Of a stretch of 64,000 nucleotides of DNA, positions 1 through 64,000 are shown piece by piece. Below the pieces are notes generated by a model. The model made no database searches. It worked only from the letters and a program-made list of their open reading frames with translations, and was not told the DNA's origin. The translations under genes were made by a program, and so were the position numbers. Numbering within the stretch: the first letter of the stretch is position 1; each line of letters begins with the position of its first letter. This DNA comes from Xylogone sp. PMI_703. Lineage: Eukaryota; Ascomycota; Leotiomycetes. The DNA lies in assembly GCA_021399445.1 (NCBI GenBank), contig JAJTUQ010000003.1, forward strand, positions 2,170,001-2,234,000, in the 5' to 3' direction.

Positions 1-505
1 GCTGAACCACCAGGCGGGAACAAGTGAAGAATGCTAAGCGGCCTACGGCAGTCATTTGACAGATGTCAATTCCATGCTTTGTAAAATTACTTAGTGAGAG
101 GATGAGTGGGCGATAGCACGGAGCAATACACCCGGGGCCTCTATGTAATGTTAATGGCGCCGTGTCCGCCAGTGGATGATCACAATGCCGTCTCCCCAGA
201 CTTCTGCTTCGTGTAAATTAAATGCATCTCGGCTCTATAGCTGCCCCTGGTACGCGTTTGGACTGGGCACGAATGGTAGCTCTCAAGTCTTCAGCAACCT
301 TCCCTATTGGCATATTCAAGGTCTCTTCTACAGGGCCTTTTCTTTAACCGGCATAACCACAGTCAAGCACTAAGCCAAGGTGCAAGGACCCGTCCAACTT
401 CAGCATGGGTTTCCGATGATGACGAAGTCGTAAGCAATATATCACGGTTCGTTGATCCGAAAAGTACCATGACATCCTATTTGCTGTCGGATGTCTTCCT
501 GAAAA

Positions 506-512
506 TATATAA
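506..512 (+). promoter_or_regulatory. TATA box of the xylanase gene
   Basis: A TATATAA element lies about 100 bp upstream of the xylanase start at 610, a usual distance for a fungal core promoter. The rest of 1-505 shows no gene. I looked for the xylanase-activator site GGCTAA and did not find a convincing copy, so I make no claim about regulation. Confidence 0.45.
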
Positions 513-609
513 GTGCAACGATGCCTTCACTTCTTTGTACGCCCACGCTGCATTGTTATCGCATCCCGTGCTCCATTGTAAGCTGCGTTACTAGTCTAGC
601 ACTATCAAT

Positions 610-1871
<1,262 letters not shown>

Positions 1872-2088
1872 ATAATGAAGAAAGAGATCAATCCTACTGT
1901 AAAATTAGTAGATAAATTATTACGGAAAGAAACCAGTCTCACACTTCACTTCGTTGATTAGGAAATGGCCGTTTGTAATATTATCTAATCAGGGTCAATC
2001 CCACTTTGCCAGCACATAAATCACACATTCCCAGAAAGCCATTTTCTCACAGCAGTATCAGCTAACTATTCTTATAGGCAATTACATA

Positions 2089-2367
2089 ATGTCATCCCAT
2101 TACACTGATATCGCTACTCGAGCGCTTGTAGTCGCCCTCAAGTGTCCAATTGTAGGCAAATCTACGACTGAGATTGCTGAAGCAACTGGCTTGAACCCAC
2201 GGATGATCAATAATATATATGCCGGAGCAATTCGGCGCGGATTCAACCCTAATGCAATTCCATTAGTGGTTAAAGATGAATATCTTCAGGATGCACCACG
2301 CACTGGACGACCCTCGAAGCAGTCAACAGAGTCACCCGGAGAAGATCCAGTTGAAGTTGCGGCTTGA
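2089..2367 (+). CDS. Small helix-turn-helix ORF resembling a Tc1/mariner transposase N-terminus
   Basis: The product is 92 aa. Residues about 25-55 read as a helix-turn-helix (STTEIAEATGLNPRMINNIY), followed by a short basic stretch and DAPRTGRPSK, a phrase common at the end of the DNA-binding part of fungal Tc1/mariner/pogo transposases. No DDE catalytic domain follows: the next 1.3 kb has no homologous ORF in any frame. It is either a relic of a truncated element or a solo DNA-binding protein derived from one. I saw no terminal inverted repeats or target-site duplication around it. Confidence 0.45.
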   Translation: MSSHYTDIATRALVVALKCPIVGKSTTEIAEATGLNPRMINNIYAGAIRRGFNPNAIPLVVKDEYLQDAPRTGRPSKQSTESPGEDPVEVAA

Positions 2368-3666
2368 TCGATGTAAACGAGGAAGAGCTACGCTGGATCG
2401 GATCGGATCTGACTAGTATGCACGCTAGATCTTCTCTGTCGGTAAGGAAGTAAGATCGGATGTGCTACCATTATGGAGGAGATATGGAGATATGAAGTCC
2501 TTAGCCAACCTTTTCGTCCAGAAGAGGCTTTGCATCATAAATCCAGCAACTACAGCCTCTCAAACGACTGTTTATACAGCTCCAGAGCACTCGGCCACTA
2601 AGATGGTATTGTCTCAGGGCGACCTCTCATTGAAAAGCTCCGGAGATTTGTCTTGGCCATGCAACTAGTGAAGCCCAGCGCTTATGTACCTCACGTCAGT
2701 TCATGGGGCACCTTGATTGTATTTTTTAGCAGGAGATATATTCAAGAAGAAAGATGACTGTCAGACACGATTCTTGTCGCTGTGCCGGGTCTGCTCTAAT
2801 CAAAATGAATTAAATCACCGTAAACAAAATACCGAGAGTCCTAGATCCAACACTCTACGAGTGATTGAAGGCATGCTCATGGCGGCAACGTAGAGTTAGA
2901 CAATTTTTGTGCTTTGGTTGGTATTCAAATATATTGAGACATGGTTACCGATCGTGAGAGCATCGATTGTGAGATGAACTTGAGTGATACTGTTGGGTTA
3001 AGTGAGGAGTGGCTTCTATGCTTCATAATATGGCGCTAGTCTACCGGACTTCTTATAGGATCTCAATGTTGTGATACTTGTATAGGCCTTGTTGAAATGA
3101 AAAGATGAAGTTTACAAATTTTCATCAAAGAATGCCTTTCTGACTATCTCAGTAATGTGACATTTAGAAGCTAATATCAAAACTATCTACAGTTCTGTTC
3201 TCTGTTCGCAAACTGACTAATTGATTAATTCCGATGTGTCCACGGCGATTACAGGGCCTGGGCCACGACAAGTCGCCGAGACAAACTAGGACCTGCAAGG
3301 CGGGGGACACCTCTTCCCTTTTAGGGCTAGTGAATTATGCTCGACATGGCCGCTCAATACCCTGTGCGCATGGTACGGCGGGCAGGCATAGCTTTCTATC
3401 CAAATGTCCAAACTCCGTATGATGATGTTTTCAGGTTTCTAATTACACAGTAGCAATTGTGATTATAAATTTCGAAGATTGTCACGTAGCACCTTTTCCT
3501 TAAACTAGCATGGTCCAACATGTAGTTACATCTAAGTATACAGAATACGTAAATAGTGCCCAAGGGAGCTGCTGTATAATGAATATATATTTACCCGTTG
3601 TTTCAAGAGTCGAGAGATCCAGCTCAGTTCTTACAGACAATACAACTATCCTTCCTTGTCCTTATC
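2368..3666. other. Intergenic, no gene seen
   Basis: Short ORFs (for example 2462-2668 and 3234-3422) have no recognisable motif and no extending exons. AT-rich non-coding sequence. Confidence 0.5.
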
Positions 3667-4549
3667 ATGACTGCAGATACTTTATCCCTTGAAGGCAAAG
3701 TTGCCATTATTACCGGATCCGGTCGTGAGAACGGTATTGGAGCTGGAATTGCTCTAGCGCTTGCTCGAAACGGAGCATCTGTTACGATCAACTACATATC
3801 GGACTCCAGCAAGAAACGAGCCTACGTAGTTGCTGACAAAGTTAGGGCTGTCGGCGGGCGCGCAACTGTTGTCCAAAGCTCCGTGGACACCTTAGAAGGG
3901 GCTAAGTTTCTAGTTGATGAGACCTTGAAAGCTTTTGGAGTGGATCATATTGATATATTAGGTGCGTATTCAGACAGGCTGTGAGCTTTGCTGACCTAGA
4001 TCGAGTTAACAATGCGGCATATGCGTTCGTCAGCCCGACCCTCCAAGCAACGTCTGAGGAGTTGACGAAGATCTTTGACGTAAATGTTAAAGGGCCGATC
4101 TTTGCCGCGCAGGCTGTTGTCCCTTATATGCCTCATGGTGGCCGCATTATTAATGTATCCTCCACTGCTTCAAAGTTAGGTCAAGATGACATACCGGTGT
4201 ATGGAGCTACGAAGGCTGCTTTGGACAGTTTGACATTTTCGTGGGCTAAAGAGGTATGCGGTAGAGAGAATATTGTATCTAATGCAATTTGTTTTAATCT
4301 AATCTGCGGTAGTGGGGACGGAGCAGAGGGATCACTGTTAACTCCGTCGGGCCGGGTCCTGTTGTAACAGACCTCTGCCCGCCGGAACTTGCTGAGGAGC
4401 TTATGGGGCCACAGAAGGCAATAACAAGAGCTGCGGATAGGTTCGGTACTATTGAGGATATTGGTGATGCTGTTCTTCTTTTGGTATCGGAAAAGTCACG
4501 GTGGATTACTGGACAGTATATCTCAGTGAGCGGTGGAGTCAATAACTAG
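3667..4549 (+). CDS. Short-chain dehydrogenase/reductase (classical SDR)
   Basis: NAD(P)-dependent oxidoreductase of unknown substrate. Exons 3667-3961, 4006-4253 and 4313-4549 give 259 aa, the usual classical SDR length. The ATG at 3667 is chosen because the Rossmann strand (LEGKVAIIT) begins right after it; an upstream in-frame extension has no homology feel. The nucleotide-binding glycines are in TGSGRENGIG, the NNAA motif is rebuilt across intron 1, the catalytic Ser lies in NVSSTASK and Tyr/Lys in YGATK. The C-terminus ends SVSGGVNN, as in 3-ketoacyl-ACP-reductase/versicolorin-reductase-like SDRs. Intron 1 is very short (44 bp). Intron 2 uses the acceptor at 4311-4312, which restores WGRSRGITVNSVGPG. 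Confidence 0.88.
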
Positions 4550-5028
4550 TCAGCTAAGCTACGGGAAACACACGATTTGCATCAACAAAAATGATGACTA
4601 GTGAAGAATCAATTATAGGGATCAAGCTGCTAATTTATTCCTAATATTATCTTTTTATTCATTTTGTACTTGCCACAAGTAGAATCCTGATAGTTCAATC
4701 TTCAAGTTGGCGAGTGTGCAGCGTTATACCCTAGTAGAGCTGATTTATTAAGAGACATTATGTCGCATTTTGGAGAGCGCAAATCCAGTGTCTATGATAA
4801 CCTAATTGGCTGGTTACAGCTGATGAATACGGTAGTAGGTTCCGATGGTTAAAGTTTGTTGGCGTGTAAGCCCTGTTTTGCCTAGCATGGGGGAGAGGGG
4901 CTGACAAATTGCGGTAATCACATTACTGCCATAGACCAGCCGCTGTCTTTCTTCAGTTTACTAACCAAAGTTTGCAGCTTTCAAGGAAATAACTGACGTT
5001 GTTTCAGCTATCAATAGCACCATTGCCC
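4550..5028. other. Intergenic, no gene seen
   Basis: Non-coding spacer between the SDR and the first regulator-like gene; promoter sequence of the latter is presumably here but no motif stands out. Confidence 0.5.
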
Positions 5029-6706
5029 ATGGAGCCTTCGCGGCCTACACAAGAGCCATCAACATTTCTGTCATGGACATCCGGGACATCTGATCCAGAC
5101 TTAGTGTGGGTCAGCGTCTCGCATCCAGATGAAATCAACAACCGCAAAGTACAGAGAAAGATACACCGTCATGTTATGAAAGAAATAGGTTTGAATAGGA
5201 GACGAAAACCACGCAAAGACCAGATTGTGATACACCTACCATCGGGGCAATTTCCATTGTCCGATCCGAAGTCGAATAAAGTCCTCCATTCGCAGTTTCC
5301 CGACAGAGTGAACCAGCTTTCTTCAAACATCTACTTACAAAGGGATGCTGGCTTAACTCTTCCGCATCTGTATCCAGATATAGTATTGGGTCCGGGTGCA
5401 GATCGAGTCTTATACTCTTCAAGTATCCCACTACGGGCACAGCAGCTCCTTACCTTCCGTATGAGAAAAGCAAAACAATTTAAGCCAGTCGATTATTGTT
5501 ACTGACTATAGATAGTACATCGGCGTGATTTCCCAGTATGTAGGTTGTGGCGAAGACTTATTTTCCATATTGCAATGGTCGAGGATCGTACAATGCACCT
5601 TGCTCTTGCAGACACAGCGCTTTACAACATGCAAGAGCGCTATAAATCAACCATGCAAGAAAACTTAGAAGCGCTCAAGTATTACACAAATTCGGTAGAA
5701 CTTATGAATGGAAAGCTAAATGCTACAATAAATGTGGCAAGCGACAATATTATCAATACTGTGATGGGCATGGCTGGTTATGATGTTAGAATCTCCATCA
5801 TTCCAGTTGCTAGGCCTTTCTAAAGGCTTGACTAATGGCCTGTTAGTTACGGACTCTCAATTTCAATCGGTGGCTTACCCACATGAACGGGCTACAAAAA
5901 ATGATTCAGGGCCGTGGTGGCCTAAAAGCATTAAACTCAACCCATCTAGAGATGATGGTCTCATGGTAAGTCATTGCAAAGAGTACCCTTCATTGTTCCA
6001 TTCCAAACTTAAATTGTGTAGGTCGGATATAGTTGGTTGTCTGGCACTAGATATAACTCCTCGATTCGAAGCTTTTGCTATTCCTGTGGATCAGGCTCAA
6101 TTGCATATCATTTCTCCGACCCTGAACAGCATGATTACTTCCCTGTATAAAAGGTCGCCGGAGCTCTCGGATATTTGCCAGCTCTTGATAGAACTTTCAC
6201 TCCTTGTAGAACTCATTTCCGACAAAGCACTTACTCAGTGGTATAACCAGGAGGATTGGCTTCGGACTCTTGGTCGGGTCCTGTATTACATTCTTCAGTT
6301 GCCGCGGTATGAGACATTAAACTTTTTGGATACTGTTGCGATGGGGCGCCTTGAGATTCATGAAGTAATTCGCTTGGCATCAATCATGTTTCTATCAGCC
6401 CCTGTCGGCTGTATAGGTGGAAACGGAGATATTATTTTGACATACCGTGGTCGACTGCCAAGATTACTTAGGTCCCAGACTCTCGATTGGACAAGCCTGG
6501 AAGAGCTTCAACTTTGGGTGCTGATTGTTGATGCACTGGTGGAGAATGAAGAACATAGGCAATGGATACTACTTGAAATCAAAATTATAATGCTAAGGAA
6601 CGGCTTCACTTGGGAACGAGTACTTCATATTATACGGGAGATTGCTTGGCTTGACAATATTTTCTCTGAGGATTTGGAAAAGCTAGAAAGAGAGCTCTTG
6701 CAATAA
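5029..6706 (+). CDS. Fungal-specific regulator-like protein without zinc cluster (copy 1)
   Basis: Member of the large ascomycete family related to the fungal transcription-factor middle domain but lacking an N-terminal Zn2Cys6 finger. Exons 5029-5458, 5537-5784, 5847-5965 and 6022-6706 give 493 aa. Family landmarks are visible: near the N-terminus VSVSHPDEINNRKVQRKIHR followed by HVMKEIG and a basic stretch; in the middle GYDLRTLNFNRW, HMNGLQKMIQGRGGLKAL and SWSDIVGCLALD. The last three appear only when the introns at 5785-5846 and 5966-6021 are spliced out; unspliced frames look broken. No DNA-binding domain or signal peptide is seen, so transcriptional function is inference. It is convergent with a paralogue 107 bp away. 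Confidence 0.8.
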
Positions 6707-6813
6707 CAGGAAAACATTCTCAGCATGTTATGGAACTGGTAGCTTAATATTCAAAAGCAATGGTATAAAATTCTTCGCTCTCCGACATCATTTTCGCTAA
6801 CTTTTGCTCTGTA

Positions 6814-8437
6814 CTAGTTTATACTGACCCTAGACTCCAAATCTGCCAAAGAAGATTCAAATACCGCGTAGCACCAGACCACTCCAATCACTGCATCCAC
6901 AACCTCCTGATATCGTGTGAATCCAGCCGATCCGACTGCATCAGCGAATCCATTGACGAACCGAGCCCGTAGCTCTGGAGCGAGAAACCAACAAGATGCG
7001 CCAACGGCATGTATCCATATGAGATAGTTGCTAGATTGTCTCCATGCTTCAGGTTCTGTAATATGGTCTAGCATATATACTAACTTGGCTCCATAGACGT
7101 GCCCCTCCAGGGTCGAGAAACCAAATTTGCCACGGATAGCACACAAATGCAGGATCGAAGCCAGTCTGAAACATTCTCTCATCTTAACATTGACACTATC
7201 ATTGGTTGAACCATGGGGAATAGATAGAAGATCATGAAGCAACGGACAAATCTGAAAGACAGCGAATACAGGATCCCTCCACAAACCTGTGGGGGAAGTT
7301 GGCAGGATTTCATGGATGATCCTATGAAGCTCTCTCAAGCTATAGCAAACTTCAGAGACGGTTCGATTGTTTTCAAGTCTATTATCCATTGTTTCTGGGT
7401 CAAAATGACACGTTGGAAGATTGAGCCAGCTGCGTGTGCGGAGTATGGCGACCGGTTGCGGATAGCGAGGAACCATATCCCAGTCGAAGCAACCATATAC
7501 GTCCACCCTGCATATAGTGAATTAGATCGAGTGCTTAAACACAGGGAATCACCAGTGTTTAACCAACCAAAACAAGACTATTCTCAGGACTGGAAGGTTA
7601 TCGAGGGTCTCCAACCCTCCTCGCTGATAGAGAATTCTATCTAAACCATCACAGTGTATCCTCAGTTGCTGAGAATCCTGGGTTACCATCTTATACTCCA
7701 GTCAGCTCCAAACGCAATATGTTACTCGATCTTGAACTTTCTTACTGCATAATATGCAAATGCTAACACGGCTGTTATGACCTCGTCGGTAGTGGCAGTA
7801 GCCGGGTCACTCAATCGTTGCTGTAGAGACCTTGATGCTGCAGCAGAATATCTATAATGTTCAATACTATTCGGGTTTCTTCCAAGGCGGTGCTCCAGAT
7901 GCCATGATGCCGCAGATAGCAACTCATTAAGGGCAGAAGATCGAGCGATATCAGTGAATCCTATGTTCCGTATTGTTGCGAACATCGGGTATGACCCATC
8001 GTGTACTATCCCCAGTTATTTGAAGCATTAGCTAAGAGATTCACTAGAGAATCTTCAGATGAGCATGTCTGATGGTCTTACAGTGTGCCCAAAGTTGACG
8101 AGCGCGATGGTCTTGATCGAACAATACTATCTCTTCTAAACGTGGATGGTAAGTATTTACACATTAGTACGCAGGAGTGGGACTCCTAACCCTGTCCTGA
8201 AGGTGGCTCCGTATCCTGCGAAGGTCCGGCTATCAGGTTGTCTATCTCTAATTCCACGGTGTTGGTTCGCCTCTGTCGGGGATTGCGGTGCCTGTAGTCT
8301 GTTTGGGCATGACTTCGTATAAGTCTGCGCGTTTCAGCATCCACTTGGCTAGTTTGCCCTGAAACGACAATGAACTGAGCAGGTGGTCTTTCACGCCTTC
8401 TCCTTTGCCCTTGTTGGTCTGGAGGCGTGGGATCCAT
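6814..8437 (-). CDS. Fungal-specific regulator-like protein without zinc cluster (copy 2)
   Basis: Paralogue of the gene at 5029-6706, tail-to-tail with it. Exons 8437-8191, 8135-8082, 8005-7746, 7677-7568 and 7507-6814 give 454 aa. The same landmarks occur: FIVVSGQTSQVDAETRRLIR near the N-terminus, then IHCDGLDRILYQRGGLETLD, and FWVDVYGCFDWDMVPRYP, the last rebuilt across the intron at 7567-7508. The start is the first true ATG of the open frame. The acceptor of exon 4 could be either of two AGs at 7678 or 7669, changing three residues. No zinc cluster is encoded. Function is unknown; transcriptional role is only inferred from family resemblance. Confidence 0.78.
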
Positions 8438-9319
8438 AAGTAACCTCAACCAAAGCAATTGATGCGAGTGTATTTTGTCTAATGCTCAGTATACCTTTAC
8501 AAGATGGATACAACCTGACTCAAGCTCTTCCTATCCATAAACTTGCATTTTACCCTTGTATACCAAGTGCAAAATTAAGACAAACAGACTTCGAATCGGG
8601 TAAATAGTGGTGGCTTAGTAAGCACAACGCTACATCATTCCTACAGCCGTTCTAGCTCCTCGGACGAGAAAGAATGCTTTCTATATTGGAACTTGGTGTG
8701 CTTGGATAGAATTAAGCCAGGTTAATCTTGCTCAAACTGCAGCAAGCAATTTAACCTTGCTACAGCTGTATGGTAATACGATGCCGTCTCCAACCTCCGA
8801 TCATCTCGATGGATCTTCTCGCCACATCGCTCATAGTCTGCCCCCTGATTCAAATTGTTAGCTTGATAGTAATAGGTAAGATTGTAACCCACCCTTCCTG
8901 CGGAATTTTTCTAGCGGCGCACTATATCATCAGCCCAATAGTGCACTCGGACGGAGGATAACTCCGGAATACCGAATGTTTGGGAGGCAAACATTTGACC
9001 TGAAAAAAGTCATCACCCTCCCTATCTGTAAACTGAAACTCTGTCGTAGACAGTGACGGATGTTTAACTCCAGATAAGCTTATTTAGACGATCCTGGAAT
9101 AGTAATTAACTTTTCGTTCGGAAATCGCACCACACCAGAGAAGGTTCCGGATCGGAGCTGCACTGCAAGGTTCTTCGGACGAGTCAGCAAGTGGGGGAGA
9201 TGAATGCTCGCCAAGTTTGACACAGTATCTCTGGACAAGGTTATGCTAGTGAATAGTCCTCATTTGTGTAGCATCTCTCTAAATTCCTATTCGGTGGTGG
9301 TATGCCTATACATCTTCAT
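8438..9319. other. Intergenic, no gene seen
   Basis: No ORF with recognisable content on either strand. Confidence 0.5.
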
Positions 9320-9640
9320 CTAGATCTTCTTCACTTCTGCCAGCCCACCAGTTTTGAGGTTGAATGCAAAACCAAAGACCAGCAGATCCTTCGACAAACA
9401 TGGACTGCCCTTCAAGGTGCTTATGTCTTCCTTCACGCTCTGCTCAAAGCTGTCGACAACACCATCAGTATATAGGACAATAGCTTTTGATGGGTAAACG
9501 TACCGCAGTCTAAAATTGATTCTCAGCTTCATTACTTATATACTATACTAATAAAAGGCTTACCTATGTGGTGGGACAACAACCCGGCGGTGGTTAGGCT
9601 GCCAACTCAAATACCAGAGGTGCCGGCGCACATAATTTTC
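9320..9640 (-). pseudogene. Remnant of a beta-carbonic anhydrase
   Basis: Minus-strand pieces look like the second half of a beta-class carbonic anhydrase (CO2 hydration). From the 5' side: RRVVVPPH then, after a possible intron with GTAAG at about 9560, a DCG motif in one frame (the family has HTDCG, with the zinc-binding Cys), then in another frame DSFEQSVKEDISTLKGSP and FGFAFNLKTG, matching the usual C-terminal ending of the family. The frame change between DCG and DSFEQS, and the absence of the N-terminal half with the first zinc-binding Cys-Asp-Arg, indicate a dead fragment of about 0.3 kb. Family assignment is from short motifs only. Confidence 0.45.
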
Positions 9641-10558
9641 GACATATTTGCTAGCATCACATCTTGACATTGATATCCAGCTTCTGGGGGAACATGAGTA
9701 CTCGTGGTTCTCTAAAGCTCTTTCGGTGAGGAATTATGAGCCATTTCGAATATTTTGCGACTGGAAGTCGTGATACGAAACAGCCTTGATGAATATCATC
9801 TTGTGAGAGGAAGGCGAGTGGTAATGCCATAAATTTTTGTTCAAGGTTTTAGTAAAAAAGAATTATGATGGAATTGCAGAATTTCTCGTCCAGAAGTCAA
9901 GCCATAGCTTGTTCTAGAGGCGCATCCCGATTAATAAGTCTCTAGAAAATAGCTAGGATTATAGTACGGCTATTGGGATCTCCGTTCTTAGTGGCATACG
10001 TTCTTAGCTATATAAATTACTGAGGCGCCGCTAGAGAGCTTTTGTTACATATATTGTGATTCCATAATCACCGCCGTAGAAGGTTTGTGCAGGGGTTTAC
10101 AACATCCGTATACAGCCTAAGCTCTAGCTAATTTCCCCCTCCCGAGATGGAAAGATTAACAACATCGCGTATCAATGGTACCAGACGATATGTTTTACGT
10201 ATTTTGTAGTACTATACAGGCTCGGCAGATTAATAGAACCACGAAGGTAAAACAACATAAGAGCTTGTAATATTCGATGTGGCTGTTGGTCCCAATACTT
10301 TTACGAGAAATATAGGATTTGATTATCCGATTGGGGTAAAATATTAATAATCCGCATACTATGGCACCAAGCATACTCATAAAATCCTTTCTCTTTTGGG
10401 TAATAAAAAGTTATAGGCTGTTAAGGAGAGTTCCTGGTCGTCATCATGGCAAAAGGAAATTAATATAATAGCTACTTTAATTTCGCTCTTCTCAACTATG
10501 TAGATGGATACGATGAAATATTTTTTGTATAGCTAATCCAATGTATTCTAATACACCA
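9641..10558. other. AT-rich intergenic, no gene seen
   Basis: Strongly AT-rich, many stops in all frames. A 61-codon minus-strand ORF at 10195-10380 has no recognisable features. Confidence 0.5.
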
Positions 10559-11617
10559 TTACGGTTGAACCCCAGTTGGACCTAATATATCCAAATCAAA
10601 CCTCAACGAGTTAATCATAGCTTTAGCATGGCTGTACCCAAAAATGTCCTGTCCTGCCAGTTTACCTAGCCACTTCTCACTTGTCATATTGTAACATAGA
10701 TCTGAAATGGCATCTAAGTAAACCCCAAATTCGGCCCATGGGTTGCCAGGGTTATTTGCCAACACAATAGAAGCGATATTCCCTAAGCCAACCGTTGCAT
10801 CATTGGTCCCACTCTTCTGAATAGCAGCGACACAATTATTGTATAGGTCGTGGACATATTCCCGCTGAGCTTCCACAGCTGCTCGGCCTGCTGGAGCCCC
10901 CATGTGGCCTCCGAGGTAAACATCAAAGTCGTACTCAAGCAATTGGTCATGAGCCTTGATCCACCCCGGCACGTAGATTGACTCGGCAAGATTCTCGAAG
11001 GGAACGTATTCAGGGAATACTTGATCTACGAGCATGATAATCCTCTGTTTTGGAGCATAGATAATAACATTTCCTAAATCGTGGCCCGGCCCGGGGAACG
11101 ACAGCTCCAGAGTCTGATTACCAGCTCTTAGAATGTAATTCTCTTTGAAGGTGATCTTGGGGATGGGCCGGTTAGGATCTGGAGCAAAACCAAATTGCCA
11201 GGCAGTGTTCTCATGAGCTATCGTTGTAACATGTGGGTTGTTTGCAAATAGGTATGCTGCTCCAGCGTGATCGCTGTGTGAGTGCGAGTAGATAAACCAC
11301 TTTACCGGCATATTAGTGAGATTGCCAATAGCATATTGGATATTGTGACCAATGGATGGAGGAGCGTCGACAACAATAACACCTGCTGTCGAGACCAGCA
11401 CAAATGTCTGATAAATTCCATCGGTGATCATATACGCGCCTCGTCCAAGGTTGCTCACACCATAACCAGCCTCATTCAAAGGAATTTCTTGCTCAACAGC
11501 AGGGGTTCCATTGAGAGAGAGAAAGTGATCATGAAGGCCAGCAAATCCAACGCACGCAGATGCCGCGTTCGCAAGAAAGAGAAGGCTGACAACAGCAGCC
11601 GAGAATACTTTCATCAT
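10559..11617 (-). CDS. Secreted metallo-beta-lactamase-fold hydrolase
   Basis: Single exon, 352 aa. Residues 1-21 form a signal peptide (hydrophobic, ending ASA), so the enzyme is predicted to be exported. The MBL metal-binding motif SHSHSDHAG is at about residues 111-119; further ligands are suggested by GPGHDLGN (about 175), the Asp in MLVDQVFP and the His in YLGGHMGAP. Fungal secreted MBL proteins of this type are poorly characterised; candidate activities are lactonase or other ester hydrolysis of extracellular metabolites. TATATAT sequence lies about 85 bp upstream of the ATG. No intron, no damage. Confidence 0.85.
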   Translation of the reverse strand: MMKVFSAAVVSLLFLANAASACVGFAGLHDHFLSLNGTPAVEQEIPLNEAGYGVSNLGRGAYMITDGIYQTFVLVSTAGVIVVDAPPSIGHNIQYAIGNLTNMPVKWFIYSHSHSDHAGAAYLFANNPHVTTIAHENTAWQFGFAPDPNRPIPKITFKENYILRAGNQTLELSFPGPGHDLGNVIIYAPKQRIIMLVDQVFPEYVPFENLAESIYVPGWIKAHDQLLEYDFDVYLGGHMGAPAGRAAVEAQREYVHDLYNNCVAAIQKSGTNDATVGLGNIASIVLANNPGNPWAEFGVYLDAISDLCYNMTSEKWLGKLAGQDIFGYSHAKAMINSLRFDLDILGPTGVQP

Positions 11618-12449
11618 TAATTGAATGAGAGGGTGTGCTAATTACAACAAATAACAGAAACGGGGCTGTAATGCATAACAAAGCAATCCTTCAACCAACC
11701 ATTATATATTTCATCACGATCACATATGGTTCATCACCTAACAAGTGATAGAGACAGAAATCGCAAAACATGGCTGGCTATTGCTGCAAGGCCATTAGTA
11801 ACGAGAATAGCGCTATTCGATTTTATAATGGAGTGTTGTGATAGATTTCCCATCCATCCACTCCATAAGCTTCTTCACTGTACTCGGAGGAGCTTATCCT
11901 CCGCTGTAAGCCGTAGGGTAAAAAGCGTTGCGTGCCACCACAGAAAGACCAGGGGCTGGCTCGCTGGACGCTAGCAGATGCAGGCCGCTAGAACCTTCCA
12001 ATTTACCGATCAGAAGGCCGTGATAGGATTTAAGCTCACCGCTAGAATTTCGCGAGGATTCATAATAGGTTTACAAGTAAGTCAGCCGTTGATTAGCACC
12101 ATTCCTTCCAATGCAACTTACCGCAAGATACGAGCTGCTGGCTCCCTTTACGACGTATTGAGAATAATTATTCAATTGAGTTAGGCAGCAGGTATCAGAG
12201 TAATAACTCCTGTGCACGTTACGCGTGTCCAAGCCCTAATAATAGTCTCGCAGGAAGTTGCAGTACCCATAGTTAGGGCGGTGCGCGACGACTGCGCCTC
12301 ACTGGTCGGATTTACGAACGGAGCATAATCCTTCTCCCCTATTTAACATCTCGAACGGTATATTTTCGGGATATACTTTAGTCTCCGGGACGACCTGCGT
12401 GTCTCGTAAAATGTGAGTGTGTCGGTGGAAGAGAGCAGAAAAGGCAAAG
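11618..12449. other. Intergenic, no gene seen
   Basis: Two plus-strand ORFs (11726-11974, 11978-12184) have no recognisable domains and look like chance. Divergent promoter space for the MBL-fold gene and the tubby-like gene. Confidence 0.45.
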
Positions 12450-13100
12450 ATGGCAGATACAACAACCAGTCCAGACCAATCCTCACCACTCGTTCTCACC
12501 GTACTCGGCACACGTATTTTCTCCCACCATAGACCCGAAAAGACCCTATACATCATCTCCAAACCCCTAAATACGGTAACAAGCGAACTTACCTTGGTCT
12601 CCCTGACGGTCCCGTCCGCCAATGGTCCCGGTTCTGGCACGCCACTATATAAACTCGAGTACCACGGTGATGACAATGCATTATACATCCGGTCACAAGC
12701 AGACCCTAGCACTTCCTATCCCGGATTTGGAGAGCTGAAGTACTCGCGCCATCTGACTGGCAAACGATGGGATCTGCGCTACGAGGATGGCAGGAACCTA
12801 GTCCTTTCACGCAAAACCAAAGAGCAAGCAGAGAATCAACAGTTGGCAAAGTGGGTCAATGCATCCGGCAATACAATCGCAACAGAGACAGAGCAAGGAC
12901 TCGAATTAGTTGAATGGTTAGGAGTCGAGAACCAGATCACGGGGCTGCTTGTTGCGGCCTGGTTGGCGAGGAGGTGGCATGCGGACACCGCTGCGGAAAG
13001 AGCCTCAGAGGACGCAAATGTTAAACGGCGGATGCACAGGAGCTCGAGTAAGAGGGGAGATTGGAATCGGTTTCTGGGAAACTTCGCTTCATCGGCATAA
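12450..13100 (+). CDS. Tubby/LURP-one-like small protein
   Basis: 216 aa, single exon. The ATG at 12450 is used; the open frame extends upstream only with a non-ATG start. The body reads as a beta-rich domain (LYIISKPL, YKLEYHGDDNALYIRS, WDLRYEDGRNLVLSRK) that resembles the LURP-one-related/tubby C-terminal-like proteins widespread in ascomycetes. It continues with a more hydrophobic helix (ITGLLVAAWLARRW) and a basic, Ser-rich tail. No signal peptide. Molecular role unknown; phospholipid binding is known for tubby proteins but cannot be claimed here. Confidence 0.6.
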   Translation: MADTTTSPDQSSPLVLTVLGTRIFSHHRPEKTLYIISKPLNTVTSELTLVSLTVPSANGPGSGTPLYKLEYHGDDNALYIRSQADPSTSYPGFGELKYSRHLTGKRWDLRYEDGRNLVLSRKTKEQAENQQLAKWVNASGNTIATETEQGLELVEWLGVENQITGLLVAAWLARRWHADTAAERASEDANVKRRMHRSSSKRGDWNRFLGNFASSA

Positions 13101-13473
13101 TCTGGCTGCAATTACCTAAATCTGGAAAATACGTGCAGCTCCATTTAGGACTCAAGGCGCAATTTGGTGGCTAGGAAAGGTATGCATACGAGAGAAACAA
13201 AGCGAATCGGGGTGTTGTACAAGTATAGGCATTCACAATTTCGATGATTCAATGTAGGAGAATAGACGGTATCTGACCAACTAAAGTAAAAGCTTTTCAA
13301 AATTCCACTTTTGGGGAAATGATGAATCACATTTGCATAGGGACTCCGTCTAACGCTAACTCAAATTCAATCTATTTAAAAGATTAAATCCTGGCTCAAT
13401 CATTCCTATTCCTAGAGATCCCATTGTTTTCACAACTGCATTATGTAGCTTCGTTCCCACGTGGTGTAAATTA

Positions 13474-14342
13474 TTAGTCTCTGCTGGTGCTACGACCACT
13501 CGCAAGGTAGGCAGCGACGTTCGGGCGTGCTTCAAAAGCTTCCCTGAACTTCTGTATCGCAGCTGGCAATTTTGCCTGAATAAAAAAAAAATATCAGTCA
13601 TGATATTAGGGTAAAAGATAATAGGGAAAGTATTGAAAATGGGGATACTCACTGGGAGAGATTTGGTCACCTCGTCGTTATCAATAGACTCATAAACAAG
13701 GTAATCAGCATATGTTATCTTGTCGCCAAGGAGATATGGACCGCTTCGATCAGCATAGTACTGCGCAATAACATTATAATAGGCCGGCGCCGTCTCATTC
13801 TTGAACTTGTCGGTGCTGGCACCGGATGCCCATTGAGCCTGGATGCCTTCCCGTTAAACGTGGAATAAAGAGGGTTTAAAATGTTCACACTTACTCTCCA
13901 ATCAATATATAAATCAGCGACAGCATCAACAATGTACTTGTCATAATTTGTTTCTCCATCATAAGCACCTAGATCGCGTGCAAGGTATCGCAAGATGGGG
14001 ACATGCTGGATTATAAAATTAGATAGTGTATCAAGACATAAATAGCTGCACTTTAACTCACCTCGGTAAGGATTACATCGTTATACTCCAGCACTGGTAT
14101 CTTTCCACTTCGGGAGAGGCCTTTCTTCTGAAGCTCAGCGCTTACAGTTGGCCAGTTGTCGTCATGGGGAATTCTAATATCTTTGAACTCGATTCCAACA
14201 TCTTTGAAAAAAAGGCTGATTTGAAACACCTGTCAGCTTGTCCATGAGGGGGATTGGAACAATGAATTTACCGTATAGGTTCTCCACGCCCTAGGCTGCC
14301 AATGTCGAAGTAGCGAAGAGTGGGCTTAGTTGCGGGGGCCAT
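13474..14342 (-). CDS. Glutathione S-transferase
   Basis: Conjugates glutathione to electrophiles in the cytosol. Exons 14342-14272, 14215-14062, 14005-13895, 13838-13653 and 13575-13474 give 207 aa, the canonical sigma/alpha-like GST length. The N-terminal thioredoxin fold shows LRYFDIGSLGRGEPIR (Tyr as likely catalytic residue) and SGKIPVLEYNDV with the cis-Pro. The all-alpha C-terminal domain includes DKYIVDAVADLYIDWR and GPYLLGDKITYADY, the N-capping region. Intron 4 has a long pyrimidine tract of T. All five exons join in frame. It is not adjacent to the peptide cluster at 31-41 kb, so a link with it is not supported. Confidence 0.9.
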
Positions 14343-15314
14343 TGTATTGAAAGCTTCTTGGTGCACAAGGTATTGATTATTTGAAAAGAATATCTTGAAA
14401 CTGCTTGAGATATGAGAGAGGCTTATGAGGGGTATTAATATACTGTCTGGTATGATAACGCTAGTATACACTGATTCATCACTAAAGATGTGTCATGCAG
14501 ATTGCCCCTCCCATGATTTATATTTTTTCATGTTGGATAGCTAGCTTCACTAGCTTGGCAAGCAAGTTGACATGGTTGAGGTTGCAGTTCGGCAAGATAA
14601 TTTATGTATGAGACAAAAAGAAAAGGGTAACCTATATGAGCTCTGTTCGAAGATCAATTTTATTTTAATGGCTGACTACTACAAACAAACACCGAAATTA
14701 TTATGACCATGAGTAAATATAAAAGTTGAATAAAAGTGAAACCAAATTCACTACGTTGTGTAATTATATGTAAACAATGAAATAAAATGATCAGATATGA
14801 CCAATCTATTACAAAAGATCGGTATTAAGTAATGCAATGGTAGAAGAATGTCAGCAATAGTTACTATCGTATTTTAGAGCCGGTTAGCTCAATAACATTG
14901 GACCCCGTTTCCTTCAATAGTCGCCGGTAACGTCTGCGAGGCCGAGGGTATACACCTTCCGAATCGGGTTTAGAGCTTCTAGAAAGCTAGGATCCAGCAA
15001 ACGTAATCAACCCGCCTCAAGCTAATATTTAAAGCTGCAGGACAGATCTGACCCGTGGCTTATGCTTAAGTTGACAACTTGCCCAAATCCGGCGATCCGT
15101 TAGATTGACGTATGTAGGGCAAAGCAGTCCGAATGTGGAAATCAATTTGATTACGATTAGATTACATGAGCGAACATTAACGCTAGACCAAACTTGAGGA
15201 GAGACACGTTATTAGGGTCCAGTGACATCTGCCCCAAGTGAGATAGCGTAATATGACTATTCTCCCTTTTGGGTATCGATCTCAGGATAACATCTCTTCG
15301 GCAGTCTTGGGGCG
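14343..15314. other. AT-rich intergenic, no gene seen
   Basis: No coding signal on either strand. Confidence 0.5.
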
Positions 15315-16854
15315 ATGGCAGACAGGGTTGAGGACCCTCCTTTTGTGGTAATAACTGGGCACCCTGAGCGGGGCCATGGAGCACGTCTTAGCCAAGTGCG
15401 ATCCATCATGACAAAGCGGTATCATCGTCGGCATCAGCGACCTAAGAAGAGTCCGAAGGGTAATGGTGTACGATTCTCCGTGGGTTCGACTAAGTCCGTG
15501 AGTCTGATCTCAAATTCCATTCCACGGGAGGTGGGCTTTTACCTGGATCCCTCTCGGTATTTCTGGCACCAGCCATTCTTCATGAGAATCCAAAAATGTA
15601 AGCTAGCCAAGCTGTATTTGGAATTATATGCGTCATATCCACTCTAAACATTTCTTGCTAATGCCTGCCAAGTCGTTTACCAGCATCTTCACGATTACAA
15701 CCCATTCTTTCATCTCGTCCTCCCCGCTTCTATTACTCACGTGCCTTTAATGAGTGTCAAAATTCTTAATGCTTCAGCATGGGATGACCTAAGTAGAGCA
15801 GGACGGATCAGCGATATTACTTTTCATCAGCGCAACATAACACTCAAGCTATTGAACGATTCGCTGAGCAACCCTGATGAGGCCAGCAGCGATGCCAACA
15901 TCGGTGCTATGATATCATACAACTCGTTCAACGTGAGTTACTTCTCCTTACAGTAGCCTGAGTGCCCGTATATATTTTTTTACTAACCTTGCCCATTGCT
16001 AGTTTATCAATGATGACCAACCAGCATTCGAGCACCACCAACGAGGCATCAAACGTCTTGTTCAACTACGGGGCGGTCCAGATGAATTAGGTTTCAACGG
16101 TCATTTGAAGAACTGCTTGTCTATGTGAGTTTAATTACGCACGTACTTTCTTTCCTTATGTGACATTTGTTTAATATTACTTAGTTTTGAAGAATTGCCT
16201 AGGATACTGAGATGTATGCCCAATTCAAAGCTACCCTCTCTGGACATTCCGCTGCCTTCCATACCGGCAGACTTCAGCATGTTTACCTTTCAAAATCAGA
16301 AAGAAAACAATCTAAAAGGTATTATTTCATCAGATCTGATTGAGCTTCTGAGTAAATTTTATCAGATAGTAGTACTATCTGCTGATCTTTCTGAGGCACA
16401 TATGCTAGAACGATGGACAACAATGTGGGAGAGTGTCGCAATATATAACTACTCTACAACCACTGTTGATAATGTAAGATCGCAGGCTTTGGTGTGCGCT
16501 ATCTTCTTATTCAGCCACCCCAGTATCACATCAAATGATGGCATCTTCACAAATCGCTCCTGGCTTATCCCACATTTTCAGATGTTACTCCAGCAGACCG
16601 ACGTAGATATGAACTGGGGCCCATTACCAGGAGCACTTATCTGGTGCCTTCTGGTGGGAGCTCGTCGATCCCCTCCGGGATTGGCGCGAAAATGGTTCCT
16701 CATGCAAATAGTTCGATTAATTGTTCCGCTGGCGCTGGATAGGACCGAGGTGATGCTGAGAAATTTTCGATTGATCCTAGCCGGGTTAGATGCCATGGAT
16801 TTGCTACAGGTAGATGCCCGGAATTCCAAATTCACTATTTTGCCGCAAATATAA
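15315..16854 (+). CDS. Fungal-specific regulator-like protein without zinc cluster (copy 3)
   Basis: Third member in the window of the family at 5029-6706 and 6814-8437. Exons 15315-15597, 15673-15932, 16003-16124 and 16185-16854 give 444 aa. The N-terminus carries FVVITGHPERGHGARLSQVR followed by a basic stretch (KRYHRRHQRPKK), where family members have the same ITG..(x)..VRSH/T pattern. HHQRGIKRLVQLRGG is the family's RGG segment; as in copies 1 and 2, about 30 residues after RGG an intron interrupts the frame. No Zn2Cys6 finger. The three copies are clearly divergent from each other in sequence, so they are not a recent tandem duplication. Confidence 0.78.
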
Positions 16855-18357
16855 ATGTAAATTGTATCAGCGATACACTCAATAATGACATAGTTAATTG
16901 ATTATGCGACAATCCATCACTTTATAGTCTTTTTTATTTATACCAGCGAAAGACCTCACAGTGACCATCACTTCCACCAGGCTATAAAAGGGCCAGGTAT
17001 GACACAAGTTCTGCATTCTCTACTCTTGTCTGGCTACCTATATCTGCGTATGCCCTCTTGATTGTTTCTGTCTGCCGAAATTCTTAACAGTTCAATTAGA
17101 TTATTTTGTAACTCGTTCTTTTGTACACACCTGGTGCCATTTTTCTATGTCATTTCCTTCTTCATAGCGAGTCTAGTCCTCTTCGAAGGAGCCGATCGGC
17201 CTGCATGACTTGGACCACCTAACCGGGGTGACAACTGCTCAAGGCCAACGTACCAAAGAGCATTGGCAGAGTGATAAAATGATTTGTGTGCCTTCTCATA
17301 TTAGTAGGCAAGGCCTCCAGCGGCATTGTTGCACTTTGAGGCCGACTGTGCTCAAATTGAATACTTCTTACGCTATGTATGACATATTGTCCTCAATAGT
17401 CTCGCTAGTCTTTAGCAATCCTATTCTATCTAGGGCCATTACGCAGCTATAAAGCTACATTTCGATAGCCTATATTGAAGATATGATCCGTGGTCTGGCA
17501 GTACGCGATGGAACCACGTAAGATCCTGACTAGACTTTAGGTATCATCAGCAGGAGATGTCTATGATTGGCCAATACTGTTTCTGTGCTTAAACAGTAAT
17601 CGTGGAGTCAACCGTCCTCAGGATGGTAGGATATAACATTGCAATATCGTCTGAATTTCGCCGTTTGTTATGTTTCGAATCACTCTATGACGCTCAAGCG
17701 GATGTAGTAGAATTCAAACAGACATTCTCCTCTCGGTTCAGTTAATTCTACCGTGTATAGTGGTTATATCACATCACGGTTGTCGGAAATGTTGTCTGGG
17801 TGGCTGAACTGGCTGCAGCACTGCACGCATCTGTTTAGAGAACAAAGACTTGTTAGTAGAGTTACATTGTTTTGAATGAGTAACCGCCTTAAGACTTGAA
17901 AGAGAAATAATACACACATAGTTGAGTATCGCAGTACGAAATCGTGAACGATGTTGTGCTAAGGTTTGAAAGTTGTGCACATTCATTATGTTGCTGATCG
18001 CAACTGCGCTGAAGAGCAGATTGAAAGTCGATCTGTGTACTATATTAGCTAGAATAGCGGACCTGTGGGCACAAAGATATCTTACAAAAGTATCTCCATC
18101 TACTTCGAATGGTCGTACTGTGTCTCTAGAACTCGTAATCTAGGGTTTTAATAGCACGTCAATATACATCTCTGATTGTCTGGTTGAAAAAAAAAAAGTA
18201 AAGTGAATAGCTAGACTGCTAGTTTATTCGGAGCCGGCAGACAACTGAGGCTATTTGGGGTGCGTGGAACCAACTTACTGGTGGTGCAATCCCGCCTAAG
18301 TCACCTGTGAAAGTCCAAATTTTGAAGAGTCAGCCATACGACCCTCTACTGGCCAAA
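16855..18357. other. Intergenic, no gene seen
   Basis: About 1.5 kb without supported coding sequence. ORFs at 17210-17452 (+) and 17774-17986 (-) have no recognisable content. An A11 run lies near 18188. Confidence 0.45.
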
Positions 18358-18945
18358 TCATAGAAAATTACATAGAAAATATCTTACTTGCAAGTTTGTT
18401 GCGGAACTTTCATTAAGTCCCGCCGAAGTTGTTTGCATTGGCTCAACAGAAGAAGCAGCGGCAAGCGTTGCCAGTGGAAAGTTGGAAGCAGTCGTTATCG
18501 ACATGGTAGAAGGTATTATTGCTAATGAAGACGCACTCGTAGAAGTGGCTCTCGTAGAAGATCCCACTACTGACAGCTGTGAAGAACTATATTCTTGTAA
18601 GATTCATCAGTAGGAACATGAAGGTGGCACAAACCTTGGGATTGCTGCTTGTGGCGGCTCTGCCTTTCTCACTAAGGTTGACACAACAACTGCCCCTATT
18701 ACAATGCGGGCAATGAAAATTGTAACTCCTAATACCCCCCATAATACCGATACTCCATATATTTGTATTCTCCAAAATTTCCCAATTTTCCTCCGATATG
18801 AGTATTTCCCTTTAGCTTCATATAGATGCTGAGAAATTACTTCCGGAGAAGAATCATACGCCACTTCTAAACCTGTGCCGTGTACCACTTCCAACCCATT
18901 AATTGAGTAGTGTTGATTTCTGGATGATTGTGAGTTCGTCGCCAT
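18358..18945 (-). CDS. Small single-pass membrane protein with Ser/Thr-rich tail
   Basis: Start ATG at 18945; exon 1 to 18635, intron 18634-18587, exon 2 from 18586. Without a further intron the frame stops at 18358 (179 aa). A GTAAG donor at 18387 offers an alternative ending just after TNLQ. Residues 1-60 are polar and include GLEVV and DSSPEV; residues about 62-90 (YGVSVLWGVLGVTIFIARIVIGAVVVSTLV) are the membrane segment; the rest is Ser/Thr-rich. This N-terminal layout is common in ascomycete proteins that carry an extracellular lectin or WSC domain after the membrane segment, but none follows here, so it may be a truncated member. Function unknown. Confidence 0.45.
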
Positions 18946-19858
18946 TGCTCTAGCTGGAATAATCCTCAAAATTGGTGACTGCTAATCTGTGCACCCAATT
19001 CAATTTGTATTTCTACTGGTACAGCCTTCTGCACAGGATCAAGTTTCATCTTTATTTCGGCATGCCCACCGCTGCGGCACAGTTCTTCTCAGTATATGGG
19101 ACAAATGCGACATATTATAATGCGAGACAAACATGAGACTTGGCCAAATGTTTCAGAGTCCATCTCACACCTTGATCTATTTTGATGTGAAAGGCTTACT
19201 GTAACTAAAGTTATCGCGCCGTCTGGAGTGTGTAAACTTCGCATGGCCGACTCATTAATATCAAATCGCCGAATTATCCTTGTGCCTTCTGAAGTTTCAG
19301 GCGTTCCTACCTGATTTCCTCAGCCTCTCCGACACTTTTATGTCTGCGGCGCATCTAGTCGAGGTGCAGTACCACAGTCTGCATACCTCAAAGGTTAACT
19401 GGTTCATTGTTTTCATAACCATTTCCATACTTAAGCCACTCAGTAGACACAGAGACTAATCACATTGCCTTCGAAAGTTATGCAAGCTATGCAAAATAAG
19501 CCGAATTAGAATCGCTAGACAATGCCAGCTCAATTTCAGCTGACGAGCTCTGCTAGCGACTCTGATTGGACAGAATCTATTTATGTCGCATGACTTTGCA
19601 TAAATTAAACTGGTGCATAATCGGTACCATTTTTTATCAGAAGAGAATGACCTGCTCCCATCTATTAACTAGCTACTAGGCCACCAAAACCACATAGTTG
19701 CATACCTCAAGTGAAAATGGTCAACCGGTTCATCTTTTTCGGCAGCCATTTCCGCTCTCAAGCCACTCAGCAGGAAAGAGAGGGATTAAGCGAGTTGGCC
19801 ATTCATACTCTCCTTCACGAAATCTTCAAATCCGCCAGTTTTAACTGGGACTGGGATG
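18946..19858. other. Intergenic, divergent promoter space
   Basis: No ORF of interest. Two stretches near 19380-19460 and 19700-19780 resemble each other (both contain GCATACCTCAA, GGTT and TTCATTG/TTCATCTT followed by CCATTTCC and AAGCCACTCAG), a short imperfect direct repeat in the region upstream of the SDR at 19914. Confidence 0.5.
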
Positions 19859-19865
19859 TATAAAA
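19859..19865 (+). promoter_or_regulatory. TATA box of the SDR at 19914
   Basis: TATAAAA lies 49 bp upstream of the ATG at 19914; spacing fits a fungal core promoter with a short 5' leader. Confidence 0.5.
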
Positions 19866-19913
19866 TCGCAAAAACAGTGCTCAACTGATTTCTAGAAGTC
19901 TAAACTTCTCACC

Positions 19914-20915
19914 ATGGCTACTTTCCCTGGCTTTGTGATCTCCGTACTAGCCGGTATTGGGGCATTCACCGTCATTTATGCATCTTACTTTATCTTTCGT
20001 TTCTTGACCTTTCATCTTATCACGCCGTCACAACCTCTCCAATCCTACAAACGCGATGGACCTGAGCCAGCATACGCTCTCATCACTGGTTCCAGCGCCG
20101 GTATTGGTCTCGGTGTTGCCCAAGCGCTTGTGAAGCAAGGTTTCTCTATTATCTTGCATGGGCACCGTCCAGACGAACTGGCTGAAGCCAAAGCGTCGCT
20201 CGAAAAACTCAGACCAAATGCTGTAGTCCGCATCCTCATCATGGATGCTACGACTGTTACGCCTGAGGAGATGAGCGCCGCTGTCCAATCCATTGCTAAC
20301 CTGCCGGTAACGATCCTTATCAACAATGTCGGAGGAAATCCCGTCAAGCTCCCGGCGTTCCGAGCTCTATCCACTCATTCTAGTGACGATGTTGATGCTG
20401 TAATCAACACAAATGCACGGTTTATGGCACGTCTCACGGCTATGATGCTACCCATTCTCAGTCGCAAATCGGGGCCCAAAGATCGTTCGCTAATTCTCAA
20501 CACCAGCTCTGGCGGTATGGTGGGCACACCTTTTCTCGTCATGTATGGGGCCACGAAGGGTTTTAACTGGAGCTTCAGCTGCGGTCTTGCCCGCGAGCTG
20601 GAGGTGTACCCGGAGACAAAGCATATTGACTGCCTCGCAATTATTCCTGGGGAGGTGAGGAGTCAAGGCAACTCTGAAGGCGTTCCCGAGAGCGAACCAA
20701 AGTGGGATCACTTTGGACAATGCATCGTTGATAAAGTAGACAATGCTATATCCAGAGGGCAGAGAGACATGAGCCCACATATGATACATGATCTGAAGAA
20801 CAGAATCCTAGCGATCTTACCAGAATCAACAAGGTCGACGGCAGTAACCGATATCATGCGCACCAAGAAAGATGCCTTCAATGCTGTCTACGAGAAGTCA
20901 CTAAAGAATCGTTAG
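19914..20915 (+). CDS. Membrane-anchored SDR, 17-beta-HSD/3-ketoacyl-CoA reductase-like
   Basis: 333 aa, intronless. Residues 5-32 are a hydrophobic N-terminal anchor, after which comes the SDR domain: TGSSAGIGLG (cofactor), INNVGGNP, NTSSGGM with the catalytic Ser and YGATKGF with Tyr and Lys. The order anchor plus SDR with NNVG matches 17-beta-hydroxysteroid dehydrogenase type 12 and yeast very-long-chain 3-oxoacyl-CoA reductase (Ifa38), which act at the ER. The sequence is shorter on its C-terminal side of ER-retention motifs (ends KSLKNR) and probably is a paralogue rather than the housekeeping enzyme. Substrate unknown. Confidence 0.82.
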   Translation: MATFPGFVISVLAGIGAFTVIYASYFIFRFLTFHLITPSQPLQSYKRDGPEPAYALITGSSAGIGLGVAQALVKQGFSIILHGHRPDELAEAKASLEKLRPNAVVRILIMDATTVTPEEMSAAVQSIANLPVTILINNVGGNPVKLPAFRALSTHSSDDVDAVINTNARFMARLTAMMLPILSRKSGPKDRSLILNTSSGGMVGTPFLVMYGATKGFNWSFSCGLARELEVYPETKHIDCLAIIPGEVRSQGNSEGVPESEPKWDHFGQCIVDKVDNAISRGQRDMSPHMIHDLKNRILAILPESTRSTAVTDIMRTKKDAFNAVYEKSLKNR

Positions 20916-21535
20916 GGAATAATAGAACTTGGTGGAATAGTGCCTGACAAATATGATTTGGATACCACAGGAGCAATACAAGCAAAATGTGTAACGAAGA
21001 ATTACTTCTCTGCTGTTATATTCGTATTGGAGAGATATTTTACAGCAGGTTAATTTGACTACCTCAAGGCGAAAATCAATGAAATTAACAAGGAGCGTTT
21101 TGCAAAAGAGAGTCGCTGAGTAAGTAATGATGAATAGTGAACACGTGAACGAGGTCTAAGGAAGGGAGACAGGGTATACATATCAAGGAAAATAGTGTCT
21201 CCGTATGACCGCTCCATATCAATGCATGCAGGTTTAGTGCAATTTCCTATTACGGGTTAACCCAATATGCTTTTCAACCAATTACCGGAGGAGAATTGAA
21301 TTGCCGCAAATCCAAGTATGGGGATAGCGGAGTATGGAGACTTATATGTCTGTAAACTTCGGATTTTTGCTATTGATATTGCATGATTACGGACTTAAAA
21401 TGGAGACTGTGCAGGATCTGTGCCTATATATTTAGAGGGGCAGATACGTATTCCCAAACAATAAAGAGCAAGTCTTGTTTCTATTTCATTTTTGAGCTCG
21501 AAATCAAATACCGACTATAAAATTTGCCTCGAAAT
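20916..21535. other. Intergenic
   Basis: Spacer between two same-strand SDR genes. A TATATATTTA element sits about 105 bp upstream of the ATG at 21536. Otherwise nothing seen. Confidence 0.5.
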
Positions 21536-22586
21536 ATGTCCCAAGCAAAGAAGTTTGATGCGGACACAGTCTGGTTCAGTATGTGCGATGTCATTGCTTT
21601 CGTATATTTGCGTCATTTCTATGAGATTTCTCCTCTCTTGGGGCCAGGCTAATGAGAAAATATAGTCACCGGCTGCTCTACTGGTCTTGGCAAATCATTT
21701 GCAACCGTTATACACAACGCAGGACAGCGAGTCGTTGCTTCCGCCCGCAATATCAATTCTCTTTCATATCTTCCTGACAGCCCAAACGTCTTGAAGTTAA
21801 CTCTTGATGTCACATCTAAAGATGCCATTAAGAAGGCCGTCGATGATATCGTGAAAAAGTTTGGTCGTATTGACGTTCTTATCAACAATGCTGGTTATTC
21901 CTTGATGGGTGACACTGAAGCAATCCCAGAGGAGGATGCTCGAGTTCAGCTTGAGACTCTCTTTTGGGGCCCTGTACGCCTTACACAGGAGATTCTTCCA
22001 GTATTTCGAGACGTTAATCCTCCTTACACTGGCGGAACGGTTGTCCAGATCAGCTCAGTTGGTGGCTGGGTTACCTTTCCTGGAGGAGCATTTTACCACG
22101 CTGGGTGAGTAATCCCATCCGTATATATACATAAACGTAGAAATTAATGCTTCCTAAAACAGTAAATCAGCCCTTGAAGCATTCTCTGAGTCAATCTCCA
22201 AAGAGATGAATCCAGAATGGAATATAAGATTCTTGATTGTTGAGCCCGGGGCCGTGCGAACCAGCTTTACTGGAGCAATGAAAATCATGCCTCGACATCC
22301 AGCCTATAATACGCCAAATAGTCCATTGACCCAGCTTCTGCAATATGCAACTACAATTTCTCAAGATAACTGGAGCGACCCAGATGTGTGTGCCGATGTG
22401 CTGTTTAAGGCTATAGTCAATCAGAATGAGCGACCATTACCTACACGTCTACTGCTGGGAGCTGATGCTATACCGCTCATTAAGGGAGATATTGAGAAAA
22501 GCTTGAAGGAGATGGATGATTGGAAAGAAGAGACAATACGTTGTTCTCCAGGTGGTGGTTCGAATATGGCCGACCTCGGTCTCTGA
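21536..22586 (+). CDS. Short-chain dehydrogenase (classical SDR, 301 aa)
   Basis: NAD(P)-dependent oxidoreductase, substrate unknown. Exons 21536-21578, 21666-22104 and 22163-22586. The first exon encodes only 14 residues and the first intron (87 bp) splits the Rossmann TG motif: ITGCSTGLGKSF appears only after splicing. NNAGYSLMG, QISSVGG (Ser) and YHAGKSALEAF (Tyr, Lys; the Lys codon follows intron 2) complete the active site. The C-terminal half resembles the group of fungal oxidoreductases with EPGAVRTSF. Sits tail-to-tail with the NLR gene, 148 bp apart. Confidence 0.88.
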
Positions 22587-22734
22587 TACAAGAGCCACAG
22601 CATCAATCACACCTTGTTTCGCTATACTACCGAATTCATTGCTTCAGAATGATTAAACAAGAACTTTCACATGCGAAGCGCTGAATATATAACAAATTGC
22701 CACTGTAAAAGTCTGGATCATACAAACTATTCTT

Positions 22735-25700
22735 TTAGTAACAGCTTCTACAGTACAAGTCCTTACAAGCATGAACTTCTCTACTCTTGATAAGCGCCAC
22801 CTCCCCGTCTTTAGGAAATAGTAAAGTCCCATCCGCAAGCATGGTGCTGAGACGAAGAGCCTCACCACTTAACCAGTCTCTTGGTATAAAATAATGTTTT
22901 CGGAGGATATTTTCCCCGAGCAATGTTCTTTGCTGCCAAGTACATACCCAATATTTCTTATCTATGAAAACAAGCTTTCGCTGTGGCAGAACGCAAAGTG
23001 GCACATTTATTTGCGACTGAACTTCTATTGGAATTTCAATAATTGGGACTGTGTGGACTCTATTCTGCTCGATTCGATCAAAAGACTTGCTCTCAAAGAT
23101 GACTGTATGCTGACGTCGGTTAGGAAGTTCGCACGAATGCTGGAGGATGATATATAATTTGTCAGGGGATATGATCAAACGATTTATCTCCCCAGTCATG
23201 TTCTTTCCCGCTGAGCGGGATCTGAACTCGTCGCCAAGGTTACCGGCTGTGTCATCCAATGCAGGAGTAGATGTAGTTTCTGGGTACGCCAAAGTGGCCA
23301 CTTCAGAAAAGTCATCCCATCTGTAAGCCTTAATGCAGCCCACCTCAAAAGATAGTAGGAAGTTTGGGTTAGATGGGTGGTTTATCCATTTCCTCGCCGG
23401 TGACTCCAGTGAAATATCGATGGTTCCGATAAGCTCTTTCGTTTCCACGGACCATATCATCGCTGACGTCTGTGTTGCTGAGGTTTGAATCCAGGAAAAT
23501 AACTCTTTCGAGCTAGCGCTTAATACTATCTGTAATATGTTCCTCCACATGCTTCCAGTTCGAGGATTAATAGTGCGCTCAGCATTACCATGAATTGCTT
23601 TGTGTAGGTCGGATGACGGGATAAGAGAAGTGATGTGAACTTGCCCCCCTGATGCAAGAATTGCAATATTATGAGCATTTGGCTCTATGTCAATATGCCG
23701 AATCGGGGACTTGGATTGATCTTGCCAGAGATCTACTAGTCCACCTTCCTCATAAACTTGAACTAGACCTGCATCATTTCCAGATACAAAACTTTTCGCT
23801 GAATTTTGTACTCCGAGTACGGTAATCGGGCTGTGAGACCCGCCAGGATTCAGAGCCATTGGTGCCATCATGCCCCCCGTTCCATCTTCCGAATCTGTTA
23901 AATAAATTAGAGCAGGTAACTCCCATATATTACATAACCCCTTGCGTAAGTCATATATCCGGCGAGAGTCGGGACTGAACCCTATGTCAATTATCCTCTC
24001 ATAGATAGGAAACTCATAGAGAAGAGTAAAACTATGAAAATTGTATACTTTTGCTCCTGATTTATCTGCGACTGTAACCAGTTTTCCGTTCGGACTGCAA
24101 GCGATCTGTGGTTTGGCAACAAATCGTTCGGTCATTTCTTGATACACTCCTGTATATGGATTCCATTTAAATACTGTTCCACCTTCATATCGACCTATCA
24201 ACGTGCTTGATTTGGGATGCCATATTACTCGCTCAACCACTGTCCAATTGCTTGGATTTTGATCTCTCATACATTTTGCAACCATTTCAACTGGCTCGAC
24301 TCTCAAGACTGAAAGTGGGAATTTCCTATACCCAACAGCTACGTGCTCTATATCAGCATCGAAAGCAATGCAACTAGGAGTGCCATGCATGGGAAGCAAT
24401 CCTTCAGCGAATGGTAGCCACCCCTCTTCTATATTGTTAAGTGAGACAGACTTTAAAGCACCGATGTCGCATGTCATGATGAGCTTTGAGTCGTCTGTAG
24501 AAAATATCAGATCAATAGCTTTGGTCCTTGCCGGGCGAGGGATTTCGAACAACAAACTCCCCGTCCTAACGTGCCAGATTCTGGTGGCATTAAGGCTAGC
24601 ACATGCAATCATATCACCATTATGGCTGAAGCACATACAGAGCACGTATTCTTTCTGTTCAATTGTCGTTGTTTTCTCAAATGTGGTGGAGTCATATATT
24701 ATGATGTTCTTGGGGGACGGGACAACGGCGAATACGTCACCAGAACAGAGAATAGTTTTAGCAAGAGATCCTGGGGGAAAGTTGACTCTTCCGATGTTGT
24801 CATCCCATATTTGCGAAGATAGGCCACTAACGTTTAAAAGGGTGGAGTCCTTGGCAAACTGCTGAAATATCATGGAACTTCTTGGACAAAATGGTGGGAT
24901 GAGCTTGAAGATTGCTGCCGGGTGGTCCATTAGAACTTCGCTAAATTGGCTCACAATCCTCTTTATGTCCATGGCCCAGGATCCAATAAACTTCAGGTCA
25001 CTAAGCAGTCGAGAAGACGAGTCTCTCGTAAGTAGATGGTCCTTTCTTCGGTGAATATATTTGGCTAGCGACATTGAGGCAGATACCAATTCTTTAATCT
25101 CACCAAGAGTTGCGAGAGTCGATATCCATGCGAGGATAGATTGTTTTCGGAGGAATTCAGTTAAGCAGTCAAAGACTTCTTCAGAATCTGGTGGGCATTG
25201 CTCTAAATGGTAGGCCCATGAGGTGGCTGCGTAGGATAGGAGTGCCCCTTTGAGACTAGTTTGTGAATCAATATACCGTATGCACTTCAAGAATAGAGTC
25301 TCGTGCGCTGACAAAGGATCTATATAGAGAGAAATATCCGGTCTTGTAGTAAGGAAATGAGAAGCAGTTTCGTGCAACACCAACACTTTGGATGACAATG
25401 TGTCAACGATAATGAACTGTCCACATATGCCCATGATCATTCTTCCAAGGTTGAGGGATGGCACTTCAGGTTGGAGAGCTTCGGAAAGCTCATCCATGCC
25501 TAATGGCCGACGGGAGCAGATTACCCATAATAGGATTTTTCTAGCCCAAATTTTGTGAGCGGGTTTCAATGAATTTACCTGGGAGATCTCCATACGTAGA
25601 TACATATCCTCCATTCCGTCTGGTAGTCGTTCCAATACTTCCTCAATTTCTTCTGGTGTGTAGGAATGGAGTATTTCATTCAACGCCATTGTAACCCATA

Positions 25701-27725
25701 GAAAATTGCCATTAGCTTTAGCAAGAACTGTTTTAGCAATTTCATCTTTCGTCTCCAAGTCAACACCTTTCAACAGCTTAATTTCGTGCTCAACGAAAAG
25801 TTTAATATCACGAGTCTCATTTGCAATAGATATTATATCAAGCTGCAAGTCTAATGCAAGCCGATCGAATGCTAGTCTGAGATCAACAGTATCACGGCTG
25901 GCCAAGAGAATCTTGACGGGTATCTGTGACGAGGAGCAGCCTGCTAATATCTCTGCTAATATGCTCGGCGAATCTGCTTCATCCAATGCATCGATAACAA
26001 GATACAACGGACGAGAGACAGGAATCTTGAAGAGTACATCGATGAAAACCCGTCTCCAAATGGTCTTTGCATCCGCTCTCTCTAGTTTCAGTATGGAATT
26101 TTTGATTTCGGCTAGTGCTTTGCAGAATTCAGGCACCTGTTCAGCAGCTTGGAAGGCCAACGATCTTAAACATGTAGCTGGTGATCTCTTCAGCTGATCA
26201 CTGAATCTGAAAAAGAAGTAACAGCATAGCTTGCTCCGTTCTACTATGGTGTTGATGATATAGGTGGTTAAAACTGATTTCCCGGTCCCTGGAGGTGCAC
26301 AAATCCATAGAACACGGGATTCTGTGGGGTCCTGGAGCCATGAGTCGAAGATGTTGTTATCAGTAATCCAGTCACAGGTTCCTAGCCGCCATCGGTCCCT
26401 AAAAAATTTGAAATCCTCAGTTGGTGCTTCTGCAACTCCGAGCATTTCAGTAATTTTGGCGATGTATTCTTTACCTTCGGCTTCAGTCACTTCAGTAGCT
26501 GGAATGTGTCAATATTTAAAATTTGATATCTATGTATGGTGATAACCCACCTTTTCTATGTACATCAGAGACTAAACCCTTGAGCGCATTGCGAACTCTA
26601 ATATAATTCGGATCGTTCGGACTACTGTATTTACAGACAGTGTGATGGTCTGCATTGAGCGGTACCGATACCTCTCCAGGGTAGTTCAAAATAGATGAAT
26701 CCTTGTCCACAATTATCTGAAGAAGGTAAGTATAGTATTTAACTGGGTGGCTAATTTTCACAACTTACTTCTTTTTTTGGTCCAATTGAGGTATGTAGTG
26801 TTTCGTACAAGGAAAATATTTGTAACTTCGGAGCAATGTGACGAAAAAGCTCATTAATGTCTTCTAATGTAGAAGAACCTTTTTCAAGCTCAGATATGTA
26901 CCTTTTAGAAGAGTGGTGAGAAAGAGTCAGAAGCCGACTAAGGATTGGTGCCAGGTTCGATCCTCGATGCGGAGTGGATAAGAATACAATTGACTTAATT
27001 GATGCTATAGTATCTCTGTATGTATCATCATTCTGACCTATAATATAGGCTTTCTTGACAACTAATCCACCCATGGAATGGGCAACAAAAATAATAGGCC
27101 TCTTCGACATACGAGCATCACCGTCGGAGTCATTAGACATAAACTGAACTGCATAGAGCAAATCTTTTGCAAAGTCAGATATTCTCGATATATTCGCAGG
27201 CCCTAAAAAGTCCGCATTGTATCCAAATGTTAGGATTCTAGCAGTCTGGATTACTGGCTCTGAGGGGAGCCATTCCTGTGGCCAGAAAAGGGCTGGATCG
27301 CGATCCTTCGACCATGTTTGGCGGCTTGACCCTCCGAGTCCATGGACAAATATAATATCTAAGGTTGGTAATGCAGTAGGCTCATGGAGGATAGTTAATC
27401 CCAAAGGATCTAGTCTCCTATCTGGAAATTTTGCTCGCTGCTGTGTGAGAACACTCGCGTGCCCCTTGGGCGAGGCGGCTCCTTGCAGTGATTTGCTGGA
27501 CAGTGCGTTCTGTCCTGACGAGCTTCCATTTACAGGAACCATGCACACTTTGTCAGCTCCCGAAATACTCGTGACATTTAGCGTTTCTGGCTCCGGTTCC
27601 GAGGGAGCCTTATTTTTGGACTTTAGAGCCTTGCGTTTGGCAAGAGTCTTTCTGAACTGATGATATTGTTAGGCGGGGTAGACGTTGACATATGAAGATA
27701 CATAGGGTCACCATACGTGTAACAT
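22735..27725 (-). CDS. NLR-type protein: alpha/beta-hydrolase - NACHT - WD-like repeats
   Basis: Fungal NOD-like receptor of about 1608 aa. Exons 27725-27717 (three codons), 27656-26769, 26716-26551 and 26498-22735 join in frame; the tiny first exon is the least certain part, the alternative start being the ATG at 27542. Residues about 75-300: serine-hydrolase fold of the PGAP1/DUF676 kind, with FVHGLGG and the nucleophile Ser197 in VAHSMGG. Residues about 395-600: NACHT NTPase, Walker A APPGTGKS (Lys428) and Walker B LVIDALDEAD. Residues about 940-1550: degenerate beta-propeller repeats (for example FSHNGDMIACAS, FSPDSRRIYDL). Such proteins are known or suspected to act in non-self recognition and programmed cell death. 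The reading frame is intact. Confidence 0.88.
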
Positions 27726-28349
27726 CTATTCAAGAACACATAAACTGTAAGCCTGCAATTGAATAAGACGCTGAAAGCGGAAGAATGCACGGGGGTGTTG
27801 AAACGCAGATGTTAAAGAATGAAGTCTAGCATGTCAACAAGTTCCCATCTTAAGTGGCTGTGTTGTACCAATGGCAAGGCACTCAGGGTTGCGGGCGCTT
27901 ACAGGCATCGCCACGATGCAGAATATCCAATCATGCTCAAGGCGGCAAGTACAAGCCACCGCATGTGACTGCAACAATCTTTTGAAAACTATTAGGAGCC
28001 ACGAGACATACAACAAACAAACAATTATTTTGTAGAAAGTATGAATACCATAGCTGAAATTGGGAATACTTAGAGCTGGTAGTTCACTGGTTCAATTACT
28101 TTGTATTGCTATTTTCAACAAATATGGCGAGGAGCTATTATTTGTATCTTAACTCGCTATCTATTGAACTCAAGTGTCAAGAAAAATGTTAAAAGTAATT
28201 AGCAATTTAGCGTGGATTGGTTATCAGAATTATACTTGAGTTAAAGTGAGCCCAACACTATCTCAGCTTCATGTACTGATATTTGCAAGTACAATCTTGC
28301 TTTCGGTGCCCCTGGGTTTGTGACCCCATGGCTATGTTGGGGGTTCCGG
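27726..28349. other. Intergenic upstream of the NLR
   Basis: No gene recognised; a 60-codon minus ORF at 27834-28016 has no motif. Confidence 0.45.
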
Positions 28350-29106
28350 CAAAGGATACCACAGTTTCCTTTACAAACGTATGTAACGGAGTCAAACTCA
28401 ACCTCATTTCTACAGATAACGGATGTGGGATAGTGGTGTGTGGTCGTATATCGGTGAAGCTTTGGTCAGTCGAAAAGAAGGAGGTGATCAGTTCCCTGCA
28501 AATTCCAGAGGGCATGAAACCGAGGGAATGGATAAATCACCCTAAGAACAGTGATTTATTACTCTTATTCGAAATTAGCTGTATCAAAGTCTATCAAAAA
28601 GCGGATTTAGTTGACATCACAACTCTATCATATTCGAAACCTAGCGGACGCCGCTCGATTGATCTGCTTGACCAGGGGCTCCTACAGATAAAAAGGCTAT
28701 TTACATCTCCCGACGGATCTTACATAATTTTCAAATACTTTCGCCCTTTGTCAAAAGAACACAATAGGCAGCAAACAGTCATCTTCAATAGTAAGTCATT
28801 TGAGCAAACACCGCCAAGGAAATCACGCCAATATTTATTCCGGAAGAGATTCAATCACAAATAGAAATACCTCTCTGTACTCCCAGAACAAAGATTTATT
28901 TTCATTGATAAGAGCTATTGGGTGTGTTCGTGGCAATGGGGCGGGAGAACCGGGAGGAACGAGGTGCAAAGGTACTTTTTCCTGCCGAGGGATTGGCTAA
29001 ACGCAGATTGCCTTGCTTTATGTACGATGCTGAGTGATGGAACACTGCCATGTCTAAAAAATGGAGAGGTTGCAATCATTAGAAGTGATGTTGGGCTAAA
29101 CTTCTA
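28350..29106 (+). pseudogene. Chimeric relic: 3' end of an NmrA gene joined to 3' end of an NLR gene
   Basis: Two pieces abut near 28431. From 28350 to 28431 the minus strand encodes IPHPLSVE..LSLTPL..FV..TVVSF, matching the C-terminal end of the NmrA gene at 29648-30743. From 28432 the plus strand matches the last third of the NLR gene at 22735-27725: LWSVEKKEVI, REWINHPKNS, RQQTVIFNSKSFE, EIQSQIEIPLC, DKSYWVCSWQ, FFLPRDWL, MLSDGTL and GEVAII all have counterparts there. Frame changes occur after KSFE and before DKSYW, and two stops follow TKIYFH, so it is dead. The NLR piece is inverted relative to the intact NLR. Confidence 0.8.
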
Positions 29107-29647
29107 GGTTCTGGTTGTAAAGTGCGTATGATTTGCGGGTACCACCTCTGTTAAGATAGATAGCTAGCTAGCTAGCTAGCTATTAATATGTAGCACACTC
29201 AACCCACCCAAAATGGTCTAGTTATGATAGATGTGGATAATTATAAATTCATTCCTCTCAGATGTCGAAGGGCCAGATGTTAGTCGGAAGTTCCAATAGT
29301 TTAATATTGATACTTCATATGACGTATAGTACTGCTGAATGGCCGAAATAAGCTAGTATACATAATACTATTCTCATTTACAGTTTACGTAGAGTAGTCA
29401 CATCCTTTTACATAGCTATAATTAGAAGAGAATTTCACTCGTTGTATGAGGAAAGAATGAGTCCCATTGCAGTGTCCCTCGCTGTCGGGGGCGTTCGTCA
29501 CACAAAGTTAAAGAGATATTAGGATATGCTAGAATGGTACGATTACAGCCGTTCAGCAAGACAACAGTGTGCTAATGGCTGTAATTCAATTTAAAAGTGT
29601 GCAAAGTGATCTCCGGCCTTCTAAATTGCGGGCTGGAGCCGCTCTCT
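29107..29647. other. Intergenic with TAGC microsatellite
   Basis: Contains an uninterrupted TAGC tandem repeat at 29161-29182. No coding signal. Confidence 0.55.
29161..29182. repeat. TAGC microsatellite
   Basis: Five and a half copies of TAGC in a row. Confidence 0.9.
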
Positions 29648-30743
29648 TTATAGGCATGGTACCCCTACTATGCCAGTCATGATGACTGATCCGTCTTGAT
29701 CAGCCATACTTGCCATACCAGCTCTCGTCACCGGACTCTTATCTTGCAAGCTTCTCTTTGTGTCAAGTTTTCTGACAAAGGAGACCACAGTCTTGTTCAC
29801 AAACTCAGGTAACGGAGTCAAACTCAGTCCAGTTTCCACAGACAACGGATGTGGGATCTGTATATCAGCGTAGAGACCCCATTCATTGTAGTAATGGTAC
29901 ATCTGATTCAGGTCCTCAAATCCAGAATCAGGTGTTGTAATAAGCCGCGTATCTTTACCAGTGTGCTTCTTCACTTCGTCCACCACGTCCTGCATACTAT
30001 ACATCCCGCTAACGCAATAGAGCGATTTCCCGAGTATTTCTGGACTAGAAGTATACTTTTTCAGTATTGCAGCAACCGATCGTCCAAGATCTCTCTCGAT
30101 CCAAATCATTCCTAATTTGACATCTGGATGTAGAATTGGTTGTGAGATGGTGTAGCCACTACCGTCCTTTCCCATGCAACCGAAGTTGATGAAGTTATCC
30201 ATGAATAATCCTAAATGAAGATCAACGTGGGGTATTTCCTTGTATTTGAGATATTGCGATACGGTGAACTTGTTCTCAACAAGACGAGGACTATTAAACC
30301 GAGCTCCAGTTCGTAACAATGCACTTGGCACCGTTGACCAAATGAATAGCTTCACACCTTGCTCTTTGGCAATATCTGCCATGGCACAACCCTGGCGAGC
30401 CTCTTCAAGAGTATCGTTTTGAATGCTCGGATCGTAGAAGTTAGTGACGGCGTAGACTGCTTCAGCACCTTTAAATGCAGGTATAAGTGTGTCAGGCTTA
30501 GACATATCGGCTTCAACAAGTGTAACATTTGGAAGGGATAATAGTTTCTGCGCAGCAGCGCTTTTGGAATTACGTGTCACAGCACGAATCGAGAATTCTG
30601 GCACTTCGGAGAGCGCTCTAACGACCTATAGAAGACCTGGTTAGTAGAGTTATTAGCTGCTTGATGACGAGACGCCTTACTGCTCCACCTTGGACTCCAG
30701 TAGAGCCCATGACTGTGATAATACGCTTTGAAGTAGAGGCCAT
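29648..30743 (-). CDS. NmrA-like NAD(P)-binding protein
   Basis: Exons 30743-30681 and 30625-29648, joined in phase 0, give 346 aa. The N-terminus is a Rossmann fold with MGSTGVQGGAV, followed after the intron by VVRALSEVPEFSIRAVTRN, the NmrA-family pattern. Family members are redox/NAD(P)-sensing regulators or reductases (NmrA, HSCARG, isoflavone-reductase-like). The central part (FINFGCMGKDGSGYTI, MIWIERDLGRSVAAIL) is typical. The catalytic Tyr-x-x-x-Lys of SDRs is not evident, favouring a sensor or atypical reductase role. Its 3' end has a duplicated fragment at 28350-28431. It is the nearest gene on the left of the peptide cluster, in the same orientation as the next gene, but membership is unproven. 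Confidence 0.82.
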
Positions 30744-31724
30744 TGTAAAAACAGTTAATAATTATGGATCTGAAGGGGGGAGCAACTCTACACAAAACTC
30801 GAATATAGGCTAGATGATATGAACATGCGTTTGGAAAACTAGAATTGACAACTAGGAAATATGATATTATTATAAGTAATCGAGAGGATGTCATACACAT
30901 GGCCCGGACCTAGTGCAATTTGTATTGCAGCTCACATATGACGGAGTGTAACTTGGTTGTATTGCCCCGAGAGCTCAAAGCCGCGAGATCCTCGGGTCTT
31001 CTGTCAATATTTATATGTATTAGCCCGATATATACTGTGCTTGATGTGGAATTTAACTATGTGATAGCTCGTACTGAAAATAAACATCCTTGATCCACAT
31101 CCTTTGCAAGATTAGCTCTCAAATCATGTAAGAAACCATGTGTATTGGTTTTCCTTCCTGGGGGAATTTGGTACTGGCTCAGAACTTTTGAGCAGGATGA
31201 CATCATATCTATTTACAAGTACAATACAGGTGTAGGGGAACTACTACGATCAATGTAATATGAGTTCAGGCATACGATACATAGTCTAAAAGAATGTTGC
31301 CCCGAGGTATTAGTATCGTGATCAATAGATTCTATATTCAGAGTTGCCGAGAATTTCGGAGTTGCAGTTATCCATGTTTAGAATCGAATGATGACTTATT
31401 GAGTGCACCGTTTTCATCTAGCAACTACTACAAAGGGCCAAGCGACAGGAAATTACCAAGTTCTCTAGTATATTGAGTGTCTTAACATTTATGAATACTG
31501 TGGTGGCCATTAGTACGACGTTAAATTCCGGCATGTATCAGTTAGTCCGTTTCGGCTGCCGTCGGTCGAACATCACCAACCGAGGTTGGTCTTGTCAATT
31601 TGAAATTCCTCCAGAAAAAGTGCCGATACTGTATTTAGTACACATCGATTTAAGACAACTCGGACCTATTAAAGTAACCGGAATAATACTCTTCTACCGC
31701 AATATCTAACCATAAATACAATCG
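30744..31724. other. Intergenic, no gene seen
   Basis: Plus-strand ORFs 31294-31476 and 31473-31709 lack motifs. Left edge of the candidate peptide cluster. Confidence 0.45.
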
Positions 31725-32852
31725 TTAAAAACAAGCATTCGGTATCCATGCTAACGAAAACTCTTTATCCTCATTTGTTAATATCGGCTCCGACCACTGT
31801 TCCCCTTCAAAGAATATAAACTTATCTAGACTATTGAAACAGTGCTCAATATGCTTATAATCGACATCTCGCGGACAGACATGCTTTCCCGTCTCTCTTG
31901 CCTGCCAGTACCTCCTAAACACCAGAATGCAATGGGCAGGATGATAGAATCTATCTAGTTTGATACCCATTTGGGATGGATGCTCGTAGAATGACTCGTT
32001 GAGATAATCCTTACTTACGCGGATGGCTTCAACTTCTGTATAGCGATTCCTGAACCACTGTTGGTATTTTCGTTCAGTGTCGTCGATAAGGTGGGGAGGG
32101 ACCATTGATGCGTCGTCTAGCCGTACAAACCACTCATCTTTATTGTGCTTGGTTTCGGTAGCCCACTCTGAGAAGCTAATCCAGGGGCGGGTGAACTGAA
32201 GCTGGTATCGGGGTCCTTTGGTACCCTTCAAATCCCAGTGCATCCATGGAGAAATAGGACTTTTTGATTCATGACGTTTGATTGCCGGTATTATTAATGC
32301 CAAGCTCATGAGGACAAGCGTCATTGATGCCACTATGAGAAAACAATTTCGAAGAAAGAAGCGAGCAGATTTCTTTAGATGGCTAGTGGAACTTGCGTCG
32401 CTTTCTTCCAGAGCAAGCCTGTCTTGGAAGGAATTGAAGAAGGATCCAGACGATTCTCCGTTTAGACTCAAGATAGAAACGAGGGAAGTTATCCTACCAC
32501 CCTTTTGATATGCATCGTTGGAGAGAGTATATTGGAAAGTGGTGGAAGACTCTTTGCACTGCTGGAAGAATTTCTTGGCGTATTCAAACCCATCCTCAAA
32601 GGACCACGTGGAAGTCTCAGGGACTTGAGATAGCCAAACACAGAATGTTCTTTGTCCAGCAACCTGAAGAAGTATTTTGCTTCTGACAATGTCAGTGCAG
32701 CCCGTGCAAGCAGCGCTCAGTAGCAAGTCTGCAAGATCTATAGGACCAGTGGGTACTTCGGGATTGGATGAAGATATAACTCGGAAGCTTGGCGATCTAG
32801 GAGTATTGTCTTCTCCAGATATCATACGAAAGAATGGTAGAAACTTCATCAT
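31725..32852 (-). CDS. UstYa-like (double HxxHC) membrane protein with long N-terminal extension
   Basis: Single exon, 375 aa from the ATG at 32852; a second ATG follows directly, and the open frame extends upstream only with non-ATG codons. Two HxxHC motifs, HPAHC (304-308) and HIEHC (334-338), are spaced 30 residues apart as in UstYa/DUF3328 proteins, the copper-dependent peptide oxidases of fungal RiPP pathways. A membrane segment lies at about 170-192 (FLIVASMTLVLMSLALII). The roughly 170 residues before it (LADLLLSAACTGC, VCWLSQ-like and KKFFQQCKESS) are unusual, since UstYa proteins normally have a short cytoplasmic tail. Assignment rests on motif spacing and context. Minus strand, alongside the next UstYa-like gene. 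Confidence 0.65.
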   Translation of the reverse strand: MMKFLPFFRMISGEDNTPRSPSFRVISSSNPEVPTGPIDLADLLLSAACTGCTDIVRSKILLQVAGQRTFCVWLSQVPETSTWSFEDGFEYAKKFFQQCKESSTTFQYTLSNDAYQKGGRITSLVSILSLNGESSGSFFNSFQDRLALEESDASSTSHLKKSARFFLRNCFLIVASMTLVLMSLALIIPAIKRHESKSPISPWMHWDLKGTKGPRYQLQFTRPWISFSEWATETKHNKDEWFVRLDDASMVPPHLIDDTERKYQQWFRNRYTEVEAIRVSKDYLNESFYEHPSQMGIKLDRFYHPAHCILVFRRYWQARETGKHVCPRDVDYKHIEHCFNSLDKFIFFEGEQWSEPILTNEDKEFSLAWIPNACF

Positions 32853-33847
32853 ATAGTTAATTCTAGTTGTGGAGAATTGTCCACTTTGCTGAGACAGCTT
32901 CGAGATGCACAAATTTGGAGCATACAAGCAGAATGGATAATACAATACCAACTCATTTCACAAAATTGTCCATAAGTTATTATTTTCTCTTGTAATTTAA
33001 CGATGTTATTTACCACCGAGAAAGATGTGAGAGTCACCTTCCTTTTTTTCGATAGCCGCAGGCAGTATTGTTGGTATCAGAAGTACTTTACGTCGCCTGC
33101 AGAACCGGACTACGGCCGCAGTGAGGCGTAAGTAATAAGCCGATCCAATGGGATTGGCTTTCCTGTAGTTTGACGACAGCACAACAGCATACATTATCGG
33201 TGCATGTTCACTATTCACCAACACCCGGAAGCATTTGGAATATGGAATATGCACGTCGTATTGGAAACCATTGCGTCGTAAATGATAGTCTCAAGTCCTA
33301 GTGCAAGGATGTTGCAACGAAGACCAATTATGCCCAGGTTTGAGCTAGAGACTGGCCTTACCGTGATCCCCCGCTGAGATGTGTTCTTCTCTTTGGTACT
33401 CCACCAATTGTATACCACGGCCAAAACGTCAAGCTTTGCATGGATACTATACTTTGCCTTCTGCTTTAGTTCATTGCACTCACTCACTCACTCAAGGTAA
33501 ACCGGTTTAGGTCACGTCATGTTGGCATATCCTACAGGTAACAAATTTCAATTGAGTCCCTAGATTGAGCCTATCCCACTTCAAGATATGCTTGTCTAAT
33601 GGTTTAGATTCCTAACCAGAGCGTATTCTGCGGCAAAGAGTTGATACATCGACTATACTGTTCCGCATGCAACCACATGCAGATACTGCAATCTGAGACG
33701 CGTATACTTCTTTGCCAAAATCGTTAGCTCAGCAATCTAAACTATTAACAGGGCACAACTAGCTACTGAGCCGACAATTGTAAGATATTGTCGAGTATTG
33801 AGAAAGCTATGAGAGCATAACGGGGGATTATTCTAAATGCTAAACTC
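32853..33847. other. Intergenic between two UstYa-like genes
   Basis: Small minus ORFs at 33006-33254 and 33215-33487 show no motif. A CACT microsatellite sits at 33477-33494. No supported gene. Confidence 0.45.
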
Positions 33848-34582
33848 TCATTCCTCATTCGTGTTGAGTGCAACCCCAGAAACAGTTCCATATCCGGGCT
33901 TTTGCAAGATCTCTCCACAGTGCTTAATATGGTGCTCAGTATCAGATCTCGGTTCAACTATCTTTCCAGTGAGCTTCGTCCGAAACTGCTTCCTCCAGTA
34001 AAAGATACAATGTATAGTATGCCAATGTTCATTCATATGGACCCGAGCAGATGAATTATCACCCATAGCGGCAACTTCATTAGGGTCTACTTCTATAGTA
34101 TGACGAGCATCTGCATAGTACACCCACGTCCCATTTGGCCCATTTCCTGCGGTGTTGAACTCAGCAGTAAGGTCATCGTCTCGGCAGTGCTCAGGTAGCC
34201 ATGCCATAGCTAAAGAGTCGAATTTGCAACCTCTCGAGATCGCTTCTGCAACTGAATCTCCGCAATCGCATCCTTGGAGAATTTGTGAATGTGCGCGAAT
34301 GTCATAATTCGTGGTAATCCGCGTGAAAATGCTGAAGAGGCCCCAGAATGCAAGTGAGAATAAGGTGATGTCTTTAAGAAGTTTAATACACGGGGATGAA
34401 TAGAATGGACTAGATCCTTTGCGCAAAGGCTTAGAATCGTCTATGCTTAAGAAGTGTTTCCCTCTCAGAATTGTTGTTTTCAACCGAGAAGATTGCGAGG
34501 TATCACCTTCAAGGAGCTCGTCATCAGAGCTCTCTTGATCGATTCTTTGATTCCAACTTATCAGCTTAGATTCGACGATCAT
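33848..34582 (-). CDS. UstYa-like (double HxxHC) membrane protein
   Basis: Single exon, 244 aa. Type II membrane topology: polar N-terminus, hydrophobic segment at about residues 68-86 (DITLFSLAFWGLFSIFTRI), then a lumenal domain with CGDSVAEAISRGCKFDSLAMAWLPEHC, a Cys-rich entry motif shared with the gene at 35257-35982. Two HxxHC motifs follow: HTIHC (188-192) and HIKHC (218-222), separated by an Arg-rich YWRKQFR stretch. In UstYa enzymes the paired HxxHC residues are needed for activity and probably bind copper. Transcribed divergently from 35257-35982 across a 674-bp shared promoter, which fits co-regulation. The first Cys motif sets it apart from canonical UstYa, so it may be a distinct clade. 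Confidence 0.72.
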   Translation of the reverse strand: MIVESKLISWNQRIDQESSDDELLEGDTSQSSRLKTTILRGKHFLSIDDSKPLRKGSSPFYSSPCIKLLKDITLFSLAFWGLFSIFTRITTNYDIRAHSQILQGCDCGDSVAEAISRGCKFDSLAMAWLPEHCRDDDLTAEFNTAGNGPNGTWVYYADARHTIEVDPNEVAAMGDNSSARVHMNEHWHTIHCIFYWRKQFRTKLTGKIVEPRSDTEHHIKHCGEILQKPGYGTVSGVALNTNEE

Positions 34583-35256
34583 GAACAGTTATTATGAATA
34601 TCTCTTACCTGCTGTATCTATTCTCCATGTCATAGAATATTCCTGGCTCTGATTAATACTCGTGAGGATTATTTTAAATGGTGGATTGAATATCGATCTA
34701 GGCCGAAGTGCTCTGCGAGAGTCAGGCTGAAGATGAAAATGCTATTGAAAATGACACAATGACATGTTCCACATTGTTAGTCAACCAGGGAGAGTCCACG
34801 ACGGCCGAGATTCAGGATCATTAGTCGTATGTAACCTAACTAATGCACAAGTGTGGCGTCTATGTCAATATATGATAGTCTCCCCGAGGAGAGATATAAA
34901 CTAATACTTTCGGAGTTGGCTCACAAATCAAATACCTTGATCTGTGGTCATACCGACCAACTTCTACCAACTGCATTGCAGCACCGCTTGATTTAACCGG
35001 CAGGAATTGGCTACACTAGTAAGGTTGCTATACCGATACATTCTTGCCGTTGAAGCAATGTCTTAGGCGTAGATACGTTGGCGTGAAAATTGCCACTAAG
35101 AAGCCCACTTACGTTACTACCTGCCAAAATCGAGAAGACCGTCATTTTATGACATTGGGAGCTTTGAATCTTCAACTTTGATCACACTCCGAGACGTCGA
35201 CGATATCTTTAAACTCTGATTCTGGGGTGAAATTTTATTTCTTCTGAAAACTTTTC
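34583..35256. other. Bidirectional promoter region of two UstYa-like genes
   Basis: 674 bp between divergent starts at 34582 and 35257. No ORF seen; no clear palindromic site identified by eye. Confidence 0.45.
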
Positions 35257-35982
35257 ATGGATTCAAAGCAAGATTACACTCAGCTGCCTTCGAGCGCCGA
35301 AGCTCTTGAAGATGTAGAGCTCGAGAAACAAGAATGGGACGAGGACCTCATCCAGACGCAGAGGCCAGAGAGACGTTCCTGGCTGACCTACTTTTTGGTT
35401 CTCCTTTGCGGCATACTTCTCGGCGTTATTATACCCACTGCCTCTAGACCTCTCATCAACTCAATATCTCGAGTCATCGAGAAATCTCACAAGGAAGCTC
35501 CACAAGTACAACACAGTGTCGGCGTGGATACTGGATTTGTTATTAGCCCGGAGACTGGAGAGGCAAAATGCGGCAATAGCTGGCAGGATGCCAAACGATT
35601 GGGATGCCATTTCGACATTATGGCCTCAAGATGGTATTCAGATGAGTGTTACAATGGAGAGGTCTTGAGCGAGATGTTGAAAGAAGTCGACTTCGAATGG
35701 TATGCGGATCCTCAACATACTCAGCCAGTGTCGAAGGATTTAGCATTATCAGGAGAGTTTGATGAGCTCTGGCCTCTATACGACTACCACATCATGCATT
35801 GCCTGTATCTGTGGCGAAGATTACATTCAGCCGTCATCGGGCATCGACAATTGGACGATGATGTTTACAGTTATGGGCATACGGTTCATTGCACACGGCT
35901 GATCATGAACTGGCATAAGGAGAAGAATACAACCACAATTCAGACTTCTGGGATTCCATTCTGCAGGAATGATCCACTCTGA
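35257..35982 (+). CDS. UstYa-like (double HxxHC) membrane protein
   Basis: Single exon, 241 aa. Acidic cytoplasmic N-terminus of about 45 residues, a membrane segment at about 43-63 (LTYFLVLLCGILLGVIIP), then a lumenal domain. CGNSWQDAKRLGCHFDIMAS and WYSDEC parallel the Cys-rich motif of the divergent neighbour at 33848-34582. HIMHC (178-182) and HTVHC (208-212) have the same 30-residue spacing as in that neighbour, with YLWRRLH between them. Predicted role: oxidative modification of peptide in the secretory pathway, by analogy with UstYa/UstYb. It lies 965 bp upstream of, and in the same direction as, the repeat precursor gene. Confidence 0.72.
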   Translation: MDSKQDYTQLPSSAEALEDVELEKQEWDEDLIQTQRPERRSWLTYFLVLLCGILLGVIIPTASRPLINSISRVIEKSHKEAPQVQHSVGVDTGFVISPETGEAKCGNSWQDAKRLGCHFDIMASRWYSDECYNGEVLSEMLKEVDFEWYADPQHTQPVSKDLALSGEFDELWPLYDYHIMHCLYLWRRLHSAVIGHRQLDDDVYSYGHTVHCTRLIMNWHKEKNTTTIQTSGIPFCRNDPL

Positions 35983-36947
35983 GAAGCGCGGAATGAGAAC
36001 TTGTAGTATTAAATGCAATGTTATTACTAGATTAGGAACTTGTCAATCTAACATCTATGTGATTGGTTATTAGTTAGATACCTGTTAATTATAGTGTTAT
36101 GTTGGAGTGTATAAAGGAGTCCATCATAGTCACGTCACGTAGTCTAGGTAGCACGCCTAAACAGCCTAAGGAAGGCTAGAATTAAACGGTATACCTCCGT
36201 ACGCGTATCTGCGTGAGGCTACACACCGCCATCCCCTGCATAACGATCGTGGAGGATGCGATAGGGAATAACTAGTGGGGCGGGGTACTTGCACGGTACG
36301 TACATGTACGTGCCGCATGATCCTTAGAACTATTCCAACGCCGTTCCTAATCTGGATGTTCCGGCTGGTGTCAGAGAGTAACTCACAAAGCTGAGGGCTG
36401 GAGTAATGAAGCAATTATCATGATAATACATTGACTATTCGCAATTTATACCTTATTTAGGAAGCCGTATCAATGTCATTGACATGTACGTGGTATCTGG
36501 TTGCCCCCCTCGACAGCAGTTCGGCGATACACATCCAACACCAACACCAACATTATAGCTGTACATGCAGCTTTCTGCATATTACATCAATACACCATAC
36601 CACCTTCTACATGAAGGCAAGCTTGGTAGATGCTCAAGTTTGTCGGAAGAAAGCTTCCTCAGCTTCAGTCATGAGTGATCCATCTTTACGACTGAGTGCA
36701 CTGTATACCGTATGCAAGCACCGTAAATCTCAATCTACATGAATATTGCTCATTCGTAAAACGTTCGATTTACCCGTCTCTGTAATTGTATCATTTCGAT
36801 TATTTGTACCGTGACCAACTCATATTCCCCATCAGATATCTCACATAAGTTCCTTTACCTCGCCTTTCCAATTACCATTACTACTTTCAGTACTCATCTC
36901 CCTATTCAAATTTATCGAAATCAGTCCGGACTTCTAAGTTAATCAAT
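35983..36947. other. Upstream region of the repeat-precursor gene
   Basis: No gene seen (plus ORF 36473-36742 has no motif). A perfect 14-bp palindrome is at 36298-36311. The last 110 bp before the ATG are CT-rich (CTCATCTCCCTATTC), typical of a strongly expressed fungal promoter. Confidence 0.5.
36298..36311. promoter_or_regulatory. Perfect 14-bp palindrome ACGTACATGTACGT
   Basis: Self-complementary 14-mer embedded in a longer imperfect inverted repeat (36291-36315) between a UstYa-like gene and the precursor gene, 637 bp before the precursor ATG. Could be an operator for a dimeric regulator; no direct evidence. Confidence 0.3.
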
Positions 36948-37343
36948 ATGAAATATCTTAGCGTTCTCTTCCTCTCAGCTGTGCTTGTATCGCAGGCGTG
37001 GTCTCTCCCTCGCCCATATACCGCTGCTTTACAGCAGCGCAGCAGCGGTACAGCTGTCGGTCCAGTAGCAGAAGAAGTTGTTGAGACTTATGATAAACGT
37101 AGCAGTGGCACAGCTGTAGGCCCTGTGGCGGAAGAGGTTGTTGAGACTTACGACAAACGCAGCAGTGGGACTGCAGTCGGCCCAGTAGCTGAGGAAGTTG
37201 TCGAGACATATGATAAGCGCAGCAGCGGAACAGCTGTTGGTCCAGTAGCAGAGGAGGTGGTGGAAAACTATGATAAACGCAGTAGTGGTACTGCTGTGGG
37301 TCCTGTAGCTGAGGAGGTTGTTGAGACTTACGACCGCAAGTGA
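36948..37343 (+). CDS. Kex2-processed repeat precursor (candidate dikaritin-type RiPP)
   Basis: 131 aa, single exon. Residues 1-19 are a signal peptide ending QAWS; a short propeptide LPRPYTAALQQR follows. The rest is five copies of SSGTAVGPVAEEVVETYD, each bounded by Lys-Arg (Gln-Arg before the first, Arg-Lys and stop after the last). Only the fourth copy differs, with Asn for Thr before Tyr. Kex2 in the Golgi would cut after each KR to release near-identical 18-mers carrying the C-terminal KR, which carboxypeptidases would trim. This is the layout of UstA/PhomA-type precursors whose Tyr-containing cores are cyclised by UstYa oxidases. The single Tyr at repeat position 17 is the natural cross-link candidate. 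Four double-HxxHC proteins surround it. I do not recognise the core. Confidence 0.85.
   Translation: MKYLSVLFLSAVLVSQAWSLPRPYTAALQQRSSGTAVGPVAEEVVETYDKRSSGTAVGPVAEEVVETYDKRSSGTAVGPVAEEVVETYDKRSSGTAVGPVAEEVVENYDKRSSGTAVGPVAEEVVETYDRK
37041..37340 (+). repeat. Five in-frame 60-bp repeats of the precursor
   Basis: Units at 37041-37100, 37101-37160, 37161-37220, 37221-37280 and 37281-37340, each exactly 20 codons. Units differ at many third positions (for example GGT/GGC/GGG/GGA for the first Gly) yet are almost identical in protein, so the peptide is conserved while the DNA has drifted. Confidence 0.95.
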
Positions 37344-37900
37344 TATGTGAGATTCCCTCAAGCCAAAACTAACTCCTTGTTAATTTAAAGATAGCATATT
37401 ATCTGAGAGAGGATTTCACTATCTGTAGAGGATGTGGAAAGGTATTGAAGACTCCTAGGTTCTCTTATTGGAGAAAATCAAGAGCTATTGGATGTTCGGG
37501 GGAGCTTTTCAGTCGGCAACGTTGGAAGTTGTTATTTAGTACTCATAAAATGAATTTATGAATTCAGTCTTCAAGGTTACTTTGACTCAAGTGATAACAT
37601 TTGAACGTGTCCATTGTTTAATTGCGAGAATAATCTTAATGCATTCGTACGTGTTTATAGTTTGCTCTCTGAAAGTCGCGAAAATAGTATTTAGAGGCAG
37701 AGCCACTCAGACTTCTTATTTAAATACACATTTATACTTGGTACTTCCCCAATACTGGGGACAATGTAAGTAAGTTCGTACACTGCGATGCTAGTAGTGT
37801 GAAAGCTAAATATTCTAATATTTCTTGAAGCTTTAGTATAGGAACATCCCCCAAAAGAGTATCTACCATTACCTAAAAAGCCTGCACTCATAATATATAA
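37344..37900. other. Convergent intergenic region
   Basis: 3' ends of the precursor and the canonical UstYa gene face each other across 557 bp. No ORF of interest. Confidence 0.5.
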
Positions 37901-38896
37901 TTATTCTTTCGTTTCTTCTTTCCCCTCAGGATTCATTACCGCAAGTGGATCAAAGGATTGGGGAAGGAGCTTATCACTCAAATCCCAAATCGCCCTCTCA
38001 TTCGCCATTTCAGTCAACGCATCAAAGTCCACGCAAGAATGTGTCTGACCCCACCCAGTGCTCTTTGTCCATGATCCTGTCTCACCTTCAAGAGTAGTAT
38101 CCGCTGAACATAGAATGCTCTGGCGGAGGTATTCCACACAATGGGCTCTATGGTCAACTTTCTGTTCCTCTAGGGCTGCCCACTCGGCTCGTGACACACC
38201 AAGGGCAGTCGTCAAAATCGACTGAATCAATATTAGTATATATGGGCAGCATCTTATATGTTCACTGAAGGCCTTACCAAGCAGTGTAACTGATGATAGA
38301 CCGCCAAAATGTACCCTTCATAGAAATCTCCTTCCTCAAGGACATCGTGCATTTTGAATGGAGGATGGAGAACTTCAAAGTCCTCATGCTCCTTGACTTT
38401 GACATAACCTCGCCCTTCTGTATGAAATAATTAATTACATTGATGACAGAGAGTGGTATATGTCACATACTAGGAAAGAGTTGCTGCCAGTTTCTATGGA
38501 TCTCCTTCATTCTAGTCGCATTACGCATCATCTCGATATCGTTGTATACGATGTCAGGGCCAAAGCCTGCTGTATTTCCAATTATAACCGATTTTCGAGG
38601 GACTAAATACATCAGTAAAAGGACGGAAGGAAGTTCTGATATCTGCAAGACTCACGCGTAGGGCCATATCTTGGAGGCCCCGTGTTTTTGTGTGGCAGAT
38701 GCACAGAACCAGTTGAAAATAATGTTATGAGCGTTACCACTAAAGAAACTTCGAAAAGGACACGCAAATTTAGGAGTCTGCGAACAATATTTCTTGATCT
38801 CGGTTGATTCTCTTTACTCAAGAACTCGGTGGACTCGGAGGACTCTACATCCTCATACAGTGGCTCATTCCACTTCTCTGGCATGTTTTCTTTCAT
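37901..38896 (-). CDS. UstYa family (DUF3328) peptide oxidase, canonical
   Basis: Exons 38896-38656, 38602-38471, 38417-38278 and 38221-37901 give 277 aa. The start is the first ATG of the frame. Residues 1-42 are a charged cytoplasmic tail, about 46-65 a membrane segment (LFEVSLVVTLITLFSTG), then the DUF3328 domain: WQQLFP, YILAVYHQLHCL with HQLHC (166-170) and VDHRAHCVEYLRQSILCSAD with HRAHC (195-199), then GWGQTHSCVDFDAL near the end, the typical family closing segment. Intron 3 lies directly after the first HxxHC, a common UstYa gene position. In ustiloxin-type pathways these membrane oxidases form ether or C-C cross-links in the Kex2-released peptide. Convergent with the precursor gene. 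Confidence 0.9.
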
Positions 38897-39599
38897 GTCT
38901 AAACAACGATGAAGTTCTTGGTATCTCACCGTGATCTAAACTGGAACTAATGAATATAGAATTGTCACTATAATTGTAGACTGGAAACTTTCAAGGCTCT
39001 CATAACCAAGGAAAGTAGTAACCAAGGAAAGCAGTAGGTAGGGGATTGGGAAGCAGACAGAGAGGGGAATTCCTCACGCAACCACACGAGGTATATTGGT
39101 TAGCCCGGCCAGTTGGTTCATGACCAGGATTTGTGCATATCAGCGCTACCCGTAGAAGCATTGATACGATTTACGAAAGTATTACCCACGCCGCATATAC
39201 CGTAATATGCAGTATTTACCGTTATCGATGAGGGAAAGCGATGATTGGCCATCACTGTGGACTAGGCTTTATTCCGTGCGGACGTTTCCGATTTGGTACT
39301 TCCGCGATACCCAACACCACTCTCAATGCCCTTAGCCTGAGTCTTGAGGATCCCGCCATTTATTCACCCTGCCACAATAGAAAAGGATTGCGATAAAAAG
39401 TCGTTTCTCCAATCATTAGATGCAGATATTACTAAGGTTATTATGTTATTAATACTTGCTTAAATTTATTGTATTCAAAGGGTTAATAGCTTAAACTAGA
39501 TTTACGTACTTTTACTTTTATATTATTTGAAAGTCTTTCAATTTCTTGTCACCTCTCTCGGATGTCTAATAGAAGATTCGCTCGGTGTTTTCTGACTGC
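38897..39599. other. Intergenic, no gene seen
   Basis: AT-rich from 39400 to 39560; no coding signal. Confidence 0.5.
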
Positions 39600-41280
39600 T
39601 TATACTGTCTCTACCTGATCAACTTCGGCCCCGTCCTTGGCTTTGTCCACATGGACGACTCCCACATGCGCATCATTTCCTTCGAAGATAATGGCGAGCT
39701 CTTCCAATGTCGGGCCCTTGGTCTCTGGGTACAGAAAATAAACGACCAGTACCTCAACGACAAGCCATGCGACGTAAACAATATAAAGCCTCCAGGTCAT
39801 CGCGTCTAGTGCGATGGGGTTAACGTATTGGTTGAAAGCACTGGCAGCGCTGCCCATCAATTGGCTAATAGCCACACCCTTTGCTCGGTATATGAAGGGG
39901 AAAATCTCAGTGACGTAAACATATGTCAACGGGTGCTGGAAGTTATAGAAGATGGGGTAGATGAAGAGGAACGTAACGGCGCCAACAGCCCCGCTGTTGC
40001 TACCATTGAGAGCAAAAGCAGCGGAGCAGCCAGTTAGAGCGGCAAACGTGAAGGTTAAGCCGATGAACGATGTCAAAAACTGAGTGCGTCGCCGCATGAC
40101 GTTGGCCAGGAAAGCCCCGATAACACTGGCGACTAAGTCAACCACCTCCTTGCCCAAGTTAAGCTGTTGCTGGCGCAGATTCGACGTGATGCCGATTGAT
40201 TTTAGGATGGGAACGAGATAGTAACCAGTCAGGCCGTTGCCGGACCACTGCGCGAAGACTCCGACACAGCATGTCAAGAACGTTCGCCAGCGGTTAGCTC
40301 TGTTATTAACCATTTCGAACCAAGAGTTCTTTGATGACTCCGCCTCCAAACGAATTGTTTCGCGGATCTGAGCAAACTCAGCGAGTGCGAACGGATCGTC
40401 GCGGTCCCCCTCAGCGTGGTATTTCACGAGAACAGCAAAGGCTTCTTCGGATCGGTCGCGAGATAGCAGCCATCGTGGCGACTCGGGCACGAACCAGATA
40501 AATGAGAGCTGGAGGACCGAGGGGATCATTTGAAGCAGAGACGGCAGTCGCCAGGCCCAGTTGCTTTCCATGGAGAATGTGCCTAAGGTGATACCGGCCG
40601 CAATAATACCCCCGACGTACCACGAGTCATTGAAGAGACCAGTTATCACAGCGCGTTCCTTGGGATAAGCAAGTTCAGCGATGAGCTGAGATGCCCCGTT
40701 CGTCGCAAAGGCGATGCCCGAGCCCAAGATGAATCGTGACACCAGGAACATGGCAACTATTCCATCATATGTCAGTCGATCATCCAGTCAAGCGTCAGTT
40801 AAGGGAATTTATTAAAAGATCACTCACGATCGACGGCCGCGGTTTGTATTGTGACTCCGATCAAAACGAGGATACTGCCCAGGATAATACTTGGCTTTCG
40901 TCCAAAACGATCATTCATGAATGGTACTATGGGAATGGCGATGATAGTCCCAAAGGAGAATGCAGCGACCATGACACCAAGAATGTCGCCTTGGGGATTG
41001 TTGAAGTCTATCTCGGCTCATTAACGTCTCTTCGGAATGCTGACCAAAAGTAATACATACAGTTCTGCCATGGCTTTACAGCTTGTAGGCCGTTCAAGAC
41101 GCTGCCATCATAGCCTGCTGTCATCGAGACACCAAGAGCAGATGGTACCAGGAACAGGTACAGGTTTCGAAGATTACGCTTCCGATACCAAGGTGTCTTA
41201 TCTTGGTTCACAAGCTGGGTGAGGTCGGACAATGCCGCCACCTCTCCGGCGTGGACATGATGATCCTCTTTCTTGTCCAT
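39600..41280 (-). CDS. MFS sugar-porter family transporter
   Basis: Exons 41280-41061, 41007-40828 and 40756-39600 give 518 aa with twelve predicted membrane segments. Sugar-porter signatures: GYDGSVLNGLQ in TM1, RFGRKP in the loop 2-3 region, PESPRWLLSRDR at the end of TM6 and PETKGPTLEE after TM12. The sequence is close in style to fungal lactose/hexose permeases, which import sugars by proton symport at the plasma membrane. As the first gene right of the UstYa gene it could belong to the peptide cluster, but sugar porters are rarely the exporter in RiPP clusters, so membership is doubtful. An AAT microsatellite lies in its 5' leader. Confidence 0.88.
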
Positions 41281-41332
41281 GATGATGCTTTACAGGTTAA
41301 GAGTTGACAAATTGGACTGCGTATGGAAGAAG

Positions 41333-41349
41333 AATAATAATAATAATAA
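41333..41349. repeat. AAT microsatellite
   Basis: About 17 bp of AAT repeats, 53 bp upstream of the MFS start codon. Confidence 0.85.
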
Positions 41350-42696
41350 CATTCTGGCGAATATTTGATTTCGAGGCAGGGGTACTGTTTATATCACCCA
41401 GCCAGACTGGACGCCTCCATACTATGCGTACGGTGCCTCCGCACAATCCCCAGACTTTCCCCGCGAGGTCAATCCAAAGTTAGCTAGTCGGACACTTCCC
41501 CGGCCATTGTCTGGAGAGGAGTTTGCCCGTCACCCATCTTTGACCATGGAAAGCTATCCGTGAAACAGCTTTACATACGGCACAAAACTGAATGGTTCAT
41601 TTAGCCTAAATACGTATGAGGACTATCTAGGCACTCTCCTTCATAGATACAAGACATGGCGCTTGACGATATCGCATCGGCGATTCGCATACTGTAGATA
41701 CACAAGCACTATTCCAGGACATTAGGCTGCCGGAATGTTGCAACAAACTACCAGCGGCGAACGATGCACAGGAAAGGCCAGAGAGCGGATCAGACGATTG
41801 ATCATATCTCGTGGAAACATGCTCATCACATTGTGGAGCTCAAAGTATCCGCATGAGTCTGACTGTAAGTCAGGTCAGGTCATATCCTCTCATAATTGAA
41901 CAAGAATGCACTTCCTACTATAGAGGATAGGGAACGGAACGTAACACGCCGACGTTCGCGCCAGTGAAGACCACATTGAGAGACTCCTGCGAGATCGGAC
42001 AGTTCATTATTTATGTATCTCTGTTTTCCGATGTCATCGGCATGGAGCCGGTTAGACCTCAGATGCTGATGTAGTTGTAGAATCAGAGCGCAAAGTGGGG
42101 GTCGAGCCGGTGCAGCCAGGTCCAGCGCCATAGGTTTTAGGGTACCCATGGCGCACTCTAAGCGGAAGTAGCTCCTGCAAGCGCATAGATGTGTGAAAAT
42201 GACCTTGGCTCGTAACCTTAAGATATATATCTACTTTACATCACGTATTCAGCGGTTCCATATGTAACTATAAGAGCCATTACTGTAATTGAATTTCGGA
42301 TTTGTCTTCCCAAACTTAGTTATTATCAGATGTATGAATTAGCTTTCGATACTGGGCTGTTGTTGCTTTGCTCTAACTGGTACACCTTGAACAGCTAACA
42401 TAGACCTCAGAATGAAGATATTAGCGGGTTTGTAGCAAGGCTTTTGGTAGTAGTGTATCTAGGAAACCTTGTTTTTCCATACCGATAGTTAAGTGTCTTG
42501 AGAGCTTGTTGTTTTGGTGATGGACGTGATGTTCAGATCGCTATGTATATGCTCAATGATACCATAAATGACTGGGTTTCAAGCTAGCAATTCGTATGAA
42601 GCGGTCTATAGTAATCATTTCAATTTATTGGTCTATCTCTGAGCCTAAGAGCTGCTGATTTAACGCTTAGAAAGAAGATCGACGATATTGCAAACT
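41350..42696. other. Intergenic, no gene seen
   Basis: No supported ORF; the minus ORF 41880-42149 lacks motifs. Confidence 0.5.
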
Positions 42697-43617
42697 TTAT
42701 GCCAGAGGACTCGGAGACTTTACAGACATGTCTTCCTTAGCCTGTTTTAGTAGCTGCGCAACTTCCATATTCCCTCTGAAAATAGCAACCTGAAATGGCG
42801 TCCAATGTTTATTCCCAGAAGTGATATTGATATCAGCGCCCGCTCTTAGTAAGATTTCTACTACCTTGACATGCCCTGCCTCCGCAGCTCCATATAGAGC
42901 CGTACAACCATCGTAGTAAGATCCCGGGGCATTAATATTGGCGCCCAGAGCCAAGAATCTCTCCACCAGTACCTCACTACCCGCTAGAGCAGCGGCTTGC
43001 AGAGCTGTCAGGCCTTTATATCGCTGAATCGGTGCATTAACAATTGCGCCCTCAGCAAGCAACATCTCAACAATCTCAACGTGCTTTTGTTCAGCAGCAG
43101 CCTGTAGCGCAGTTCTCCCCGCATTGTGCGCTGGGGGCGCATTGACATCGGCGCCCTCATCCAAAAGCCTCTTGACGATGCTCAGATGTCCACCCTCAGC
43201 TGCTGCCTGTAACGCTGTCTTTCCTCTGTAGCGGCTTGCGGGGCGATTCACATCTGCTCCTGCGGCTATCAACCGGTCCAGAATCTCTATATGGCCTTCG
43301 AGTGCAGCCACTGTGAGGGCAGTTCGCCCACCATTATTGCCACCAGGCGCATCGACTAACGCACCTGCTGCGAGTAGCTTTTCTACTACAAGGAGGTGGC
43401 CTCCTGCGCAGGCAGCTTGAAGGGCAGTTTTCCCGTAGTAGCCTTTTGGGGGCTCGTTGGGATTTGCGTTGCTAGAGAGGAGCGATGAAACGAGAGAAAG
43501 GTTTCCTTGGGCTGCAGCTAGTTGGAGGGGTGACCAGATATGCTCATCGTCGATTTCCTCCTCTAATTTATTTTGGTGGGTGAGGGGCTCTTTGCTTTTC
43601 CATTTAATGTGCTCCAT
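42697..43617 (-). CDS. Ankyrin-repeat protein
   Basis: 306 aa, single exon. From about residue 30 to the end there are eight consecutive ankyrin repeats of 33-35 residues, each with the TALQAAA..GH/KHVEIVE.LL..GA.VNAP pattern (GKTALQAACAGGH, GRTALTVAALEGH, GKTALQAAAEGGH, GRTALQAAAEQKH, GLTALQAAALAGS, GCTALYGAAEAGH, WTPFQVAIFRGN). The highly regular spacing indicates an intact solenoid for protein binding. No other domain is present; such solo ankyrin proteins are often C-terminal pieces of larger NLR-like genes in fungi, but the upstream 500 bp show no NTPase or effector domain. Confidence 0.9.
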   Translation of the reverse strand: MEHIKWKSKEPLTHQNKLEEEIDDEHIWSPLQLAAAQGNLSLVSSLLSSNANPNEPPKGYYGKTALQAACAGGHLLVVEKLLAAGALVDAPGGNNGGRTALTVAALEGHIEILDRLIAAGADVNRPASRYRGKTALQAAAEGGHLSIVKRLLDEGADVNAPPAHNAGRTALQAAAEQKHVEIVEMLLAEGAIVNAPIQRYKGLTALQAAALAGSEVLVERFLALGANINAPGSYYDGCTALYGAAEAGHVKVVEILLRAGADINITSGNKHWTPFQVAIFRGNMEVAQLLKQAKEDMSVKSPSPLA

Positions 43618-44120
43618 TGGTGCTGTTGAGTGGTGATAACATTTTCTATGCCCGAGGCAGTGCTTATCTAGTGGTCAGCAGGTGATAGCAGCCTGAATGT
43701 ACGGCTGTAGTCCGAATGGGTATGTAATGTGACTTGGACCCGAATATACAGGATGTCAATTACATTGCAAAAACTCTAATTACCGGGGGAAATAACATAC
43801 ATTCCCTACGAATGACACAAGTTAATTCCTGTTGATCATCTGCTTTTTATACTTAATGTGTATACAGTTTTAAAAATGTTAAAGCTATTTGACTACTTGG
43901 TGAGTTTAGCTTTTCTTTTCTTTAATGTAGTAATACGATATCGTTGACAATAACAATCCACTTATAAGATTTGATTTCATTTAAATCATAAATAATAATC
44001 TAGCTCTACACTTCTAGCTGAAACTTTGGGACTGGATTATCATCTCGCGATCTAGACTAGACCTAACTGCAGATTATACGCAATGTTCTAGCCTAGCTTA
44101 CATCGGATATCGATTAGAAT
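43618..44120. other. AT-rich intergenic, no gene seen
   Basis: No coding signal. Confidence 0.5.
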
Positions 44121-46020
44121 TTAATCCATAGACTTCTCATCTAAAACGTCGACCACTCCGTTATAACGATCAACAATGATCTTAGATCTGCGGATAGAAT
44201 GTTTGACTGGTGACGGGGACGTAAAGATCTCGGTCATTTCCTCCAGCTAATGCGTGTCAGAAATTGTAATTACTAAATTAACAGATAACGATATGATAAA
44301 ACTCACAGTTCGGTTCTTTGTCTCCACGAAAAAGAAATAGATGACTAGGAAAGCGAATGTATCCCAGAATATGAACAGAAAATAATATTTCCAGCCACTA
44401 TCAAAATGAGTTATCAGAATAGCATCTCTTCGATATGGCAGCAGGACTTACGCGTCTGTAAATGCAATACCCGTGACAAAGGTATTATAGAAACCCGCAA
44501 TATTGGTCCAGAAAGTATGGAACGCCATTCCCTTTGCCCTGTTCTCGTACGCTAGAACTTCTACGCAGTAAAGCCCTTGAAGTGGTGTCCACCCAGCTGC
44601 AAAGACAAATGCGAAAATAAATATCATAGCCACTTCAGCTTTTGCTTGTGAGCTACTAATGGCTACCAGTTTACCAGTTGCTGATGTAGTTAGGTTAGTA
44701 GCATTCAAGGCAGTAATAATAGCAAATAGGATGACGATTAGCCCTGTGGAGACCAAGAGCTGAGGTCTCCGGCCCCATTTATCTGTAAAATATGCCCCAA
44801 TAAGAGCCCCGATAAAAGAAACCACAGCATTGATGCCCTGCAGCAGTAAAACAAGGTGAGCATTTGTTATACCTGCACCGGCAAGCATCTGAGGATAATA
44901 ATACGAAACCGCGCCATTCCCTGCCCACTGTCCAAAGAAACTAATACCAACAGTGAGAGCAGTACGGTATCTGGATTCTCGAGAGTTGAATAAGCCTCTA
45001 TAATCCCACCAGCGCTTATCGGACCCAGTGATTGAAATCTCAGCAAGCATTTCATTGAATTCAAGCTGGACAATGGGCGAGTTACGATCTCCTTCCCCAT
45101 GGTATTCAGCCATTACATTCAAGGCATCTTCGTGCCGGTCGTTCGCCATGAGCCAGCGAGGAGTCTTGATACGTTAGGCTTAACTCAATATCAGACAGTA
45201 TGCAGAAGACATACCTCTGGAAAAAAGAAGATACTTGCGCCAACAATTCCGGGCAGAACCATCTGGATCCAAATGGGGATCCTCCAGGAATTAGTTCCCG
45301 CGATTGTCGAAGTACCATACGGAATAAAGGTTCCGGGAATGCTTCCAACAAAGTAGAATGTATTATAAAATCCCGTGAGTTTTCCACGCCATGTAGGATG
45401 TGCCATTTCAGAGACATATGGTAAGCCAGATGAAGGTCCAAGGGCCGCACCGACACCAAGCAAGAAGCGGCCGATCATAAATGCTGCCAAATTTGTAGCT
45501 GTAGCTTGCACTATGGTACCTATGAAGATGACGACGACACTGATGAACATTCCCATACGGCGACCTATCAACTCGCATGTAAGAATGAGTATTATTAGGC
45601 AAAACGATCCGTGTTACCTCTGAAGTCTGCCAAGGGCCCAGCAATGAATGCGCCGACCAGACTGCCTATAGTGTATATCGCATAGACAATTCCAGTGGAT
45701 GGGGTACCAGCCGTCAGAGAAAAGCCAAAGTATGATCGATATTGGACATAAGAGTTGATGCTGCCCATCAAGCTTCCATCATAACCGCTGACAGCAGCAA
45801 GGAGACTGGAAATTCCTACAAAGTAATACAGCTGGTAGGGGTTAACTTTGATGCGAACTATCCGCGAATAAAAGCTTACCTTGAACATGCCCTTGGTGAA
45901 CGGAGACGGCTTCTGCAGCGCTTCAGCAGTAGCGAGAGCAACATTCTGAACGTGGAGCACTTGCTGATGCTTCTCATCAACCCCTGCCGCCGTATCTTCT
46001 ATCTCGTTACTTCCCGCCAT
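44121..46020 (-). CDS. MFS sugar-porter family transporter (D-amino-acid gene group)
   Basis: Six exons: 46020-45880, 45831-45618, 45564-45215, 45164-44452, 44397-44307 and 44246-44121, giving 544 aa and twelve membrane segments. Signatures are GYDGSLMGSIN (TM1), GRRMG, GRFLLGVGAALG, PETPRWLMANDRHEDAL (after TM6, across intron 3), KWGRRP and ETKNRTLEEM. Intron 1 is 48 bp and stop-free, so an unspliced form with 16 extra residues is possible; splicing restores the usual KLYYFVG join. Substrate is not predictable; its neighbours suggest it may import the compound handled by the fusion enzyme, although sugar porters usually carry sugars. Confidence 0.85.
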
Positions 46021-46692
46021 AATACGAGGTGGACGTTCAGAATATATACTGAAGATGAATGTTCATATTAGAATTGGGCTGAGCTCCACCAGCGAAGGGA
46101 GATGACCGTGAAATATCAATTATGCCTACTTTAACTTCCCCTCATTTCCCCCTCATTATCCTTATCTCGGCGTTATGATCCCCGGCCTTACTCTCGTATT
46201 TGTGCACTATGTTGTGCTGAAAAGGGAAAACGAGCGACTAACCAATCAAGATTTTCATTTAGAAGTTCTCGAACCGGCGGAATGGGCGAATTGAAGGACG
46301 GGGCTTGAGAACAAATACTCTATTGCTCTGTCAGGGGTTGTATTATTGCCCAATGTGGAAGGTAAAATAGGCCTGTACCATTTCGCAGAAGGTGCCAGTT
46401 ACCCAGCTCACTTCCACAGAATTATGATCGCAGCCTGCGGTATAATATGACCGTTGCAGTTGCTACAGTAGACCAACAACAACTGTCTTGCATATTTAAA
46501 GAGAACTTGAGACCAGATTAGGAAATGGAACAAATCTGCGAACGTTAATTCCGATCCTCAGTTGGGCAAGTCTAAATCTGTCGTTAAATTAAAGGTTGAG
46601 AACGATCAGCCACTGCCACTACCTTCCGCGTGCCAATATCCCAAATAAGTTCCGCTCATGATACAGATACACCAATAATCAACCCGTCCGTT
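46021..46692. other. MFS promoter region
   Basis: No gene. Contains CTTCCGCG at 46623-46630, the reverse complement of a CGGAAG half-site like the palindrome at 48876-48890. Confidence 0.4.
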
Positions 46693-48563
46693 TCACCATC
46701 CACGACACCTGATCCATTCATCTATACAATCACCATCATCTTCGTCTACCACGTTGTAGGAATGATACATCGCACCAGCAACACAAGTATGCTGGGGAAT
46801 GATCCTGACTCGTGAGCCCACCACAACGCTATTTACCATCTCAGATTTGACTGCAGAATCTGCTGCACGGGGGGCTAGGATTCCATGCTCTTGTGATAAT
46901 CTAACAACATTCCAGTTATAAGCCAGGTCGAGCGGTTTATCGCATGGCAATATCATCGCCCGGCCCCAAACACCAGCTTCTTCACCAGGTTCGCGACCCA
47001 GACCAAGGCATCCTACATTAACCAGGATCTCACCTCGATCAGAATAGATACTAGATACTTCTGCTTCGATCCAGACAGCTACATCTTCTAATTTAACCAG
47101 ACCTGTTGATACTTGCTGGAGATCGAGTAAAGAAAAATTTCCGGCGTGCAACTCCAGCTCGCCAGGAAGATCTTTCACCTGCTCATGGATGGACATCGAG
47201 GCAGCATGTGCAGTAGGAGTTGCCCCAACCGAGAGCACGAGGTTGAGATTAGGGTCAACCTTAAGACAATCCTCTGCAACGGACCTCACGCATGCGATCT
47301 CATTTAGTAAATGCTCCTCTGCATCTTTGACTGATCTACTACCATAAGAATGACCTGAATGAGCATAAAACCCATGTAATCTTATTCTCTCTGAATCGAG
47401 AATGGTTTTCAGGAGGGGTGGTAACTGTGTTGCCATCGGCTCGAGACCTGATCGATGTGTCCCACAATCAATTTTAACAAAAACTGGCCATGGCTTACCC
47501 AGAGGTAATTCTTGTAGAAATTCAACTTGTGCGAGATGGTCAATCATCAGTATTATTTCCACATCTAGCTCTTCTCTTAGGATTGTAAGACGCTTTAGGT
47601 ATGATTTTGCTGGTGGAACACCATACAACACCTAGGCATTATTAGTATTTGTGCTCGTATTCAATTGATACACCCCCTTACACTGCGGACTGTTCCGTCC
47701 TTAATCAAAGGTGCGGCATGCTCGATCTCCTTCAGCGTGCTACAGATAATTCGCCCATCATCCCCAAGCTCTCGAACTTCAATAGCTGTACCCTGGACTG
47801 TTTTGTGGGACTTGATATGGACACGAAATTTGGCGTTGAGAGCGACAGCACGTTTATACATACGACGGCAATTCCTCGTAAACGTCTGTCTATTGAGGTA
47901 TAACGAAGGTGTAGGTAAATCAGATCTTTTGGAGCCCCGCTGCCATAGGAACCTTCCCAGCGTTTCGTCCAGTGTGTATCCTTCGTACAATGGCGAGGCA
48001 CCTGGCAATGGCGACAATTTTGCACGATTATGCCAGACAACTTTCATGCCAACTGCTGCCGCACCAGGCACATCTGCACTACTTCCGGCGACAAAAAGGG
48101 CTTCATTCGGCTGCACTCCAAGAGCAGAAAGAACGGCTTTGTAAGTCTGTGGATGAGGTTTATAAAATCCAACCTCCTCGGCTGTGAGTACGACATCAAA
48201 GCTGATCCAACAAACTGTCGCTGCACGTCGTCCAAGCTCAATAGAGCAATTCGTAATTACCCCAAGACGCAATCCGCGGGCACGCAAGTTGGAGAGAATG
48301 CTAGCAGCTTCTGGCCACGGTTTCAGATTGCCCCAACTTGCAATAAGTGCAGCAGGAGCGCTAGGTGACAAGCCTGCCTCAAGTGCTGCCTGTGCAACAA
48401 GTTCTTCATATGGTTTATATTCACCGCAGCCGTAGGTCAACTCAAGATACCGAGCACGCCATCGACGGCCATCAGCCATGCTCCCAGCTGCAGCATCCCA
48501 GACTGACCAGCTGTCAATCAGTGCTGTAAGCAGGTCGAATATGACTGCCTTGGGAGGCTCCAT
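46693..48563 (-). CDS. Fusion: HAD-like hydrolase - D-serine dehydratase/D-threonine aldolase-like PLP enzyme
   Basis: Exons 48563-47682 and 47631-46693, phase 0, give 606 aa. Residues 1-225 form a haloacid-dehalogenase-like domain: motif I AVIFDLLTALID (Asp nucleophile), motif II VITNCS, motif III YKPHPQTY (Lys) and motif IV FVAGSSADVPGA, plus VVWHNR. Residues about 235-606 form a fold-type III PLP enzyme of the alanine-racemase N-terminal / DSD1 group: FRVHIKSHKT carries the PLP Lys, then GTHRSGL, HSGHSY, GATPTA and the C-terminal PQHTCVAG with the His-x-Cys zinc site of D-serine dehydratases. Expected reaction: deamination or retro-aldol cleavage of a D-beta-hydroxy amino acid. Both active sites look complete. 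The RidA gene nearby fits enamine formation. Confidence 0.85.
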
Positions 48564-49143
48564 AGTCGAGCGAATTGGTGTGAGGAATGATATGAGAGCG
48601 GGCTAGGCAAAGGTGATATGTTAGCAAAAATCACTGCGGTGTTAAAGCGATCAATGAAGGTCCGTCAAATTTATATTCAACACAATCATCTTAGTTTGTC
48701 ATAACCAAATACAGGAGTTGCGAGTTCTGGATTATCGGAGGTAGAAACCGTGCCCATAGCCTCTTCTAGTTGCTGAATGCAGGTGATTGTGAGTTGTGTT
48801 TCCGTTGTGAACCTTCTAATCGACTATTCTCTGGAACCCGTTTCCGTCGCCTGTTGAAATTCAATCATCCTTGCTCGGAAGCCGCTTCCGGCTCGGGTGG
48901 AGATCCCGTACAGTTTGCACCCATGAATCCACCTCCCGTTGTTCCAGTTAATAACATTTGACCAAACAGAGCAAAAGGGTCGCTATTCCATACAGTACAA
49001 CTGGGATTAAATTACACCTATATGGAGAACGATCCCGGATTGGATACGGGTCCCAATAATCGGGTGAATAACCAAAGCCGTAGAGCAACAGTGCCACCCT
49101 CTCGGAGAAAAACTCTGAATGCGTAAGCCCGTCGCCGGCGGTA
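48564..49143. other. Divergent promoter of the fusion enzyme and the Zn2Cys6 regulator
   Basis: 580 bp shared upstream region containing the palindrome at 48876-48890; no gene. Confidence 0.5.
48876..48890. promoter_or_regulatory. CGG inverted repeat, possible Zn2Cys6 binding site
   Basis: CGGAAGCCGCTTCCG: 6-bp perfect arms with a 3-bp centre and CGG/CCG ends, the type of site bound by Zn2Cys6 dimers. It lies between the fusion-enzyme start and the start of the adjacent Zn2Cys6 gene. A similar CGGAAGCGGATTCCA is at 51606-51620, upstream of the RidA gene. Binding is inference. Confidence 0.4.
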
Positions 49144-51481
49144 ATGCTGTTGGATGCCATTATTACTGATTTCGAAAGCTGTAGATGCCAAAGATGTAGA
49201 AGAAAGAAGATTAAGTGCTCCGGATTATCCCCTTGTCAAAATTGCTCTGAACGTGGCACGCGTTGCATGTATCAAGATCTGGGAAAGAAAGTTGTAATTC
49301 CTGAAGCGTAAGTGGCTGGATAAAGACTGATGCCTATGGACTAATTCTGATTATCTATTCAGATACCTTGAACATCTCAAATCAACTATTAACCGTCTGG
49401 AAGAACAGGTAGCAAATAAACCTTTACAGCCTGATCAACAGTCCGTTCCAGTGCATGAGACTGCTATTGAGCAGGATGAGCCGGCTCCAAACCGCGATAT
49501 ACAAGGTAGCACTATTTATGTTCAACCAAATGTTGAGGCAGCTTTACCTCTTGAGGACACTGTGCCTCCAGTTCAAAACCCGCTGACATCATCACAATCT
49601 TTCTTTCTGACGGATACTTCGGGAAAGCAGCGTATGAAACTTTTCTCCATCAAATCTAGCTTTCACTTACTGAGTGCATAGGGTATCTTGGATCATCATC
49701 TTCTTGGTCCTTCAGCTGGCAGATTAGAAGACTCCTGAAAGAAAAGATCGCAAGTCCCGATACAGTTGATCTCATCCCTAGCTCAGAAGAGGATACCTAT
49801 AGCATGGCATCGGCATCGATACGGGATTCGCTCTCATCCACTCCACTTGATTTCCCTTCACGTGATTACGCTGAGTATTTAACAAATACAACGGCTTTCC
49901 ATCTGGAACCAGTGTACCATATCTTTGTCAAACACTCCTTTATGCAGAAGCTTGATCAATTCTATGAAGAACAGTCCTTCGTTGACCCTCCGAAGTCTCT
50001 TTGGCTTGTACAATTCTTCCTTGTTGTTGCATTCGGAAAGCTATTCCTTCGAAGGGGAGCCTCAGCTTTGGGTCCCCCTGGGGCAAAAGACTTCCTTCAA
50101 GCTATGAGGTTGAAATCAGATCTCTTAGACTTCTGTGACGATCCGGTCCTGGGTATAGAGGTTTTATGTCTCATATCGTTATATCTATTTACCGCTGATA
50201 TTAGAAGCGCTGCATACACATTTGTACACACTCCGTGCCAAATTATTCAGCTGATACACTAACACAATCTATCTAGATCGGACAAGCAATGAGAATGGCT
50301 CTTTCCCTGGGCATGAATAGGAATTCACCTCCGGGGTCGCTAGATATATCTGAGAATGAGCGTCGACGTCGATTGTGGTGGACCGTGTATATCATCGATC
50401 GAAAGCTTTCAATGAATATGGGGGCTCCTTTGAGTATCGAAGCAAAGGACATTGATGTACCATTACCACTTGAGGGTGACCTTGGGGTATCTAACTCTGC
50501 ATTAATCCTCCACTGTAAGCTGGAGATGTTAGAGGGAATGATAATGAACGGTAACAGACTACTCCCGTCCTTTCTCACCTCACGGCTAACTCTACACTAG
50601 CCGGCTATGGTATAAACAGCACATTCAATAAAGCATTTATTTCTGGTATAGAAGAAGTGTTCTCAACAATGACAAAGCTTGCTGAAAGTTTTGCTGGCAA
50701 GTTCGATTTGAATTCCAACCACTCTACTGGAATTTCAAGGGTTGCGGCAACGTTACACCTTATATACTATCAGGTACCTCACTATTTGCTTTACATCCTC
50801 TTTTAGCTATATCTATCCTAAATCTTTCTCACAGTGTACAATAATGGCCACAAGGACAATCATGTTCACATTAGTTCAACAAAGGTTGGCCATCAATAAT
50901 ACCGGCCCTCAAATGACAAAGACAGTCTCGGAACCGGTCATCGTCTTACTACGAACATGCATCGGAGCTGCTACGACAATAATTAAAATTCTTGCCATGC
51001 TCCATGAACAAGATCTAGTTGGTACGAAATAAAATACTCATCACGATACATTTACTAAACTGATACAGAACCATTTCTGCCATTTGATCTCCAGTCTGTC
51101 TTCTCTGCCGCCTTCATCCTTATACTAACAACCATTGCATATCCACCTCTTGTTATAGACAAAACCTGTATCACAAAAGCAGACGAGATATTACTTTGGA
51201 TGTCCTCAAAAGGCAACATACCTGCCAACAGTAGAAGGAGAGAATTAAAAGAGCTTGAAGACCTGGCTATGACTATCAATAATAGCTCGGATCAACCCTC
51301 ATTTAGTTCCGCTACAAATATCCTAAACTCAGATCGTCTTTGGAATAATGTTGAGATTGATGGAGACGGTTCTCGCTCAGATGCGCAGGCATCAATTAGT
51401 CTTATGGGATCTGACTTTCTAGACGGAGAGATTCCAGATGATCTTCAGCACTGGCAGTGGTTTTGGGCTGTGCAGGATTAA
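49144..51481 (+). CDS. Zn2Cys6 transcription factor (fungal_trans domain)
   Basis: Seven exons: 49144-49307, 49363-49631, 49682-50223, 50277-50550, 50601-50773, 50835-51021 and 51069-51481, giving 673 aa. Residues 12-39 are the zinc cluster CRCQRCRRKKIKC..PCQNC..RGTRC, followed by a short heptad region (YLEHLKSTINRLEEQ). RYLGSSSSWSF is the usual motif before the middle domain. The PF04082-type middle domain shows IGQAMRMALSLGMNR, ERRRRLWWTVYIIDRKLS and GAPLSI. Probable nuclear activator of the flanking fusion enzyme, RidA and MFS genes, by context. The ATG at 49144 is the only in-frame start before the zinc cluster. Confidence 0.9.
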
Positions 51482-51605
51482 CGTTTATAGTCAGCCTATC
51501 AATATAATTTTATTCCGTAAAATATTGACGGAATGTCCTTCCATGGCTATTGTGGAGCCTCGTGACTACAGTGACGCTAATAATCATATCATGTGGCGGG
51601 GCCCT

Positions 51606-51620
51606 CGGAAGCGGATTCCA
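51606..51620. promoter_or_regulatory. CGG-type half-palindrome upstream of the RidA gene
   Basis: CGGAAGCGGATTCCA matches CGGAAGCCGCTTCCG (48876-48890) at 12 of 15 positions. It is 182 bp before the RidA start codon. Confidence 0.3.
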
Positions 51621-51801
51621 GCTCATGCGGAATTGGATCCCTAGCTCTAACTATCTCGTAGAAAAAGATCAAAGATATGACGAAAAATGAATAATTCAAT
51701 AAGAATGAGAGTATCTTATATAAATATGATATGCCATGATCATCTCTTACCAGTGTCCACTCGATGCTGAAAATATTGGCTTTATCCAAGACACATTTAC
51801 A

Positions 51802-52378
51802 ATGTCCCGCCTTCCGGTTTATACCGCAGAAGCACCCTCTCCCCGTGTTGGGGTCTATTCTCAAGCCATAGTAGCAAATGGATTTGTTTACTGTTCCGGT
51901 TCCCTGCCTGCGGATCCGACAACGGGACAAATAATAGAAGGAGATGTAAAAGCTCATACTGTATGCACTACCCCAAGATCTGGCATTTAATCATCCACAT
52001 TTGTATTCGAAATTGCGAGCATGGGATACCCGAAGTATCTTGTGCTAGAAAAACAGAGAATGAAAACGTATTCAGAGCTGATATCACATAGCATCAATGC
52101 ATCCAAAATCTTTCTGCAGTTTTGGCTGCCGCAGGGTCGAGCATCAATGATGTTGTCAAAGTCAATGTTTTCTTGCTGGATATAGTGGATTTTGATGCTG
52201 TTAATGAGGTGTATCGGCTGTATTGGGGTGATATCAAACCAGCTCGCACGTGAGTAAAAGTCTCCAGTGCAATTATTACTGATATTGGATCTCATATTAC
52301 GATAGATGTATAGTTGCAAAAACTATTCCGAGGGGTTGCGATGTGGAAATTGAGTGTGTAGCTGTTGTCTCGGCATAG
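51802..52378 (+). CDS. RidA family enamine/imine deaminase
   Basis: Hydrolyses reactive enamines/imines such as 2-aminoacrylate released by PLP dehydratases. Exons 51802-51960, 52092-52249 and 52306-52378 give 129 aa, the standard RidA length. MSRLPVYTAEAPSPRVGVYSQAI, VNGFVYCSG-type and KAHTHQCIQNLSAVL segments are followed by WGDIKPARTCIVAKTIPRG with the substrate-binding Arg and VEIECVAV at the end. An in-frame ATG at 51736 would add 22 residues, possibly a weak targeting sequence, but 51802 matches the family start. Intron 1 (131 bp) is longer than its neighbours. The gene is downstream of the Zn2Cys6 gene, in the same direction. Confidence 0.88.
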
Positions 52379-54205
52379 TTCGTAGGGTGTGGACAGAATG
52401 TTATTTAAGAAGAGTACAGTCTATAGATATGTTCTATAAGCTGAAAAATGCTGGTTGTCAAACTGATCATTGGAGTGTGTAAACTAATCCAATGGTCTTA
52501 CACTCTGATTCGATACTGCTTAGCTCCTGCAGTTTGCATAATTTTATGCATAATTTTATATTATTCTTTATTATCTGATTGAATTTGAGATTCAAAAGAA
52601 TTAATACCTCTGAGAGCACGAGATCTCTAGGATTGGAGAAATTTGCTTTACTGGGATTTATCTTGGGAGTAATGGAAGGCTAGAGACCAATATGCACTTG
52701 AATCTGACTTCCAACTTCGTCATCGCCTAGGAAGGAGAGGGGAAGAGCGATCCCTCGCAGAGGTGGCTACTTCGAGGCAACCGAGGTGAGCGAGGCAACA
52801 CGTAGCGTGGTGCCTGAGGCCCTAACAGCCGGAGTATAGCTTGCTTCGCACGTGATCTCTAGCCAAATCCCAGCCAACACTTTGGACTTCGTCATTATTG
52901 AATACTGCTGTACAAACGTCCATCATTATGCTTGGAAAAAGGTGAGCGGTTCCTGACGCGATTAGGGGGTTTAATTAACCATACGGTTTGCATCCAGTAA
53001 CGTGGTGGATTTAACGAAGTGTTGCATCAATTACGGTATGCATTTGTTCTACTGAGTTAGACCCAAGTTCAGACGATGTCGGATTTCCTGCTGAAGCAGC
53101 GTTAGAAGTGCCTAGAACCTCTTTCTATGTATAGAATCAACACCTAACCACGTTTGGTGAACTGGAGTGATCGTGGGCTCGTTCTGGCCAAGCCAAAGTT
53201 CGCCATGTGCAATTCCGTCACTGTCTGGTCGGACCGAGTCAGACCTGCCAAGGAGGCTCACGTGATGGCTGATCTCGCCAAGAAGAGATCGGATTGTGCG
53301 AATACTGTAAATTCTCCGGCACACAGTCTTGACAGTCAGCCGGCAGCACGACTGTGGGTTCCGCGGGCTGTATCGATAAGCATCAATCAGTTATGATGCT
53401 GACGTGTTAGGCGCAGGCCTAGCCTAATATCGGTACATACAAAGTCCTGCGTAAAAATGTGCTAGCAAACTATCACTGAAGGGAGCAGCATGCCGAGTAA
53501 TGAATGGTGGCAGATCTACTGTGGCAGTACGCCGCGACCGTTTCATAAACTGCTATAAAAAGCTGTTGAGGCTGGGCAGGCGTGGCAGGCTCGAGGTACT
53601 CCCATTTATTGCTGTCACGGCTGTCTGCGTCGTATGCCAGAAAGGACCGCAATGAGGCTGATCTCTTGGATGCCCAGTCGCAGCGAAACAGCGATCCGGA
53701 GAAATGAGACAGAACACACAGCCCCCGGAAGAGGCAAAACGCCCGGTACCTCGCTGGAACCGCAAAACCTGCCCAGAATGACAGCGACGACAGGTACCGG
53801 GCACTGCCACAGCACTGCGTCATGGTGGAGCCCGTGCAAGGAACCGGCCCGGTACTTTCAACTCTCTACGAGCTTCTTTGCACGCGTTGCGTTTCAACTG
53901 TGGCTCGGACCTGCGGGATGGGCATGACGATGGCGTCGATGAAAATAAACAAGGTTCAGCTCAGTATTTAGTAATGCCTCCTTTCCCTCGTAACTACAAT
54001 ACATTACTTGTGCAGCTTTAAATATCCTTCAGTCCAGATCCAAAATCACCATCTTCTTCCAGTGATTCTGACCTCTTTCGTTCACGACATTCGTTTTCGA
54101 GTCTGAAAAGGTTCCAAACGCTTCAACATCATCCAGATCCACCAGATCTTTCTCACATCGTCACATAACCCAAATTAAACTCACATTCACCAATCCTACG
54201 TCAAA
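52379..54205. other. Long intergenic region with a GC-rich part
   Basis: No supported gene. A near-perfect hairpin GGCAACACG-TAG-CGTGGTGCC lies at about 52794-52814. From 53150 to 53930 GC content rises and ORFs of 70-116 codons overlap on both strands, but none shows a domain or plausible splice partners; probably a decayed insertion or simple compositional shift. Confidence 0.45.
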
Positions 54206-54856
54206 ATGCGTTTCTCCAACGTTGCCGCTCTCGCCATCCTCGCCTACACCTCCACATCTTCCGCCCAGGTCAACTTGGGCAGCGTCGTCAACGACATCAC
54301 ATCCGACGTAGGGAGTGCCGTGGGTGCCGCCACCTCCGTCGTGGGCGGTGCTGCTCAGTCCATCGCTTCTGATGCCCGCAGCGAAGCCAGCGTAGCCACG
54401 TCTGTTGTCGGCGGAGCTCTCAGCACTGCTGGGTCGGCAGCTGGCGGTGCCTTCACCACCGCAACCTCCGTAGTGGGAGGTGCCATCAGCACAGCGGTCT
54501 CCGCCGGCGAGGGAGCATTGTCCTCAGCCACGAGCATTGCCGGTGGTAAGATCTCTTCGGCCGTCAACGAGGCAAGCAGCGCCATCAACAGCCTCAACAG
54601 CGTCGCTTCCACTGCATCAGGTGCTGCACGCAGCAGCGCGTTGAGCGAGGCCAGCAAACTGAGCAGCCAGATTGCCAGCGCTACCAGTGCGGTCGCCAGT
54701 GCGGAGCGCAGCGCCCAAAGTGCTGCCAGTACCGCGGCTAGTGGAGCTGCCAACTCAGCAGGTGCTTCATCAACTCACTCGACCAACGGTGCGATGAAGA
54801 CCCAGGCTCCCATGTTCGGCGCAATCGCCATCGGTGCTGCGGTGTACATGCTCTAA
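54206..54856 (+). CDS. Secreted Ala/Ser/Gly-rich protein, probably GPI-anchored
   Basis: 216 aa, single exon. Residues 1-20 are a signal peptide ending SSA, then a low-complexity Ala/Ser/Gly/Val body with repeated TSVVGGA units (about residues 41-95) and later AASTAAS stretches, and a C-terminal hydrophobic tail (FGAIAIGAAVYML) after a short spacer with small residues, as in GPI signal sequences. There are no Cys and no catalytic motifs. Likely a cell-wall or surface protein. GC content and codon use are higher in G/C than in neighbouring genes, as often seen in highly expressed fungal wall proteins. Confidence 0.8.
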   Translation: MRFSNVAALAILAYTSTSSAQVNLGSVVNDITSDVGSAVGAATSVVGGAAQSIASDARSEASVATSVVGGALSTAGSAAGGAFTTATSVVGGAISTAVSAGEGALSSATSIAGGKISSAVNEASSAINSLNSVASTASGAARSSALSEASKLSSQIASATSAVASAERSAQSAASTAASGAANSAGASSTHSTNGAMKTQAPMFGAIAIGAAVYML

Positions 54857-56338
54857 GTGAGCCGAGTTGACTCTTTCTCTTTTTACTCTTGACTACGACA
54901 GCTCGATAGCAACATCGACATTTTTCATTGTACACTAGACCATATTTAAAATAGGGGTTAGGAACGGAGGAAGCAAATTATATGTACGAGTAACAATATT
55001 GATGGGGCTGCATTGGACAGATGGGCATATATAGCATTTTTGCATCTTAGCATCTTGCATTCAGCATGTAACTATACCAAGCTCACCAGGAGCATTAATG
55101 TGATTTATGAAGATAATTAAATATGATAAATTCCTTACCTTTTAAGAAATCTGCAATTTTGCCCCTGATGAATGTGTTCCGAACTACGTCACGGGGTTAT
55201 CTGTAGACGCTGGTATTCAAAGACAATGTAGGCAAATGATGTGCCTAATTCAATCACAGATTGCTCTAAGCTATTAGATGTGGTGGCTTGGCCACGATTG
55301 ATAGGCCTTAGCTACAAATACTATTTACTAAAGTAAATCAAGTTACCAGAGCTGTACTATATGCAAAGATTCAATAACTCTGATAGTTCCATGATTTTTG
55401 CATCGTAAAAAGACCCCTCTGTTGAAGTTTATAGATGTACAACACAAGGATACTGATATCGTAACTTCACATACCTATGAGCATATAGTAACCAAGCATG
55501 TGCTCAGTATTCTCTCGGTAAACCTATACTGTGGCGCGCGGTATGCTTTCTCTTCAACCAAACACTATGCACTCACCCATACACAACTTATCTCGTTCAA
55601 TAGAGTAACAGAGCTTGGTCCTGTAGGCGCTCTGAAAAATCCATCGAGTCAGGGTCTAGAGCACCTTTGGCTTCCTGGATCACACCCGAGGATAAAGCTT
55701 TACATTACAGTCTCTTCTATGGGAACTACAAATCTCCGTCGATGTGGTACAGTACAAACGCGCAGTAGTAAACCTTGGGGTTAAAGAGGAGAAGAAGCAG
55801 AACCTGAAACAGAAATTAGACACGCCAACATTGATGGTCACTGGAGGCTTTCATTGGTGATGAAAACGCTAGGCTGTGAACACTAAGAAATTGGGATGTT
55901 TTAAAGAAAGAGATTGCAGTTTTGCAACTTCGAATTTGTAGTTTGATATAATTTATTCGTTACATATGAAACTCGACACGGTGTACATCACATGAGGTTT
56001 CAACGATAGATCCGGTGGAAAAGAGACGTGACAATGCTCAGCTACTTATTACCCTTTATATCGGTCAAGAGGTTCAACTTGTAAGTGACGGCTTCAAGGG
56101 TTAGGCTCCATCTTCACTAGGATAATGAGGCTTATGGAAGCACTGCAAGTGCACGTATACCTAGCGTCCTTTTTTTTAGTGATACTTATATTTTTCAATT
56201 TAATCTTTGGCGAAGGGGAGTAGCTCGTCACTAGTAGGCTACACAAAGCTATAGTCAGGTATTCAACTTTAGATCTCATCACCACATCCACACTCACCCT
56301 CATTCAACTCACTGTCTTCCTCTACCCAGGCTGTCGCC
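54857..56338. other. Intergenic, no gene seen
   Basis: The plus ORF 55398-55784 has no motif. No coding signal. Confidence 0.5.
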
Positions 56339-57565
56339 ATGGACCACATTGCATCAAAGTTATGCACCGTGTGCAACAAACCTAACTCCAGCCTCTGCAC
56401 CGGATGCAAAAGTGCCCGTTATTGCTCAAAAGCATGTCAAAAAACCGACTGGTCGACTCACAAGCTCCTTTGCGCAAGCTTCTCTAGTTTCGATCCTTCA
56501 AGTTGACCAACCAACGACCACTTCCGAGCAATCCTTTTCCCAGTTGACGAGAAAAGCCCAGATTCTTCTGGCTTCACTGCGAGTGGCTCGACGACGATGA
56601 CTATGGCCGTTTTCAGGACCCTTATATTGCAGCATTCCTTGGCTCTGATGCTTTCCCCTCCATGACCATTCAGTACAATCCAGTGTTGAAAAGAGAGCTG
56701 TCGGACACGATTTACATCCACTACCGTGATACGTTTCTCGTTGATGGATCAAAAGCTAATAACAGCATTGCAGCCATTACTGCGACCAAACCTGGAAAAT
56801 GCCACGATTGGTGTGGTGTAATCGTTGCCTATGGCGGGATTGGTCGGGACTTTGCGCATTTTTGGTTGCAAGGACCTCGATATGAATGACTTCCGACACA
56901 TCACCGACCACTTGCTCTCCTACAACTACACTCTCCCATCCGTCAACCAGCAGCCAAGCAGCTCAGTGGTTAAGGGCGTCAAGATCAATTGTCATGGTGA
57001 CCAGAAATTGCATAATAAGCCACACTTCGAGGCGGTTGATGTATCCTCGACAGATCCTATTTTCTTCAGCCATGACACTTCAGATATTGCAAAACGTATT
57101 GGTCTTCCAATCTTTACTCGGCATTGCCCTTCAGACCCAAGATGGGCAAATAACAGGGATAAGAAGATTTTTGGACTGGAAAGTCCTTTCTACAACCCGG
57201 ACGCTACATATCTACACCTATGCTGCGATCCTAAAGCGGACTCTGACCTCGGAAGGGGAACACTGGGCTGGGGTTGGGCTTCTATGCAGTGGCAGAATGA
57301 TGTAGGAAGTATCATTGTTGTGCGCCAGGACATGAAGCCACTCTTGCCACTGCATATGGAAGCGCTCTGCAGGTACTGTCGTTCTGACATAAGTCCGCTT
57401 TTAGCTCACTCCTTGGGAGAGTACGACCCAGAAGAACCAATGAGCAAAGATTTTGTTCTAGCTATGATACGTCGCTCTACCTTCGTCATTTCCTGGTATA
57501 AGTTTCTAGATGAAAAGCGTAGCAAAGGGGATGGTACACGTGTCATTTACCCGTACGATGTCTAA
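56339..57565 (+). pseudogene. MYND zinc-finger protein gene, broken
   Basis: From the ATG at 56339 the frame encodes a complete MYND finger (CTVCNK, CTGCKSARYCSKACQ, DWSTHKLLC), then is stopped by TGA at 56504-56506, where a CGA would fit. Coding resemblance continues in the same frame, shifts by one base near 56550 (one base missing in a C run) to EW, DDDDYGRF and SMTIQYNP, and shifts back near 56860 in a T run to CKDLDMNDFRHITDH and the rest up to the stop at 57565. About 400 codons in all. MYND proteins of this kind are adaptor/unknown proteins in Helotiales and other fungi. The long open 3' part (246 codons) suggests recent inactivation. Confidence 0.8.
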
Positions 57566-58741
57566 CATCATCAAGACATGAGTTATTGCTAGGCAAGTCC
57601 ATAGATTCTGAGTCTTCTAATCTATTAAAACCCTTCAAAATGGCCTTTATATTCCAGTTCAATGCGTTTGAATAGTAGATTTCCCTGTGATACCGTAGCT
57701 CCTGCACCTCAGATCTCGTTTAAAGAGGTCTACATCTAATCTTGTTTAATTTCTCGGAAAAGTACGACCCCGTGCCGTCGAACGAACCCGAAACTCAAAA
57801 TTAACGTAAATATGAGCATGTCGTGGACTGGAAACAACCTCATCATGCTCCTAGAATGGCAATATACTTGATTATTAAAGCTACTATTCTTCTGACCTTA
57901 TTCATCATCTACGATCACCGGGGATTTGTACGGTTAAAGCACAATGTATATGTAGACAGGTGTAAGTGCTCTTTTCTTAATGATTTGGATCATATAATAT
58001 TTACTGACAGTCATTGAACTAGAAACTTATAATATGATGAAAATGTCTATCGAGAATATTGACTTGATGGATAAATCTCCTCCTACTGATGATTTCTGGA
58101 CACGAATTTGTGAAAGTAAGATATTTGTAACATAATTGATCCACAAGACTACTGTAGATCTCAGCTGATGGAATTATATCAGTTCCAACGGACTGGGTGT
58201 CGGAGCTTGTCTTTGCATCATCACTGACATAACTATGATCCTTGGACAACGGTAGGCGAGATCAAGATGGCAAGATGCAAGAACCGAAATAGTATGCATG
58301 AGTGACCAAACTGGATCCTCGTGTCTGAGGGAAGAGGCAACCATCTAAAGTAAGCAATTGTAAATGATAGAAAGGCACCGCGCAGGTTTCCCAATCCGGA
58401 GACGAAGTGGCGGCGATGATTGGCTTTGACCCAACTAACGGCTCACGCCCCAAAGCTTATTACACGTGAAGCCCTCGCGCGAGATACCGGTCTTTACGTG
58501 AATATCGATGCACCTATCACCCAGGTTAGCCAATGCGAAACTCGCGTCAATAATCCGGAGGAGCCACTGACGGCTGCATCTAACTACGGGTGTCTGTTGA
58601 AAACAGGCTGGAGCTGTGAAGATCAACAATGTATCAGGCGGTATTTACGTGTAAGAAATCTCTCTCGAGAAATATCATTCTCATTACATCTATTCTAATA
58701 ATCCTTATTGTCAACTTTGATGCAAGAAAACGTCTTTAAAT
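57566..58741. other. Intergenic, no gene seen
   Basis: Small ORFs at 57823-58017, 58019-58249 and 58420-58698 carry no motif. Confidence 0.5.
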
Positions 58742-59797
58742 ATGTCAGCCACTGAAACTATAACTCAGGCGTCCACCTCGACTCCTGCAGCCCAGTTCAG
58801 CTACTACGCTTCAGACAAGCCTCTCGAAGACGACGACCCAGCCATTCTCAAAGGTCCCTTCCAAACCGGCAAGGGCGAGAATATAGGAAAACTCTCCACC
58901 ACCGTTCAAAACATCCGTGAAAGCAATGAGAAATTCAACATTGACGTCCACGGCTTCCAAGTCCTCAATCACAACTCCAGCCTGCTACCCCCAGCCCAGC
59001 ACGACGGTGCCATCGATTTCCACGACGTGAACCTGGTGAAATCGATATACTGGCCCGAAATCACTGCCCTGGTGAAACAGAGCTTCGGAGCCCGCGGCGC
59101 CGCCGTCGTGAACACCACACTCCGAGACATCATCGCCTGCGGCCCGGAGACGTACGACTCCAAGAACCCGCGCAAGAACCCCAAAGCCGCGATGGGCCCA
59201 TTCTTCCTCGTCCACGGCGACTACACACCAGATGGCGGCCGCGCACACCTCCGCGCCATCAACCCCGAGAAGTTCTACAACGAGCTCGGCACGACTTCCT
59301 ACATCACCCCCGAGGAGCGTGAGACCTTCCAGTCGTTGCGCGCTGAAGTGTTAGCCGCCGAGGACGTCGCGATGCAGGAGGCAGGCGTCGATGCTGCACA
59401 CTGGGACGGGTCGAACTACGCTGGGCCTCGATGGGCTATGTTCAGCATCTGGCGACCGCTGTCAACTGTGCACCGCAGTCCCCTGGGCATCATGGATGCC
59501 CGGGACCTCACCAGCTTTGCGGCTCTTCCGCGTACATACCGCGATCGACCAGGCTTTGTGCCAGAGTACAAGTGTGCGAATATGCTGCCGATCCTCCCGA
59601 GGGAGCAGATTCATCGGTGGTACTGGATGCCGGAGCAGAAGCCTGACGAGGTGTATGCCATCAAGCTGTTTGATAGTGAGGCAGCCAAGAGGGATGGAGT
59701 AGCGTTTGCTGCGGCGCATAGTGCGTTTGAGTTGGAGGGGACGGAAGATTTGCCGCCAAGGAGGAGTATCGAGTTGAGGGTGATGGCGATTTGGTAG
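58742..59797 (+). CDS. CmcJ/AsaB-like oxygenase family protein
   Basis: 351 aa, intronless. The sequence follows the fungal family related to cephamycin 7-alpha-methoxylase component CmcJ and to AsaB/GA4-desaturase-like proteins: FSYYASDKPLEDDDPAILKG-type opening, NIDVHGFQVLNHNSS, HDVNLVKSIYWPEITALVK, GPFFLVHGDYTPDGGRAHLR, AMFSIWRPLSTVHRSPLGIM and HRWYWMPEQKPDEVYAIKLF. HGDYT and WRPL.T.HR.PL are the most conserved parts and contain the likely metal-binding His/Asp. Family members act on secondary metabolites as hydroxylases or similar; the substrate here is unknown. GC3 is clearly higher than in adjacent genes. Confidence 0.85.
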   Translation: MSATETITQASTSTPAAQFSYYASDKPLEDDDPAILKGPFQTGKGENIGKLSTTVQNIRESNEKFNIDVHGFQVLNHNSSLLPPAQHDGAIDFHDVNLVKSIYWPEITALVKQSFGARGAAVVNTTLRDIIACGPETYDSKNPRKNPKAAMGPFFLVHGDYTPDGGRAHLRAINPEKFYNELGTTSYITPEERETFQSLRAEVLAAEDVAMQEAGVDAAHWDGSNYAGPRWAMFSIWRPLSTVHRSPLGIMDARDLTSFAALPRTYRDRPGFVPEYKCANMLPILPREQIHRWYWMPEQKPDEVYAIKLFDSEAAKRDGVAFAAAHSAFELEGTEDLPPRRSIELRVMAIW

Positions 59798-60566
59798 TTG
59801 ATAGCAGGCTGTGATCTAAGTTTTTGAGTATTGCGTCTGTGACTAGATCTCCTTACAAGATTCTCAGAGTTCTTGTTATGTGTAGCTGGATAATTGAGAG
59901 TTTAAGCTGGAATTGAGCAAGGAAATAAAGATGTGAAAATCGAGTGTAAGATGAAATATAGTTGGAGATCAACTACTACCACGACAAAGAAGATAGATAC
60001 CCAACTTAGACCAGCTTACCATGGCGATTATTTGTGTTTAAGGATAGTCCCTAAATTCAGTGAAAAGGAAAGTATTTTGAATGATTGTAGATTTTGTACT
60101 AAGTAAACTGTGAGTTTGTAATGACCGCCAATTCCACAACTTTCACTCATGCAACTTCGGGTTCAGTCACCATAAAGAGTTTATACCGATAGTACAGTTA
60201 CTAATATTTTCAACGAGACGGAGTACGATTACCGCATCGACTTAAACCTCCGCAAGCTGTTTGAATGGATGCATACCTCCGTAGACGTCTAACCCCACTA
60301 CGGTATTTCAGCTCCATCCGCCAAGGAACTCGCTTTCGGACGTCTCCGCAATTAGCTCGCAATTAGCTCCCAAAGCTCAACAACGGCCGTGCTGAGTAAT
60401 GAAAGTGCCTTATCGCCACCTCTAAACCCAGAATTGTGCCGAGGTATGTTCCTAGTGATTTCGGATATAGGGTTTCAATCTGAACCCGCTCGTACTTTTA
60501 AAAGAAACGGCCTTTTTGCTCCTGCGAACGAACAATTAAATCATTAACCATTGATTGATATGCAAG
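59798..60566. other. Intergenic, no gene seen
   Basis: No coding signal. Confidence 0.5.
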
Positions 60567-62144
<1,578 letters not shown>

Positions 62145-62388
62145 ATTATGTACACTACCTTTTCTATCCAGCCAGCACAATCCTCGAATTAGTGAATCTT
62201 GGACGCACAAAAGCTTTGAGAAATTGAGATATATATGAGCCATCTGTCCTTATCATTACGTGAAAAGTGAAGGGTAGACTTTCAATTTGCTGTTTAAATG
62301 GCACGCTTGTAAAAGATAGCCTATTATAACCTTGCCGTTGCCTTAAATAGAATTTCTGTTTCCATACTAAATAGGGAAGAGATTGTTT
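62145..62388. other. Convergent intergenic region
   Basis: 3' ends of the reductase and the ACS-type transporter; no gene. Confidence 0.5.
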
Positions 62389-64000
62389 TCAAACCGTATA
62401 CATAAAATCTGGGTCTTGATCTCCCAGGATATCCCTGTCTCCCTTAGTCAATCCTTCAACCAAGTAGTTTCTCCTCCCATATTTCCTCAACTTATTCTCC
62501 CTCTTAAGTAGAAGATGCAATGCCGCACTGCCACCAAGCAAAAATAAAATCATATATCCCATAACTGTAGCATGGCCAACAGTATACTTTGGCGGAGTCC
62601 TGTATATGTTGCTACTAACAATCCCATTCAGGTTGCCCCACCCAATTACTATTCCAAGCACAACTCCACGCTTGTATACTCCCTCAGTATTGTTACTTAT
62701 CCAAGAGATGGTATTCGAGATGCAAGGGTAAATTCCTAAAGCGCCTAAAAATGTTCCAGCATACTTCACGCCTGGGTGCTGCGAACCAAGCAACATTGCG
62801 AACCCGGCTATTCCAAAGAAAGAGACAAAGATATTGCAGAGCCCACGTTGCTTAGTGCGGTCAGCAGTATAACCGATTGACACCGTCAATATCGCCGCAG
62901 CAACGTAAGGGGGTACGCTGAGAAGCTGAGCTTTTGTGTTGGTATATCCGAGCTCCGATATAATAGAGGGTAAAAATAAAGAAAACGCATATAGAGGCAT
63001 ATCGCAACCCATGTAGATCACTGCTCCAAGATAAGTCTTGTAGTCTCGAAGAGCTAGCCACACGTATTTTGTGCTGAACTCTTCGTGCTGGGCAGAGGCT
63101 TGTTTGTCGAGCTTTAAACGATGGACTACCCTTGCACGATCTTGCTCGGAGAGAAATCTAGCGTTATCGGGGAAGTCTTGAACTACCCAAAAGGATACAA
63201 TGCCAAAGAGTACCGTTACAATCCCTTCGAGGATAAAAATCCAAGCCCAACCTGGGCGGCCACCAAGACCATCCATATGAACGATTGCGGCGGCTAGGAG
63301 ACCACCGAAGGAACCAGAAACTGCTGCTGCGGAGAAGAAAATTGCCTATTGAGACAAAACTGTTAGTTAGTATTTAATGAGAGACTAGAATACCTACAGC
63401 GCGGATACCGAATTCAGATCTTTTGTACCAACACGAAAGGTAGTAGTTGATGCCGGGGAATAGTCCTGCCTCAGCTAATCCAAGGAACCATCTCGCGGCC
63501 ATAAGACCGGACCAGTTCTTGACAAAGCCCGTAAATGTCAATGTAAGGCCCCATACAATCCTATAAATCCATTAATACATATTCCAGAATTATAAACGGT
63601 AGACATACACAATTACCGGGATAAACACAGATGGGCGCCAGCGTTTGAGTAATACATTGGTCACCGGCTCGAAGACGGCGTATGAAACGAAGAAAATCGA
63701 AAGCGATGCATTGTATTGCCCTGTACTTATATGATGCAGATCGGCTTGCAGACCATCGATTTTGGCATTTCCAATGTTCGTTCGGTCGAGGAAGGCGAGG
63801 AGATAGAGGATACAAAGCTTGTGACGGATCAGCCACATCGTTTGTGGAGGGAGATAAGTGCTCACCCATGGAATCAAAGTCAGATCTAGTTTCCATAAAA
63901 GCTTTTGCTCCTGTTCCAATGAAAAATTAATAACTGAAAGTAGGGTTGGGCTTGCAATGGAACCTACAATTATTGCACGTTCCGCTTCGCTAAGAGTTGC
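62389..64000 (-). CDS. MFS anion:cation symporter (allantoate/nicotinate permease-like), 5' end beyond window
   Basis: Exons 64000(partial)-63866, 63817-63609, 63560-63398 and 63345-62389; the frame is open to the window edge, so the start lies outside. Membrane protein with about twelve segments. Signatures of the Dal5/Tna1 family: LIPWLCILYLLAFLDRTNIG across intron 1, WFLGLAEAGLFPGINYYLSCWYKRSEFGIR, GLGGRPGWAWIFILEG and FWVVQDFPDNARFLSEQDR. These proteins import anionic compounds such as allantoate, nicotinate or small peptides by proton symport. The first two introns are only 48 bp. Nothing looks damaged in the part seen. Confidence 0.87.

Follow-up and report, generated by a model that had tools for sequence, protein, structure and literature searches.

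A predicted minimal dikaritin-like RiPP cluster in Xylogone sp. PMI_703, with a repeat precursor among UstYa-type proteins

Within the 64,000-nucleotide stretch of Xylogone sp. PMI_703 analysed here (the window), a repeat precursor lies among four proteins with two HxxHC motifs each. Judging from sequence, the most probable reading is a minimal RiPP cluster of dikaritin-like type, whose UstYa-type copper enzymes would oxidise, and perhaps cross-link, the predicted peptide. Such a gene set would very probably make a chemically modified secreted peptide, and the type of system is already known.

The repeat precursor and its relatives

The precursor is encoded by a single open frame of 131 aa (36,948–37,343, forward strand), identified by ORF, tandem-array and genome searches and by comparison with relatives. 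Its N-terminus is hydrophobic in the 15-residue windows starting at residues 1–6. The putative signal peptide (residues 1–19, 36,948–37,004, the end being an estimate) was called by hydrophobicity alone, and the N-termini of related precursors resemble it. Five 20-aa units start at residues 32, 52, 72, 92, and 112 (37,041–37,100, 37,101–37,160, 37,161–37,220, 37,221–37,280, and 37,281–37,340). Each reads SSGTAVGPVAEEVV[E][TN]YD, followed by KR in units 1–4 and by RK and the stop codon in unit 5; the single residue variant is T to N in unit 4. The frame, the units, and the hydrophobic N-terminus thus bear out the earlier note, which had described a secreted precursor of this length with five near-identical, Lys-Arg-spaced units. 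As in dikaritins, the repeats are Kex2-separated and the precursor appears to be secreted, as far as hydrophobicity indicates. This is the sole long tandem array in the window, where the other two span 34 and 25 bases, and the gene is single-copy in the genome, the one further match being antisense within the same gene (E 0.04).

The peptide is near-constant between units while its synonymous codons are scrambled. Across the ten pairs of units, 4 of 180 codon pairs alter the residue, and 59% of comparable synonymous codons differ; the difference expected from independent draws is 0.55 ± 0.04 with pooled codons and 0.69 ± 0.035 with uniform codons. For the precursor, Pfam also reported UPF0181 (23.8 bits, cut-off 23.5), Transposase_24, and DUF6239, which we judged to be chance hits of an Ala/Glu-rich repeat. 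The pheromone domains MF_alpha and MF_alpha_N gave no Pfam match at E ≤ 1, and no STE13 (EA/EP) spacers follow KR in the units, so that both marks of an alpha-pheromone precursor are absent.

A protein search with the single precursor sequence gave zero matches at E ≤ 0.1; it succeeded once a fused gene model of P. glandicola was used as a second sequence. Among the matches listed (7992 candidates scored), the two-sequence search gave five rows at E ≤ 10, three of them true relatives. The other two, P0042 and P0043 (E ~5), were set aside as apparently unrelated proteins rich in EE. The precursor and four more precursors have in common the core PVAEE[AV][VI]xxY[DGS], with Tyr invariant in all five. 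Two Penicillium gene models combine the precursor, as a fusion, with a homologue of P3, one of the four HxxHC proteins; this adjacency was read from the fused models, not from DNA. The common core and the fusions point to the precursor and P3 genes as a conserved pair, which strengthens the reading as a RiPP system of precursor plus UstYa. To our knowledge, PVAEE...Y is not among the known dikaritin cores. The earlier note had called the core unrecognised, and in the literature searched we likewise found no paper with any of three long words of the repeat; PVAEE did not occur in the 20 papers listed of 858, which is not a full test of absence. Nor does the main text of a survey of Kex2-processed repeat precursors (KEPs; PMC7329392) contain the words of the core. 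The peptide family appears to be undescribed.

Four double-HxxHC proteins and their kinship to UstYa

All four genes lie within ~5.2 kb of the precursor, on both sides of it. P1 (31,725–32,852, reverse strand) encodes 375 aa, of which ~165 precede the hydrophobic segment. P2 (33,848–34,582, reverse strand; 244 aa) and P3 (35,257–35,982, forward strand; 241 aa) are intronless. P4 (37,901–38,896, reverse strand) encodes 266 aa and was spliced in this analysis from four exons (38,896–38,656, 38,569–38,471, 38,417–38,278, and 38,221–37,901) separated by GT-AG introns of 86, 53, and 56 bases. The two motifs are 30 residues apart in P1, P2, and P3 and 29 in P4; no further window ORF of at least 30 aa contains two HxxHC. 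Four membrane-anchored proteins with two such motifs each, as proposed earlier, were thus confirmed, with a weak hydrophobic segment in P2. P1–P3 therefore have the layout of the UstYa superfamily in the wide sense, two HxxHC behind a membrane segment.

The PF11807 (UstYa/DUF3328) profile, with a curated cut-off of 25 bits, readily recovered P4 (92 bits), a canonical member, and barely recovered P1 (26.0 bits). P2 scored 16.9 bits, under the cut-off, and P3 had no Pfam match. A DUF3328/UstYa protein hence adjoins the precursor, as in dikaritins, and the DUF3328 match that the earlier note proposed to look for in the four proteins was found for P4 and narrowly for P1, not for P2 and P3. On these scores, the three non-canonical proteins are best described as distant DUF3328 relatives rather than plain members. 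P3, the most conserved enzyme of the cluster, is missed by the profile, which suggests that RiPP mining with DUF3328 alone overlooks the enzyme most closely tied to the precursor.

Homology of P1–P3 to UstYa was detectable with a profile of the P2/P3 family (alignment A5). This profile found P1 at 6.5e-8, P4 at 5e-5, and two UstYa proteins of locus L004 at 5.9e-6 and 4.3e-5, all above every decoy (best 0.079), with the HxxHC motif itself driving much of the score. Support from profile–profile comparison (hhalign) was weak (probability 45% and 31%). Of the 40 P2/P3-type genes in the genome, 30 have a PF11807 match no more than 10 kb away, where chance would give 1.0 (circular shift) or 3.2 (jitter), and this co-location offers a direct route to further clusters. 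Because the family profile finds canonical UstYa above decoys and the genes co-locate, we regard P2 and P3 as distant UstYa relatives.

Homologues of P3 occur in Rasamsonia, Aspergillus, Penicillium, Venturia, Oculimacula, and Colletotrichum. Both motifs are invariant in 26/26 rows of the P3-type alignment, which took in 25 of the 37 other P3 search matches; in A5 the invariance is by construction, because rows were chosen for two motifs. A fairer measure is the presence of a double-HxxHC ORF at 28 of the 30 loci L011–L040. In P2 and P3, a conserved Cys segment, CGxSxxEAxxxGCxFD, precedes the HxxHC helices. The predicted model of P3 is modest (mean pLDDT 65.6) and places each HxxHC in a helix; that of P2 was unusable (mean pLDDT 51.1). 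A Foldseek search of the PDB with the P3 model gave 18 matches at E ≤ 10 and zero at E ≤ 0.001; when the P3 family and P4 were searched by sequence against the PDB, there were zero matches at E ≤ 1. According to PMC12435403, the DUF3328 protein CctR is a binuclear copper enzyme that requires both HxxHC motifs, with an N-terminal tail, one membrane helix, and a lumenal helical domain bearing HxxHC(x)nHxxHC, a likeness that extends to the motif-bearing helices of the P3 model. CctR differs in acting on a non-ribosomal peptide, and the Cys segment sets P2 and P3 apart from it.

Gene content compared with known systems

The cluster resembles those of the dikaritins (ustiloxin, phomopsin, asperipin-2a, and victorin; epichloecyclins) in its putative signal peptide, its Kex2-separated, Tyr-bearing repeats, and the DUF3328/UstYa genes beside the precursor. 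The older dikaritin definition comprises five genes, including tyrosinase, methyltransferase, and peptidase genes, and later clusters are said to miss one or more of them. None of these three was found here, in line with the earlier note: the window contains 0 of the 5 S41 and 0 of the 13 tyrosinase matches in the genome, and no methyltransferase family was found among the 35 window proteins or frames scanned with Pfam. A further difference is that two of the four HxxHC proteins fall outside the Pfam cut-off, which qualifies the earlier proposal of a RiPP cluster, while the precursor with UstYa-type genes supports it. The proposed interval, 31,725–41,280, holds the precursor and P1–P4; it also takes in a sugar-transporter-family gene adjoining P4 (39,600–41,280, reverse strand; Pfam scan), which has no shown link to them and whose membership in the cluster is doubtful.

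Rfam (gathering threshold) and tRNA scans of the window returned nothing. Repeat precursors, defined as at least 3 similar KR/RR units within one open frame, were sought in the window, in eight UstYa-only loci and one mixed locus with ~6.5-kb flanks, in part of another mixed locus, and otherwise, among the 55 loci, in ~1.5-kb flanks.

Proposed maturation and rival explanations

The signal peptide would take the precursor into the secretory pathway, where a Kex2-type protease would cleave after KR and free five copies of SSGTAVGPVAEEVVETYD; a kexin-type P-domain gene is present in the genome. The calculated masses are 1808.8316 for SSGTAVGPVAEEVVETYD, 1821.8268 for the ENYD variant, and 2093.0276 with the KR extension; each cross-link would shift them by −2.0157 and each hydroxyl by +15.995. 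At least one of P1–P4, most likely P3 first, would use a paired His/Cys copper site to oxidise the peptide in the lumen. From family chemistry, the invariant Tyr near the C-terminus would be the likeliest site, by Tyr cross-linking or other side-chain oxidation; cross-linking by UstYa-type proteins we infer by analogy. General exopeptidases may trim the peptide ends. By analogy, the usual guess for the product would be a secreted bioactive or competition peptide.

The peptides might instead be unmodified, linear secreted signals, surface peptides, or effectors, with the HxxHC genes acting on another substrate or lying nearby by chance. PMC7099791 describes such precursors as unmodified. KEPs, as presented in PMC7329392, where 838 types are distinguished, are like our precursor in being secreted, with Kex2 sites and near-identical repeats; 1758 of 7878 (22%) have DUF3328 neighbours, so that most known ones lack them. 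We nonetheless consider linear peptides improbable here: four double-HxxHC genes flank the precursor, it stays with P3 in the Penicillium models, and the pheromone features are missing from its Pfam scan and units. That the cluster is decaying or silent and yields no product is very improbable, as all five genes have open frames (P4 once spliced) and the repeat peptide is kept while its synonymous codons are scrambled.

Under the preferred reading, and as a sub-case of it rather than an addition, the peptide could be hydroxylated or desaturated and not cyclised. CctR, the one DUF3328 enzyme characterised in PMC12435403, is a hydroxylase, and the window has no tyrosinase match. Against this, Tyr is invariant across the five precursors. 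Moreover, in PMC7329392, Tyr occurs in 65.6% of repeats with DUF3328 neighbours versus 38.2% of those lacking them, and ring closure in the cyclic products named there is through this residue, the cores of ustiloxins, phomopsins, and asperipin-2a being cyclised by an ether to it. We hold oxidation without cyclisation to be possible, at well under an even chance.

Tentatively, and with slightly less than even confidence, we suggest that the intronless double-HxxHC class, with ~40 members in the genome and largely missed by Pfam, matures many fungal repeat peptides, P3 and the PVAEE...Y precursor being one such pair, in Eurotiales and beyond. If so, some of the precursors listed without a DUF3328 neighbour would be modified RiPPs. 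The present set is testable: its precursor is defined and has an enzyme partner that is conserved with it, the expected masses are exact, and the core residues are flagged by conservation.

Repeat precursor and surrounding HxxHC proteins

The precursor gene (36948-37343, + strand) is a single open frame of 131 aa, with an N-terminus that was hydrophobic in a sequence-window computation and five units, four of them SSGTAVGPVAEEVVETYD and one an ...ENYD variant. Units 1-4 end in KR and the last in RK-stop. The five-unit precursor described in the earlier note was thus recovered in full. No other long tandem array occurs in the window, and searching the 50.1-Mb genome assembly with the precursor returned this single gene, plus an antisense match within the same gene (E 0.04). 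Across unit pairs, the residue was changed in 4 of 180 codon pairs. Synonymous divergence among the five units reached 59% of comparable codon pairs, and independent draws would give 55 ± 4% (pooled codons) or 69 ± 3.5% (uniform codons). The synonymous codons are scrambled to about the independent-draw level but the peptide is nearly constant, indicating that the repeat is translated and kept for its peptide.

Each of the four membrane-anchored proteins previously noticed around this gene (P1-P4) indeed carries a hydrophobic segment, weak in P2, and two HxxHC motifs; no further window ORF of at least 30 aa has two such motifs. Against the Pfam UstYa/DUF3328 profile PF11807 (cut-off 25 bits), the canonical P4 (38896-37901, - strand, four exons, motifs 29 residues apart) scored 92 bits. 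The motifs lie 30 residues apart in the other three, for which DUF3328 membership had also been expected: this held for P1 (32852-31725, - strand; 26.0 bits) but not for P2 (34582-33848, - strand; 16.9 bits) or P3 (35257-35982, + strand; no match). P1 has an unusual UstYa-type architecture. One paralogue (C20:733515-734570) aligns over P1 residues 33-375 and another lies at C12:7719393, within a locus holding both a PF11807 match and a P2/P3-type gene (a mixed locus), so the long N-terminal part of P1 is real. The ~165 residues before its hydrophobic segment have no Pfam match and are conserved in the C20 paralogue.

A divergent HxxHC class in the genome

P2 and P3 are related: the P2 search matched P3 at 1.7e-5, the P3 search matched P2 at 1.6e-6, and the P1 search matched P2 at 1e-5. 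At E ≤ 0.1, PF11807 matched 4/26 P3-type proteins (best 0.015) and 10/24 P2/P3-type proteins (intronless double-HxxHC relatives of P2 and P3) from the same genome (best 1.1e-5). Profile-profile alignment placed the two HxxHC motifs in register, weakly, with probabilities of 45% and 31% and four sequences on the UstYa side. When 1290 frames were searched with a P2/P3-family profile, using reversed frames as decoys, P1 (6.5e-8), two UstYa proteins of locus L004 (5.9e-6 and 4.3e-5) and P4 (5e-5) were matched; the best decoy stood at 0.079, and other UstYa proteins (0.027-0.039) were close to this noise. From these comparisons, we take P2, P3 and UstYa to belong, as distant relatives, to a single superfamily whose main common part is the HxxHC motif.

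The genome contains 108 PF11807 exon matches, and the P2 and P3 searches together gave 42 places, including P2 and P3 themselves and one that is part of a P1 paralogue. In the P2 search, 38 of 40 rows lacked an internal stop, and a double-HxxHC frame was present in 28 of the 30 loci examined (L011-L040). Leaving out the window's two, 30 of 40 places had a PF11807 match within 10 kb, against a chance mean of 1.0 by circular shift (maximum 12 in 1000) and 3.2 by 200-kb jitter (maximum 9 in 1000). The two lists shared no overlapping match, and the partner lay at 1-10 kb for 28/40. Merging yielded 55 loci (18 mixed, 31 UstYa only, 6 P2/P3 only). Elsewhere in the genome, 5 of 13 tyrosinase rows fell in or beside UstYa loci (C1:8096533-8102896; C19:6466760-6467457; C5:319853), which are closer to the classical dikaritin layout.

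The P3-precursor pair and a putative pathway

Searching with P3 found 38 proteins, one being P3 itself, with homologues in Rasamsonia emersonii (69%), Oculimacula yallundae, Aspergillus, Penicillium, Venturia and Colletotrichum, among others. In Penicillium glandicola, the gene model of P0028 passes from a P3 homologue to a precursor with seven copies of AMATEPVAEEAVADY[GD]; this precursor aligned with the window precursor at 58 identities in 131 columns. A profile of these two precursors matched, among the matches listed, P0039, P0040 and P0041, the last a P. vulpinum P3 homologue fused to a one-unit precursor. The five precursors share a signal-peptide pattern and the core PVAEE[AV][VI]xxY[DGS], in which PVAEE and Y are invariant. 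As read from the two Penicillium gene models, which span both P3 and precursor, order and strand are the same and spacing is short, as in the window (965 bases). This is the best functional evidence of the analysis, and it makes P3, which lacks a Pfam match, this precursor's conserved partner.

Systems of this kind are already known: DUF3328 neighbours are reported for 1758 of 7878 Kex2-processed repeat proteins in one survey (PMC7329392), and nine dikaritin clusters for Venturia inaequalis (PMC9632046), which also carries a P3 homologue. The core peptide had been called unrecognised, and it remains so within the literature covered: three long words of the repeat gave no literature match, and the main texts of PMC6339444, PMC7329392, PMC7099791 and PMC9632046 do not contain the short word VAEE from the core. 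We therefore count the cluster as one more example of such systems. What sets it apart is its conserved partner enzyme, from a divergent HxxHC class missed by the standard profile.

In their motif pattern, P1-P4 match copper-dependent DUF3328 enzymes. CctR is reported to bind two coppers per monomer, to require O2 and Cu(I), and to lose activity when motif His and Cys are changed (PMC12435403). Its described layout, a membrane helix plus HxxHC helices, resembles that of the predicted P3 structure (modest mean pLDDT, 65.6), in which a helix (43-62) coincides with the membrane segment and both motifs lie in helices (177-195 and 206-217). Peptide units would be released by Kex2, for which the genome has one P_proprotein match as candidate (C19:7268746), oxidized at or near the invariant Tyr, and trimmed at their ends by general exopeptidases. 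The small gene set is no obstacle: the asperipin-2a cluster has one DUF3328 protein and is said to be without a peptidase gene, and a tyrosinase is named as a requirement for ustiloxins and phomopsins only (PMC7329392).

Other repeat precursors and cluster borders

Counting overlaps, the sequence given to a simple repeat-precursor detector came to 353,841 bases, from the window and 60 unevenly covered loci. Besides the window gene, it detected three precursors, each in a mixed locus. The L020 precursor (L020:2850-3404, C1 about 1,010,570-1,011,124, + strand) is secreted and has 11 units of the DFAEPLLGE[AED]VSKR type. That of L040 (L040:1-378, C21 about 5,392,708-5,393,085, - strand; AETEILGDNDSYTLSPKR) is broken off at the locus end and adjoins UstYa and P2/P3-type genes. 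In L043 (L043:2545-2823, C1 about 8,783,333-8,783,611, - strand), PQYRNADWKR units with EA/EP spacers are pheromone-like in style, and a UstYa match lies ~3.7 kb off. Eight UstYa-only loci, taken with flanks of about 6.5 kb, yielded none by the same detector; in this small, unevenly covered sample, the occurrence in mixed rather than UstYa-only loci is a pointer only. Codon scrambling near the independent-draw level is common to all four precursors, as though exact repetition of the DNA were being avoided.

Of 30 additional frames of the window scanned against Pfam, 13 had no match. The neighbours are ordinary: a GH10 xylanase with CBM1, short-chain dehydrogenases, a metallo-beta-lactamase fold protein, an NPHP3_N/WD40-type gene, an NmrA-like protein (29648-30625), sugar transporters (39600-41280 and 44448-46062), ankyrin repeats, a D-serine dehydratase-like protein and a HAD hydrolase. 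Of the interval 31725-41280 first proposed, we keep 31725-38896 as the cluster and see no reason to extend it further; the first transporter, in the remainder, is a doubtful member. The NPHP3_N/WD40-type gene (22738-26508) and a PGAP1/DUF676-type hydrolase frame (26754-27668) are followed by a frame (28280-28864) which, on visual inspection, looks like the end of the WD region; 22735-28864 may hold a single NLR-like gene and part of a second copy.
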